This document shows positions 1 through 40,634 of a stretch of 40,634 bases of DNA, one piece after another. Below the pieces are notes generated by a model. That model made no database searches. It saw only the letters and a list, made by a program, of their open reading frames with translations, and had not been told where the DNA came from. The position numbers were made by a program, and so were the translations under genes. The stretch covers positions 1 through 40,634 of the IMG/VR virus record IMGVR_UViG_3300005289_000062. One strand, given 5' to 3'. The stretch comes from a virus. Within the stretch, counting starts at the first letter, position 1. Each line of letters begins with the position of its first letter.

Positions 1-70
1 CCCGGCGGCGACCGCCCGCTCCGCCGCGAGCGCCTTCATATCGACCGTGATGCCGTACCGCCTGAGCAGT
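1..70. repeat. Terminal direct repeat, left copy
   Basis: These 70 bases are identical to 40565-40634. Such an exact end overlap is typical of a circular contig cut at an arbitrary point, and here the cut falls inside a gene that continues in frame at the other end. A genuine short terminal repeat of the packaged DNA is possible but less likely, because it would interrupt the small terminase gene. The unique genome length is 40,564. Confidence 0.95.
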
Positions 71-204
71 TTCCCGATCCGCCGCGCATCTTCGTCGCTC
101 GGAAGCTTGAACTTCAACGCCATTTCGGACGCGGCGTTCTTCCCCTTCCGAGTCGTGAGCTCGGCTTCCTTCACCGCTTGACCGAACGGCGTAAGCCCGC
201 TCAC
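1..204 (-). CDS. Putative terminase small subunit, N-terminal part (continues at 40564)
   Basis: This is the first part of a gene that crosses the contig junction. It starts at GTG 204-202, overlapping the upstream stop as GTGA, and gives 68 residues before position 1. Reading continues without a break at 40564 down to the stop at 40316, for 150 residues in total. The protein is basic in its N-terminal half (KKGKN-like and RRIGKLLRR stretches). The next gene is the large terminase, started by a second GTGA overlap. Small size and position directly before TerL point to the DNA-recognition subunit of the packaging motor. I do not recognise the family by sequence, so the role is inferred from order. 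Confidence 0.7.
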   Translation of the reverse strand, partial: MSGLTPFGQAVKEAELTTRKGKNAASEMALKFKLPSDEDARRIGKLLRRYGITVDMKALAAERAVAAG

Positions 205-431
205 TTCATCAGCCCCGGTGGAATCCGCGGCGTCCCCGAAACCGGAACGATCCGCTTCGACTCCGCGTTCTTCAAGTGCAGGTCATGGATGGCATCCCGG
301 GCGCACTCGAGCATCATGTAGCACATTGCCTTGTTGTCCAGCGGCCCGCTCACGTTCACCGACCCGTCGGGTTGGATGCGGATAATGAGTTGCGGACCCG
401 CGATTTCTTGACTCCCGCCGTTGTCGCCCAT
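201..431 (-). CDS. Small conserved phage protein, first gene of the late arm
   Basis: About 76 residues. Two starts are possible: GTG 443-441, with a poorly spaced upstream GGGAG, and ATG 431-429, preceded by GGAG at good distance. I chose the ATG. The protein contains a beta-type stretch (LIIRIQPDGSVNVSGPLDN) followed by a helical CYMMLECARDAIHD segment. I associate this pattern with small uncharacterised phage proteins near packaging genes, but no function is known to me. Its stop overlaps the GTG of the small terminase gene, so the two are translationally coupled. It is the promoter-proximal gene of the left-pointing late operon. Confidence 0.7.
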   Translation of the reverse strand: MGDNGGSQEIAGPQLIIRIQPDGSVNVSGPLDNKAMCYMMLECARDAIHDLHLKNAESKRIVPVSGTPRIPPGLMK

Positions 432-467
432 TTGTTTCTCCACGATTCTGCTTGACTCCCCCCGCCA

Positions 468-477
468 AGCGTATCAC
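468..477 (-). promoter_or_regulatory. Weak candidate late promoter in the divergent gap
   Basis: The 444-514 gap separates the left and right arms and must hold promoters for both. On the minus strand, GTGATACGCT (477-468) resembles the GTGATATAnT element seen at 6627, 18879 and 33495, but its -10 half is poor and the best -35 (TTGCGT) is weak. On the plus strand, TTGACT at 452-457 has no convincing -10 at 17 bases. Neither is more than a candidate. Confidence 0.25.
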
Positions 478-514
478 ACTTCATTCCAGAAACGCAATAC
501 AAGGAGAGACGCTC

Positions 515-730
515 ATGCCCAGCATCCCCGAAGGCTACTACGTCACCACCAAGAAACCCAAGCCCGAGGACACCCCCCAGGACATCGCCTACTTCGCTCC
601 CATCTTCATCACCAACGACGACATCACCAGAAACAAGGGCAGCGGAGAACGTCGCCATCTCATCAAAGCCAAGTGCGACAACGCCCGCGTCACGATGGAA
701 CACCTGTTCATCGAGAAAGGACTCATCTAA
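515..730 (+). CDS. Small hypothetical protein
   Basis: 71 residues. The start is ATG 515, placed 7 bases after a strong AAGGAGAG box (501-508); the frame is open further upstream but lacks an initiation site there. The N-terminal half is polar and proline-rich (KKPKPEDTPQD), followed by a YFAPIFITNDD segment. No family recognised. It is the first right-pointing gene after the divergent gap, and its TAA overlaps the next start as TAATG, so both belong to one short operon. Confidence 0.7.
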   Translation: MPSIPEGYYVTTKKPKPEDTPQDIAYFAPIFITNDDITRNKGSGERRHLIKAKCDNARVTMEHLFIEKGLI

Positions 731-1011
731 TGCCCACACCCACCGCCGTCAAGACCGAACCCGAAAAGCCCGTCAAGAAGTTGGCCGACATCAACCCCCT
801 CATCACCGTCAAGTGCCCCAGTTGCGGCGCCGACTCCCACTCCATGTTCCCCATCCGCGTCCGCACCGCAGGAAAAGTCCACGACTTCGAAATCTGCGGC
901 ATCTGTCTCTCCCAAACCGCCCGCCAACCCGTCACCTTCAAGTTGAGGTTCAACTGCAAGTCAGGCGATCCCATCCGCGAAGTTTTGAAAAACGAAGCGG
1001 TGAAGATTTAG
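730..1011 (+). CDS. Small zinc-ribbon-like protein
   Basis: 93 residues, start ATG 730 overlapping the preceding TAA. A CPSC pair in the middle and a CGIC pair about 30 residues later form a C-x2-C ... C-x2-C arrangement typical of small zinc ribbons, which bind nucleic acid or protein partners. The N-terminus is Lys/Pro-rich and probably disordered. No named family. It is one of several unrelated small CxxC proteins in the right-hand arm (also at 1138, 1513, 1885, 4233, 9988 and 14269). Confidence 0.7.
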   Translation: MPTPTAVKTEPEKPVKKLADINPLITVKCPSCGADSHSMFPIRVRTAGKVHDFEICGICLSQTARQPVTFKLRFNCKSGDPIREVLKNEAVKI

Positions 1012-1020
1012 AATTTTTTT
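975..1020 (+). terminator. Possible weak terminator at the end of the first small operon
   Basis: CCGC (975-978) pairs with GCGG (997-1000), and GTTTT (982-986) with AAAAC (989-993), around a symmetric GAA/GAA internal loop. A run of seven T follows at 1014-1020. The 13-base spacer between stem and T-run is too long for a classical intrinsic terminator, and the stem overlaps the last codons of the gene at 730-1011, so this is only a candidate. Confidence 0.3.
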
Positions 1021-1125
1021 GTGGGGCTTAAAGTGAAAATCGCTTCCGGTTTGCGGGGAAGGACCAGTACGCCACCCCCACCCCCCGTCACCGCGAGGGT
1101 CGATCACACACAAGGCACGATCACC

Positions 1126-1152
1126 GGATCATAAAGCATGGATCATAAAGCA
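1126..1152 (+). repeat. Tandem 13-base repeat over a start codon
   Basis: GGATCATAAAGCA occurs at 1126-1138 and again at 1140-1152 (14-base period), with a degenerate third copy around 1168-1180 (GATTCATCAAGCA). The repeats cover the ATG at 1138 of the zinc-ribbon gene. They could be a binding site for a regulator of that gene. The rest of the 1012-1137 gap holds a T-run and a C-rich tract but no clear promoter. Confidence 0.5.
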
Positions 1153-1380
1153 CAACCCGTACCTGACGATTCATCAAGCATGAACCGTACTTTACAGGCG
1201 GGAGCAGGGGAGTCAGGGAAGGAACCTAATTCGTGCTGCCCATACTGCGGATCAATTCATAGCAGGGTCTACGGTACCTATCGCAAGCACACCAGGTATC
1301 GGAAGTGCCGGTTCTGCTCCACGAAATTCAAGACAATCGAAATCACCATGTCGCGGCCAGCTCTCACGGCCGCCTCATAA
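1138..1380 (+). CDS. Zinc-ribbon protein, possible regulator
   Basis: 80 residues from ATG 1138; an in-frame ATG at 1180 is an alternative, and neither has a good ribosome-binding site. The core is CPYCGS ... CRFCSTKF with a basic linker (TYRKHTRYRK), a compact zinc ribbon resembling those of NrdR-like regulators and phage Ogr-type activators. A DNA-binding role is therefore plausible but not shown. It sits alone between a possible terminator and the strong promoter at 1443, and its start lies in tandem repeats, which would fit an autoregulated control gene. The 1381-1442 sequence after it is AT-rich and repeats the CCTAATTCGT found near 1226. Confidence 0.65.
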   Translation: MDHKAQPVPDDSSSMNRTLQAGAGESGKEPNSCCPYCGSIHSRVYGTYRKHTRYRKCRFCSTKFKTIEITMSRPALTAAS

Positions 1381-1442
1381 TTCCCCATACCTAATTCGTT
1401 CACCCCATCGAATATTTCTACTCACCATTATTTATTTCTAGC

Positions 1443-1471
1443 TTGACAATTCCATATATGGAAGTATACTT
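1443..1471 (+). promoter_or_regulatory. Strong sigma70-type promoter with embedded palindromic operator
   Basis: TTGACA (1443-1448, perfect -35) and TATACT (1465-1470, one mismatch to the -10 consensus) are separated by 16 bases. The spacer contains TTCCATATATGGAA (1450-1463), a perfect 14-base palindrome, and AAGTATACTT (1462-1471) is a second perfect palindrome covering the -10. A dimeric regulator bound here would block RNA polymerase. Transcription would begin near 1477, at TTGTGACGAC, and serve the small genes and clamp gene that follow. Confidence 0.85.
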
Positions 1472-1512
1472 GGGTTGTGACGACCGGTTAGGAATTTCAT
1501 GGGGGTCAACGC

Positions 1513-1710
1513 ATGCCCTACTCTGAGGACGGTGACCGTTCGGAGTTTCAACGTCCTGGCGAAAACTCTGCACTGAGGAAAGCAGGGAGGGGGAATCCGC
1601 GGAATCTACCGTGTCCGACGTGCAAGGAACCGAACAAACTCACGCCGGCGGATGTACGCAAGGGTTATCAGTGTGACGATTGCGCGAATCGGGAAGAGGG
1701 GGCGTGGTAG
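1513..1710 (+). CDS. Small zinc-ribbon-like protein
   Basis: 65 residues, ATG 1513, first gene after the strong promoter, with a GGGGGT box 6 bases upstream. The N-terminal half is polar and Arg/Gly-rich; the C-terminal half has CPTC ... CDDC spaced as a small zinc ribbon. No family recognised. Being first in the operon fits a host-takeover or regulatory role, but this is inference. Confidence 0.7.
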   Translation: MPYSEDGDRSEFQRPGENSALRKAGRGNPRNLPCPTCKEPNKLTPADVRKGYQCDDCANREEGAW

Positions 1711-1712
1711 CT

Positions 1713-1862
1713 ATGTCCATCATCTACTGCCGTAGCGTGTACAGCATCCTACGGGATTGCGGGTGGTCTGACATTTCGGCGTCGTTGATGGAGTGGCATT
1801 TCTACAAGGATGATCCTGGGCAGGTTGTGGAGTATCTGCGGATACTGGGGGCAAGGTTATAG
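1713..1862 (+). CDS. Small hypothetical protein (49 aa)
   Basis: Starts at ATG 1713, two bases after the preceding TAG, in a region with a GAGGGGG box upstream. The 49 residues (SIIYCRSVYSILRDCGW... FYKDDPGQVVEYLRILG) look like two or three amphipathic helices. Function unknown. Confidence 0.55.
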   Translation: MSIIYCRSVYSILRDCGWSDISASLMEWHFYKDDPGQVVEYLRILGARL

Positions 1863-1884
1863 GAATTCATGGGAGGAAATGAGA

Positions 1885-2100
1885 ATGCGTCAACTTGAAC
1901 GTGATCCGTTTGCTCGGGCGAGTCTGATCAAGGATCAGCCGACAAAGCAGGTGGCGTGCAAATGGTGCGGGGGATATGACGGGCGGGGATTGTGCTACCG
2001 ATTCTACTGGGAATCGGATTCCCTCGGCCAGTCCTGGGCTCGAGACCGCATCTATGACCGTTTCTGCTCGCGGTCCTGCTGGGAATCCTACACGGGCTAG
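1885..2100 (+). CDS. Small Cys-rich protein
   Basis: 71 residues. I chose ATG 1885 because GGGAGG (1871-1876) lies 8 bases upstream; ATG 1879 is too close to it. It contains CKWCGGYDGRG and, near the C-terminus, C-x3-C in FCSRSCW. The four cysteines could bind zinc; the FCSxxCW pattern resembles small metal-binding knuckles. The leader GGAATTCATGGGAGG copies that of the gene at 1513. Function unknown. Confidence 0.65.
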   Translation: MRQLERDPFARASLIKDQPTKQVACKWCGGYDGRGLCYRFYWESDSLGQSWARDRIYDRFCSRSCWESYTG

Positions 2101-2110
2101 TTTCCCGCCT

Positions 2111-2149
2111 TGCTCCCCTCACATGGGAGCATCACGGGGAATTGTCCCC
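2111..2149 (+). promoter_or_regulatory. Two hairpins before the clamp-like gene
   Basis: TGCTCCC (2111-2117) pairs with GGGAGCA (2125-2131) over a 7-base loop, and GGGGA (2136-2140) with TCCCC (2145-2149) over ATTG. They fill the gap between the Cys-rich gene and the CATGGAGG box (2152-2159) of the clamp-like gene. No U-run follows, so they are not intrinsic terminators; mRNA processing, protection or antitermination are possible. Confidence 0.6.
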
Positions 2150-2168
2150 TTCATGGAGGGTTTGTCCT

Positions 2169-2930
2169 ATGTTGATTCCGAAAGAGGCTTTGGAAGTGTC
2201 GCGGTTGTGTTCGGATGAGGTAGTGCGGTACGCCTTGACGGGCGCCCTGGTGGAACGTGTCAAGGGCCGGAATCCGCGGATGGTGGCATCGAATGGGAAG
2301 TATCTCGGGATTGTGGAATGGGCGGAAGCGGATTACCGGGATTATCCGGCCGGTCACAATGCGGAACCCTCGGAGGGGCGCCGGTTTATCCTGGCTGCCG
2401 ATTCCTGCAGGGAAGCGATCAAGCTCCATGACAAGAGGAGCGCCCGGACGATTCCGATTCTCAACAACATCGTGTTGGACGAAGCCAGCATCACGGAACA
2501 GGCCGTCTCACTGTCCTACGGCATGAACGGGTCGGCCAAGCGGATTGAAGGGAAGGTCATTGATGGAAACTTCCCGGATTACTCCGCCGTGATGCCCCAG
2601 CGGAAACCCAAAGAGATTGCTTGCGAAATTCAGCTCTCCGCCGAGCTGCTCAAGACGGTTGCCGAGTTTTTCCTCAAGACGTTGGACAAGGGGCGGGGAG
2701 TACCCTTGACCTTGACCATTCCGAAGGATCCGAAAAACGCCGTCACATTCGACGCGGGGAACACGGCGGATGGCGGAATCAAGGCGTATGCGGTCCTGAT
2801 GCCGTTGACCGGGGCGCCCAGCTTGCCCATGACGCCGGAAGCGGCCGAAGTGCCGAAGCCGGAACCCGCCCAGGAACCCGCTCCCGAGACGGCGGAAGGG
2901 CAGGGATTCAAGGTGGAGGTAATCCACTAA
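2169..2930 (+). CDS. DNA sliding clamp-like protein (beta-clamp family, short form)
   Basis: 253 residues from ATG 2169, 9 bases after GGAGGG. The bacterial beta clamp encircles DNA and tethers polymerase. Signs of this fold are VRYALTGALVERV and RMVASNGKYLGIVEWAE near the N-terminus, EGKVIDGNFPDYSAVMP in the middle (the beta clamp's G-x-FPDY-x-x-VxP signature), ELLKTVAEFF, and KAYAVLMPLT towards the end, matching the clamp's C-terminal VVMPM strand. It is shorter than the usual 366 residues, so it probably has two rather than three domains per subunit. A Pro/Glu-rich tail of about 30 residues follows. No polymerase or clamp loader is seen in this genome. It lies in the early operon from the 1443 promoter. 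Confidence 0.7.
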   Translation: MLIPKEALEVSRLCSDEVVRYALTGALVERVKGRNPRMVASNGKYLGIVEWAEADYRDYPAGHNAEPSEGRRFILAADSCREAIKLHDKRSARTIPILNNIVLDEASITEQAVSLSYGMNGSAKRIEGKVIDGNFPDYSAVMPQRKPKEIACEIQLSAELLKTVAEFFLKTLDKGRGVPLTLTIPKDPKNAVTFDAGNTADGGIKAYAVLMPLTGAPSLPMTPEAAEVPKPEPAQEPAPETAEGQGFKVEVIH

Positions 2931-2934
2931 CCTA

Positions 2935-2985
2935 GAATTCCCCATGAATGCCGGGGGATGGGCAACCCGGCATGATGAGGAATTC
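2935..2985 (+). promoter_or_regulatory. Double-stem hairpin between clamp gene and next gene
   Basis: Inner stem ATGCCGGG (2948-2955) with CCCGGCAT (2966-2973), 10-base loop; outer stem GAATTCC (2935-2941) with GGAATTC (2979-2985). There is no immediate T-run, although TTTTT occurs further on, just before the CATGGAGG box. The inner/outer layout resembles the hairpin at 3510-3552. Confidence 0.65.
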
Positions 2986-3028
2986 CGGTTGTCGGAATGG
3001 TTAACCCTTTTTCATGGAGGATTGAGTC

Positions 3029-3502
3029 ATGGAGACGAACACGGTGAAGCCTGAAAGCAAGGCGGCTGAGGAGCGCCGGTTCAAGGCTGAGGCTCTAGAG
3101 AAGCTTCACAGGCTCTTGAGGCCCGGCGACACCCTCTACACGATCTTGAGGCATAGCGCCGCGTCCGGGATGTTCCGCAGGGTGTCCGTTTACCACATCG
3201 GCACGGAGGGCGAGCCTCAGTGGTTGGACGGGTACATTTCCATAGCCCTAGGCTTGAAGTTGAAACCGGACGTTGAAGGGCTTCCCGCCCCTGGTTGCGG
3301 TCTGGATGTCGGATTCGAGATTGTCTACAACCTCGGACGCGCCATGTTCCCGACTGGTACGCCGTGCGTAGGAGCTAACTGCGCGAGCAACGATCACACC
3401 AACGGACAGCCGAGACTCAAGAATCCGAACCGGAGCGCTGCTCTGAGGGTTGCGACCGGACACCGTGACGGAGGGTACACATTCCGCCATCGGTGGCTGT
3501 AA
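3029..3502 (+). CDS. Conserved phage protein of unknown function
   Basis: 157 residues, ATG 3029, after a GGAGG box with 7-8 bases spacing. The order of motifs, PGDTLYTILRHSAASGM, then RRVSVY, then IALG, then GCGLDVGFEIVYNLGRAMFP, and a final DGGYTFRHRWL, matches a family of small proteins I recall from many phages and prophages, annotated only as hypothetical. The conserved GCG-D-GF and the C-terminal RHRWL suggest a structured, possibly catalytic or nucleic-acid-related protein, but no activity is established to my knowledge. It is in the early operon between two hairpin spacers. Confidence 0.75.
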   Translation: METNTVKPESKAAEERRFKAEALEKLHRLLRPGDTLYTILRHSAASGMFRRVSVYHIGTEGEPQWLDGYISIALGLKLKPDVEGLPAPGCGLDVGFEIVYNLGRAMFPTGTPCVGANCASNDHTNGQPRLKNPNRSAALRVATGHRDGGYTFRHRWL

Positions 3503-3509
3503 CCGAGTC

Positions 3510-3552
3510 CTCCATGAACCGGCCCGGGACCTGCACCGGGTCGGCTATGGAG
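3510..3552 (+). promoter_or_regulatory. Double-stem hairpin in intergenic leader
   Basis: Inner stem CCGGCCCGG (3519-3527) with CCGGGTCGG (3536-3544), nine pairs including one G-U, 8-base loop. Outer stem CTCCAT (3510-3515) with ATGGAG (3547-3552). It begins 8 bases after a stop codon and ends before the next CATGGAGG box. Same inner/outer architecture as 2935-2985 with unrelated sequence, which suggests structure is selected. Confidence 0.65.
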
Positions 3553-3580
3553 TCCTTGAAACTACATGGAGGCTAACGCT

Positions 3581-3931
3581 ATGACGACGCACGCCAAGGC
3601 GGGGGAGAGCGGGAGCGGGGGGAAGGCGACAAGCAGGCCGTGGGACGCGAGGGTGTCGGTAGATGCCGACGGAGACATTCAGGACTCGCAAGGCACGAAG
3701 CTGGCCGAAGTATTCTACCCGCAATTCGCTCAGGAACTTGTTGAAGCCGTCAACTCCCACGCCGCGCTCGAACAGCGGGTGGCGGCGCTCGAATCGGCGC
3801 TGGAGGAATGTCTGGACGCGCTGGATGAACTCGCAACGAATGGACCCGAGGCTTACCGCGATTGCGCCCCCTCGACTCGCGCATCCGCCCGCCGCCTGCT
3901 CCGTCCGCAGGGGGGAGAGGAGGGCGCGTGA
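3581..3931 (+). CDS. Hypothetical protein with coiled-coil segment
   Basis: 116 residues from ATG 3581, preceded by GGAGG (3567-3571). An in-frame ATG at 3566 overlaps that box and is unlikely to be used. A Gly/Ser-rich start is followed by a beta-type region (ARVSVDADGDIQD) and a helix rich in Ala/Leu/Glu (SHAALEQRVAALESALEE) that should form a coiled coil, then an Arg-rich tail. No family recognised. The stop overlaps the next GTG start (GTGA). Confidence 0.6.
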   Translation: MTTHAKAGESGSGGKATSRPWDARVSVDADGDIQDSQGTKLAEVFYPQFAQELVEAVNSHAALEQRVAALESALEECLDALDELATNGPEAYRDCAPSTRASARRLLRPQGGEEGA

Positions 3932-4236
3932 GCAACGCAACACTATTCGAGGCTTGGCACGGCTTGCCGATCAATGAGGCGACTCGTTGGGAGTGGGCTC
4001 GTGAGCAGTTGATCGAAATGTCCCGCCGTGCGAACGCCGAGGGTAAAGACCTTAGTTACGAAGCTACCACGACTTCTTCCGGCGACTCCATGCTCGTCAC
4101 TACGTCAATTCGACTGTCGGATGGAAGCCACATGATCGACCAATACGATGTTCTCATCAGGCGTCACCGCGTCAGCTTCGTGCCTCAAGAGGTAGCCACC
4201 CCCCTGCTCGCGGAGCGCGGGAAGGAGAGCAAGTGA
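3928..4236 (+). CDS. Hypothetical protein
   Basis: 102 residues, GTG 3928 overlapping the upstream stop, with a GGAGAGGAGG box before it. The sequence (WEWAREQLIEMSRRANAEG, then VTTSIRLSDGSHMIDQYDVLIR) suggests one helix followed by beta strands. No motif I recognise. Its stop overlaps the next start as GTGA, so it is part of the coupled chain leading to the recombinase gene. Confidence 0.6.
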   Translation: MSNATLFEAWHGLPINEATRWEWAREQLIEMSRRANAEGKDLSYEATTTSSGDSMLVTTSIRLSDGSHMIDQYDVLIRRHRVSFVPQEVATPLLAERGKESK

Positions 4237-4439
4237 ACATCGGAGACAGAGGACCAGCGCCCAATTGGTACGACCCTCCACGCGAGACCGATTGGGCGTG
4301 CTCCGCTTGCGACGAGTCGGGCTGGCTTTGCCTCGAGGGTGCCCCTTGCAGACTCCCGGACGGCCAACCCAGCCCCATTTGCGAAAGAGAGCACGTCTGC
4401 CCCATGTGCAAGGGCCAAAAGAGAATCCACGCCGAATGA
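4233..4439 (+). CDS. Small zinc-binding-like protein
   Basis: 68 residues, GTG 4233 overlapping the previous stop. It has six cysteines: CSAC at the front, two single cysteines in the middle, and CPMCKG near the end. The CSAC / CPMC spacing resembles DnaJ-type or rubredoxin-like knuckles that bind zinc. The TGA at 4437-4439 falls 26 bases before the recombinase start. Function unknown. Confidence 0.6.
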   Translation: MNIGDRGPAPNWYDPPRETDWACSACDESGWLCLEGAPCRLPDGQPSPICEREHVCPMCKGQKRIHAE

Positions 4440-4465
4440 ATAACCCCTATTTTGGAGGTCGCCCA

Positions 4466-5554
4466 ATGGCCGACGCCACAGCAGTACCGCCCAGCCCCGA
4501 TCAGCCCCAGAGACGGGGCCCAGGTCGGCCAGCGGGCTCAAAGTCGAACCCTGCCAATCCTGCGAAGCCGCCTACGAGCCGTACCCTGGCCCTGAGAAAC
4601 GAGGGGGGAATCAACTGGGACAACGAGACGAAGGAGCTTTTGAAGCAGCAGATCATCGCCGGCGGGAACGCCCCGCCCGTGACGGACAAGGAACTCGCCC
4701 TTGCGGTCTACATCTGCAACCGGACGGGTCTGGATCCCTTCGCCCGCCAAATCTATTTCATCAAGCGCAAGACGGGGAACGACTACAAGGTCACGCCCCA
4801 AGTGTCGATCGACGGCTTCCGGCTGAATGCCCAGCGCACCGGGGAATTCGCCGGAAGCGATGAGTACGAGTACGGGCCGACCAACGAGCGCGGCTGGCCG
4901 GAATGGGCGCGTTGCACGGTCCATCGGATCGTGAAGGGAATGCGCGTCCCGTTCACCGCGACCGCCCGCTGGAAGGAATATATGCCGGCCCCGCCCAATG
5001 ACGCCATGTGGCTGAAAATGCCATTCAACCAAATCGGGAAATGCGCCGAGGCCCTCGCACTCCGCAAGGGTTTCCCCGCGGAGCTCTCCGGACTCTACAC
5101 GGACGACGAAATGGCCCAGGCGGACAACCAGCCGCTATACGAGGCCCAGACGGTGCAGCCGGGCCGTATAGCTATCGACGTGCCAGCCCGTGCCAACCCG
5201 GAACCCGCAAAACAGCCCGTTTCGGCGCCTCCGAAGGCGCCCGTGCCACCCGCCACGCCCAAGGCGGCACCCCCGGCGCCCGCACCGCAGCCGTCCGGGG
5301 TAATTGTCACGAAGGAAACTCAGAAGGCTTTCGTGGACGCCCTGACCGCCGCGGCCGGCCGCAACGACAAGGCCACGCTGATGAAGGCCCTGAAGGATCT
5401 CACGGGCAAGGCACGGTCCATCGAATTGACCGAGGACGACGCGAAGGCGTTCATCGACCTGTTCCAGAACGTCGGCATCGAGGAGGTCGAAGGGGTCTGG
5501 AAACTCAAGAGCCAGCCCGAGGGGCGGGAACCTGGCGAGGATGCGGGAGTCTGA
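4466..5554 (+). CDS. bet: Single-strand annealing recombinase, RecT/Bet family
   Basis: 362 residues from ATG 4466, 8 bases after GGAGG; the ATG at 4436 has no such site. Bet/RecT proteins coat resected single strands and anneal homologous DNA in phage recombination. The core (about residues 50-215) has the Bet hallmarks TGLDPFARQIYFIKR, VSIDGFRLNAQRTGEFAG, FTATARWKEY, MWLKMPFNQIGKCAEALALR and FPAELSGLYTDDEM. Additions are an N-terminal basic segment with an AT-hook-like GRP core (RRGPGRPAGSK), a Pro/Ala-rich linker, and a helical C-terminal domain of about 70 residues that I do not recognise. Its partner is probably the Fe-S nuclease at 5836-6630. Confidence 0.93.
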   Translation: MADATAVPPSPDQPQRRGPGRPAGSKSNPANPAKPPTSRTLALRNEGGINWDNETKELLKQQIIAGGNAPPVTDKELALAVYICNRTGLDPFARQIYFIKRKTGNDYKVTPQVSIDGFRLNAQRTGEFAGSDEYEYGPTNERGWPEWARCTVHRIVKGMRVPFTATARWKEYMPAPPNDAMWLKMPFNQIGKCAEALALRKGFPAELSGLYTDDEMAQADNQPLYEAQTVQPGRIAIDVPARANPEPAKQPVSAPPKAPVPPATPKAAPPAPAPQPSGVIVTKETQKAFVDALTAAAGRNDKATLMKALKDLTGKARSIELTEDDAKAFIDLFQNVGIEEVEGVWKLKSQPEGREPGEDAGV

Positions 5555-5560
5555 CCGGAC

Positions 5561-5617
5561 GAGGACTGAACTACTGCCAGTCCTCCGACAACCTTCCGAC
5601 CCCTGCCCGTCGCAGGG
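5561..5617 (+). promoter_or_regulatory. Two perfect hairpins after the recombinase gene
   Basis: GAGGACTG (5561-5568) pairs with CAGTCCTC (5578-5585) over 9 bases; CCCTGC (5601-5606) pairs with GCAGGG (5612-5617) over CCGTC. No U-run follows either, so a terminator is unlikely. They fill the 99-base gap after bet and could stabilise or process the mRNA, as proposed for the hairpins at 2111-3552. Confidence 0.6.
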
Positions 5618-5653
5618 ACCACCGGAGGGCTTCAGAGTGCTGAAAGGAAACGC

Positions 5654-5839
5654 ATGACACTGATCGAGACCAAGATCGAACTCCAGAAGAAGCTAATCGA
5701 CTGGTGGCACGCTCACTTGTCCAAGGCCGTCGAGGAGAAGGACCTTGAACTTGCGAGGCACTGTCTCAGTGAGATTGGATCGTGCGAACGCGCAATCGAA
5801 TGGGCAAAGAAGGCAATCGCTGAAGGGAAAACAGAATGA
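5654..5839 (+). CDS. Small helical protein
   Basis: 61 residues, ATG 5654 after AAAGGAAA. Almost entirely helical in appearance and rich in Lys/Glu (KIELQKKLIDWWHAHLSK ... SCERAIEWAKKAIAEG). No family recognised. The stop overlaps the ATG of the nuclease gene (ATGA), so it is produced with it and might be an accessory to the nuclease or recombinase. Confidence 0.65.
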   Translation: MTLIETKIELQKKLIDWWHAHLSKAVEEKDLELARHCLSEIGSCERAIEWAKKAIAEGKTE

Positions 5840-6630
5840 CCACTGAAGCCGCACCCGTCCACTTGAGCAAGTCACAGCTCGGAACACTTTCAACGTGCGC
5901 CCTTCAATACCAACGGAAGTACATTTTCAAGGAACGCGGCGAACCGATGCCCGCGAAGGTCGGCGCTGGAGTCGGGATGCACGCCGCCTTCGCACGGTAC
6001 TTCAACTGCAAGCGCATGGGTCAGACGCTCCCGACCGTCCTCGATATGCTCGCCGTTGCCGATGCCGAGTGGCGCGAGTTCGGCGAGAAGCAGGGCGGTC
6101 TCAGATGGGAAGATCCACCGAACGACGAACAGAACCTCAAGGCAGATCTGCTCCAAGCCATCACCGCCTTTGATTCCAAGGTCGGACCCCTCATCAAGCC
6201 GTGGGGCGTCGAAGTCCCCGCCAAGATCACGCTCAAGTATCCCGACCTCGAGCAGCCCGTCGAAAGTTACATCGACCTCGTGGGCGACGACGAACAGCAC
6301 ACGATCTACGATTGGAAATTCAGCCAACGGTATACTGAGCGAGTCGAGGCGGGGAACGATCATGTCTTGTACTCGTTGTGGGCCAGCGAGAAGTTCGGCA
6401 TCCCGAACACCCCGTTCAAGACGGTCCAGTTCGTGAGATACAAGAAGGGGCTCGAGATCAGAGGACTCGAGGATGACCAGGCGTTCCTCGTGACTCCCGC
6501 AGATCGTGAGTGGCACTTGAAGCACGTCGTCTACGAAGCCATCCGACTCAAGAACGCGGGGATCTACATGGCGAACGTCGCCAACTGCAATTGGTGTGCT
6601 TTTAAAAGCACCTGTCGCCCGACCGTGTGA
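5836..6630 (+). CDS. Cas4/RecB-like PD-(D/E)XK nuclease with Fe-S cluster cysteines
   Basis: 264 residues, ATG 5836. This family resects double-stranded DNA ends and in phages usually accompanies a Bet/RecT annealing protein. Visible features: an N-terminal LSKSQLGTLSTCALQYQRKY with the first cluster cysteine, VGMHAAFARYF (the GxxxH region), the active-site series YIDLVGDDE and IYDWKFSQ (D ... D-x-K), and a C-terminal C-x2-C-x5-C (CNWCAFKSTC) that would complete a 4Fe-4S site. The layout matches RecB-nuclease/Cas4-type proteins. Its stop is at 6628-6630, directly inside the promoter-like GTGATATAAT of the RNA element that follows. Confidence 0.85.
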   Translation: MTTEAAPVHLSKSQLGTLSTCALQYQRKYIFKERGEPMPAKVGAGVGMHAAFARYFNCKRMGQTLPTVLDMLAVADAEWREFGEKQGGLRWEDPPNDEQNLKADLLQAITAFDSKVGPLIKPWGVEVPAKITLKYPDLEQPVESYIDLVGDDEQHTIYDWKFSQRYTERVEAGNDHVLYSLWASEKFGIPNTPFKTVQFVRYKKGLEIRGLEDDQAFLVTPADREWHLKHVVYEAIRLKNAGIYMANVANCNWCAFKSTCRPTV

Positions 6631-6737
6631 TATAATGACCGTGGATGCAGCGGCAGAAACTTCTCGAACCCCGTTCGGACAGTCTCTAGTCGTCGCTGCA
6701 TCCACGGTCACGTCTAAGGGACTTTCGAGCGGGGCTC
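6627..6737 (+). ncRNA. Candidate pseudoknotted leader RNA, copy 1, with extended -10 promoter
   Basis: TGATATAAT (6628-6636) is a perfect -10 with a TGn extension, so transcripts would start near 6643. Arm A (6636-6652, TGACCGTGGATGCAGCG) is perfectly complementary to A' (6694-6710). Inside that loop, B (6666-6679) pairs with B' (6724-6737) downstream of A', with one mismatch and two G-U pairs: an H-type pseudoknot. B' touches the AGGGAG ribosome-binding site (6738-6743) of the HNH gene, so folding could control its translation. B (CGAAC-CCC-GTTCG) and B' (GAGC-GGG-GCTC) can also form small hairpins with complementary loops. Copy 2 lies at 10680-10776. No known RNA family is recognised. Confidence 0.6.
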
Positions 6738-6751
6738 AGGGAGCTTCAGCT

Positions 6752-7267
6752 ATGGGTCACATCTTGATTCCTCTGACCCAAGGTAAGTTCGCCACGATAG
6801 ACGCCGTTGACTACGAGCTGGTATCACCGATCAAGTGGTGCGCTCATTACCAGCCAAGCAAGAACTCCGAGCGTTGGTACGCGGTCAGCGGAACCACAGC
6901 CCAGAAGATGCACCGTCTTATCATGGGAGCAAAGGCTAACGAACCCATAGACCACATCGACGGAGACGGCTTAAACAACAAACGCTCTAATCTGCGAATC
7001 GCCACCGGATCAATCAACCAACGGAACCAAAGAAAGACGAGAGGCACGTCAAGATATATGGGCGTCAGCCATCGCGGGAACAACAACCGTGGGAAACCGT
7101 ATAAGAAATCTCCTTGGACAGCGATGCTGAAAACCGATGGCCCACAAAGGTACTTAGGCGTCTTTGCTACCGAGGAAGATGCTGCCCTGGCGTGGAACCA
7201 AGCTGTCTTGAAATCACGCGGACCAACGGCCCGCCTTAACGTGATTGCTCAAAGGCCAAGTCTCTAG
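6752..7267 (+). CDS. HNH homing endonuclease with AP2 DNA-binding domain
   Basis: 171 residues. Start ATG 6752 is 8 bases after AGGGAG; the frame is open upstream through the structured leader, but that part looks non-coding. Residues about 50-100 carry an HNH_3-type site (MHRLIMGAK, IDHIDGDGLNNKRSNLRIAT, NQRN), and residues about 105-165 an AP2-type domain (SRYMGVSHR ... WTAMLK ... RYLGVFATEEDAALAWNQAV). Such free-standing endonucleases cut related genomes lacking them and spread by repair. It interrupts the otherwise continuous recombination/replication gene chain, consistent with insertion. Confidence 0.92.
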   Translation: MGHILIPLTQGKFATIDAVDYELVSPIKWCAHYQPSKNSERWYAVSGTTAQKMHRLIMGAKANEPIDHIDGDGLNNKRSNLRIATGSINQRNQRKTRGTSRYMGVSHRGNNNRGKPYKKSPWTAMLKTDGPQRYLGVFATEEDAALAWNQAVLKSRGPTARLNVIAQRPSL

Positions 7268-7275
7268 GAGTTCTT

Positions 7276-7320
7276 ATGCCCCCTAACCCCCACCTCGTCA
7301 GCCGGGAGAAGTGCAAGTGA
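7276..7320 (+). CDS. Possible 14-residue micro-ORF
   Basis: ATG 7276 sits 5 bases after AGGAG (formed with the stop of the HNH gene) and encodes MPPNPHLVSREKCK before TGA at 7318-7320. The ribosome-binding site is better than that of many real genes here. It might be a leader peptide for the gene at 7339 or the remnant of a gene disrupted by the HNH insertion. Support is only the initiation site. Confidence 0.3.
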   Translation: MPPNPHLVSREKCK

Positions 7321-7338
7321 AACTAGATTGGAGGAATG

Positions 7339-7875
7339 ATGAACCTTGTGACCTTGGAAATGACGCCTAGGAACGCCCGCACGGAAGCCGAGAGGTACGC
7401 GAAGTGTGAAAACCTCACACCTCAAGACAAGCACATCCTTGAAGCCTATCGGTCCATCGCCCACGGCGGAAAGATCATAGCCTTGGGTGAGACTCTACGA
7501 AAGGCTGGCCTGAACGAGAACGGCACGCCGAAGCTGGCCATCTGCCGGGCGGACGCAAAGGAAGTCACGCTCACGTTCTACATGGACGGCATGGAGTTCA
7601 CGGGCGATGACGTCGGGTATTGGCACATGAGAAAGGTTAAGACTGAGAACTTCACAAAGTGGAATAGCAGAGAACACATCTCCGCGCGGCTTCCCTATGT
7701 GCCACCGTACATCCGCGTCGGGAACATGAGCGACTACTTCATCCTCTGGGAAGTGAAGTGGAAATCCAAGCCGCCCCCGAGCGATCCGTTCCTACTCAAG
7801 AGGCTCGACGACAACTTGTTCCGCGTGGTTTCGGCGTGGGACATCACGCCCATTGAAGCGGCGGCACTTCTATGA
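7339..7875 (+). CDS. Hypothetical protein
   Basis: 178 residues. GGAGG (7330-7334) precedes two adjacent ATGs (7336, 7339); the second has the better spacing. The protein is mixed alpha/beta with no recognisable motif: an N-terminal helical part (EAERYAKCENLTPQDKHILEAYRS) and a C-terminal part with many aromatic residues (YVPPYIRVGNMSDYFILWEVKW). It starts the array of small genes that runs to 10675, coupled by ATGA to the next. Confidence 0.65.
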   Translation: MNLVTLEMTPRNARTEAERYAKCENLTPQDKHILEAYRSIAHGGKIIALGETLRKAGLNENGTPKLAICRADAKEVTLTFYMDGMEFTGDDVGYWHMRKVKTENFTKWNSREHISARLPYVPPYIRVGNMSDYFILWEVKWKSKPPPSDPFLLKRLDDNLFRVVSAWDITPIEAAALL

Positions 7876-8102
7876 CCCCCAAGGAGCCCCAAGTGAAAAA
7901 GACGGCGGTGGAGAAGTGGTGCAGGTGCGGGCACAAGAGAGGCCATCACGCTCAAGGCGACTTCTCAAGTGCGTGTTGGGTCTACATGGATACGCGGGGA
8001 AAGAAGAACTACAGCTACGCCAAGCACGGCGTTGCGACTAGATGCAAGTGCAGGAGCTTCCGCCCCCTCGCGTTGAAGCCGCCGACGAGGAGAGGAAAAT
8101 GA
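7872..8102 (+). CDS. Small Cys/His-rich basic protein
   Basis: 76 residues, ATG 7872 overlapping the previous stop. CRCGHKRGHH at residues 17-26, a single Cys, and a C-x-C pair (TRCKCRSF) later give a likely zinc site. The protein is strongly basic, which fits nucleic-acid binding. The C-x-C motif also occurs in the small proteins at 8830 and 8967. Function unknown. Confidence 0.65.
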   Translation: MTPKEPQVKKTAVEKWCRCGHKRGHHAQGDFSSACWVYMDTRGKKNYSYAKHGVATRCKCRSFRPLALKPPTRRGK

Positions 8103-8323
8103 GCAGGGCGACGATGATCTGTCACGCAATCCTGTGCCTCTGGCTTTTCACTTCGCCATTCATTGACGCTGAATGGTGGATCGTGGCGGTCGCAATTGCG
8201 GGCGTGGCCTTGTTCTCAATGGACCTGATCCGCGAGCAACGTGAGGCTAAGTTTCGCGCTGAATGGGAGCGCAAGTTCGCCGCCCTCGCCGCCCAGCACG
8301 GGAAGGAGAAACGCCGTGAGTGA
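8099..8323 (+). CDS. Small membrane protein
   Basis: 74 residues, ATG 8099 after AGAGGAAA and overlapping the previous stop. Two hydrophobic stretches (ICHAILCLWLFTSPFI and WWIVAVAIAGVALFSM) separated by a short polar turn predict a membrane hairpin, followed by a charged helical tail (REQREAKFRAEWERKF). Such early small membrane proteins can act in host takeover or exclusion; nothing specific is visible. Confidence 0.65.
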   Translation: MSRATMICHAILCLWLFTSPFIDAEWWIVAVAIAGVALFSMDLIREQREAKFRAEWERKFAALAAQHGKEKRRE

Positions 8324-8543
8324 CTACCCGAGGGTGAAACAGCCGTGGTGCCGCGTTCGCACTCAAAAGCACAAATGGGAGTTCGTCGGCGTTGATGGGT
8401 TTCAGAAACGGGCGGCACCCGGAGACAAGAGGCCGCGTGGATTCTACGTCACGTTCGGCTGTCAGCGTTGCGGCGCAACTGTTTCGCATGAGTTCTTTCC
8501 GAATGATGCAGAGGCAGAATTGACAGTGGAGTGCAAACCATGA
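8316..8543 (+). CDS. Small hypothetical protein with one CxxC
   Basis: 75 residues, GTG 8316 after GGAAGGAG, overlapping the upstream gene by 8 bases. It contains a single CQRC pair and is rich in aromatic and basic residues (WCRVRTQKHKWEFVG). No family recognised. Its stop overlaps the next ATG. Confidence 0.6.
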   Translation: MSDYPRVKQPWCRVRTQKHKWEFVGVDGFQKRAAPGDKRPRGFYVTFGCQRCGATVSHEFFPNDAEAELTVECKP

Positions 8544-8833
8544 CCACCGAGCGCGAGAAGGAGATCAGGGAGAGGGTCAAGAGGGCTGTAGATGCCCCGC
8601 ATGGCTATCGACAAATGCATTCTCACGCCCTCGGGGACTTGGAATGGTGCCTCGAAACCATCGCCGCGCTGAAGGCCGAGATCGAGGCGGCGGAGAAGCG
8701 GGGGACGAAGCACGGGCTCGAGGACGCCATTCACATCATCCAAGGCGGGAGCTTCCTGACCGCCGATTCACCCGAGCGCAAGTGGGCGAACGCCGTCGAG
8801 AAGCTGATCCGAAAGGAGATTGAGAAGCTATGA
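8540..8833 (+). CDS. Small helical hypothetical protein
   Basis: 97 residues, ATG 8540 overlapping the previous stop (ATGA). Charged helical sequence throughout (EREKEIRERVKRAVDA ... CLETIAALKAEIEAAEKRG) suggests a coiled coil. The RMHSHALGDLEWCLE-like centre resembles small phage proteins annotated as hypothetical. The downstream start overlaps its stop. Confidence 0.65.
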   Translation: MTTEREKEIRERVKRAVDAPHGYRQMHSHALGDLEWCLETIAALKAEIEAAEKRGTKHGLEDAIHIIQGGSFLTADSPERKWANAVEKLIRKEIEKL

Positions 8834-8970
8834 CTCGCACCCTAGAGCAGATCGTGGAGGAGAACGACGCAGAGCATTGTCACGAGAAGGACTGGGGTTG
8901 CGAATGGCCGAAGGCGTGTGAATGCACCTGCGAGGATTGCGAGGAAGCTATGGCTGGAGGTAACAAGTGA
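8830..8970 (+). CDS. Cys-rich mini-protein (46 aa)
   Basis: ATG 8830 overlaps the preceding stop. The 46 residues are acidic and contain HCH, a single Cys, then C-x-C-x-C-x2-C (CECTCEDC). The following gene encodes a similarly built protein with the same ending, so the two are probably tandem paralogs or at least share a metal-binding fold. The cysteine spacing would suit one zinc or a small cluster. Continuous stop-start overlaps on both sides support that it is a real gene. Confidence 0.6.
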   Translation: MTRTLEQIVEENDAEHCHEKDWGCEWPKACECTCEDCEEAMAGGNK

Positions 8971-9122
8971 CCCGCCCTCCTCGTCGCACGAAGGCGAAGG
9001 CGGTGAAGGCGAGCCACTGTCACGACGGCTTCAACTGCTTCACTGACAAGCGGTACAAGTGCGGATGCTACTGCGATGGGTGCAAGGCACTCCGCGAACT
9101 GCCCGCACGGAGGCGCAGGTGA
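8967..9122 (+). CDS. Cys-rich mini-protein (51 aa), paralog of the upstream one
   Basis: GTG 8967 overlaps the previous TGA. A basic N-terminus (RRTKAKAVKA) is followed by HCHDGFNC and C-x-C-x-C-x2-C (CGCYCDGC), the same pattern as in the 46-residue neighbour, which however is acidic. The opposite charge with a common Cys/His frame is notable. Function unknown. Confidence 0.6.
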   Translation: MTRPPRRTKAKAVKASHCHDGFNCFTDKRYKCGCYCDGCKALRELPARRRR

Positions 9123-9286
9123 AGTGCAAATCCAAGATGTCGCATTACCTCACAGACACCTTTTGGCGGTGTGTCAGAGTCGCGGGTCATCGCGGGATGT
9201 GCCGAGGCTCGTGGGGAAGGCATCCGTACCGCTGGTTCTATGTGAAGCCCGCGCGTAAGCCGGGCGAGAGGGGGAGGGGCAAGTGA
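9119..9286 (+). CDS. Small basic hypothetical protein (55 aa)
   Basis: GTG 9119 overlaps the previous stop and follows GGAGG by 5 bases. The protein has three Cys (residues 3, 18 and 28), HRG and a WRC...C pattern and a strongly basic, Arg/Gly/Lys-rich C-terminus. It may bind nucleic acid. No family recognised. The stop overlaps the next GTG. Confidence 0.6.
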   Translation: MKCKSKMSHYLTDTFWRCVRVAGHRGMCRGSWGRHPYRWFYVKPARKPGERGRGK

Positions 9287-9630
9287 CAGACGTAGTGGTG
9301 ACGGTCCCGAAAGGGATGTGGGAGGATTGGATCGACGAGGGCGACCTTCCCGGCGATCCTCCGACCGGCGAAACGTGGGGCTTCTTCACTTGGGGCGCAC
9401 GGCCAAAGATCGAAGTCGGCGAACGGGTCTACGTCGTCGCGCACGGAAAGCTCAGAGGTTACGCGCCGCTCACAAAGCTGGAAGTCAACGGCGGCAACAT
9501 CGCGTTCGGTCGTGGGGCGGGCGCGGTAGCCGTCACGATTCCCGAGCCCATCCGAGGCTTCCGAGGCTGGCGATACCGCTGGTGGAGCCTTGACCTTGAA
9601 CACCCATTCGCAGATTGGAGAACGCCATGA
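9283..9630 (+). CDS. Hypothetical protein, possibly PUA/ASCH-like
   Basis: 115 residues, GTG 9283. The start VVVTVPKGMWEDWIDEGDLPG, the central beta region with KIEVGERVYVVAHGKLRGYAPL, and the aromatic end GFRGWRYRWW resemble small beta-barrel domains of the PUA/ASCH type, which bind RNA or modified bases. This is a fold-level impression only. It is in the middle of the tiny-gene array and coupled on both sides. Confidence 0.6.
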   Translation: MTDVVVTVPKGMWEDWIDEGDLPGDPPTGETWGFFTWGARPKIEVGERVYVVAHGKLRGYAPLTKLEVNGGNIAFGRGAGAVAVTIPEPIRGFRGWRYRWWSLDLEHPFADWRTP

Positions 9631-9995
9631 CCGATCCAGCCCCCGCCCATCGGCAGGAGAGCCTTGACGAGAAGATGGTCGAGGAGGCGCGAGAAGCGTA
9701 CTTCGACGGTGGAGGTTCAGCCCATGAGTACGACGCTGAAACGCCGATCTGCACTAATGGCTTCCGCGCCGCCCTTCTAGTCGCCGTGAAAGCGACGAGA
9801 GCGGAGTGCGCGAAGGCCGTGGACGACGAGCCCGAATTGAACGACGAGCCGCCACCTGAGATGAAGGAAGAATTGAAGAAGTGCTTCCCTGATTTCACGC
9901 AGTACGACTTCGACACCTTGGTTGGAATCCTACGGCTCACGGTCAAATTGACGAAGGACGAAATCCGAAAGCGAATCGAGAGGGCGCATGATTGA
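9627..9995 (+). CDS. Hypothetical acidic protein
   Basis: 122 residues, ATG 9627 after TTGGAGAA, overlapping the previous stop. Acidic and helical (DEKMVEEAREAYFDGGG ... FRAALLVAVKATRAECAKAV), with an ELNDEPPPEMKEEL linker. The pattern of a short helix followed by a 'x-x-F-R-A-A-L' helix is common among small phage proteins of unknown role. Overlaps the next start by eight bases. Confidence 0.65.
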   Translation: MTDPAPAHRQESLDEKMVEEAREAYFDGGGSAHEYDAETPICTNGFRAALLVAVKATRAECAKAVDDEPELNDEPPPEMKEELKKCFPDFTQYDFDTLVGILRLTVKLTKDEIRKRIERAHD

Positions 9996-10143
9996 GTATT
10001 GCGGGCGATGTTTCGGGACTCAGTTTGAATCTATCGCCTTCCCTTACGGGACCGCGGCGATAGTGAAGTGCTGGTGTCTCGGGTGCGGATACTTCTTTGT
10101 GTATGTCATTGAGACCGCAACGGATTCTACTTGGTCGAGGTAG
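9988..10143 (+). CDS. Small zinc-ribbon protein (51 aa)
   Basis: ATG 9988 lies inside the end of the previous gene. CGRC at residues 5-8 and CLGC at residues 30-33 form a clean two-knuckle zinc ribbon, with beta-type sequence between (FPYGTAAIVKCW) and after it (YFFVYVIE). No further motif. Nucleic-acid or protein binding is likely. Confidence 0.65.
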   Translation: MIEYCGRCFGTQFESIAFPYGTAAIVKCWCLGCGYFFVYVIETATDSTWSR

Positions 10144-10181
10144 CCCCCTGACCATCGCAAGCGGGAGGCGAAGGAGGAAGG

Positions 10182-10343
10182 ATGAGCTTTGACCATGTGT
10201 GGCACTGGAAGGTGAGGCTTCCGGGCCGCAAGGGGCAGAAGTGCGCCGTCTTGTGGAGATTCAAACGCATGAACTCGGTGCTGATCCAGTTTGAGGACGG
10301 GGCGAAGTATGTCACCAGCAGATACGCCGTGAGGAAAATATGA
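10182..10343 (+). CDS. Small conserved basic beta protein (53 aa)
   Basis: ATG 10182 follows a very strong AAGGAGGAAGG box. WKVRLPGRKGQKCAVLWR and MNSVLIQFEDGAKYVTSRYAVRK match a small family of phage and bacterial proteins I recall as hypothetical, with an SH3-like five-strand pattern. Probably a nucleic-acid-associated small barrel; unproven. Its stop overlaps the next ATG. Confidence 0.7.
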   Translation: MSFDHVWHWKVRLPGRKGQKCAVLWRFKRMNSVLIQFEDGAKYVTSRYAVRKI

Positions 10344-10675
10344 GCATCAACGATGGAGCATCCAGTGAGATCGGGTCACTTCAAGACAGGCTTCATTGTG
10401 TCGAGATCGTCCGCGATGACTTCAAGGCCAGATGGGAAGCGTCCATCAAGGACTGCCTCTCCCTCCGCGCCCGGCTGGAGAAGGCGGAGAGGGTGGTGGA
10501 GGCGGCGAGGGAAACGCGAGACTTGCTGCTCAAAAACTGGAGCGACAATCTTAATTGGCGCAAGGGCCAAGAGCATACCTACTTGGGGCAAATGGACATC
10601 TTGCTTGAATCGGCTCTCGCCGCGCTGGACGCGCAGGGGGAGGCTTCACAACCTGGACCGGATGTGGTAAGATAG
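10340..10675 (+). CDS. Hypothetical coiled-coil protein
   Basis: 111 residues, ATG 10340 overlapping the previous stop. Heptad-like helices (LRARLEKAERVVEAARETRDLLL) predict a coiled coil. This is the last gene of the small-gene array. The end of the gene overlaps the promoter-like elements at 10645-10673 for the RNA element that follows. Confidence 0.65.
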   Translation: MSINDGASSEIGSLQDRLHCVEIVRDDFKARWEASIKDCLSLRARLEKAERVVEAARETRDLLLKNWSDNLNWRKGQEHTYLGQMDILLESALAALDAQGEASQPGPDVVR

Positions 10676-10776
10676 GAATTGTGACGACGCCTGACAGAAC
10701 TTCTCTCCCCCCTGCGTCCGCTGTCCGACCGGGCGGTCGTCACACATCACTCCACTAGGACACGGCGCAGCGGGGA
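10645..10776 (+). ncRNA. Candidate pseudoknotted leader RNA, copy 2, with promoter
   Basis: TTCACA (10645-10650) and TAAGAT (10668-10673), 17 bases apart and with a TGG extension, place the transcription start at about 10680. Arm A (10680-10688, TGTGACGAC) pairs with A' (10736-10744), extendable by GCC/GGC with one bulge. B (10706-10718) in that loop pairs with B' (10764-10776) after A', 13 positions with one mismatch and one G-U. The A-B-A'-B' order, the linker CAGAACTTCTC before B (CAGAAACTTCTC in copy 1) and CTAGGAC before B' (CTAAGGGAC in copy 1) match copy 1, while the stems differ in sequence but keep pairing. The element leads into the gene at 10806, whose GGAG is about 20 bases further on. 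Confidence 0.6.
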
Positions 10777-10805
10777 AAGGCGTTCTTGTAGGACCGGAGA
10801 GTTGA

Positions 10806-11798
10806 ATGGCAGACACCAGCCAGGACGAACTGTTCCTTCTTGGGGCCTGCCTTTCAGACAACAAGAACATCGAGTGGATCGCAAAGGAAGTCTCTGTCGA
10901 GGAGTTCGGCGAGGCCCATCAGCCCATCTTCGATACCATCTGCCGGCTCTGGGTCAAGGCGCCCAAGAACCCCATCACCACGACCAGCATCTACTACACA
11001 GCCGTCACGCTCACCGACCACAAGGATCAGGCCGGCGCGTGGCAAGCACGCTGCCAGCAGGGAGTGAAGCTGTTCGAGTCCAACGGCATCACGATCCAAG
11101 AAGCCGCGGCGCACATCCACGACGGACGCAGACTCGACCGATTCTCAGCACTCCTCGCGGACTTCATCAAACACAAGGACCGCCCGTTTCAGGAAGTCTC
11201 GATCGCCATCTGCCAGGAGATCCTCCGCGTACTCCAACAGGGCGTCCAGTTCCCGAAGTTCAAAGCTCTCCGCAAGACCATGAGTGACCCGCCCGTCTAC
11301 AAGTTGCTCGTCAGCCTCCACGGAGAGGACCGCACCCTACGCATGACTTACGGCCAGCTCGAGAACCCGAAGGCTATCGAGGGACTGATCTTCCAGCACT
11401 TCAACCGATACCCCGACTACAAGCCAGGCGCCGGCCAGTGGAAGCTCATCCTCTCGAGGCTCGGCCAGTTCATCGAGGAGGACGCCATCGATGAGGAGAC
11501 CCCGAATGAGCTCGTGGCAATGGACCGCAAGGAGCTCACCGAGATCATCGAGGAGTACCTCGACAACGCCAAGCGCGTCTCCAAGGCATCAGAAGTGGTT
11601 CCCAGGACTGTCCTTGAAGTTCCGGAGGAAGGCAAGATCGGCCTGAATTTCAGGGATCTGTTCAATTACTGTCGCTCCAAGGGCGTTACCCCAGCAAACA
11701 CAAAACTCGGTCAATCCCTGTCCGATATGGGGTTTAAGAAGTCACGCCTTGGCACCGGAAGGGTCCGCCTATGGTCGAGGACAGACGAACTGGTTTGA
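10806..11798 (+). CDS. Replication protein with DnaB N-terminal-like domain, no helicase motor
   Basis: 330 residues, ATG 10806 after GGAG. Residues about 5-55 (ELFLLGACLSDNKNIEWIAK ... FGEAHQPIFDTICRLW) follow the pattern of the DnaB helicase N-terminal domain (LGALLLD ... F-x-x-xHx-xIFxAIxxL), which binds primase and mediates hexamer contacts. No Walker A or other ATPase motif follows. The rest is helical, and the last 50 residues (FRDLFNYCRSKGVTPANTKLGQ ... RVRLW) look like a small winged-helix seen at the end of phage primase-helicases. It may be a helicase-loading or origin-binding protein; the candidate origin lies immediately downstream. Confidence 0.55.
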   Translation: MADTSQDELFLLGACLSDNKNIEWIAKEVSVEEFGEAHQPIFDTICRLWVKAPKNPITTTSIYYTAVTLTDHKDQAGAWQARCQQGVKLFESNGITIQEAAAHIHDGRRLDRFSALLADFIKHKDRPFQEVSIAICQEILRVLQQGVQFPKFKALRKTMSDPPVYKLLVSLHGEDRTLRMTYGQLENPKAIEGLIFQHFNRYPDYKPGAGQWKLILSRLGQFIEEDAIDEETPNELVAMDRKELTEIIEEYLDNAKRVSKASEVVPRTVLEVPEEGKIGLNFRDLFNYCRSKGVTPANTKLGQSLSDMGFKKSRLGTGRVRLWSRTDELV

Positions 11799-11811
11799 AA
11801 ATCGTATGGTC

Positions 11812-11969
11812 AGCGAAATTTAGCGAAATTTTCAGCTTACATATATATACACCGATGCATAGGACGGACGGACACACGGTTGATCGGTATAGGCGGCTTA
11901 TATAGTCTCGGAAAATTCGTAGTTACCGCCTATAAGGGGGTTGGCCTTTGGTACTGTGTCCGTCCGTCC
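11812..11969 (+). other. Structured AT-rich segment: candidate replication origin
   Basis: The 214-base gap 11799-12012 holds a tandem repeat AGCGAAATTT (11812-11821 and 11822-11831), an ATATATATA tract (11841-11849), and two nested inverted repeats: GGACGGACGGACACA (11862-11876) with TGTGTCCGTCCGTCC (11955-11969), and TATAGGCGG (11888-11896) with CCGCCTATA (11926-11934). The right arm is part of five TCCG units (11959-11978). Iteron-like repeats, an AT tract and dyads next to replication genes suggest an origin; alternatively the long hairpin regulates the HNH gene downstream. No second copy of the pseudoknot motif is found here. Confidence 0.45.
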
Positions 11970-11981
11970 GTCCGTCCGTGG

Positions 11982-11990
11982 TGGTATAGT
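11982..11990 (+). promoter_or_regulatory. Extended -10 promoter for the second HNH gene
   Basis: TGGTATAGT combines a TGn extension with a -10 hexamer one base from consensus. No -35 is seen, as allowed for extended -10 promoters. Transcription would begin near 11997, 16 bases before the HNH start codon. Confidence 0.5.
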
Positions 11991-12012
11991 TAGTCAAGCA
12001 GAAAGGCATAGA

Positions 12013-12366
12013 ATGACTTGGGAAGAAGCTTTGGCTGAAGCGTTTTGGCGTGGGGTCAGAAAGACTAATTCGTGCTGGCTCTGGAAGGGCGCTACCAACA
12101 GAGGAGGGTACGGATTCCTCACGAAGCTCAGAAGGCGTGTTCCTTCGACTTTCATGTTAGCGCACCGAGCCTCCTACTTCTTGGCTTACGGGGACTTCAA
12201 GTGCAGCCTTTTCATACTTCACAAGTGCAACCGCGCAGAGTGTGTCAATCCTGAACATCTGTACGCTGGAACGCACGCGGACAACACTCAGGACGCTCGA
12301 ATCGAAAGGCTTAGCAGAATCTACGGCTACGATGCTGACCCTTACGGGATCAAAGAACTGTGGTAA
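12013..12366 (+). CDS. HNH endonuclease, free-standing
   Basis: 117 residues. ATG 12013 follows GAAAGG by 6 bases; the frame is open further upstream but crosses the repeat structure. The HNH_3-type signature is clear: CWLWKGATNRGGYG, then AHRASYFLAYG, LHKCNRAECVNPEHLYAGTHADNTQDA. The last histidine/asparagine part holds the catalytic metal site, and the cysteines support the fold. It cuts DNA, probably as a homing endonuclease. It sits between replication genes, with its own promoter and a 7-base overlap with the helicase gene. Confidence 0.92.
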   Translation: MTWEEALAEAFWRGVRKTNSCWLWKGATNRGGYGFLTKLRRRVPSTFMLAHRASYFLAYGDFKCSLFILHKCNRAECVNPEHLYAGTHADNTQDARIERLSRIYGYDADPYGIKELW

Positions 12367-13976
12367 CAACAAAACTCGTTGGTCCGCCTGGCACCGGCAA
12401 GACGACTTGGCTGCTCGGGAAGGTCAAGGAGCGGATCGAGGATGGCGCCGACCCCTCAACCATCGGGTACGTCGCGTTCTCCAAGGCCGCCATCGGGGAG
12501 GCTAGGGAGCGTGTGTTCGGACACATCAGGTCCGAGGAACTCCACTACTGGCGGACCCTGCACTCGATGGCGTTCAAGGCATTGGACACATCCACCCAGC
12601 AGATGTTCACGACGAAGGACTGGATCGAGTTCGGGCGCCGCTACGACTACATATTCAGCGTTCTCGCTACGACCTCTCGCCGGCCAGTTGAGCCTTCTAA
12701 CGAAGCCGACGCCCTGATGCTGGCCTACCACTACGGCCGATCTACGATGGCCTCTGATTGGCGCCTGGTGGCACGAACGCTGGGCGGTTTGGCCCGTGAG
12801 GACGACCTTGTGGCGTTCGTCAAGCACCTGACCTCCTACAAAGCCGAGGTCGGAAAGATCGACTTCAACGACCTGCTCGAGAACGCCGTCAATGAGAAGG
12901 CTGCTCCCGTAGGGCTGCGGCACCTGTTCCTGGACGAAGCCCAAGACTTGACGCCCCTCCAGTGGGCGTACTTCAGGGTGATTCAGGAGGTCAGCCAGCC
13001 GGAATCGGTCAACGCCGCTGCGGATCCCGCCCAGTGTATCTACAGCTTCAGCGGGTGCGACCCCGAGCTCTGGAACGTCTTGGAAGCGGACGACGACGTG
13101 GTTTTGAGGCAAAGTCACCGACTTCCGGACCAAATCGTGCGGTTTTCGAGGAAAATCACCCCCGATGCCGTCCGTTTCTACGGAAAACCGGACGAAAAGG
13201 ACCACATCAAGGTCAAAGTCCGCTGGCAGGACGCCCTCGACGGCTTGGACGGCCGGCGCACGTTCATCCTCTGCCGCTCCAACTGGATAGTCAGCCAAGT
13301 CGCCCAGGACCTCGCGGCCTCGAAGATCGACTACACCACCCGGGACGACAACGATCGGTACGGACAGATCCGCATGGTCCTCGGCCACCTGATCGGCGCC
13401 ACCAAGGACGGGAAGGCTCCCTACACCGTGTCGGCGGGGACGCTGGCTGACATCGTGGCCCTGATGGACGCCCGTGAGAACAAGATGCCCCGCGGCTACA
13501 AGACGCAGGCGGAGCATGAAGCCGTGGGAAACCCGGGGGCGGCCAAGAACTTGAAGGCCGAACCGTGGTTCCGCTGGTGGCACATGAACCTCGATGCGGG
13601 CCGCGCTTCCTACTCCTTCAAGAACGCCTACCGCTGGGGGATTCCGCGCCTGCTCGGACTGGCACGCCTCAAGGGACCGGAACAGCTCTTGAAGGAACCC
13701 ACGGTCCATGTGATGACGATTCACGGCGCGAAGGGAAAGGAGGCGGACAAGACGATTCTGGTTCCGGTACTGCCCAAGCGGGTGATGGAGTCGCTCCACG
13801 GCTTCGATGACTCAGCGGTCCAGCGGAACCGGGCCAATGAGGCGCGGCTTCATTATGTGGGGTGTACTCGATCCAAAGACGAGCTAATCATCATTGATCC
13901 ATACGATCCAGCATTCGCGGCTCTGCCCGCTTACGACTTGCCGAAGAAGGAAACGGAGGAGGAGGTAGAAATCTAA
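12360..13976 (+). CDS. UvrD/PcrA-like superfamily 1 DNA helicase
   Basis: 538 residues, GTG 12360 overlapping the HNH gene. Motif I GPPGTGKTT at residues 8-16, motif II DEAQD at 192-196, motif III in AADPAQCIYSFSG, motif IV-type QSHRLPDQIVRFS, motif V TIHGAKGKEADKTILV at about 452, and motif VI ARLHYVGCTRSKDEL at about 495. These define an ATP-dependent 3'-5' SF1A helicase; the protein is shorter than UvrD (about 720) because the accessory domains are reduced. It could serve replication, recombination with the Bet system, or repair. No start with a good ribosome-binding site is visible, so translation probably depends on coupling to the HNH gene. Confidence 0.93.
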   Translation: MVTTKLVGPPGTGKTTWLLGKVKERIEDGADPSTIGYVAFSKAAIGEARERVFGHIRSEELHYWRTLHSMAFKALDTSTQQMFTTKDWIEFGRRYDYIFSVLATTSRRPVEPSNEADALMLAYHYGRSTMASDWRLVARTLGGLAREDDLVAFVKHLTSYKAEVGKIDFNDLLENAVNEKAAPVGLRHLFLDEAQDLTPLQWAYFRVIQEVSQPESVNAAADPAQCIYSFSGCDPELWNVLEADDDVVLRQSHRLPDQIVRFSRKITPDAVRFYGKPDEKDHIKVKVRWQDALDGLDGRRTFILCRSNWIVSQVAQDLAASKIDYTTRDDNDRYGQIRMVLGHLIGATKDGKAPYTVSAGTLADIVALMDARENKMPRGYKTQAEHEAVGNPGAAKNLKAEPWFRWWHMNLDAGRASYSFKNAYRWGIPRLLGLARLKGPEQLLKEPTVHVMTIHGAKGKEADKTILVPVLPKRVMESLHGFDDSAVQRNRANEARLHYVGCTRSKDELIIIDPYDPAFAALPAYDLPKKETEEEVEI

Positions 13977-14272
13977 TGGCACTGAGCATGAAATACCTGA
14001 ATGAGATCACGGCGAAACACATCATGCCTCACGTTTTGAGGAAGCTCTGGCGGCTTCGCTTCGAGGCCCTGCTCAAGAAGGCCAAGAAACGGAAGCTGGA
14101 CATCATCGCATTTGCCGTAACCCGCGACTCCTTCGAGGAGATCCACCGCGAGTGGAACAGGTTCATCGACCCGCTTGAGGGATTCCGGTTGCTGTCGATA
14201 AACGGGAAGCCGATCTACCCGAGTGGCATCGCCTACGACCGCGAGATACTCGTGATTCTGAGGGGGTTATGA
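13976..14272 (+). CDS. Hypothetical basic protein
   Basis: 98 residues, ATG 13976 at a TAATG overlap with the helicase stop and after a GAGGAGG box. The first half is basic and helical (KLWRLRFEALLKKAKKRK), the second has FAVTRDSFEEIHREWNRF and a beta ending. Co-translated with the helicase, hence perhaps a replication or repair accessory. No family recognised. Confidence 0.65.
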   Translation: MALSMKYLNEITAKHIMPHVLRKLWRLRFEALLKKAKKRKLDIIAFAVTRDSFEEIHREWNRFIDPLEGFRLLSINGKPIYPSGIAYDREILVILRGL

Positions 14273-14562
14273 ACTGCCCCGCGTGCCGCGAACCCATCTT
14301 CGACCTGTACGTCACGCTCCGCAAGGCCGGAACGGACTACCGCGAGGACGCCGACCTGCCCTACTGCCTCCCCTGCTTCATCGGCGAACTCAAGAAACAA
14401 GCACCCATCATCGAGGAGCGCAAGAAGGCCAAGGCCGCGAGTGACGAGTTCTTCAAACAACACATGGCGAGGTTCAGGGCGAGCCAGATAGTTCCCGCGC
14501 CTACGCCAGAGAAAGTGCCAGCCCCAGTGAAGGAGAACAACGATGGCCGCCCTGAAATCTGA
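14269..14562 (+). CDS. Small zinc-finger-like protein
   Basis: 97 residues, ATG 14269 overlapping the upstream stop. CPAC at residues 3-6 and CLPC in the middle form a knuckle pair; a helix rich in Lys/Glu (KKQAPIIEERKKAKAASDEFF) and a Pro-rich tail follow. The last 20 bases overlap the resolvase gene. Likely DNA- or protein-binding. Confidence 0.65.
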   Translation: MNCPACREPIFDLYVTLRKAGTDYREDADLPYCLPCFIGELKKQAPIIEERKKAKAASDEFFKQHMARFRASQIVPAPTPEKVPAPVKENNDGRPEI

Positions 14563-14983
14563 TGGCACGCTGACGTTCGTCGTTCTGGGCGACCCGAAGC
14601 CGAAGGCTCGCCCGCGCCAGATGACGAACAAGAAGTCGGGCAGCTCGTTCTGGTATATGCCGCAGACGATGATCCATCATCGGGACGTGATCCGCAACGT
14701 CGCCTTCAACTTCAAGGACCAGATCCTCGCGCTCATCGAACAGGACCATCTAGGAAGGGTGACGGTTGGCGCCCATTTCGTGTTCAAACGAGCTTCTCAC
14801 CCGGACCTCGACAACTGCCAAGCCCTGATCTTCGACGCGATCTCACTCGGCATTGGGAAGAACGACCGCCAGTTCTGCCCCGGCAAAGTCACGTTCGACG
14901 TGAACAGGGAACTCGAAGAAGGGACGACGCTTGTGACCATTTCGCCCTACGAAAACGGAGAGCAGGAGGAATCGCTGATATGA
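14543..14983 (+). CDS. rusA: RusA-like Holliday junction resolvase
   Basis: 146 residues, ATG 14543, 7 bases after AAGGAG within the preceding gene. RusA-type enzymes resolve branched DNA as dimers using clustered acidic residues. GDPKPKARPR near the start and HPDLDNCQALIFDAISLG with NDRQFCPGKVTFD at the core match the family's Px-K-R and D-x-DN-x-x-K/Q-x-x-x-DA ... DD/ND-x-Q motifs; the aspartates of DLDN, DA and ND are the expected metal ligands. It completes the phage recombination/replication set and may also trim branched DNA before packaging. Confidence 0.85.
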   Translation: MAALKSDGTLTFVVLGDPKPKARPRQMTNKKSGSSFWYMPQTMIHHRDVIRNVAFNFKDQILALIEQDHLGRVTVGAHFVFKRASHPDLDNCQALIFDAISLGIGKNDRQFCPGKVTFDVNRELEEGTTLVTISPYENGEQEESLI

Positions 14984-15537
14984 ACGGTCAACTTCCGCTT
15001 ATCAAAAGTCCCATCGACCGCCCATTCAACCGCGTGTGGGCGATGCCGTCGAGTGAGACGTTCTCCATCCCGCCGATTGCGGAGTTCATCTCACGGCATC
15101 TCACGCCCGGAGCCAAGATCGTTGACCCGTTCGCCCGCAATTGCCCGTTGGCCCATCCGTGGACCAATGACCTGAATCCAGAGAGTACCTCGCGGTTTCA
15201 CATGGACTCACTTGAGTTCTTGAAGCACGTTGAATCCGAGGGCGTCAAAGCGGACTTGGTGATTTTTGATCCACCGTACTCGCCGAGGCAAACGAAGGAA
15301 TGCTACGACGGCATCGGATTGAAGATGGGCGCGGACGGGGCACTCAGAACTTCCTCGTGGGCCGATGAAAGGGAAGTAATCGACCGCATCATTAAGCCTA
15401 ACGGGAAAGTCTTGTCCTTCGGATGGAATAGCGCAGGACAAGGACAAGGGAGGAGCTACCGACTGCTGGAAATCCTCCTGGTGTGTCATGGCGCGGGGCA
15501 CAACGACACCATTTGCATCGCGGAGCAGAAGCTATGA
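14980..15537 (+). CDS. DNA adenine methyltransferase-like protein (DPPY)
   Basis: 185 residues, ATG 14980 overlapping the previous stop. IVDPFARN is the cofactor-binding motif I and VIFDPPYSPRQ contains the catalytic DPPY of N6-adenine (or N4-cytosine) methyltransferases. The protein is short and lacks an obvious separate target-recognition domain, as in several orphan phage methyltransferases. It likely modifies phage DNA to evade restriction; the target site cannot be read from sequence. A final serine/glycine-rich segment around KVLSFGWNSAG belongs to the same fold. Confidence 0.8.
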   Translation: MNGQLPLIKSPIDRPFNRVWAMPSSETFSIPPIAEFISRHLTPGAKIVDPFARNCPLAHPWTNDLNPESTSRFHMDSLEFLKHVESEGVKADLVIFDPPYSPRQTKECYDGIGLKMGADGALRTSSWADEREVIDRIIKPNGKVLSFGWNSAGQGQGRSYRLLEILLVCHGAGHNDTICIAEQKL

Positions 15538-16166
15538 CCCAAGAAATCATCGACGCCTTCCATATCGCTTACTACAACTCCCGCGTCTGGGAAAGAACTT
15601 TCTACAACGGCGTCCGCATCGCCAAGAACCCGATGGACCTCATGGTCCTGAATGAGATCCTCTGGGAATGCCAGCCCGACCTCGTGATCGAAACGGGTAC
15701 GCACTTCGGGGGCTCCGCGCTCTACATGGCGGACGTGATGGACAAGATCGGCCACGGCTACGTCTGCACCATCGACATCGTGGACGAACCTGGACTCCCC
15801 AAGCACGACCGCATCCACTACATAAGGTGCGCGTCGTCGGTCGATGAACTCGTGGTGAACGAGGTTCACTTGCGGGCTCAGAAACCCCGCGTCATGGTGG
15901 TCCTCGACTCCAACCACTCGTACACGCACGTCAAGCGCGAACTCGAATGCTACGCCCCGATGGTCACGAAGGGGCAGTACCTCGTTGTTGAGGACACCAA
16001 TGTCAACGGGCATCCGGTGTTACCGGAGCACGGGCCGGGACCGTGGGAGGCGGTGCGTGAATGGTGGAATATCAGAGGCCCCAGCTACGGGTTTGAAGTG
16101 GACGACAACCGCGACAAGAAGTTCGGTTTTTCATTCAACCCGTTTGGCTACTACCGCCGGAAATAA
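15534..16166 (+). CDS. CmcI/rhamnosyl O-methyltransferase-like protein
   Basis: 210 residues, ATG 15534 overlapping the previous stop. VIETGTHFGGSALYMADVMD is the SAM-binding loop typical of the CmcI (cephalosporin hydroxylase / sugar O-methyltransferase) family; CTIDIVDEP and VMVVLDSNHSYTHVKREL, and YLVVEDTNVNG continue the pattern, with metal-ligand-like D and H. Members act on sugars or small molecules. With the glycosyltransferase and methyltransferase at 17478-18862 it may alter a surface glycan. Last gene of the right-pointing arm, directly before the hairpin at 16169. Confidence 0.82.
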   Translation: MTQEIIDAFHIAYYNSRVWERTFYNGVRIAKNPMDLMVLNEILWECQPDLVIETGTHFGGSALYMADVMDKIGHGYVCTIDIVDEPGLPKHDRIHYIRCASSVDELVVNEVHLRAQKPRVMVVLDSNHSYTHVKRELECYAPMVTKGQYLVVEDTNVNGHPVLPEHGPGPWEAVREWWNIRGPSYGFEVDDNRDKKFGFSFNPFGYYRRK

Positions 16167-16192
16167 AAGAACCCGGGGGTTAGCCCGGGTTC
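16160..16192 (-). terminator. Intrinsic terminator, minus strand
   Basis: GAACCCGGG (16169-16177) and CCCGGGTTC (16184-16192) form a perfect 9-pair stem with a 6-base loop; on the minus strand TTTTATTTC follows at once. It ends leftward transcription from the gene at 16215-16517 before it enters the right arm. It is just 2 bases past the stop of the plus-strand gene and could also protect that mRNA. Confidence 0.8.
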
Positions 16193-16214
16193 ATGGAGTG
16201 AGTGCGAACAGGCT

Positions 16215-16517
16215 TCAGGCCGTGGCGTTCTCCGCCGCCTGATTCGCCGCCTGCCGGATCTGGGCGCGGCTGGCCGCAGCCTTTTCCAGATCGTCCTGAA
16301 GGGTCGGCGAGTCCACGAGGACCGCCTTCGACATGAGGCGCTTCGCCGTTTCGAACGCCTCGTTGACGCCCGAGAGCGTGTCGAAGCCCTGCCCGCCATC
16401 GGACACGATTTCGCCGTTCCCCGCGCTCTTGAGGTTCCAGAAGAACCTGCCGTCAACGCCGAGGTACCGAGTCGCCTTGCCGGGCCGCGGCTTCGCTTTG
16501 CCATTCTTCTTCGCCAT
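16215..16517 (-). CDS. DUF1508/YegP-like small protein
   Basis: 100 residues, ATG 16517 after GGAG with 7 bases spacing. A basic Lys/Pro-rich start (KKNGKAKPRPGK) leads to RYLGVDGRFFWNLKSAGNGEIVSDGGQGFDTLSGV and EAFETAKRLM, the pattern of the DUF1508 (YegP-like) beta-hairpin unit; one copy is present. The rest is an Ala-rich helix. Function of this family is not established. It stands alone between two minus-strand terminators, so it is probably expressed from its own promoter, which I could not define. Confidence 0.8.
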   Translation of the reverse strand: MAKKNGKAKPRPGKATRYLGVDGRFFWNLKSAGNGEIVSDGGQGFDTLSGVNEAFETAKRLMSKAVLVDSPTLQDDLEKAAASRAQIRQAANQAAENATA

Positions 16518-16624
16518 GATGGATACTCCACAATGTCACCGTGGGCGACCAAAATGATCGCGTGGGGCCGTAACTTAACGACTTCCACGGTGTATAGAGC
16601 AAGCCCCGTGCCAACTTGAGCGGA

Positions 16625-16656
16625 ATAAAAAGGCCCCGGGCTGTTAACCCGGGGCT
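16625..16656 (-). terminator. Intrinsic terminator ending the late operon
   Basis: GCCCCGGG (16633-16640) and CCCGGGGC (16648-16655) pair over a 7-base loop; on the minus strand TTTTT follows directly. It would stop the long leftward late transcript that passes 17098. The HNH-type gene at 16718-17089 lies antisense between the last late gene and this terminator. Confidence 0.85.
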
Positions 16657-16717
16657 GGAGAGAGGGGGAAACAGAAAAAGGTACCGCTGGCGGTACTAGA
16701 TCCTGTATCCTCCACCC

Positions 16718-17089
16718 ATGCAACAACACATCCTACAAAAGACGTGCCGAGACTGTAAGCGCACGAAGCTAATCTCCGAGTTCTACGTTAAGGAGCGTCG
16801 GTACCATTCCACCCACTACTTCTCGCGCTGTAAGCCATGTTACTACACCTGGGTCTACGAAAAGGACAAGGCCCAAGGCTACCGATGGCACGGAGCGAAG
16901 CAGAAGAATGGTCGCGCAAGATCAAGGCTCACGAACGCCGTAAAGCGTGGCGCGATCAGGAAGCCATCCAACTGCTCGCTCTGCAAGAAGCCGACACCAA
17001 AGCACAGGCTGCATGGGCATCATCCGGACCACTCGAAACCTCTTGAGGTCCGCTGGCTCTGCCTGCAGTGCCACCGGACACAACACTAG
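16718..17089 (+). CDS. HNH-type zinc-finger endonuclease-like protein
   Basis: 123 residues, ATG 16718; no ribosome-binding site is visible. An N-terminal CRDCKRTKLISEFY ... SRCKPCYY zinc finger precedes a basic region (KRGAIRKPSNC) and CSLCKKP ... HGHHPDHSKPLEVRWLCLQCHRTQH, an HNH-like beta-beta-alpha metal site within two CxxC knuckles. Proteins of this layout are common in phages as putative HNH endonucleases. It is the only plus-strand gene in the late half and is opposed to late transcription, consistent with mobile insertion. Confidence 0.8.
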   Translation: MQQHILQKTCRDCKRTKLISEFYVKERRYHSTHYFSRCKPCYYTWVYEKDKAQGYRWHGAKQKNGRARSRLTNAVKRGAIRKPSNCSLCKKPTPKHRLHGHHPDHSKPLEVRWLCLQCHRTQH

Positions 17090-17097
17090 TCCCACGG

Positions 17098-17478
17098 CTA
17101 AGTGTTGATCCCTTCCTTCACAAGCACGCCGTTGACGAAGCCCTGCACGCCCGCCGTGGAGTGGTAGGACGCCAGGAGCTTCTTGAGGTCCGGGTCGTCG
17201 TAGGACTCGATGGCTTTGAAGGTAGTGACCGCGGCTTTCTCGGCTTCTGCTTTGGCTACGTTCGCCCGCCTCGCGTAGTAGGTAGCACCCGCCGCAACCA
17301 AGGCTCCCGCCCCGGGCAGGAAGTAGTTCAAGACGGCCCCCACGACGCCTCCGGTTCCGTTCGTCGTCACAGTTCCGTCCGGGTTCTTCTTGACCCCCGC
17401 AGCGGCCTCGAAGATGCCGCACCCGGCGAGGAACAGCGCCACCGTCAATAGGAGTCCTGCACAGATTCGGTGAACCAT
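17098..17478 (-). CDS. Lipoprotein, possible lysis or exclusion protein
   Basis: 126 residues. ATG 17478 (TGATG overlap) is 6 bases after GGAGG. A signal peptide with lipobox (LLLTVALFLAGC) predicts lipid attachment at the Cys, about residue 20. A Gly/Ala-rich hydrophobic stretch (GGVVGAVLNYFLPGAGALVAAG) in the middle may be a membrane segment, followed by a charged helix (KAEAEKAAVTTFKAIE). Position near a holin-like gene would suit an outer-membrane spanin or superinfection factor, but the hydrophobic centre is unusual for a spanin. Last gene of the late operon. Confidence 0.7.
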   Translation of the reverse strand: MVHRICAGLLLTVALFLAGCGIFEAAAGVKKNPDGTVTTNGTGGVVGAVLNYFLPGAGALVAAGATYYARRANVAKAEAEKAAVTTFKAIESYDDPDLKKLLASYHSTAGVQGFVNGVLVKEGINT

Positions 17479-18131
17479 CACTTGCCTCCAGTCCTCATGG
17501 GCTTCTTAGCCGTAAGTGTAACACTGAAATCATAGAGCACGTTCACATAATGGCTGATGGCGAATTGCTGAATCTCCGGTGCCCGATGACTCCACTCGGG
17601 GTCGATCATGGGAGTTATCACCCCGTCGAAGTCGCAGGCGAAGTCCATGTGGTCGAGCTTCTGGTCCTTCCGCCACTTCGCATCGAGGTACGCCCAGAAG
17701 GTGCGGGGCAAAAACCTTCTGTGAGTCGGATCTTGAAAGGCGCGTTCGCCAGGCGCGGCCGGCACGACCACCTTCATCACCCCGTCGGGCTTCAGGATGC
17801 GGTAGCACTCGTTCATAAAGACGATGAGGAAGTCCTTGCCGTTGAACTCGGAATTGTTGTAGCTCAAATTACCGTTCGGTTCGAATCGCGTGATCTCCCC
17901 GTAGTTGCAGTTCGGAATGTGCTCGAGGAAGTGTTCGCAGATGATTTCCGAGACTTCACCGTCCTTCCACGGGAGCGGAAACGCCATGAGGTCCGCGACG
18001 ACATCGGTGGTGGCCGTTTTCACGATGTCAACGCCGACGTAGCCCTCGCGCTTCTGCTGGCCGCAAGCCAGGTGAAGCTTGAGAGGCTCGGGAACCCCAG
18101 TAATCAGCTTCTCCTCCGGGTCGATTACCAT
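17478..18131 (-). CDS. SAM-dependent methyltransferase (type 11-like)
   Basis: 217 residues. ATG 18131 overlaps the TAA of the glycosyltransferase gene (ATGGTAA); the frame is open upstream but overlaps that gene. KLHLACGQQKREGYVGVDI is motif I; DLMAFPLPW and ICEHFLEHIP, then CYRILKPDGVMKVVVP are the usual later motifs of class I methyltransferases that act on small molecules or sugars. Coupled to the glycosyltransferase, it probably methylates a glycan or precursor. Confidence 0.85.
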   Translation of the reverse strand: MVIDPEEKLITGVPEPLKLHLACGQQKREGYVGVDIVKTATTDVVADLMAFPLPWKDGEVSEIICEHFLEHIPNCNYGEITRFEPNGNLSYNNSEFNGKDFLIVFMNECYRILKPDGVMKVVVPAAPGERAFQDPTHRRFLPRTFWAYLDAKWRKDQKLDHMDFACDFDGVITPMIDPEWSHRAPEIQQFAISHYVNVLYDFSVTLTAKKPMRTGGK

Positions 18132-18862
18132 TTCACCCCCGTCTTGGTGTCCAAGTGAGCGACCTTCACCCGCGAGTCGATGGCGAACCGCTTCCCCTGG
18201 AGCTTCGCGTTGTGGCAGAAGAAAACGTCGTGCGTCATTTGCCAACGAATGCCGTTCGGTATGTCCAGCATGGCCGTCGTCTGAAACCACGGCTTCTTGA
18301 GTTCCTTGAACAAGTCCAGCCGGAACAGCGTGCAGCCCATCGGCACGGCGTTCACTTCCCAGATGTTCCCGAGCTGGGCGAGCTCGACCGGATCCTGAAT
18401 CGCGTAGTTGAGAATCCCTTTCTCCGCATAAAGACGGGCGTTGCCCATGACAAGCGGGAAGCCGGCCTCTCCCTTGACCCAGTAGAGTCCGCCCACAGCG
18501 TCGAGGCTGTACTTCACGATGGTCTGCATGAGGAGCGACAGGCAGTTCGGCGGCGGAATGTTGTCGTCCTCAAGGGTGAGCAGGTACTTGCACTTGGCCG
18601 TCGTGGGCGTGCTGAAGATGGACTCGATCCCGCGTTCGTAGGCGAGTCCGACCTCCTCGCCCTTCACGAACACCCAGTACCGCTCCTGGTTGGGAATCGA
18701 CATGATGTACTGCCACGAATCCACGACCTCGGAGTCGATCATCCCGCGGGTGGGCGTGAGGAAAACGCAGGAACAGTCCTGATAGCTGGAGCCGACGAGG
18801 ATCTCGGCCTTGAGTTCCTTGGCTACGTCGGACGCTGGAATGGACTTCCGCACCTCTCCCAT
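18125..18862 (-). CDS. Glycosyltransferase, GT-A/family 2-like
   Basis: 245 residues, ATG 18862. No ribosome-binding site lies upstream; a promoter (18870-18899) would start the RNA at or next to the ATG, so the message is probably leaderless. CVFLTPTRGMIDSEVV is the N-terminal nucleotide-binding strand, KCKYLLTLEDDNIPPPN holds the DxD-like metal site, and MTHDVFFCHNAKLQGKR with IDSRVKVAHLD fits the catalytic region of family-2-like enzymes. It likely transfers a sugar to a host or virion surface structure, together with the methyltransferase. Confidence 0.82.
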   Translation of the reverse strand: MGEVRKSIPASDVAKELKAEILVGSSYQDCSCVFLTPTRGMIDSEVVDSWQYIMSIPNQERYWVFVKGEEVGLAYERGIESIFSTPTTAKCKYLLTLEDDNIPPPNCLSLLMQTIVKYSLDAVGGLYWVKGEAGFPLVMGNARLYAEKGILNYAIQDPVELAQLGNIWEVNAVPMGCTLFRLDLFKELKKPWFQTTAMLDIPNGIRWQMTHDVFFCHNAKLQGKRFAIDSRVKVAHLDTKTGVKW

Positions 18863-18869
18863 GCGCGGG

Positions 18870-18899
18870 AGTATATCACATCATGGATGGTCGGGACAA
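18870..18899 (-). promoter_or_regulatory. Extended -10 promoter giving a leaderless glycosyltransferase mRNA
   Basis: On the minus strand TTGTCC (18899-18894) and TGATATACT (18878-18870) are spaced 18 bases apart (to the hexamer TATACT). Seven bases separate the -10 from the A of the ATG at 18862, the normal distance to a transcription start. It shares GTGATATAnT with the elements at 6627 and 33486. Confidence 0.6.
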
Positions 18900-19060
18900 C
18901 CGGGCGTGTGGATGAGCGTTCCGCCTGGCTCCTGGCGAACGCAGGTGCAACGCCCACCTTCCGGGGCGTATGGCGGCTGATGCGCCGTGTTCGGGCACTC
19001 CGCGCTGTACTGGATGAAGTGGCTCGGATGGGTTGGACAAACCGTGCAGGGGCAAGCCAT
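18881..19060 (-). CDS. Small Cys/Pro-rich protein (59 aa)
   Basis: ATG 19060 after AAGGA, start 2 bases before the holin-like gene's stop. ACPCTVCPTHPSH, a middle Cys, CTC and a final TPGCPDHP give seven cysteines and several histidines, suggesting a bound metal or disulfides. No family recognised. Coupled behind the holin-like gene. Confidence 0.6.
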   Translation of the reverse strand: MACPCTVCPTHPSHFIQYSAECPNTAHQPPYAPEGGRCTCVRQEPGGTLIHTPGCPDHP

Positions 19061-19061
19061 A

Positions 19062-19244
19062 TCAATGTCCTTTCGAGAGCCAGCCGATGATCGCCACGAT
19101 GATGCCCCCGCCTACAACAGCGAGAGCCCACATCACGATTCTCATGTTCGCTTTCAGGGTGGCAACGTCCTGTACCAAATCGAGACAAATTTGGAAGTAT
19201 TCGCGCAATTCGCCCCTGATGTCGTCGGACGGATCGCGTGCCAT
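19062..19244 (-). CDS. Holin-like membrane protein (XhlA-like)
   Basis: 60 residues, ATG 19244, 7 bases after the stop of the receiver gene. An N-terminal amphipathic helix (DIRGELREYFQICLDLVQDV) leads to one transmembrane segment (VMWALAVVGGGIIVAIIGWL) and a short basic tail. This order, coiled-coil-like helix then one C-terminal membrane span, is that of XhlA-type holin/haemolysin proteins, which form lesions in the cytoplasmic membrane at lysis. No endolysin is recognised beside it. Confidence 0.7.
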   Translation of the reverse strand: MARDPSDDIRGELREYFQICLDLVQDVATLKANMRIVMWALAVVGGGIIVAIIGWLSKGH

Positions 19245-19250
19245 TCTTGT

Positions 19251-19721
19251 CTAGTGTCCATGTTCCAAGAGATTCCGGCGATACGCAGCCTTCTCCTCGC
19301 GCATGACATCGAGCATCTTGTGGACCTGATCGAGTTTCCACTTTGCAATCGCGCCCTCGATGACGGCCACGATGCGGTGCTTCACGAACGAACCCTTGCG
19401 GATGACTCCGTAGACACCGAATTTCGTGCCGTCCTTTTCGAGCTCCTCGGCGAGATCAATGTCCCCCGTTTCAGCCACGACGGGCGACATGGAGGCGGCG
19501 CGGATCAGTCCTACGGTTTCAAGGCCCTTCTTGTCGGGAAGGTTGAGGTCGAGGAAGATGAAGTCGTACTTGTTGCCCGTACGCTCGATGACCTCCAAGG
19601 CTTCGTATGCGGTTTCGGCAAAGTCGATCTGGCGCCATTCATCCTTGAACATTTCGTGGATGAGGAGCGAGACCTGAGCTTCGTCCTCCACCACCAGCAC
19701 CTTGTCCAAAGCGAGTGTCAT
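19251..19721 (-). CDS. CheY-like response regulator receiver protein
   Basis: 156 residues, ATG 19721 with GGAG 6 bases upstream. All hallmark residues of a phosphorylatable receiver domain are present: acidic pair E12-D13 (VLVVEDE), phospho-acceptor D58 (FIFLDLNLPDKKG), T85 in SPVVAETGD, and K109 in VIRKGS. A helical C-terminal extension of about 35 residues (KWKLDQVHKMLDVMREEKAA) replaces an output domain. Bacterial CheY/Spo0F-type proteins receive phosphate from histidine kinases. No kinase is present here, so it may tap host signalling. Its place in the late operon between virion and lysis genes is unusual. Confidence 0.88.
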   Translation of the reverse strand: MTLALDKVLVVEDEAQVSLLIHEMFKDEWRQIDFAETAYEALEVIERTGNKYDFIFLDLNLPDKKGLETVGLIRAASMSPVVAETGDIDLAEELEKDGTKFGVYGVIRKGSFVKHRIVAVIEGAIAKWKLDQVHKMLDVMREEKAAYRRNLLEHGH

Positions 19722-19744
19722 GCGTCTCCGCTTCTACCCCACCC

Positions 19745-20110
19745 TTAGTACCTGAGCCTTCCGTAAACAGTCACGATACAATCGAGAGCTCCAACGCCCA
19801 CATTTGGTACGCTGAAACGGATTCCGCTTGTCGGGCCTTGAAGAATGTATTCGCTACCACCTAGGGGGAACGTGCCTTTGAAATCCCCCGCAGCAGTAAA
19901 GTCGATCTGGCCGAACAGCAGATTCGGCGCGTCCTTCATGTCGCGGAGTGTCACGGTGAAGGTTCCGCTGACCAGGACGCGCAGATACCCACTGATGGAG
20001 AAGATGCTGAATGATTCCGGAATGTCCGTGAGCGGCCAATGCGCGGCCCCCGCCATGATTCCGCTCGTCGGTATCGTAACCGTGATCGGATACACATGGT
20101 CGCTGACCAC
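19745..20110 (-). CDS. Small beta-rich virion-type protein
   Basis: 121 residues, GTG 20110 with GGAAGGAAG upstream, 2 bases after the previous stop. Alternating strands (VYPITVTIPTSGIMAG ... GYLRVLVSGTFTVTLRD ... IRFSVPNVGVGALDCIVTVYG) suggest a beta sandwich. Position behind tail-fibre genes suggests a minor virion or fibre-associated protein. No family recognised. Confidence 0.65.
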   Translation of the reverse strand: MVSDHVYPITVTIPTSGIMAGAAHWPLTDIPESFSIFSISGYLRVLVSGTFTVTLRDMKDAPNLLFGQIDFTAAGDFKGTFPLGGSEYILQGPTSGIRFSVPNVGVGALDCIVTVYGRLRY

Positions 20111-20112
20111 TT

Positions 20113-20724
20113 CTAGGCTTCCTTCCAATGCGCGGTGTACGCGAATAGCCACGTCTGAGTCGCAGGCATGACGACGCGGGTGCGGAGGACAATGCCATCG
20201 CCATTCGCCAGAACAATCGGGTAGATGGGCTCGAAAATCCACTCGAACCACATGGCTCCGCCGGAAATGAACAGCGGGAGGATGGTACGTCCGATCTCGG
20301 CACCGAACACGACGGACGTGACCGTGAGCGCGGCGTTGTTGTCCCGCACGTCCGTCATTTCAGTGGCCGTGGCAGTTTCGTTGTTCTCTTGGGGGGTGCG
20401 GGCCGTTCCGCCCGTCGGCGTAGCGGCCGTGAAACGCTGGAGCCCGATGGAGCCCGCGACAAGCGCGGATGTGCCGACGGTCGCCACGGCGATGATGAGC
20501 CGGTACTTGTAGAGATAGGCTTTGCGCGTGGCAGACGAGAAGCGCATGGACATGAGCGACGTATCCGTGGCAAGCGAGACGGCGACGACGGCGGAGGTGC
20601 CGCCAGAAACGGTGTAGTAGCCCCCCGTGCTTGGAAGTGCAGGAAGGCCAGCATCGACCTTGAGATTAAGGTTCGCATCAACATCTGCCAAGTTTGTTGA
20701 TGCGCCCGCTTGAATGACCGCCAT
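20113..20724 (-). CDS. Putative virion structural protein
   Basis: 203 residues, ATG 20724 with GGGAG upstream. The start AVIQAGASTNLADVDANLNLKV, the serine/alanine-rich beta segments (TVSGGTSAVVAVSLA) and an Asn-rich centre resemble phage structural proteins that accompany tail fibres in podovirus and other metagenomic phage genomes. Ends one base-turn before the next gene. Exact role unknown. Confidence 0.65.
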   Translation of the reverse strand: MAVIQAGASTNLADVDANLNLKVDAGLPALPSTGGYYTVSGGTSAVVAVSLATDTSLMSMRFSSATRKAYLYKYRLIIAVATVGTSALVAGSIGLQRFTAATPTGGTARTPQENNETATATEMTDVRDNNAALTVTSVVFGAEIGRTILPLFISGGAMWFEWIFEPIYPIVLANGDGIVLRTRVVMPATQTWLFAYTAHWKEA

Positions 20725-20727
20725 AGC

Positions 20728-22344
20728 CTAGCTCCCGTGGATGTAGTTGAACTTGACGTTGCCCTTGATGAATCTAGAGGAATTCCAGTAGACCGTCGCT
20801 GTCCCGCCTCCGCCAATGACGTACCCGTGCGCTGTAACCCCGTCCATTTCCGCCTCATCCTCCCGCGTTCCCTTGCCCGTATAAGGCCCCGCTGCCTGCG
20901 TGATCTGGATGAATTCACCAGCGACAAGCGCAGCATCCACAATGTCGAACTTCCCGCTGAGACGGGCGAAGGAACCGAGGTCTACTTCGACTTGGGTAAG
21001 GTCAGCCGCTCCCGCCGATGCGCTATACACCTTCGGCCAGCACCGCCAACGGGCCGTCGTGTCGTCGTAGATCATCATCAGGATTTCGCCCGGGTTCAGC
21101 CCTACGAACGTCCCGGTTCCCGTGATGATCCTGTCCGCCGCCGCCGCCCCTGCGTCCTCGTTGTAAACGTCGATGATGAATCCGGCGGTGTTGGCAAGGA
21201 TGTAGATGAATCCAGCGGGCTTGGCGAGGATACCTTGAATCCTCCGATGGTCGGCATCGCTCGAAAGCCGTTGCCCGCTCAGTTTCGAGTCGCCCCCCGA
21301 GAAGGCGTAGGCGGTCTGATTCGCCGTGATGATGGTCGGGGTGCTCCAGGCGTGGATGTCCAACTTGTCGAGCGTCTGGATGAGCCCCTGTCCGCCCCCC
21401 TCGTCCGTGACGTTGAAGTCGCGGTCGTCGAAGTTGATGGAGGTCGCGGGATTGACGATGGCGACGTTTTCTTCCTTGATGACGCTGATGCCGCTGCCGC
21501 CCGAGGACGCCAGTTTGTCCGCCACGATGAACCACGAGGTACCGTTGGACTGGAACTTGATGGAGTCCCACTGGGCCGTCAGCACTTTCGTCGCTGCCCC
21601 GTCAATCAACTCGGCTCCCGCCGGATCAATCGTCACGGTGTTCGCCGAGGCGTCGATTTTCTTCACGACGTAGAGTCGGCCCGTCGCGGATGCCGCCGTG
21701 GGGAGCGTGATGGTCCGGTTTGCGCCCGTGGCGTCCACCAGTACGGTGTGATGGGTTTCGTCCAAAGTGATGTCAACTGCCGTGGAAACGGTCGGCACCG
21801 CGAGCGAGCCCTTGATGTCGAAGGTCGAAGCCCCGGAAGGATTCAGGACCGTCCGGGGCGTGAACGTCCCGGCGGCATTCTTGTCGCCCGTCTTGATGGG
21901 CAGGTACGCCAGCGCGTCCGAGTCGCGGGCCGTGATGTGCCGGATCTCCGTGCCCTCGATGACCGAGATTTCGTGGTAGCGGTCGGCTTGGACTTCATCC
22001 CCCTTTGGACGCTCATGCAGGTTGATCCCCGCCGTGCGCTTCGTGGCCCCTGGCGCGGATCCCGGGTAGAGCCCGAACTTCACGCCGTCCACGCTGGGCG
22101 GCACTTCGAGGTTTCCCGCAAGGACGGGCCGGCCGTGGAACTCCCACAGCGAATAGGCGCCGATGTGCCAGCCTTGAAGGATGCCCTTCTGGAGATTCTG
22201 GCGGGCGACCTTGGACTGGCCGATCGAGAACTGGGTCTGCTGGTTCGCATAGCCCGCGACACTCTCGAGCGACACGCCGGAATGGACCGCGGGGTCGATC
22301 TTCCTTGCGGCTACGCTCGGATTGTCGCTGACGGTCGTGACCAT
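20728..22344 (-). CDS. Tail fibre / receptor-binding protein
   Basis: 538 residues. ATG 22344 overlaps the previous stop (TGATG); GTG 22347 is an alternative. The N-terminal third may be the tail-attachment part. The centre (ITLDETHHTVLVDATGANRT, ITLPTAASATGRLYVVKKID, ASANTVTIDPAGAELIDGAA) is the repeated beta pattern typical of phage tail fibres. The C-terminal part, with a distal beta-rich end, would bind the receptor. No chaperone or hydrolase domain is evident. Confidence 0.85.
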   Translation of the reverse strand: MVTTVSDNPSVAARKIDPAVHSGVSLESVAGYANQQTQFSIGQSKVARQNLQKGILQGWHIGAYSLWEFHGRPVLAGNLEVPPSVDGVKFGLYPGSAPGATKRTAGINLHERPKGDEVQADRYHEISVIEGTEIRHITARDSDALAYLPIKTGDKNAAGTFTPRTVLNPSGASTFDIKGSLAVPTVSTAVDITLDETHHTVLVDATGANRTITLPTAASATGRLYVVKKIDASANTVTIDPAGAELIDGAATKVLTAQWDSIKFQSNGTSWFIVADKLASSGGSGISVIKEENVAIVNPATSINFDDRDFNVTDEGGGQGLIQTLDKLDIHAWSTPTIITANQTAYAFSGGDSKLSGQRLSSDADHRRIQGILAKPAGFIYILANTAGFIIDVYNEDAGAAAADRIITGTGTFVGLNPGEILMMIYDDTTARWRCWPKVYSASAGAADLTQVEVDLGSFARLSGKFDIVDAALVAGEFIQITQAAGPYTGKGTREDEAEMDGVTAHGYVIGGGGTATVYWNSSRFIKGNVKFNYIHGS

Positions 22345-22634
22345 CACCTGCCCAGTTTCCTGCCTCCCGTCGGACGGTTATCCTGTATGGTCGGCTTCGG
22401 CTTGCTGGCGATTCCTCCACTGAGGCTGACGCCGCCGCCGTAATGTTGCGCTGGAGCCGACGATCCGGCCGCTGCGGACGATCCCGCCACGGAAGCCGCC
22501 GGTTGCGGACTGACAGACGCGACGGGCTGGGAGCCGCTTCCGGCCGTCTGCTTCGGCCGTCCGCCGCCGCCATACGAGCCGCCCGAGAACTCGGGGAACT
22601 CGCCGCGTCGGAGCTTTTCAGCGGGGCTTGTCAC
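22344..22634 (-). CDS. Low-complexity virion-associated protein
   Basis: 96 residues, GTG 22634 overlapping the preceding stop (GTGA). Composition is Ser/Gly/Ala/Pro (SQPVASVSPQPAASVAGSSA) with no globular core, so it is probably disordered. Between the large internal protein and the tail fibre it may be a linker or small virion component. Confidence 0.6.
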   Translation of the reverse strand: MTSPAEKLRRGEFPEFSGGSYGGGGRPKQTAGSGSQPVASVSPQPAASVAGSSAAAGSSAPAQHYGGGVSLSGGIASKPKPTIQDNRPTGGRKLGR

Positions 22635-25600
22635 CGTTCGACCCTCTTGATCTCATCGTTGCCCCAGTCGTTCAAAACCTGCATGGCGGCTTCGCGCTTC
22701 TCGGGAGGCATCCGTCGAAGCCCGTCACGGAACGACCGCATGATACGCATTACCTTCATCCGTTCCTTGGCTTTTTCCTCATCCATGTTCTTGACCTGCA
22801 CCCGGGGGATGCCGAGGAACCCCAGCGCACCCTTCCACAACCCCTCGGGATACATGATCGACCCATCCGGAGCCTTGATGGGCTCGGGGTCCAGAAGCCA
22901 GCCGCGGTCGGTCATGCGGTACGGGATGGTCGCTTCCTCGATCAGTTGCGCCTGCGGCCAGAGATACCACACGGAGCGCCAGAAGCTCGGAGCGGCGAGA
23001 GTCTTGCGAAGCCGACCGTCCTTGTATTCGTAGACTTCGCCGTTGTCCAGGCGCGTCATGTACTCGCTGGTATCCCACGGCCGCTTCGTCCAGTGATTCG
23101 TGCCGCCGATCAGTTCGTAACCCACTTTCACAAGCGGATTCTGGAGCCACACGGCGCCTAGGGCTGGGATGGTCTGACCGCCGATTGAGGCCGTCCGCTC
23201 CGCGCCGCTGAAGGGGTCGAATGACCGTAGCCGGATCATCACGACCGAACCGTCCCGCGTGATGCCGACGGGGGTGTACTCCGCGAGCCACGCCGGAACT
23301 TCGTCGTCGTTGAAGGCGTCTTGGATGACTTCGTTCAAGCGATTCCACATGAACATCCGCTTGGGTTGCATGAAGGGCAGGCGGAACGCGAGCTGGAGCA
23401 TCGTCTTGGTGAACACCCAGAACGGCACGGCACGGCGGAACCAGTCGCGCTGGACGGGATGCAGGCCGAGGTAGTTCCCGAAGTAGCTGTTCGCAAGGTC
23501 GATGGCCTTGTCCGCGATCTCGGAACGGGCCTTGAGCATGGGAAGCCGTTCGCGGAGCGGAATCTGGGCGTCCAAGGAGGAGCGGAGTCCTGCCTTGAGT
23601 CTTTTGAGCTTGTCCTCCAACTGCCCGGCCTTCAGTTTTCTTCTATCCAAGGCATAGCGTTTTTGTGTTGCAAACACTTTTCCTTTGATGGCCGATTCCA
23701 GTCGCTCGATCTTTCCGATCTCCGCATTGAGAGCCGTCTCAAACTCCACGAGAGCAGGAACTCTGAGGGCGGCATTTTCTTCAAGCCGCTGGATTTCCCT
23801 GAGTGTCGCGCCCATTTCCTCGGGAGCCATCGAGATTTCCCGCAGGAACCCGGGGGCGTCGTCCGCGAACTGGAAGAACTCCTTGCCCGTCTGACCGAGC
23901 GCGAGACGAGCGGCTTCCACTTCAGAAGCGAAGATGCCCTGGCGTCCGATGTTGTCGAGCTTCGAAGCGTACTGGCCGATGTTCTGGGACACGCGCTCGT
24001 AGGCATTCACGTCAGTCCGCAGAAGATCGGATTGCATCCGCGACCGGAGCTCGGGTGGCATGAACTCCTGCATCCGTCGAGCTCGCATCGACGCCACGGG
24101 ATCGACGCCGTAGAGGGCCATGAGGAATCCGTTCCCGATGGCCGTCGTTGACCAGTAGCGCGGACTGAAGATCGTCGCCGCCGCCTTCCAGTACGACATC
24201 CCGCGGTCATAGATGCGGGCGAGCGGCCCGGGCAGTTTCAATTCGCGGGCGATGAGCGCCGCGACATGGCGCGGAACGGCAATTCCCTTCGCGGAGTTAA
24301 CCTCCTGCATGAACTTCGGATCGGAAGTCAGGGCCTTGTAGGTAGCCGCCGCAGCTTCACTCGGACTCATGCCTTTTGCAAGGTTCGAAGTCGCCACGGA
24401 AGCAGCGCGGGCGCGGTCAGTGAGGTACTTCTTGAGAAGCACGTCAGGGATGACCGCCATTCCAGCAGGAACGTCGCCTTCACGAATAACGGGGAATGCC
24501 TTGTTTCGTTCCTTGAGGTACTGAAGGGTTTCATCCATCCAGTCGAGCCGCGCCTTCAGATGGTGGAAAATCTGGATCTGGCGAGGAGCGTACTTCGCCG
24601 GGTCCTTTTCGTACAATCCGCGGGCCACGCGCTTGTCCAGGCGTCCCCATGAACGGGCAAGCCCGAGATCACGCGACATGGACGAAAAGAAGTCAAGCAT
24701 CCGCTCGGGGACTTGGAACAGAGTCGCATAGAGCGGGTCAATCTCCCCGGCCACGACCATCTTCGCGGCCTTCTTCCAGTTCTTGCGTGAGGCATCCCCA
24801 AACAACTCGAGAGCCGCGGCCTTCGCATTGGCGATGAGGGCCTTCGGACGCGAGAGCCAGCGCTTGCCGACGAGATAGGATTCCTGTTCCGCACCGAGAG
24901 ACTTCAGAATGTCAAATCGCTTGAGAGCCTCCGGCGTCAAAGCCGCGAGGTCGTCCTTGCTTCCGACTCGGATGGCACGATTGAGAAGTTTCCGATCGGC
25001 CTCCCCGAGACCCTTGAAGGCCAGCGCGGAGAGTTCATCACCGGCCGCTCCACCTTCCCGGGCGACATTCCTACCGAGCATTCGGAGCACCGGCCCCGTA
25101 TCCGGACCCACGCCGAGCCAGTCCTTGACGCCTTGCGGGACGATCTTGCCCACGGGACTCACGGCTTTCTTGAGGCCCATTGCCGGAAGATTCGAGATAG
25201 TCTTACCGAGTTCCACCATCCTGTCAGCAGCTCCGGCAACCTTCGCCCCACGCTCAACCTTCGCAACTCCGCCGGCCAACCTGCCGATCCTCGACACGGA
25301 ACCGCCGACCAGCGAGGCCACGGCGGAAGCATCCAGAAGGGCCGTGAAGGGACGGTTGTAGAGCCCGTTGACAATACCGTCCTTGTAGGGTTCCTTGATG
25401 CCCTTCCAGAGCGTCTCCCCAACGTCCCCGATGTGTCCGGGCTTGTCACCCCACAGCAGTTGAACGTCCTTCCAATACTGCTTCGGGTCGCTGACTACTT
25501 CCCACGCCCGCTTCGGAACCCAGATGGCGAAGTCCACCAAGCCCTTCGCGGTGTTCGCGGCGTCCTCGAATACGTTACCGATGAAGCCGCCGACGGATTT

Positions 25601-25720
25601 GGATTCCTGCGGAGCTTCCTCTTGGGCTTGGGCTTTGGAGAGTTCCTGCTTGAGACGCGCCTGCTTCTGGACGTAGGACTCTTTCGGCGGAGGCGGAGCA
25701 ACGGGATCTTGTACGGGCAT
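22631..25720 (-). CDS. Large internal virion / DNA-ejection protein
   Basis: 1029 residues, ATG 25720 (TGATG overlap). Long proteins in this position of podoviruses are packaged in the head and form the DNA-ejection channel. The N-terminus is Pro/Gln-rich; residues about 45-160 have amphipathic helices and VASLVGGSVSRIGRLAGG; the middle YWKAAATIFSPRYWSTTAIGN with VDPVASMRARRMQ resembles segments of large polyvalent-associated (LPD38-type) domains in similar virion proteins. No lysozyme or transglycosylase motif seen. Mainly helical throughout. Confidence 0.75.
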   Translation of the reverse strand: MPVQDPVAPPPPKESYVQKQARLKQELSKAQAQEEAPQESKSVGGFIGNVFEDAANTAKGLVDFAIWVPKRAWEVVSDPKQYWKDVQLLWGDKPGHIGDVGETLWKGIKEPYKDGIVNGLYNRPFTALLDASAVASLVGGSVSRIGRLAGGVAKVERGAKVAGAADRMVELGKTISNLPAMGLKKAVSPVGKIVPQGVKDWLGVGPDTGPVLRMLGRNVAREGGAAGDELSALAFKGLGEADRKLLNRAIRVGSKDDLAALTPEALKRFDILKSLGAEQESYLVGKRWLSRPKALIANAKAAALELFGDASRKNWKKAAKMVVAGEIDPLYATLFQVPERMLDFFSSMSRDLGLARSWGRLDKRVARGLYEKDPAKYAPRQIQIFHHLKARLDWMDETLQYLKERNKAFPVIREGDVPAGMAVIPDVLLKKYLTDRARAASVATSNLAKGMSPSEAAAATYKALTSDPKFMQEVNSAKGIAVPRHVAALIARELKLPGPLARIYDRGMSYWKAAATIFSPRYWSTTAIGNGFLMALYGVDPVASMRARRMQEFMPPELRSRMQSDLLRTDVNAYERVSQNIGQYASKLDNIGRQGIFASEVEAARLALGQTGKEFFQFADDAPGFLREISMAPEEMGATLREIQRLEENAALRVPALVEFETALNAEIGKIERLESAIKGKVFATQKRYALDRRKLKAGQLEDKLKRLKAGLRSSLDAQIPLRERLPMLKARSEIADKAIDLANSYFGNYLGLHPVQRDWFRRAVPFWVFTKTMLQLAFRLPFMQPKRMFMWNRLNEVIQDAFNDDEVPAWLAEYTPVGITRDGSVVMIRLRSFDPFSGAERTASIGGQTIPALGAVWLQNPLVKVGYELIGGTNHWTKRPWDTSEYMTRLDNGEVYEYKDGRLRKTLAAPSFWRSVWYLWPQAQLIEEATIPYRMTDRGWLLDPEPIKAPDGSIMYPEGLWKGALGFLGIPRVQVKNMDEEKAKERMKVMRIMRSFRDGLRRMPPEKREAAMQVLNDWGNDEIKRVER

Positions 25721-27102
25721 CACTCACCCGTGGGGGCCGTGAGGCGGTCGATCTCCTCGGAGGCGGCCTTGGCAAGAGCCATGTAAGCGTCCCGCTCCTT
25801 GAACTTGCCGGCCATCATCGCGGCGTTCGAGAACTGCATATTGCGGCTGAACTCGTTGCGCCGCGCTGAAAGCTTGTCCCTGAGTTCCTTGTTCGAAGTC
25901 CGCATGATGGCATCATTCGCACGCTGGAGGACGCGAACCTTTTCCTGCTCGGTAATCCGCGCCTCTCTCTGTTCAAATCGTCCCTGAGTGGCGGCGGCAT
26001 TGCGTTCTGCCAGATCAAGCCGACGCTCCTGAATGCCGGTCGTGTAGGCCGAACGATCATCCCGCGCCTGTTCCCGCGCTGCCTGCCTGCGCTCCTGGCG
26101 TTCGCCCATGACGATGCGATACGCCTGCTGGGGTCCAAATGCGAGAGCCATGAGCAGGAACCGCGTGAGGTCGTCCGACTTCGACGCATCGGCCGCGCCG
26201 AACTTCTGCCGATGCGCCTCCGGATTGACGGTCGCGCCGCTCCGGAGGGTACGGTAGACCTCTTGCTGGTTCAAGCCGAGATCGCCCGCCACTTCCACCG
26301 CGAATTCGTCCATGCTCTGCGGCGCATTCATGCCCGTCTGGAACATGGCGTCTTTGATCGACTCCTCGACGTGCTGGCGGAGATTGTCTTGAGCGGGGAG
26401 TTTGATGCCAGCCTGCGGCCCGACCATGAAGGCGGGATTCTCTCTGAGAATCTTCTCATTCGGCGTTTCAGGAGGCTTTGGAACCTGCTTATTGAGTAGG
26501 TTCTGTTGCAGGATAATGCCGCCAAGCGTCTTGTTCTTTTCCTCGGCTTCACGGCCCGAGATCGGAGTTCGGGCTTCCTGTTCCGCCCTGAGTCCGGCGA
26601 GTCCTTTCTGCTTCTCGGCCGTCAACGACTGGGTGCGAGTCTGGAGTTGGCCGCGCATCATCTGTTCCGCGGGACTTGCGACGGCCTGACTGTACGCCCT
26701 GGCGGTGTCCTCGACTTTCTTGAAGAATGGATTCGTCCGATCAGCTCCGGAATGCGCTTGCTCAAGGATGAACGCGGCTTTCTCCGGGTTCCGGATGATC
26801 TTGGCTCTGAGCGAAATGAGGCCGCCCTTTTCGTCGGGCACCGTCTGGGGATAGTTCTTGAAATCCCCCAAGCCGCCGAGCGATTCGAGGTAGTCGTCCA
26901 CGGCGTCGATGACGCTCTTGGACGCATTGGCCCTACGCGTGACGAATTCGTCCTGTGGCGGAATCGTGGGCTTGACCGGAGCGAACGGTTGACGCCCCAA
27001 TTTCAGCCGACCCGAGAACCGATCCCGCTGGAACGGATTCGGCTTCGGTTCGACCGGAGCGACCGTCGCTTCGTCAGGATCTTGCGGGAAAAAGCCAGGC
27101 AT
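25720..27102 (-). CDS. Internal virion protein-like, helical
   Basis: 460 residues, ATG 27102 (TAATG overlap). N-terminal disordered Pro-rich part, then extended helices; the second half is rich in Arg/Gln/Ala/Glu (GERQERRQAAREQARDDRSA, LAERNAAATQGRFEQREA), typical of a coiled coil. By place and composition it is likely the second internal or ejection protein. No catalytic motif. Confidence 0.65.
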   Translation of the reverse strand: MPGFFPQDPDEATVAPVEPKPNPFQRDRFSGRLKLGRQPFAPVKPTIPPQDEFVTRRANASKSVIDAVDDYLESLGGLGDFKNYPQTVPDEKGGLISLRAKIIRNPEKAAFILEQAHSGADRTNPFFKKVEDTARAYSQAVASPAEQMMRGQLQTRTQSLTAEKQKGLAGLRAEQEARTPISGREAEEKNKTLGGIILQQNLLNKQVPKPPETPNEKILRENPAFMVGPQAGIKLPAQDNLRQHVEESIKDAMFQTGMNAPQSMDEFAVEVAGDLGLNQQEVYRTLRSGATVNPEAHRQKFGAADASKSDDLTRFLLMALAFGPQQAYRIVMGERQERRQAAREQARDDRSAYTTGIQERRLDLAERNAAATQGRFEQREARITEQEKVRVLQRANDAIMRTSNKELRDKLSARRNEFSRNMQFSNAAMMAGKFKERDAYMALAKAASEEIDRLTAPTGE

Positions 27103-27572
27103 TATCGTGGCCCCAAGTATTCGTAGTACGATCCCTTGTGACCGCCCCCGCCTTCGTCACCACCGCTCAATTCATTGATTCCAAGGCCAGTAGCCGCAGC
27201 GTCCCCACCCATTTCCAATCCGAAATTGAGCCATCTCAGACGCTTCTTGCGCTTCGCCTCCTTGATGGCGAAGTTGATGTCCCTCTCTCTCGCGGCCAGA
27301 ACCGCTCGGGCTCGCTCCGTCATGGTATCAAGCCTCTGCTGTTCGGTGTTCGGCCCGTACAGCCCGCGCTGGGAAATCAGCTTCCCACGGGCTCCGCTCG
27401 CCTGCTCCTCAAGAGCCGCTTTAGAACCCTGAAGAAGCTGCCGCTGAGTGCGTAGACGTTTCAGATTGTAGCGAAGATTCCGGAATTCCCCCTTGAGCCC
27501 GATGGCCTTCTGGCCCATCCGGGCGGCACCCATCGTGCCAGCCAGCGCAAGAGAGAGCGGGTCTACAGGCAT
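27102..27572 (-). CDS. Small internal virion protein-like
   Basis: 156 residues, ATG 27572 overlapping the previous stop. Begins with a short hydrophobic helix (LSLALAGTMGAARMGQ), followed by a coiled coil (LRTQRQLLQGSKAALEEQ ... INFAIKEAKRKKRLRW) and a Gly-rich tail. Small proteins of this build precede the larger ejection proteins in podovirus gene order (compare T7 gp14), which guides this call. Confidence 0.65.
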   Translation of the reverse strand: MPVDPLSLALAGTMGAARMGQKAIGLKGEFRNLRYNLKRLRTQRQLLQGSKAALEEQASGARGKLISQRGLYGPNTEQQRLDTMTERARAVLAARERDINFAIKEAKRKKRLRWLNFGLEMGGDAAATGLGINELSGGDEGGGGHKGSYYEYLGPR

Positions 27573-29062
27573 TACAGGTCAGTCCCCACGGGTTCGAAGA
27601 TCGCCGCTTCCATACCCACGCCGTAGATTTCGGCGTCCGCCGCGCCCGTTGTCAGGTTCCACCTGAGAAGTCTACCACGCAAAGTCTGGGAAAGTTTGTC
27701 CCGCATGATGAGGGCCGAGGGCGTGCCCGACGGAGCCTGAATCGAACGGTTCGCAATCGTCGCCGCGGCATCCACCACGCCATCCTTGTAGAAGGCCGCG
27801 CTCAGGGTGCCCCCGGTAACGGGCTTCACCATCGCCCACACCGTATGGCCTTGCTTGTCGCACATCCACTCGTCGCCGCGCTCGTTGAAGTCCAAGTCCC
27901 CGCCCTCGAGAACCATGTCGTAGCTAACCCCTTCATCCAGCGTCACCGAGGGATCAACAAACCGCATGAGTTTCGTCGTGGATCCAAGCGTGGACAATCC
28001 GCCGTAGAGCCTGCCGTCGATGTCGCGGTAGAGAACCCGCGCCGGAACCGGATAATACTGAGCCCACGTTCCGCGCCTGGCGTCGAACACGAGGGCCTTA
28101 CTGTTGATGGAACTTCCCTCACCGTAGGCGAACCACACCTGATCCTCGAATGTTCCGCCCGCAATCACCGTCTTGTCCGTGATCGCTTTGTAGGTGTTCC
28201 GGATGGGAGCGGAAATCTCGGTGAACGAATTCGGGCCGGCCGCGTAGATGCCGTCCGCCGAGCAGTAGATGAAAAGCCCACCCCACACCGCCCATGCACG
28301 TTCCCCGATCAACCCGCGGTTCGCCATGTTATGCGGGATGAACCGGAGGTCATCGAACGACGTGCCGTAGCCGACGTAGATGGTGTTCTGCTTCGGGATC
28401 ATCAGCACGTCGCCGCAGGGCGTGATGTTCATAATCCGGTCGCCGTCGCCGGGCCGAATCGCCGACGAGAACGAGTCGTTGACGGTATTGAAAATGTCCA
28501 CCGTACCAGCGGCGGATTTCCACAGTCTCGACCCCTCCGCCGCCGTCGAAGCCAGCCACACACTCGAGGCGTAGACACAGCAATACCGAGCCTCAGCCGG
28601 TGACGGGATTCCGGAGGGAACCGTAAGGGTCATGTTCGACATGGTTCCCGTCACACCATCCCACTTCTGGGGGTTCATTCCGGCGCCCGCCGTGGCTACC
28701 AACGTGTTCGCCAGCGACGTGAAAAACACATTGGCGTTGTTGGTGGGCGCGTCGTTCGTGCGGTCGGTGAAGGCGGCGCCCGTGGAACTGAGAATCTTCG
28801 TCCCCTCGGACGCGATGTAGAAAATAGAGCCATTGTCCTTGCGAAAGACGTGGAGCCCTGAAACGCTGCCGTTTCCGGAGACGGGGCTGATGGTCGAGGC
28901 GAACTGCGTCCGCCCCTTGCGGCGACGGGCCATGCCTGCGGGCGCCGAAGGATCGGCATTTTCAAACCGCGAGCATTGATGCGGGGCGAGAAGAAGCGGG
29001 CTGAGGTCTGAAACCCAGCCGCCTGAGAAGTCTCTGGTAGCCCATCGAACGGGTGGCCTCAC
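27572..29062 (-). CDS. Tail nozzle / packaged-DNA stabilisation-like protein
   Basis: 496 residues, ATG/GTG at 29062 overlapping the previous stop. RDFSGGWVSD ... RFENADPSAPAGMARRRKG then repeated beta-propeller-like blades (GLHVFRKDNGSIFYIASEG, CVYASSVWLAS, WGGLFIYCSADGIYAAGP, QVWFAYGEG) match the nozzle (gp10/tail tubular B) proteins of podoviruses, which close the tail tube and hold DNA. It follows the head-tail adaptor, as expected. Confidence 0.78.
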   Translation of the reverse strand: MRPPVRWATRDFSGGWVSDLSPLLLAPHQCSRFENADPSAPAGMARRRKGRTQFASTISPVSGNGSVSGLHVFRKDNGSIFYIASEGTKILSSTGAAFTDRTNDAPTNNANVFFTSLANTLVATAGAGMNPQKWDGVTGTMSNMTLTVPSGIPSPAEARYCCVYASSVWLASTAAEGSRLWKSAAGTVDIFNTVNDSFSSAIRPGDGDRIMNITPCGDVLMIPKQNTIYVGYGTSFDDLRFIPHNMANRGLIGERAWAVWGGLFIYCSADGIYAAGPNSFTEISAPIRNTYKAITDKTVIAGGTFEDQVWFAYGEGSSINSKALVFDARRGTWAQYYPVPARVLYRDIDGRLYGGLSTLGSTTKLMRFVDPSVTLDEGVSYDMVLEGGDLDFNERGDEWMCDKQGHTVWAMVKPVTGGTLSAAFYKDGVVDAAATIANRSIQAPSGTPSALIMRDKLSQTLRGRLLRWNLTTGAADAEIYGVGMEAAIFEPVGTDL

Positions 29063-29913
29063 AGATACATTCTCGAATGGCGGTCGATGGATTGCACGAT
29101 CGCGGGCGACTCGCGCTGCTCCTCATCCACGGCCGCCGCTACGCTGACGATCGTCTTGTCATAGAGATCCCTGTACTTCAGTGCCATCCCAAGATCGGTG
29201 TTGTCGAGCCAGCCCAGGTGCGCCGCGTAGTAGATGAGGATGTGCGTGTAACGGTCCGGAACTTCACTGACATCCCCGTCCGCCACGAGTGTCTTGAATC
29301 TCGCATAGTACGCCATCCGAAGGAACGCCAAGGTCACAGCCGTTGCATCCGCATGAGCGGCTGCGACCGTGCCGCCGATGCCGCGCCGCAGATTGTTGAG
29401 CGTGTTCGAAGTCTTGCCGAAGTATTCGATCTTCTCGCTCTCGATGGTGATGATGCCATTCGTCGGGAAAGCCGCCGCGCTCGTGAGGATAACCGATGCA
29501 TCCGTGGCATTGATGCCGCCCGGATCATTCATTGTCGTCGCTGTCGAGGTTTCGGACGGCGCGGGCCAGAGACGGATGCCATCCTCGAAAATCGTGTACT
29601 TCATGGGCCACGAGTTGAAGGAACCCATGAAGCCCCACCGCTCGGTGAAGTTGATGATATCCTGGGGAGTGAGATCCCATTGGTCCTTGTAGGTGAACTT
29701 GCGCGGCCGGATGAAGTCGGCCGGCGGCGTTACCCGATTGACCCCCGTAGTTACGGAGAAGCCGGTGATGTGCTCGAGGGCTTCGGTGTCGTGGGCGAAC
29801 TGATCTTGGGCCTTGTTGATGTACTCGGTATAGACCGAATCAGCGACGTACCGGGCGTTGGGGTCGATCAGTGTCCGCTTGAGCGAAGTCCGAAGTTGAA
29901 GAAGCGTTGCCAC
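29059..29913 (-). CDS. Head-tail adaptor / tail tube protein (gp4- or gp11-like)
   Basis: 284 residues, GTG 29913 after AAGG. LLQLRTSLKRTLIDPNARYVADSVYTEYINKAQ at the start and FKTLVADGDVSEVPDRYTHILIYYAAHLG near the end are characteristic of adaptor proteins that attach to the portal. A beta insertion of about 60 residues (IITIESEKIEYFGKTS) lies between, as in many podoviral gatekeepers. Located between capsid and nozzle genes. Confidence 0.78.
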   Translation of the reverse strand: MATLLQLRTSLKRTLIDPNARYVADSVYTEYINKAQDQFAHDTEALEHITGFSVTTGVNRVTPPADFIRPRKFTYKDQWDLTPQDIINFTERWGFMGSFNSWPMKYTIFEDGIRLWPAPSETSTATTMNDPGGINATDASVILTSAAAFPTNGIITIESEKIEYFGKTSNTLNNLRRGIGGTVAAAHADATAVTLAFLRMAYYARFKTLVADGDVSEVPDRYTHILIYYAAHLGWLDNTDLGMALKYRDLYDKTIVSVAAAVDEEQRESPAIVQSIDRHSRMYL

Positions 29914-29935
29914 ATGACCTTATCCCCGGGCGGGA

Positions 29936-29964
29936 CCGGAACGATGTCTGTTCCACCGTTCCGG
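29936..29964 (-). promoter_or_regulatory. Hairpin in the gap before the adaptor gene
   Basis: CCGGAACG (29936-29943) and CGTTCCGG (29957-29964) are perfect complements over 13 bases. The 80-base gap 29914-29993 contains nothing else recognised. No U-run; mRNA processing, or attenuation that lets capsid genes be expressed more than downstream genes, is possible. Confidence 0.55.
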
Positions 29965-29993
29965 CCACGCCCGTTCAAAGAGGACGTACCTGT

Positions 29994-30476
29994 TTACGGG
30001 AGCGAAACCGCCACGGAAGCCGTCACAGCGTTCGACGCGATGGACGCCACGGAAATCGCCATCGCCCGCTGGGGCGGCGCCGAGGACGCCGGGACACTCG
30101 ACAGTCCGATGTTGTTCGTGGCCGCGCCGCGGAGCGTGAGCGACAGGTTGCTCTGGATCGACACGCCCGAAGCGATGGCACACACGAACGTCCCGCGCCG
30201 CTTGAGCCATCCAAAGGCAGAACTTCCGATGGTCGCCGCCGCGAAGCCGAGAAGGGCCTCGGGCTTGCCATCGTGCGTCGTCAGGGCCTTCTTGCCGGCC
30301 GTCATGCTGCCCGCGTCGTGCGTGATCGGGTCTCCGATGGCCCACGCCGCCGAGTCGTTGTTCTGGACGTAGACGCGCTCCGTGCCGTCGTCGTCCTTGA
30401 CGATGACGCCCTGCGTGAACCGCGAAGCCGTGTCGATCTGGGTCGCGGGCGGAGCCGCAACTTGTGTCGAGGACAT
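29994..30476 (-). CDS. Putative head decoration / capsid-stabilising protein
   Basis: 160 residues, ATG 30476 after GAAGGAG. Ser/Thr/Ala-rich beta sequence (TQGVIVKDDDGTERVYVQ, GVSIQSNLSLTLRGA) with a centre GDPITHDAGSMTAGKKALTTHDG resembling head-decoration and small capsid proteins that follow the major capsid gene. Identified by position and composition; no family certain. Confidence 0.6.
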   Translation of the reverse strand: MSSTQVAAPPATQIDTASRFTQGVIVKDDDGTERVYVQNNDSAAWAIGDPITHDAGSMTAGKKALTTHDGKPEALLGFAAATIGSSAFGWLKRRGTFVCAIASGVSIQSNLSLTLRGAATNNIGLSSVPASSAPPQRAMAISVASIASNAVTASVAVSLP

Positions 30477-30504
30477 AGTTTGTTCTCCTTCTTCCTGCGA
30501 CCTT

Positions 30505-31446
30505 TTACACCACGGCCAGGTTCGTGTGCTTCGCGTGCATCCGACGGCAATCCGTCAGGAGCATCATCGAAGTCGTGATGCGCCACACCGAAACGTCCTG
30601 ATCCGGCATGACGGGGATGAACACCGTGTCGAAATCGTCCTGCTGGTGGATATACAGCCACAGGTACTTCTCGTTGATCCACCAGAAGTTCGACGCGGGA
30701 ACGCCCGGGTCCACCACCACCGGCCGCTGGTTGAACCCAAGGTGGGTGAATCCGATGGCCGCGAGCGACTCGTCCACGAACCGCTGGACGTTCGTGGACC
30801 GCTCCCACATCTGGTCGAGGATCGTCTGAGTCGTGAACGCGATAGTCGGCTGATCCGCGCCGAACGTGACCGCCCCGTAGAGCGACTGGATCGCCTTCAT
30901 GTTCGTCACGATCGTCTGGGCCGAGGCCGTTTCGAACGCCGCCCACGTCGAGAGGTCCGCCGGGTCGATGCCGCCGGAAACCGTCGAGGAATCGACGATG
31001 TTCTGGAGCCCCTCGACCTTCTTCACATCCGCACCCGCGCCCGTCGAGGTCGAAGTGAAGTCCGTGCCGATGAGGTCGAACAGCGACAGTTCCGAGTTCC
31101 GGCGCCGCGCCGTCACGAGCGACACCACCTGCGCGGGCCCCGAGTTCTTGAGGATGTCCTCCTTCGGGATCACGAGCTGGGTGACGTACCGCTTCATCGT
31201 GTACTTCGCGGCGTTGAACGGCTCCGCGAGTTCGAGCGTCAGGAGGTCCGCGCCGGCGAACGCCTTGGTGTTCGGCTCGGACCCCTTGATGATGGCGATC
31301 GTCGCCTCGAGGCCGCCGGGGTAACGGAGACGATTCTTCCTGAGCCGCGCCTGGATGGGACGGGCCGTGAAGAAGTTGTCGGTGACGACGTTCCGGATGA
31401 ACCGATGGGTGATGGACGCCAGCCAGTCCAGATAAGGAAGGGCCAT
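30505..31446 (-). CDS. Major capsid protein, HK97-type
   Basis: 313 residues, ATG 31446 with a strong AGGAGG 6 bases upstream, fitting high expression. FFTARPIQARLRKN and GGLEATIAIIKGSE near the N-terminus and the alternating beta/alpha pattern through TTQTILDQMWERS ... VVVDPGVPASNFWWINEKYLWLYIH agree with phage major capsid proteins. Directly downstream of the scaffold gene and followed by a decoration-like gene. Assembles the icosahedral head shell. Confidence 0.85.
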   Translation of the reverse strand: MALPYLDWLASITHRFIRNVVTDNFFTARPIQARLRKNRLRYPGGLEATIAIIKGSEPNTKAFAGADLLTLELAEPFNAAKYTMKRYVTQLVIPKEDILKNSGPAQVVSLVTARRRNSELSLFDLIGTDFTSTSTGAGADVKKVEGLQNIVDSSTVSGGIDPADLSTWAAFETASAQTIVTNMKAIQSLYGAVTFGADQPTIAFTTQTILDQMWERSTNVQRFVDESLAAIGFTHLGFNQRPVVVDPGVPASNFWWINEKYLWLYIHQQDDFDTVFIPVMPDQDVSVWRITTSMMLLTDCRRMHAKHTNLAVV

Positions 31447-31476
31447 TCGAACCTCCTATCGAGGAGGTCGGGGAAG

Positions 31477-32286
31477 CTACTTGGCGCCGGGGCTGGTATA
31501 CCAGCTCTGGAGCATCGCGGCTTCGCGCTCGACCTCGGTCATTTCCTCGGGCTTTTTCCGTGAGAGCTCGGCATTGATTCTGCCGCCCGGAATCCCGGAG
31601 GAACGGAGGTTGAGTTGCCCTTTCAAGTCGGTGACTTCTTTTTCGCGCTGGGGAGCCTTCCAGATGTGAACGGCGGTCTCGAGCTCGATGGGCTCGCCGT
31701 TCGCATTATGGTATCGCTGTGCGACCTTCAAGACTTCACGCAACTGCTTGTCATCGAGCTTGAACTTCTCGCGGACGGACTTCTCCTCCGCGGCGAAGGC
31801 TTGCTCGGCGTACTTCAGCTTGAGGTCGTCGTGCTCCTGCTTCCGGAAAGCATTCATCTGGGTGAAATACTCCAGAGGATTCCGGTCTCGGAGCGAAATG
31901 TCAGGCTCCTGCACGCGGCCATCGTCGTCGGTCTCGGGCTGACGACGCGGGGAAGCTCTTTCGGCCTCCTCCTCATCGAGAGCCTGAAGGATCTGAACCT
32001 TGAGGTCCGGGTCCTTCGCAATCCGGTCCAGAAGATCCTTGTGCTGCGAGTATGCTTGGAGCTGCTTCTGGAGCGAACCTTGCCGCCCGTAGGCTGCGGC
32101 GAGATCGGCGATCTTGACCTTACCGACTCGGGGGATCTCAACCTCTCCGGAGAGGGCGGGCGGCTGCGACTCGGGGGTTTCAGCGGGAGCGGCGCCATTG
32201 GGTGCGCCGTTCGCGCCATTACCTTCAAGTCCAGCTCGCTCGGCGTCTGCGAGGAGCGTATCCAGGTCCGTTTGATTGTCTGGCAT
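31477..32286 (-). CDS. Scaffolding protein
   Basis: 269 residues, ATG 32286. Acidic, Pro/Gly/Ala-rich start, then helices with EIPRVGKVKIADLAAAYGRQ and a central coiled coil (DLKVQILQALDEEEAERAS ... KQEHDDLKLKYAEQAFAAEE). A helical C-terminus with basic residues would bind the capsid subunits. Composition, length and place before the major capsid gene identify an internal scaffold for procapsid assembly. Confidence 0.8.
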   Translation of the reverse strand: MPDNQTDLDTLLADAERAGLEGNGANGAPNGAAPAETPESQPPALSGEVEIPRVGKVKIADLAAAYGRQGSLQKQLQAYSQHKDLLDRIAKDPDLKVQILQALDEEEAERASPRRQPETDDDGRVQEPDISLRDRNPLEYFTQMNAFRKQEHDDLKLKYAEQAFAAEEKSVREKFKLDDKQLREVLKVAQRYHNANGEPIELETAVHIWKAPQREKEVTDLKGQLNLRSSGIPGGRINAELSRKKPEEMTEVEREAAMLQSWYTSPGAK

Positions 32287-32287
32287 T

Positions 32288-32656
32288 TTAGATCATCCCT
32301 CCCATCGGAGGCATCGCCTCCGGGGACGGGAGCGGGGGTTCTGCTCCAACACCCGCTTCCATTCCCGGCGCACCACCACCAAGCTTCGCCGCGAAAGCCG
32401 AAAGCTGGCCCATCAGGGCCTCGAACTCAGGAGCGAGGTCCGGCGGGATCGTGGGCGCGACGGCAGCAAGGGACTCGACGGCCGCTCCGAGCGCGTCAGC
32501 CGGCGAGCCACCCCCACCCGGTAGGCCACCACCAGCCTCAGGTTCTCCTGACATTCCCAGTCCCACATCTTCCGGAGGAGCTTCGAGGTCGCCAAGTCTC
32601 GCCTCAATAGCCGTCGCTCGTGCAGACCGGCCTCTCTTGTCTTTTTCGTTCGCCAT
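32288..32656 (-). CDS. Hypothetical Gly/Pro-rich protein
   Basis: 122 residues, ATG 32656 one base after the previous stop codon. Charged start (NEKDKRGRSARATAIEARLG), Gly-rich middle (EAGGGLPGGGGSPADALG) and a Met/Pro/Gly tail. Probably mostly disordered; perhaps a scaffold accessory. No family recognised. Confidence 0.6.
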   Translation of the reverse strand: MANEKDKRGRSARATAIEARLGDLEAPPEDVGLGMSGEPEAGGGLPGGGGSPADALGAAVESLAAVAPTIPPDLAPEFEALMGQLSAFAAKLGGGAPGMEAGVGAEPPLPSPEAMPPMGGMI

Positions 32657-32657
32657 C

Positions 32658-32810
32658 TTAGGATGTCAGGCTCTTGAGTCGGTTCTGGATCGCCATGCCT
32701 CGAGGGCTCTGGCGTCCCCTGAACCCGCCCTTGGTTTTCTTCTGGAACTCACGGAGTCGCTCACCACCGATCATGGGCTTCTGTGCTTTCGGCTTCGTCG
32801 GATCGGTCAT
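32658..32810 (-). CDS. Small basic protein (50 aa)
   Basis: ATG 32810, stop 32660-32658. Strongly basic (TKPKAQKPMIGGERLREFQK, KTKGGFRGRQSPRG). The ribosome-binding site is weak, but the frame exactly fills the space between two genes. Could bind nucleic acid or the capsid interior. Unknown. Confidence 0.55.
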   Translation of the reverse strand: MTDPTKPKAQKPMIGGERLREFQKKTKGGFRGRQSPRGMAIQNRLKSLTS

Positions 32811-32821
32811 CGGAAGCGGCA

Positions 32822-33019
32822 CTATTCGTACTCCTGTTTTTCGCCCTGCGAGAACCCTTCACCCGACTGACGCTTGCGGAGCCGGTTCACCAACACCTGC
32901 TCCCGCGGTGACTCACCACCCTTGGCCTTGATCTTCGGATTCAAGAACCCGAAACCCGCGGCCGACATTACCGGAGCCGCCTTCTTTCTCAGCCGCTTGA
33001 AGTATTTTCCTAGGCCCAC
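32822..33019 (-). CDS. Small basic hypothetical protein
   Basis: 65 residues, GTG 33019 overlapping the preceding gene by ten bases. Basic N-terminus (GKYFKRLRKKAAPVMSAAGFG) with a hydrophobic centre and a charged tail. No ribosome-binding site of its own is visible, so it should depend on translational coupling. Unknown function. Confidence 0.55.
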   Translation of the reverse strand: MGLGKYFKRLRKKAAPVMSAAGFGFLNPKIKAKGGESPREQVLVNRLRKRQSGEGFSQGEKQEYE

Positions 33020-33222
33020 GGTGGAGGATCGTTTCTCTGGCGTTCGTGTTTCGGCGCCGGGCCGCTGGCCTTGGTGTCACGCCACTGTTCGACTCGGACG
33101 GAAAGGTCAGACTGACAGAAGCCCGGCCCCGTCACACTCTTGGCTTCAGAGTCAGAGAGTTTCGGAACGGGGCCGCCGGGGGCGCGAGTCCCGGTTTTCG
33201 GATCGTTGTCGCTTGGAGCCAC
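33010..33222 (-). CDS. Hypothetical polar protein
   Basis: 70 residues, GTG 33222 in a TAGTG overlap. Rich in Pro/Asp/Lys/Ser with no globular motif (SDNDPKTGTRAPGGPVPKLSD). Belongs to a chain of four small coupled genes before the scaffold. Function unknown. Confidence 0.5.
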   Translation of the reverse strand: MAPSDNDPKTGTRAPGGPVPKLSDSEAKSVTGPGFCQSDLSVRVEQWRDTKASGPAPKHERQRNDPPPWA

Positions 33223-33464
33223 TAGTCCCCCACTCCACGACGACGACCACTCTGGGCGGGCGCTGAATCCGCGATGCCGAGCTTGGACTTCTCGCTGACC
33301 TGCGTGTCGTAGGCAGGGCTTCGTACTCCGCCATGAGCCTGCGGAGGCGTGATGGGCACGCTGGAGCGGGACTGGTCGATGCCGAGACCCGTCTTGGAAT
33401 TGGGATCGACTTCGGTGGGCGTCTTGACTCCGCCCTTCGTCGGCGTGGAACCTGTCGGACCCAT
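33222..33464 (-). CDS. Hypothetical Pro/Thr-rich protein
   Basis: 80 residues, ATG 33464, 6 bases after GGAGG. Polar, probably disordered (GSTPTKGGVKTPTEVDPNSK). First gene behind the internal late promoter at 33486-33514, heading the small-gene/scaffold/capsid unit. No family recognised. Confidence 0.6.
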   Translation of the reverse strand: MGPTGSTPTKGGVKTPTEVDPNSKTGLGIDQSRSSVPITPPQAHGGVRSPAYDTQVSEKSKLGIADSAPAQSGRRRGVGD

Positions 33465-33485
33465 ATGGGCCTCCTGTCGGGAAGA

Positions 33486-33514
33486 ACTATATCACCGCAA
33501 ATTACAACTGCCAA
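33486..33514 (-). promoter_or_regulatory. Internal late promoter for the capsid unit
   Basis: On the minus strand TTGGCA (33514-33509) and TATAGT (33491-33486) are spaced 17 bases, each one base from consensus, with a TGA extension before the -10. Transcription would start near 33478, just before the GGAGG of the gene at 33464. The -35 overlaps the last codons of the 564-residue protein gene. Confidence 0.75.
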
Positions 33515-35196
33515 CTTTTTCTTTTCACGGGGATGAAGTCGCCGATCTCAAGCGCCAGGTGCGGGGCACCGATCGCCAGCGCAACCGCATCGTCCAGCAT
33601 TTCCATCTGGACCGGAACGTCGAACACGATGAGCGGAGTCATTGAGGGACGGATGGGGATTTCGATGACCGCTTGGAGTTCAAGCGATGCGCCGCTTGCG
33701 TCGAAAGTGGGGGAGATTGCCTGCTCTCTGACTTCTTGAATCTCCCTCGGCTTTTCACGTCGGATCTTCTTCGGTTTGCCTGCGCGAGAGGTTGGCGTGG
33801 AGCTACTGGGACCTTTCACCCTTCTAGTGGGAGCCTTGACCTCCGTAGTGGTAGCTTTCTTCGGATGGTAGTCGCCGATGATGAGCGGTTCGCGGGTTCC
33901 ATCGACGGTATCGGCTGGAGTGACAACAGGTGGCTCCGGTCCCGCTCCCGACGGCCCGTAGGCGATGTACCAGAGGAAGCACGGGATATAACCGCCGTCC
34001 GCCTGAAACGTGAACCCATCGGAGTTGGTGCGGATGAAACTCCACAACGTTCCAAAGACGGGAGCGAATCCGTTTATCCCGGTGAGCCAGCGTGTGTAGT
34101 GAACGCCCGTGGTAATCGAGGCACTCGCCTGACCATCGAGGTCTATCAGTCCGAGCGATGCCTGATCTGCATTTGACGTTGCAGACCCGAACCCCATTCT
34201 CCAACCGCTTAGCGTTGTGTCAGACGCGGGCTCAAGTCCACCGTCAGGCCCAGCGAGCGTGAGCCCTGTCACCCCCTCCGGCTTGAACGACATCCCCGTC
34301 ACGTTCACTTCCGCCGTGTTCCCGTTCGTCGTCGTCACATCCCCCAAGTGGTACTTCCCGCCCTTCAACACGAGAACGAACGAACTCGATGCCGTCGCGG
34401 GCGTGTGTTCCAAGACGTTGATCGTGAATCCATCGGAGAGCGTACCGACGAACGACGCACGCGCATCCGGCGACGTTGTGCCCGGCCCGTCAATGGACGC
34501 GAGACACTCCCCGTGCTGGACGTAGCTTTTGCACAGCGACGATGCGTTGTCGTCGTCCTGCTTGCCGACCATGACGTACTGCTGTACGGGCGTCTCGCTA
34601 CGCGCCGCGCCGAACATCAACTGGATCACGTCCTCGTCAGCCGACGGAGGGTCCGCGAGAATGGACGGCATTCCGAAAAATAGAAACAGCGAATCCGCCC
34701 CGGGGTCGAACGACAAGCCGTGAATGTCCTGATTCCCCAGCGCCGCCCCCCAGCGGAACGGCAAGACTTCCACGTTCGTAATGTCAGTCCCACCCCACGC
34801 CATGATTTTCAGATTCATCGACGTGGAGAGGTCGTTGTCCACGATGAGCTTCACGCCATCGGCGGTGAAGGAATCGAAGTCCAGAGAGGCGGTCGCTAGT
34901 CCACCCGCGTCATTTCGCTGTGCCACGCCAGTATTGTCGATCCTTCCTCCGCCCGTCATCGTCGCCGCCGCATCAGTGTCGAACACGGAACAGCATCCAC
35001 GATTCGTCGGAGACGTGGCGGCACCCATTCCACCGTTCAAGTTCCGGCGTCCGACGGTCGTGATGAGTTCAGGTCGCCCGTTCCAGAAAATGAGAATCGC
35101 CTTGGGCTGAAATCCGAAACCCTCGCATGGGTAGATGGTCCCGACGGGATCGAGCGCGGGGATGTTGAATATCTTGGACTTGAAGAAGTAGGTCAC
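33502..35196 (-). CDS. Virion protein with three internal repeats
   Basis: 564 residues, GTG 35196. Three successive units of roughly 120-140 residues can be seen: each opens with G-x-x-F-x-P (CEGFGFQPKAILIF, IHGLSFDPGADSLFLFF, VTGMSFKPEGVTGLTL), continues with a region like MGAATS / FGAARS / GFGSATS and ends with SFTADGVKLIV, TLSDGFTINVL and TNSDGFTFQADG. These look like repeated beta-sandwich domains. A basic Lys/Pro linker (KGPSSSTPTSRAGKPKKIRR) and a C-terminal beta domain follow. Location between portal and capsid genes suggests a capsid or collar fibre; the exact role is unknown. Confidence 0.65.
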   Translation of the reverse strand: MTYFFKSKIFNIPALDPVGTIYPCEGFGFQPKAILIFWNGRPELITTVGRRNLNGGMGAATSPTNRGCCSVFDTDAAATMTGGGRIDNTGVAQRNDAGGLATASLDFDSFTADGVKLIVDNDLSTSMNLKIMAWGGTDITNVEVLPFRWGAALGNQDIHGLSFDPGADSLFLFFGMPSILADPPSADEDVIQLMFGAARSETPVQQYVMVGKQDDDNASSLCKSYVQHGECLASIDGPGTTSPDARASFVGTLSDGFTINVLEHTPATASSSFVLVLKGGKYHLGDVTTTNGNTAEVNVTGMSFKPEGVTGLTLAGPDGGLEPASDTTLSGWRMGFGSATSNADQASLGLIDLDGQASASITTGVHYTRWLTGINGFAPVFGTLWSFIRTNSDGFTFQADGGYIPCFLWYIAYGPSGAGPEPPVVTPADTVDGTREPLIIGDYHPKKATTTEVKAPTRRVKGPSSSTPTSRAGKPKKIRREKPREIQEVREQAISPTFDASGASLELQAVIEIPIRPSMTPLIVFDVPVQMEMLDDAVALAIGAPHLALEIGDFIPVKRKSWQL

Positions 35197-35198
35197 GA

Positions 35199-35531
35199 TT
35201 ACGGAAGGCCGCCGATTCGGGCCTTCAAGGTTGAAGCGGTTTCGTAGGGATTGTTCACGAGTCCGCGAGTGTTGGCGATCAGAAGAATCTCGTGCAGTTC
35301 TACGAGGGTCAGCACGTATGGGGTCGGACTTGCAAGGCGATCCATGAGGTCCTTGGCGTCATTCTTCTCGGCGGTGGTGAGGTCTAGGATGTTGCCCGCC
35401 TGAGCTTGGGTCAAACCACGCCCCGCTCCAGACCGCAGACGCTCCACCTCCGCCAACATCCCAACAACGATGTGCGGAGAGATTCCAGATTCACCCGGCG
35501 TATTTCCGATCAAGCGCGTCCAGAAACTCAT
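35199..35531 (-). CDS. Hypothetical structural protein
   Basis: 110 residues, ATG 35531 overlapping the previous stop (ATGA). Helical, with AQAGNILDLTTAEKNDAKDL and TLVELHEILLIANTRG. I cannot assign a family; small helical proteins after the portal may be tail or head-completion factors. Ends 2 bases before the next start. Confidence 0.6.
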   Translation of the reverse strand: MSFWTRLIGNTPGESGISPHIVVGMLAEVERLRSGAGRGLTQAQAGNILDLTTAEKNDAKDLMDRLASPTPYVLTLVELHEILLIANTRGLVNNPYETASTLKARIGGLP

Positions 35532-35902
35532 GCGGTCAACTCCCGATAGCAGAGCGACAGGTTGATCGTCCCGGGATAGATCACCACCCGACGGTTCGGC
35601 TTCACTTCATCCGGCGGAAGGTCGCCGCACAAGAGAGCGTTCCCACCCTGCGGAGCGTCGAACACATACGCGCCGTTATAGTCCCCCCACGGCCCGAGAG
35701 AAATCGGGAACGCAATCTTGTCCGTGTTCGTGATCGGCGAGTTCCGGGTCAAGAAACCCTTCACATCCACGCGCTTGTAATTCGCGCCGGAAATCTCCAT
35801 GCTCGCGTGAGTGAGACCCATCCAGAGACCGGGCGCGGAGTAGGGAATCCCGAACAGCGTGCCGAGCCACTTGCCTTCGAGGTACGGAGTGATGGCGCTC
35901 AT
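35528..35902 (-). CDS. Small tail/virion protein, mycobacteriophage Gp80-like
   Basis: 124 residues, ATG 35902 overlapping the portal stop. PYSAPGLWMGLTHASMEISG, RVDVKGFLT, then DKIAFPISLGPWGDYNGAYVFDAPQGGNALLCGDLPP follow the pattern of the small phage fibre-associated proteins (Gp80-type): beta strands with an invariant WG...G-Y...D-A-x-x-GG core. Role in the virion is unclear. Confidence 0.7.
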   Translation of the reverse strand: MSAITPYLEGKWLGTLFGIPYSAPGLWMGLTHASMEISGANYKRVDVKGFLTRNSPITNTDKIAFPISLGPWGDYNGAYVFDAPQGGNALLCGDLPPDEVKPNRRVVIYPGTINLSLCYRELTA

Positions 35903-37878
35903 GCGACGGGCGGAGCTCCAGGTTGCGCGTACTGAAGTTCATCAATGACTTCCACCGTCATGCCGTTCCCATCGCGCACGATCTTGTGGCGGATTGCCAC
36001 CGGAACGGGTGCGGGTTGCGCGGGCATTGGAGGCGGCATATTCACCACGACCGGAGGCGCGGGAGGTTGGACCGGCATTGGAGGCGGCGCCATGATCGGG
36101 GCGCTGGGGGCTCCGCCGGGGAAGGCGGGAGCCCCACCCGTCATGGGCGCCGCTTCCGCGGCCGGCCCGACAACTCCCATCGCCTTCAACTCCGCCCACT
36201 CGACACGCTTCTTGGCGACGATCTTCTCCCAGTTCGGCCAATTCCGCGCCTTGAGGATCTCCGCCACCGCATCGGGACTCCCGGGCTCGCCGAATCCGCC
36301 GATGTTGTGGATCTCGATGGCTTCCTGCATCATCTGGACCCGCGAGAACGGGAGCGTCGAGCCAGATTTCACGTCCACGTCGAATTCGTGGCCCCGGAAG
36401 CGCATCCCGTCGATGGATTTCCACGCATTCCTGCCGCGATCCTCTCCGAGCAGGCGAACCATGCGCGGTTCCGTCCAGTACGCGGCGATGAAGTCGAGTT
36501 CGAGTTCGCCCAAGTCCTCGAGAGAGGTTTCATCGTACCGCGCTTGCTGACGGATGCGCGTGTTGGCCTGTTCTTGCAGGATTTCCAACGCGCTCGCGGC
36601 TTCCATGCCGACGGGACGACGGCCTTGGAGGATCTCCTGATGGCCCGTCATCATTTCCATGTGAAGCCGGAGCATTTCCACGAACTCGAACACCGCGTTC
36701 GGGAGCGGAGAGGGCTGTACGCGGTCGAGTTTTCCGTCGCCTTGCACATTGATGACGCGATTCGGCCCGTTGTCGATGGGCGTCTTGACCGTGACATTGT
36801 GCGCCACCCACGGCGACTGAAGATTCCAGATGAAGTGGTCGATGATGAGCGAGAGCGTCTTGTTCAGTTCGAGTTGCGGCCCTTCGAGGATGTTGAGAAG
36901 CCCCTCGGCCCAGAATTCCCACTCGACGGGCGTGTAGTAGAAGTGCGAGAACGGGTATTCCTTGAAGTCGTAGAAGGTGTTGCCCAGCCCGGGCACGCCC
37001 CAACGGTCGTTTTCCAGCACCGCGCCGTTCCCGAGCAACATACGACGGATCTGATCGCCGGACTCGCGCACGAACAGCTCCATGACACGACACCGCTGGC
37101 CCGTTCCGTGCAGACTTTCGCCCGACCCGCGCTGGAACGGCATGATCCACGCGGTTCCCTGAGTGCCCGCCATCGGAACGGAGCCGTCCGACGCCTGACC
37201 TTCCTTGAACTTCGCGGCGTGTAGGAGCATATCCCACTCGCCAGGCGCGATTCCGTCCACCTTGTTCGGATAGTTCTCGATCAGCCAGTCGTAGGGCAGG
37301 TCTTGGACGTGCGAAACGTACCGACCTTGCTTGAGCATCGAGCAATCCGGGTCGGGGAACAGCGAGAACGGCATGACCGAATGAAGTTCGATGCGACCCT
37401 TCACGCCGCCATAGGTGCAATGGGGATTCCACACGGGCTTGATGAAGCCATTGCCGATCGAGCATTTGGTCCGCTGGATTCGTGGGAACAGATGCTCGAA
37501 CTTGTTCTGATCGTGGACGTAGTTGAGCGCGTCCTCGGCGTCCTTCGCCAGCACGAAATCCTGCGGGTCATCCATGCGCCGCGGCTGGACGAACAGTTGC
37601 GGCCGATTGTCGGTGAGAGCCGCGACCGTGGCTTCCACAAACGTCTTGCAGAGATTGTGCGTGACCTGACTACGCTCCGCGCTCCACTCAACGCCCTCCC
37701 AGTGGCGTCCTTCGTAGAGATTGAGTTCCTTTTTCCATATCTTGCGCTTTGGTTCGCTGGCCGAGGAGGACATGGTGAAAAGCTGAAGGGCTTGACGGAC
37801 GATCAGTTCCTCGCCCGCCTTGTTGTCCTTGGCGGTGAGGATCTGGTCGATGACTGGAGGCGCGGTGGTGTCGGGCAT
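35899..37878 (-). CDS. Portal protein, podovirus type
   Basis: 659 residues, ATG 37878 (TGATG overlap). The portal dodecamer forms the vertex through which DNA enters. KELNLYEGRHWEGVEW, SQVTHNLCKTFVEATVAALTDNRPQLFVQPR near the N-terminus, then FSLFPDPDCS, YPFSHFYYTPVEWEFWAEGLLN, and EILQGRRPVGMEAASALEILQEQANTRI match podovirus portals. A long Pro/Val-rich tail (MPVQPPAPPVVVNMPPPMPA) ends the protein. It lies a few genes downstream of the terminase as expected. Confidence 0.9.
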   Translation of the reverse strand: MPDTTAPPVIDQILTAKDNKAGEELIVRQALQLFTMSSSASEPKRKIWKKELNLYEGRHWEGVEWSAERSQVTHNLCKTFVEATVAALTDNRPQLFVQPRRMDDPQDFVLAKDAEDALNYVHDQNKFEHLFPRIQRTKCSIGNGFIKPVWNPHCTYGGVKGRIELHSVMPFSLFPDPDCSMLKQGRYVSHVQDLPYDWLIENYPNKVDGIAPGEWDMLLHAAKFKEGQASDGSVPMAGTQGTAWIMPFQRGSGESLHGTGQRCRVMELFVRESGDQIRRMLLGNGAVLENDRWGVPGLGNTFYDFKEYPFSHFYYTPVEWEFWAEGLLNILEGPQLELNKTLSLIIDHFIWNLQSPWVAHNVTVKTPIDNGPNRVINVQGDGKLDRVQPSPLPNAVFEFVEMLRLHMEMMTGHQEILQGRRPVGMEAASALEILQEQANTRIRQQARYDETSLEDLGELELDFIAAYWTEPRMVRLLGEDRGRNAWKSIDGMRFRGHEFDVDVKSGSTLPFSRVQMMQEAIEIHNIGGFGEPGSPDAVAEILKARNWPNWEKIVAKKRVEWAELKAMGVVGPAAEAAPMTGGAPAFPGGAPSAPIMAPPPMPVQPPAPPVVVNMPPPMPAQPAPVPVAIRHKIVRDGNGMTVEVIDELQYAQPGAPPVA

Positions 37879-38111
37879 CAGACTGAAATCCCCTGCTCAT
37901 TTTGGTAAATCGCGCACTCCCGGTCCTCGCACGGCTTTCCGAGCGTGCGAATGTGTTGCATGAACCGCTTGGGCAGAAGTTCCTCGCACGTCTCCGTCGG
38001 CTGATCGGCGTGCTTGATCTTGTGCGCCTCGTTGACGTAGGTGCCTTGAGGGTTGGTGATGATGACGGCGCACTTCTGGGACCACGGACACCCGCTATGC
38101 CAGTGACTCAC
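37878..38111 (-). CDS. Small Cys-containing protein
   Basis: 77 residues, GTG 38111 overlapping the preceding stop. HWHSGCPWSQKC at the front and CEELLPK ... CEDRECAIY at the end provide five cysteines, perhaps one metal site. No family. Coupled to the portal gene by TGATG. Confidence 0.6.
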   Translation of the reverse strand: MSHWHSGCPWSQKCAVIITNPQGTYVNEAHKIKHADQPTETCEELLPKRFMQHIRTLGKPCEDRECAIYQNEQGISV

Positions 38112-38494
38112 GATCTGATCTCCCCCAAATCCATTACTTGCTTGCGGTAGTCCTTCAACATTTCACCCTGAAGCTTCACGTCCTCGAAGTCCTGGCGTTC
38201 CTTCTTGATCTGATTGAACTTCGGACGGCTCGAACCGCGACCGATGGGCACGAATCCTAGCTCCTTGGCTTTCTTCTCGGCTTCGCGGTAGGTGCGGAAC
38301 TTCCGGATGTCTTTGCCGAAGAAGTCCTTGAACTCCCGCCAGTTCGCGTCCGTAGCAACCATCCCGCCAGCCGCATTGAAAGCATCACGAAAGCCAGCTC
38401 GCAGGCTTCTTCCTCGTTTCGGCGCCGCCTTGCCGCACTCGACGCAGTTTCCACGCTCCCCGACTTTGGCACGGAACCGGACGCAGGTGTGCAT
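38108..38494 (-). CDS. Hypothetical basic protein with CxxC
   Basis: 128 residues, ATG 38494, no clear ribosome-binding site. N-terminal CVRFRAKVGERGNCVECGKAA may form a zinc knuckle; the rest is basic and helical (REAEKKAKELGFVP, NQIKKERQDFEDVKLQGEML). Function unknown; possibly DNA-binding. Confidence 0.6.
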   Translation of the reverse strand: MHTCVRFRAKVGERGNCVECGKAAPKRGRSLRAGFRDAFNAAGGMVATDANWREFKDFFGKDIRKFRTYREAEKKAKELGFVPIGRGSSRPKFNQIKKERQDFEDVKLQGEMLKDYRKQVMDLGEIRS

Positions 38495-38501
38495 CGTTTA
38501 C

Positions 38502-38618
38502 TCAATGGCAACTGTTCCACAGCGCGAGCGCCACGAACAATACTACCATAGCGAACGCCAGAACGCCGAAATCGAATGCGCTGCTCTGTGTCCATTTTGG
38601 AGGCCACGGTCTACCCAT
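38502..38618 (-). CDS. Putative single-span membrane mini-protein (38 aa)
   Basis: ATG 38618 overlaps the preceding gene by 8 bases; stop at 38504-38502. After a short polar start (GRPWPPKWTQSS) comes one hydrophobic span, FDFGVLAFAMVVLFVALALW. The frame fills an otherwise empty gap of 116 bases, though its ribosome-binding site (AGAGG, 13 bases away) is weak. Confidence 0.5.
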   Translation of the reverse strand: MGRPWPPKWTQSSAFDFGVLAFAMVVLFVALALWNSCH

Positions 38619-38916
38619 GACGTTTTGTGACCTCTTTCAACAGCTCCACTTGGAGCGTAGTGAAGATGTCGGAAACTGAAGTGCGGACTCCAACCTCATC
38701 GGAAGCGTCGAACTCAGGGACGCGATGCTTGATCTGGGCAATCAGAGAATTCTCAAAAAGCTTGCACGCCGCATGAACGATTCCATCGTGCCCCAGCCGC
38801 TTGCCAGTTTCAACGTCCATCCCTTCGGGCCGCTCGTACCCGAAAGTCAGGACCGTGTACTCAAGGCACTCAAGCAACTTCTTCTTGAAGTCTTGCACAA
38901 GGTCTGGATATTTCAT
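38611..38916 (-). CDS. Hypothetical helical protein
   Basis: 101 residues. ATG 38916 forms TGATG with the large-terminase stop and has GAGG upstream; the longer frame from GTG 38943 would overlap terL. Helical (DLVQDFKKKLLECLEYTVL ... CKLFENSLIAQIKHRV). No family; the place next to terL gives no clear role. Confidence 0.65.
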   Translation of the reverse strand: MKYPDLVQDFKKKLLECLEYTVLTFGYERPEGMDVETGKRLGHDGIVHAACKLFENSLIAQIKHRVPEFDASDEVGVRTSVSDIFTTLQVELLKEVTKRHG

Positions 38917-40319
38917 CAGTTCCTCACATACCAATCGGGCCACGCGGAACCCTGCCGGACCTTGTTGTACTTCTGGAACGACCGGGCGTAGTGCGAGAGT
39001 TCGTCGGCGGAATAGACCCTCGGCCGATCCGTGGGATGTTCACGCGGCGCGGGCTTCGGCTCCCCGTCCGTCGCGTAGTCGAACATCATGTACTCCGTGA
39101 ACGCTCCGTACCGCAAGGCGTCCATCGCGTGACACCAAGCGTGGAGCGGCTGGGGAGGTTTCTTTTCCTTGTTCCACTGGTAGCGCCCGAGTTCGTTCCG
39201 CGTCATCGGGCATTCGCCTTCAGCGATATACAGCCGGTCCTTTTCGAACAGGTTGTAGACGTACTGGATGCCCGTCGTCACGTCCTTCCGCGCCGTCATA
39301 GTTTCGATGCCGATTCTGGACAACCACTGGCGAGCCGTCTTGTCCTCGGGGTCGGCGTAGAACGCCTGGACCCCATCGCGGTCGCGCCACAGCTTCAATT
39401 CCGCGCCCCAGTAGTCCATCGACAACTCCGCGCCGTACAGCTCCTTGAGGATCACCCACTTTCCAGTGTCGAGTTTCGCAAGTTGGACGGCCGCAAAGGG
39501 GTCGGTGAAACCGAAGTCGAGACCCGCGATCTTCCGCACGATGTTCGTCCCGGGCGGGATCTTGTAGTGCCCATGCTTCTGGTCGGAGTAGGACTTGAAC
39601 ACGAGGCCCTCGAAGCTGACGCACTCGCCCTCGAGTTCCTGCGCCGCGTAGTTGTCCGAGAACTTGGCGCGGATGCGCTCGATTTCGGAATGCGCGAGGA
39701 ACCCGCCGCAATGCTCCCGGCAGTTGTCCTCGGTACGGCCGCGGAAAACGTAGGTGTCGCTCGCGGGATTCTTTTCCTGGCACTGGAGGCAGAACCGTTC
39801 ATGCACCCAGCAGTAACCCTTCGGCGTGCCCGTGAAGATGAGCGGAGCCAGCGTGTCGATCGTCGTGGCGAGCAGCACGTCGAACGTATCCGCGCCGTTG
39901 AACCACTCGGCGGGTTCGTCGCCCCAGACCGCACCCGGCGAAATGCCGCGGGTTCCCCCCGGGTTGTCCGCCGACTTGATTTCGATACGCAGCGGGAAGG
40001 GTCTGGAAGCTTCCGTCGGCTCGAGGATGTACGCCCGATCAGCCTTGTAGTGTTTCTTGATGAGCGGCGCCGCGATCTCGGCGAACTTGCGCTCGATGAC
40101 GATGGACATGGGATAGTTCGGAGCCATCGCCACCCCGAGCGGCGGCATACACTGGCGAGGGCCATAGAACAGCTTCAGAAACCCACGGGCTCCAAAGCTC
40201 GACTTCCCCCACTTGCGGCCGGCGATCACGCTCAGGATCTTGTACGCCCCTGAGTCGAGCACCTTCATGGCCCGCTCTTGCGCGGGATTCAGGCGCCACG
40301 CCAGGTTGATGACGCTCAC
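38916..40319 (-). CDS. terL: Terminase large subunit
   Basis: 467 residues, GTG 40319 overlapping the small-subunit stop. This is the ATPase-nuclease that packages DNA into the procapsid. Walker A variant GRKWGKSS (34-41), Walker B VWGDE with D134-E135, coupling motif TGTPKG (163-168), and RNase H-like nuclease motifs AGLDFGFTDPFA, YADPEDK and HAMDALRYG. Between the ATPase and nuclease domains C177-x2-C180 and C200-x3-C204 form an unusual Cys-rich insertion that may bind zinc. Length is normal for TerL. Confidence 0.95.
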   Translation of the reverse strand: MSVINLAWRLNPAQERAMKVLDSGAYKILSVIAGRKWGKSSFGARGFLKLFYGPRQCMPPLGVAMAPNYPMSIVIERKFAEIAAPLIKKHYKADRAYILEPTEASRPFPLRIEIKSADNPGGTRGISPGAVWGDEPAEWFNGADTFDVLLATTIDTLAPLIFTGTPKGYCWVHERFCLQCQEKNPASDTYVFRGRTEDNCREHCGGFLAHSEIERIRAKFSDNYAAQELEGECVSFEGLVFKSYSDQKHGHYKIPPGTNIVRKIAGLDFGFTDPFAAVQLAKLDTGKWVILKELYGAELSMDYWGAELKLWRDRDGVQAFYADPEDKTARQWLSRIGIETMTARKDVTTGIQYVYNLFEKDRLYIAEGECPMTRNELGRYQWNKEKKPPQPLHAWCHAMDALRYGAFTEYMMFDYATDGEPKPAPREHPTDRPRVYSADELSHYARSFQKYNKVRQGSAWPDWYVRN

Positions 40320-40634
40320 GAAACGCTCGCCTCCGCCGGAATCGACTTCATGGGCTCCTTCGTCGTCGTCCCCAACTCGGAAATGTGGATGGTGTTGAAC
40401 TGGTTCGACCCGCCCTGACCGTTGTTGATGAGACCGAGTAGCGCCCCCGCAACCTCGATCAGCTTCGTCCGCACCGACCGATTGTTCGTCGCGTGAAGAT
40501 CGCGGATGACTTGGTACAGCATATAGTCCTTGCCGAGTATCCCCGACAGATCCTTCACCGGATACCCGGCGGCGACCGCCCGCTCCGCCGCGAGCGCCTT
40601 CATATCGACCGTGATGCCGTACCGCCTGAGCAGT
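40316..40634 (-). CDS. Putative terminase small subunit, C-terminal part (begins at 204)
   Basis: This is the other end of the junction-spanning gene. The frame enters from position 204-1 (1-70 is repeated here as 40565-40634) and ends at TGA 40318-40316, overlapping the GTG of terL. This part reads KALAAERAVAAGYPVKDLSG, then KDYMLYQVIRDLHATNNRSV and TKLIEVAGALLGLINNG, with a Ser/Thr-rich tail. Helical centre and placement suit an oligomeric DNA-recognition subunit. See the entry at 1-204 for the start. Confidence 0.7.
   Translation of the reverse strand, partial: LLRRYGITVDMKALAAERAVAAGYPVKDLSGILGKDYMLYQVIRDLHATNNRSVRTKLIEVAGALLGLINNGQGGSNQFNTIHISELGTTTKEPMKSIPAEASVS
40565..40634. repeat. 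Terminal direct repeat, right copy
   Basis: Identical over 70 bases to positions 1-70. Removing one copy joins the two parts of the small-terminase-like gene into one uninterrupted 150-codon frame, which shows that the contig closes into a circle. Confidence 0.95.

Follow-up and report, generated by a model that had tools for sequence, protein, structure and literature searches.

The question raised by this locus is whether a soil phage carries, behind two of its promoters, related pseudoknotted RNAs, and what such RNAs might do. The stretch analyzed here (the window) is the 40,634-nt virus record IMGVR_UViG_3300005289_000062, positions 1 to 40,634, in which the initial annotation described two copies of a leader RNA whose segments A and B pair with A' and B' in the interlocked order A-B-A'-B'.

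Architecture of the two window elements

Both arrangements are present where they had been described, copy 1 at 6636-6737 and copy 2 at 10680-10776, with A/A' of copy 1 comprising 19 bp rather than the 17 given at first. The parts of the two regions are as follows.

Copy 1 (6628-7267)
6628-6636, +: extended -10 box TGATATAAT (sequence), 6 nt from the core A stem
6636-6654, +: segment A, 19 nt, pairing with 6692-6710
6656-6679, +: segment B, core CCCCGTTCGGA (6669-6679) plus a basal extension through the 'linker' GAAACTTCTC, pairing with 6724-6747 with isolated mismatches
6681-6687, +: inner stem C, 5' strand AGTCTCT, pairing with 6717-6723 (AGGGACT)
6692-6710, +: segment A', apical loop of the B/C hairpin (pairing, fold)
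6717-6723, +: inner stem C, 3' strand (pairing), formerly the 'CTAAGGGAC' linker
6724-6747, +: segment B', whose extension covers the Shine-Dalgarno sequence AGGGAG (6738-6743) of the HNH gene
6752-7267, +: HNH endonuclease gene (HNH_3; PHROG 99), first gene after copy 1 (gene annotation)

Copy 2 (10645-11798)
10645-10673, +: promoter TTCACA - 17 nt - TAAGAT with TG before the -10 box (sequence)
10680-10691, +: segment A, 9 bp plus a GCC extension across a bulge, pairing with 10732-10744
10696-10718, +: segment B including the 'linker' AGAACTTCTC, pairing with 10764-10786 over 23 positions
10722-10726, +: inner stem C, 5' strand TGTCC, pairing with 10758-10762 (GGACA) (fold)
10732-10744, +: segment A', apical loop of the B/C hairpin (pairing)
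10758-10762, +: inner stem C, 3' strand (fold)
10764-10786, +: segment B' (pairing)
10806-11798, +: first gene after copy 2, a 330-aa protein with a weak match to the DnaB N-terminal domain (domain match)

Most of what had been read as spacer sequence is in fact stem. The motif CAGAA(A)CTTCTC (CAGAA(A)CUUCUC in the RNA) lies at the foot of the B hairpin and lengthens B/B' in each copy, and the supposed linkers CTAAGGGAC and CTAGGAC contain the 3' strand of the additional inner stem C (6681-6687/6717-6723 and 10722-10726/10758-10762, respectively). In both elements, the order is A-B-A'-B' with A' inside the loop of a long hairpin, and A' is separated from B' by 11-19 nt. Each copy follows a -10 element, as had been noted, but the A stem of copy 1 overlaps its own box. 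From this extended -10 box, transcription is predicted to start at about 6642-6643, and therefore only about 12 bp of the copy 1 A/A' helix (6643-6654) would be present in RNA from that promoter. Counted from 6643 in copy 1, the distance from the -10 box to the start of A is 6-7 nt in both copies.

The pairing of both elements exceeds local chance: the observed pairing was reached by 0 of 3000 local shuffles for copy 1 and by 1 of 3000 for copy 2. In a scan of the whole window, the copies were the two best non-overlapping A-B-A'-B' candidates on the + strand, with summed stacking energies of -68 (copy 1) and -50 (copy 2); the best value among 60 dinucleotide-shuffled windows was -53, so that energy by itself does not set copy 2 apart on the scale of the genome. 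When 2.58 Mb of phage DNA was scanned for A-B-A'-B' with a -10 box required 4-11 nt before A and with reversed sequences as controls, copy 2 (-50.1) exceeded every control (best -47.3), and only the family described below as family D scored above it. Copy 1 drops out of this filtered scan owing to the overlap of its A stem with the -10 box. With the promoter filter dropped, the scan gave no excess over reversed sequence (426 vs. 484), and the bare A-B-A'-B' shape alone is therefore no evidence.

Searches for relatives and known RNA families

Pattern scans of IMG/VR with the exact linker motifs of either copy yielded 10 loci, none of which had the structure. Searches through the adjacent exonuclease and replication genes found no relatives, and a search through the capsid gene yielded a single 7.8-kb contig, whose capsid protein is identical. 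Comparison of both elements with cultured phages by blastn gave chance matches only, and Rfam, at gathering as well as permissive thresholds, gave nothing credible for either copy. The view of the elements as structured promoter-proximal RNAs outside Rfam is supported. A weak match of copy 1 to mraW RNA (RF01746), which likewise has a long leader hairpin, reached 25.0 bits against a gathering score of 50 and was treated as chance. The motif CTAAGGGA resembles J4/2 of the HDV antigenomic ribozyme; an HDV-like ribozyme was rejected, as P1 is not 7 bp and P3/L3 is missing.

The T4 gene 32 leader and other autoregulatory phage leaders have a pseudoknot at the head of a replication-gene mRNA that is bound by the downstream protein, whereas in the family described below unrelated proteins follow the same RNA. 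The STAXI motif (PMC2864571) comprises pseudoknots near genes for DNA-handling proteins, as do the window elements; however, it repeats small pseudoknots in tandem, while the window has one large unit per promoter and gives no match.

Family D, a covarying RNA family in soil phages

The search for relatives of the window elements led to a group of 32 distinct sequences in soil-phage contigs, named here family D (L056, L098-L115, and L117-L233), in which a -10 box is followed by a 5' hairpin and a long hairpin, with pairing of A to A' and of B to B'. Covariation is clear for both pairings (70 double-changed cells vs. 23 in shuffles; 0/500 shuffles), and in an alignment of 27 sequences 83.6% of cells are paired and 15 pairs are changed on both sides, compared with 40-50% of cells paired in slid controls. 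Family D is an evolutionarily conserved, previously undescribed RNA family that is absent from Rfam. The window elements themselves yielded no homolog; the strong covariation belongs to this separate family and bears on them only indirectly. Of 28 sequences, 17 have a TAnnnT box at a distance of 7-10 nt upstream of the 5' hairpin; in the others the distance is 24-32 nt. The only pattern match in bacterial genomes (L116) was judged to be chance and left out.

The family resembles the window copies in strand order, -10 spacing (7-10 nt in its short-gap class vs. 6-7 nt in the two copies, taking 6643 as the start of A in copy 1), a long second hairpin with A' in its loop, and an HNH or replication gene next to it. 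It differs in an invariant 5' hairpin GAGCG...GCUC (GAGCG/(C,U)GCUC) that is absent from both window copies, in the lack of a spacer between A' and B' (11-19 nt in the window), and in having the G-rich strand first. Its covariance model R1 found no match in the window at threshold, the best being copy 1 with 12.2 bits (E 0.054, unfiltered). The two copies themselves show no significant sequence similarity (1356 of 5000 shuffle pairs align equally well), and no covariance model was built from them because a MAFFT alignment left their stems unaligned. Their homology with compensating differences, as proposed in the initial annotation, is unproven, and the positional match of the motif between them is suggestive only. 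These observations, together with the energy of copy 2, which the best sites of some shuffled windows match, would fit two independent stem-loop pairs at two promoters, interlocked by coincidence and unrelated to each other and to family D. We regard this as rather doubtful, since both intergenic gaps carry the layout, each behind a -10 box at a nearly equal distance, each copy has a local p of at most 1/3000, and copy 2 surpasses all controls once a -10 box is required.

The genes behind family D encode HNH_3 with AP2 (L127), HNH (L054 and L229), HTH_36 (L164), or DUF1376 proteins, which are the kinds found near the window copies (HNH_3 after copy 1, a DnaB-N-like protein after copy 2); the DUF1376 proteins had no relatives in bacterial genomes. 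At L156/L184, the family D promoter and RNA occur with no coding gene downstream on that strand; the element there is followed by conserved non-coding DNA and lies among structural genes. A search for tRNAs in these two and three other loci found none. A leader peptide was also considered, as copy 1 and several family D leaders each contain an uninterrupted reading frame; however, L098 and L054 place this frame differently with respect to the RNA, and it is not conserved.

Family D is retained when a different gene follows it, and in one context no gene follows; its function is therefore independent of the downstream gene, which makes a riboswitch or Shine-Dalgarno switch unlikely as a general mechanism. 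The initial annotation had likened copy 1 to translational riboswitches, with B' touching the ribosome-binding site of the HNH gene. In copy 1 the Shine-Dalgarno sequence is engaged (CUUCUC pairs with AGGGAG), and A/A' and the extended B/B' compete. A B hairpin that hides the ribosome-binding site until a ligand, a protein, or A/A' pairing opens it would accord with these features and with the gene start 10-20 nt past the hairpin in most family D members. Against it stand the Shine-Dalgarno sequence of copy 2 (GGAGAG, 10796-10801), which is outside the structure, the distance of about 40 nt to the gene start in L099, L108, and L129, downstream genes unrelated to one another, and the gene-less L156/L184, so that we consider this explanation unlikely.

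The same gene-less context could point to a stand-alone or trans-acting RNA, either a 5' part released as a small RNA or a chain of molecules linked head to tail by their complementary loops, with C4 antisense RNA control and phi29-type ring-forming RNAs as precedents. Complementary loops do occur within one molecule, and in some members the intramolecular linkers offer little length for a rigid kissing complex. C4 antisense RNAs carry two short stretches that are complementary to parts of the same transcript further downstream, and, like the window elements, C4 antisense RNA (RF01695) is a phage RNA preceding a gene; however, neither copy matches its Rfam model, and the complementary segments in the window lie within ~100 nt and would pair in cis. 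As no target was found outside the element and most members directly precede a gene, a trans-acting role appears quite unlikely.

Each of 15 phage records contains exactly one confident family D match, which usually lies in the replication module. With its independence of the gene behind it and the conserved non-coding DNA in L156/L184, this would suit an origin-associated transcript that primes or regulates replication from its own promoter, like RNA II of ColE1-type plasmids. However, the element coincides with neither an A+T-rich stretch nor a switch in GC skew, there are two copies in the window, and the L156/L184 site is among structural genes, which together make such a role improbable.

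A possible action on the transcription complex

The explanation we favor, tentatively and at somewhat short of even odds, is a promoter-proximal RNA that acts on the transcription complex or the transcript, as the put RNAs of phage HK022 do. Each window element would be a structured RNA that is transcribed from a sigma-70-type promoter of its own. Its first 9-12 nt (A) are complementary to A', the apical loop of a long hairpin (B/B' plus C) located about 20 nt downstream. This hairpin would fold co-transcriptionally, after which its loop would pair with the 5' end of the same molecule, so that the transcript would begin with a compact pseudoknotted knob. In family D, the same layout with its small 5' hairpin would make a loop-loop (kissing) contact that could extend to the full A/A' helix. 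Because family D persists across gene swaps and once without a gene, we infer that the knob may act on the transcription complex or the whole transcript, by anti-termination, anti-pausing, or 5'-end protection, and not on the translation of a single gene. The analysis establishes pairing beyond chance and the promoter spacing, and for family D also covariation and gene-independence; folding in the cell and a common way of working of the window copies and family D are inferred, along with the action on transcription.

HK022 has two put RNAs after its early promoters, which act without protein (PMC9378689). These RNAs (putL and putR) resemble the window elements in their length of ~70-100 nt, their place just after phage promoters, their number of two per phage, their folded stems, and their gene-independent position (PMC9378689). 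They act, protein-free, through the zinc-binding domain of the RNA polymerase beta' subunit. In contrast to the window copies, the put RNAs share sequence with each other, and their two stem-loops do not interlock as A-B-A'-B'. For put, anti-termination is proven; for the window elements and family D, it is a proposal by analogy. The occurrence of family D once per phage, compared with two put sites, counts against this explanation, as do the differences of the window copies from family D in spacer and 5' hairpin, their rejection by model R1 at threshold, and the steric impossibility of pairing A together with the whole extended B; terminator-like sites showed no excess in operons that would need anti-termination. 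A broader proposal, which we regard as doubtful, is that phages unrelated to HK022 alter the host RNA polymerase by means of a widespread class of promoter-proximal RNAs, each pairing its 5' end with the apex of the long hairpin that follows; family D and the window elements would be independent branches of it.

A covarying RNA that is absent from Rfam, occurs once per genome in many soil phages, and is retained through exchanges of the downstream gene points to an undescribed function in transcript handling. The near-identical layout of the window elements and family D suggests a possible common way of steering phage transcripts. If family D acts like put, protein-free control of the host RNA polymerase would be far commoner than the HK022 example suggests.

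The window phage and its two putative leader RNAs

The window comprises 40,634 bases, the full length of its IMG/VR record, and belongs to a very divergent tailed phage; the best identity to known phages is approximately 22% for its portal protein and 28% for its helicase. The left arm encodes RecT, an exonuclease, HNH, small genes, a DnaB-N-like protein, and a UvrD-like helicase on the plus strand, and the right-arm genes lie on the minus strand. Near the meeting point of these oppositely transcribed arms there is a strong terminator-like hairpin (GAACCCGGGCTAACCCCCGGGTTC-TTTT, 16169-16192, minus strand). Contig L003 (7.8 kb, IMG metagenome 2162886013) encodes an identical capsid protein and is probably the same virus.

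Putative leader RNA elements in the window
~6636-6747, plus strand: copy 1, between the exonuclease gene (end 6630) and the HNH gene (start 6752)
~10680-10786, plus strand: copy 2, between a small gene (end 10675) and a 330-aa gene (start 10806)

The initial annotation described both elements as interlocking paired segments in the order A-B-A'-B', and the A/A' and B/B' pairings are present where it placed them. In an interlocked-helix scan of the window, copies 1 and 2 ranked first and second among non-overlapping plus-strand candidates, their energies being reached by 0/3000 and 1/3000 local dinucleotide shuffles, respectively. The conserved linkers noted earlier are stem strands and not spacers. 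In each copy, CAGAA(A)CUUCUC extends B/B' to at least 23 positions; the 3' strand of an additional inner stem, C, lies in CUAAGGGAC / CUAGGAC. B and C therefore make up a single long hairpin whose apical loop contains A', and the transcript begins with A. The -10 box of copy 1 extends into the start of A, and transcripts from that promoter would therefore hold approximately 12 of the 19 A bases. The HNH reading frame is open upstream across all of copy 1 (6596-6751), and translation from the ATG at 6635, which shares bases with the -10 box, would give the protein an N-terminal extension; no Shine-Dalgarno sequence was seen at this ATG.

Compensating differences between the copies had also been proposed. 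Since their primary-sequence similarity is not significant (1356/5000 shuffle pairs were as good), we make no such claim, and homology of the copies is unproven. With its anatomy corrected, the original observation is sound. When fully formed, the extended B/B' helix would leave only 0-7 nt for spanning, which makes a complete B/B' incompatible with a complete A/A': either B opens at its base as A/A' forms, or the two compete. Nested folding favours B in copy 2, and in copy 1 the winner varies with the transcription start.

Family D, a covarying phage RNA family

Direct queries with window motifs and neighbouring proteins found no relatives of the window elements. The interlocked-helix scan was then run on 80 IMG/VR loci obtained with a RecT-relative profile, among which L097 and L057 stood out, each with an A-B-A'-B' leader immediately 5' of a DUF1376 gene. 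This set of soil-phage contigs, family D, was widened through DUF1376 relatives and a pattern scan, giving at least 68 and then at least 23 more confident model matches (some being one contig under two locus labels) and at least 32 distinct sequences. Each of 15/15 phage records holds one confident copy.

Family D leaders comprise a -10 box, a 5' hairpin (GAGCG...(C/U)GCUC), a spacer with ACA, a long hairpin with A' in its loop and mostly the G-rich strand first, and then the gene. TAnnnT lies upstream in 28/28 leaders surveyed, 7-10 nt from the 5' hairpin in 17 and 24-32 nt in the others. In an alignment of 27 sequences, 83.6% of cells pair, falling to 40-50% in slid controls; 15 pairs changed on both sides, and 70 cells have both sides changed, compared to 23.4 in shuffles (0/500). 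The 5' hairpin is paired in 27/27, its single variable position being only G-C or G-U. No Rfam family fits; family D is a covarying phage RNA family absent from Rfam. In L101 (959-1119), L104-L107, and L110, a GC-rich hairpin is conserved 5' of the promoter, with CTTCCGGGGG after it; it may be the upstream operon's terminator, lacking a T run. In another locus (L084:60-320), a non-coding stretch contains CCTAACAGA and close variants of it, repeated in the two orientations.

The first downstream gene varies (DUF1376, HNH, HNH_3+AP2, HTH_36). At least three kinds of HNH gene stand in the position held by DUF1376 in other phages (L054, L119, L125, L127, L131, L150, L152, L191, L194, L229). In L156 and L184 the RNA has a canonical promoter (TTGACG-17-TAGATT in L184), but no coding gene lies downstream on its own strand.

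Conserved non-coding DNA after the family D RNA
L156:2714-3150, minus strand
L184:5624-6097, plus strand

These stretches (~440-475 nt, 86% identity over the aligned part) have a divergent phosphoesterase gene on one side and a convergent structural gene on the other, and matched nothing in tRNA and Rfam searches. The A/A' differences between the two loci compensate each other.

Relationship to the window copies and possible function

The window copies share with family D the strand order, A' within the loop of a long hairpin, a following HNH or replication-type gene, and a similar promoter-to-A distance (6-7 nt versus 7-10 nt). In a scan of 2.58 Mb requiring a -10 box, copy 2 fell among family D members, above all reversed-sequence controls. 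In contrast, the window copies lack the 5' hairpin, have an A'-B' spacer where family D has none, and are not recognised by the family D covariance model, R1. The resemblance is thus one of layout; membership is not shown.

Given that the RNA is retained ahead of different genes, and can be gene-less, autoregulation by the downstream protein and Shine-Dalgarno masking are poor general explanations. That a compact fold would appear right behind the polymerase suggests that it may act on the elongation complex, or else that it may shield the transcript's 5' end. Action on the elongation complex has been shown for the put RNAs of phage HK022, two RNAs downstream of early promoters that work without protein and bind the zinc-binding domain of beta' (PMC9378689). 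A close analogy is weighed against by the single copy of family D per genome and by the absence of visible terminators where these were sought. An origin-linked or a trans-acting role of the RNA is also possible. Following the lead of the initial annotation has exposed a covarying phage RNA family whose function can be tested.
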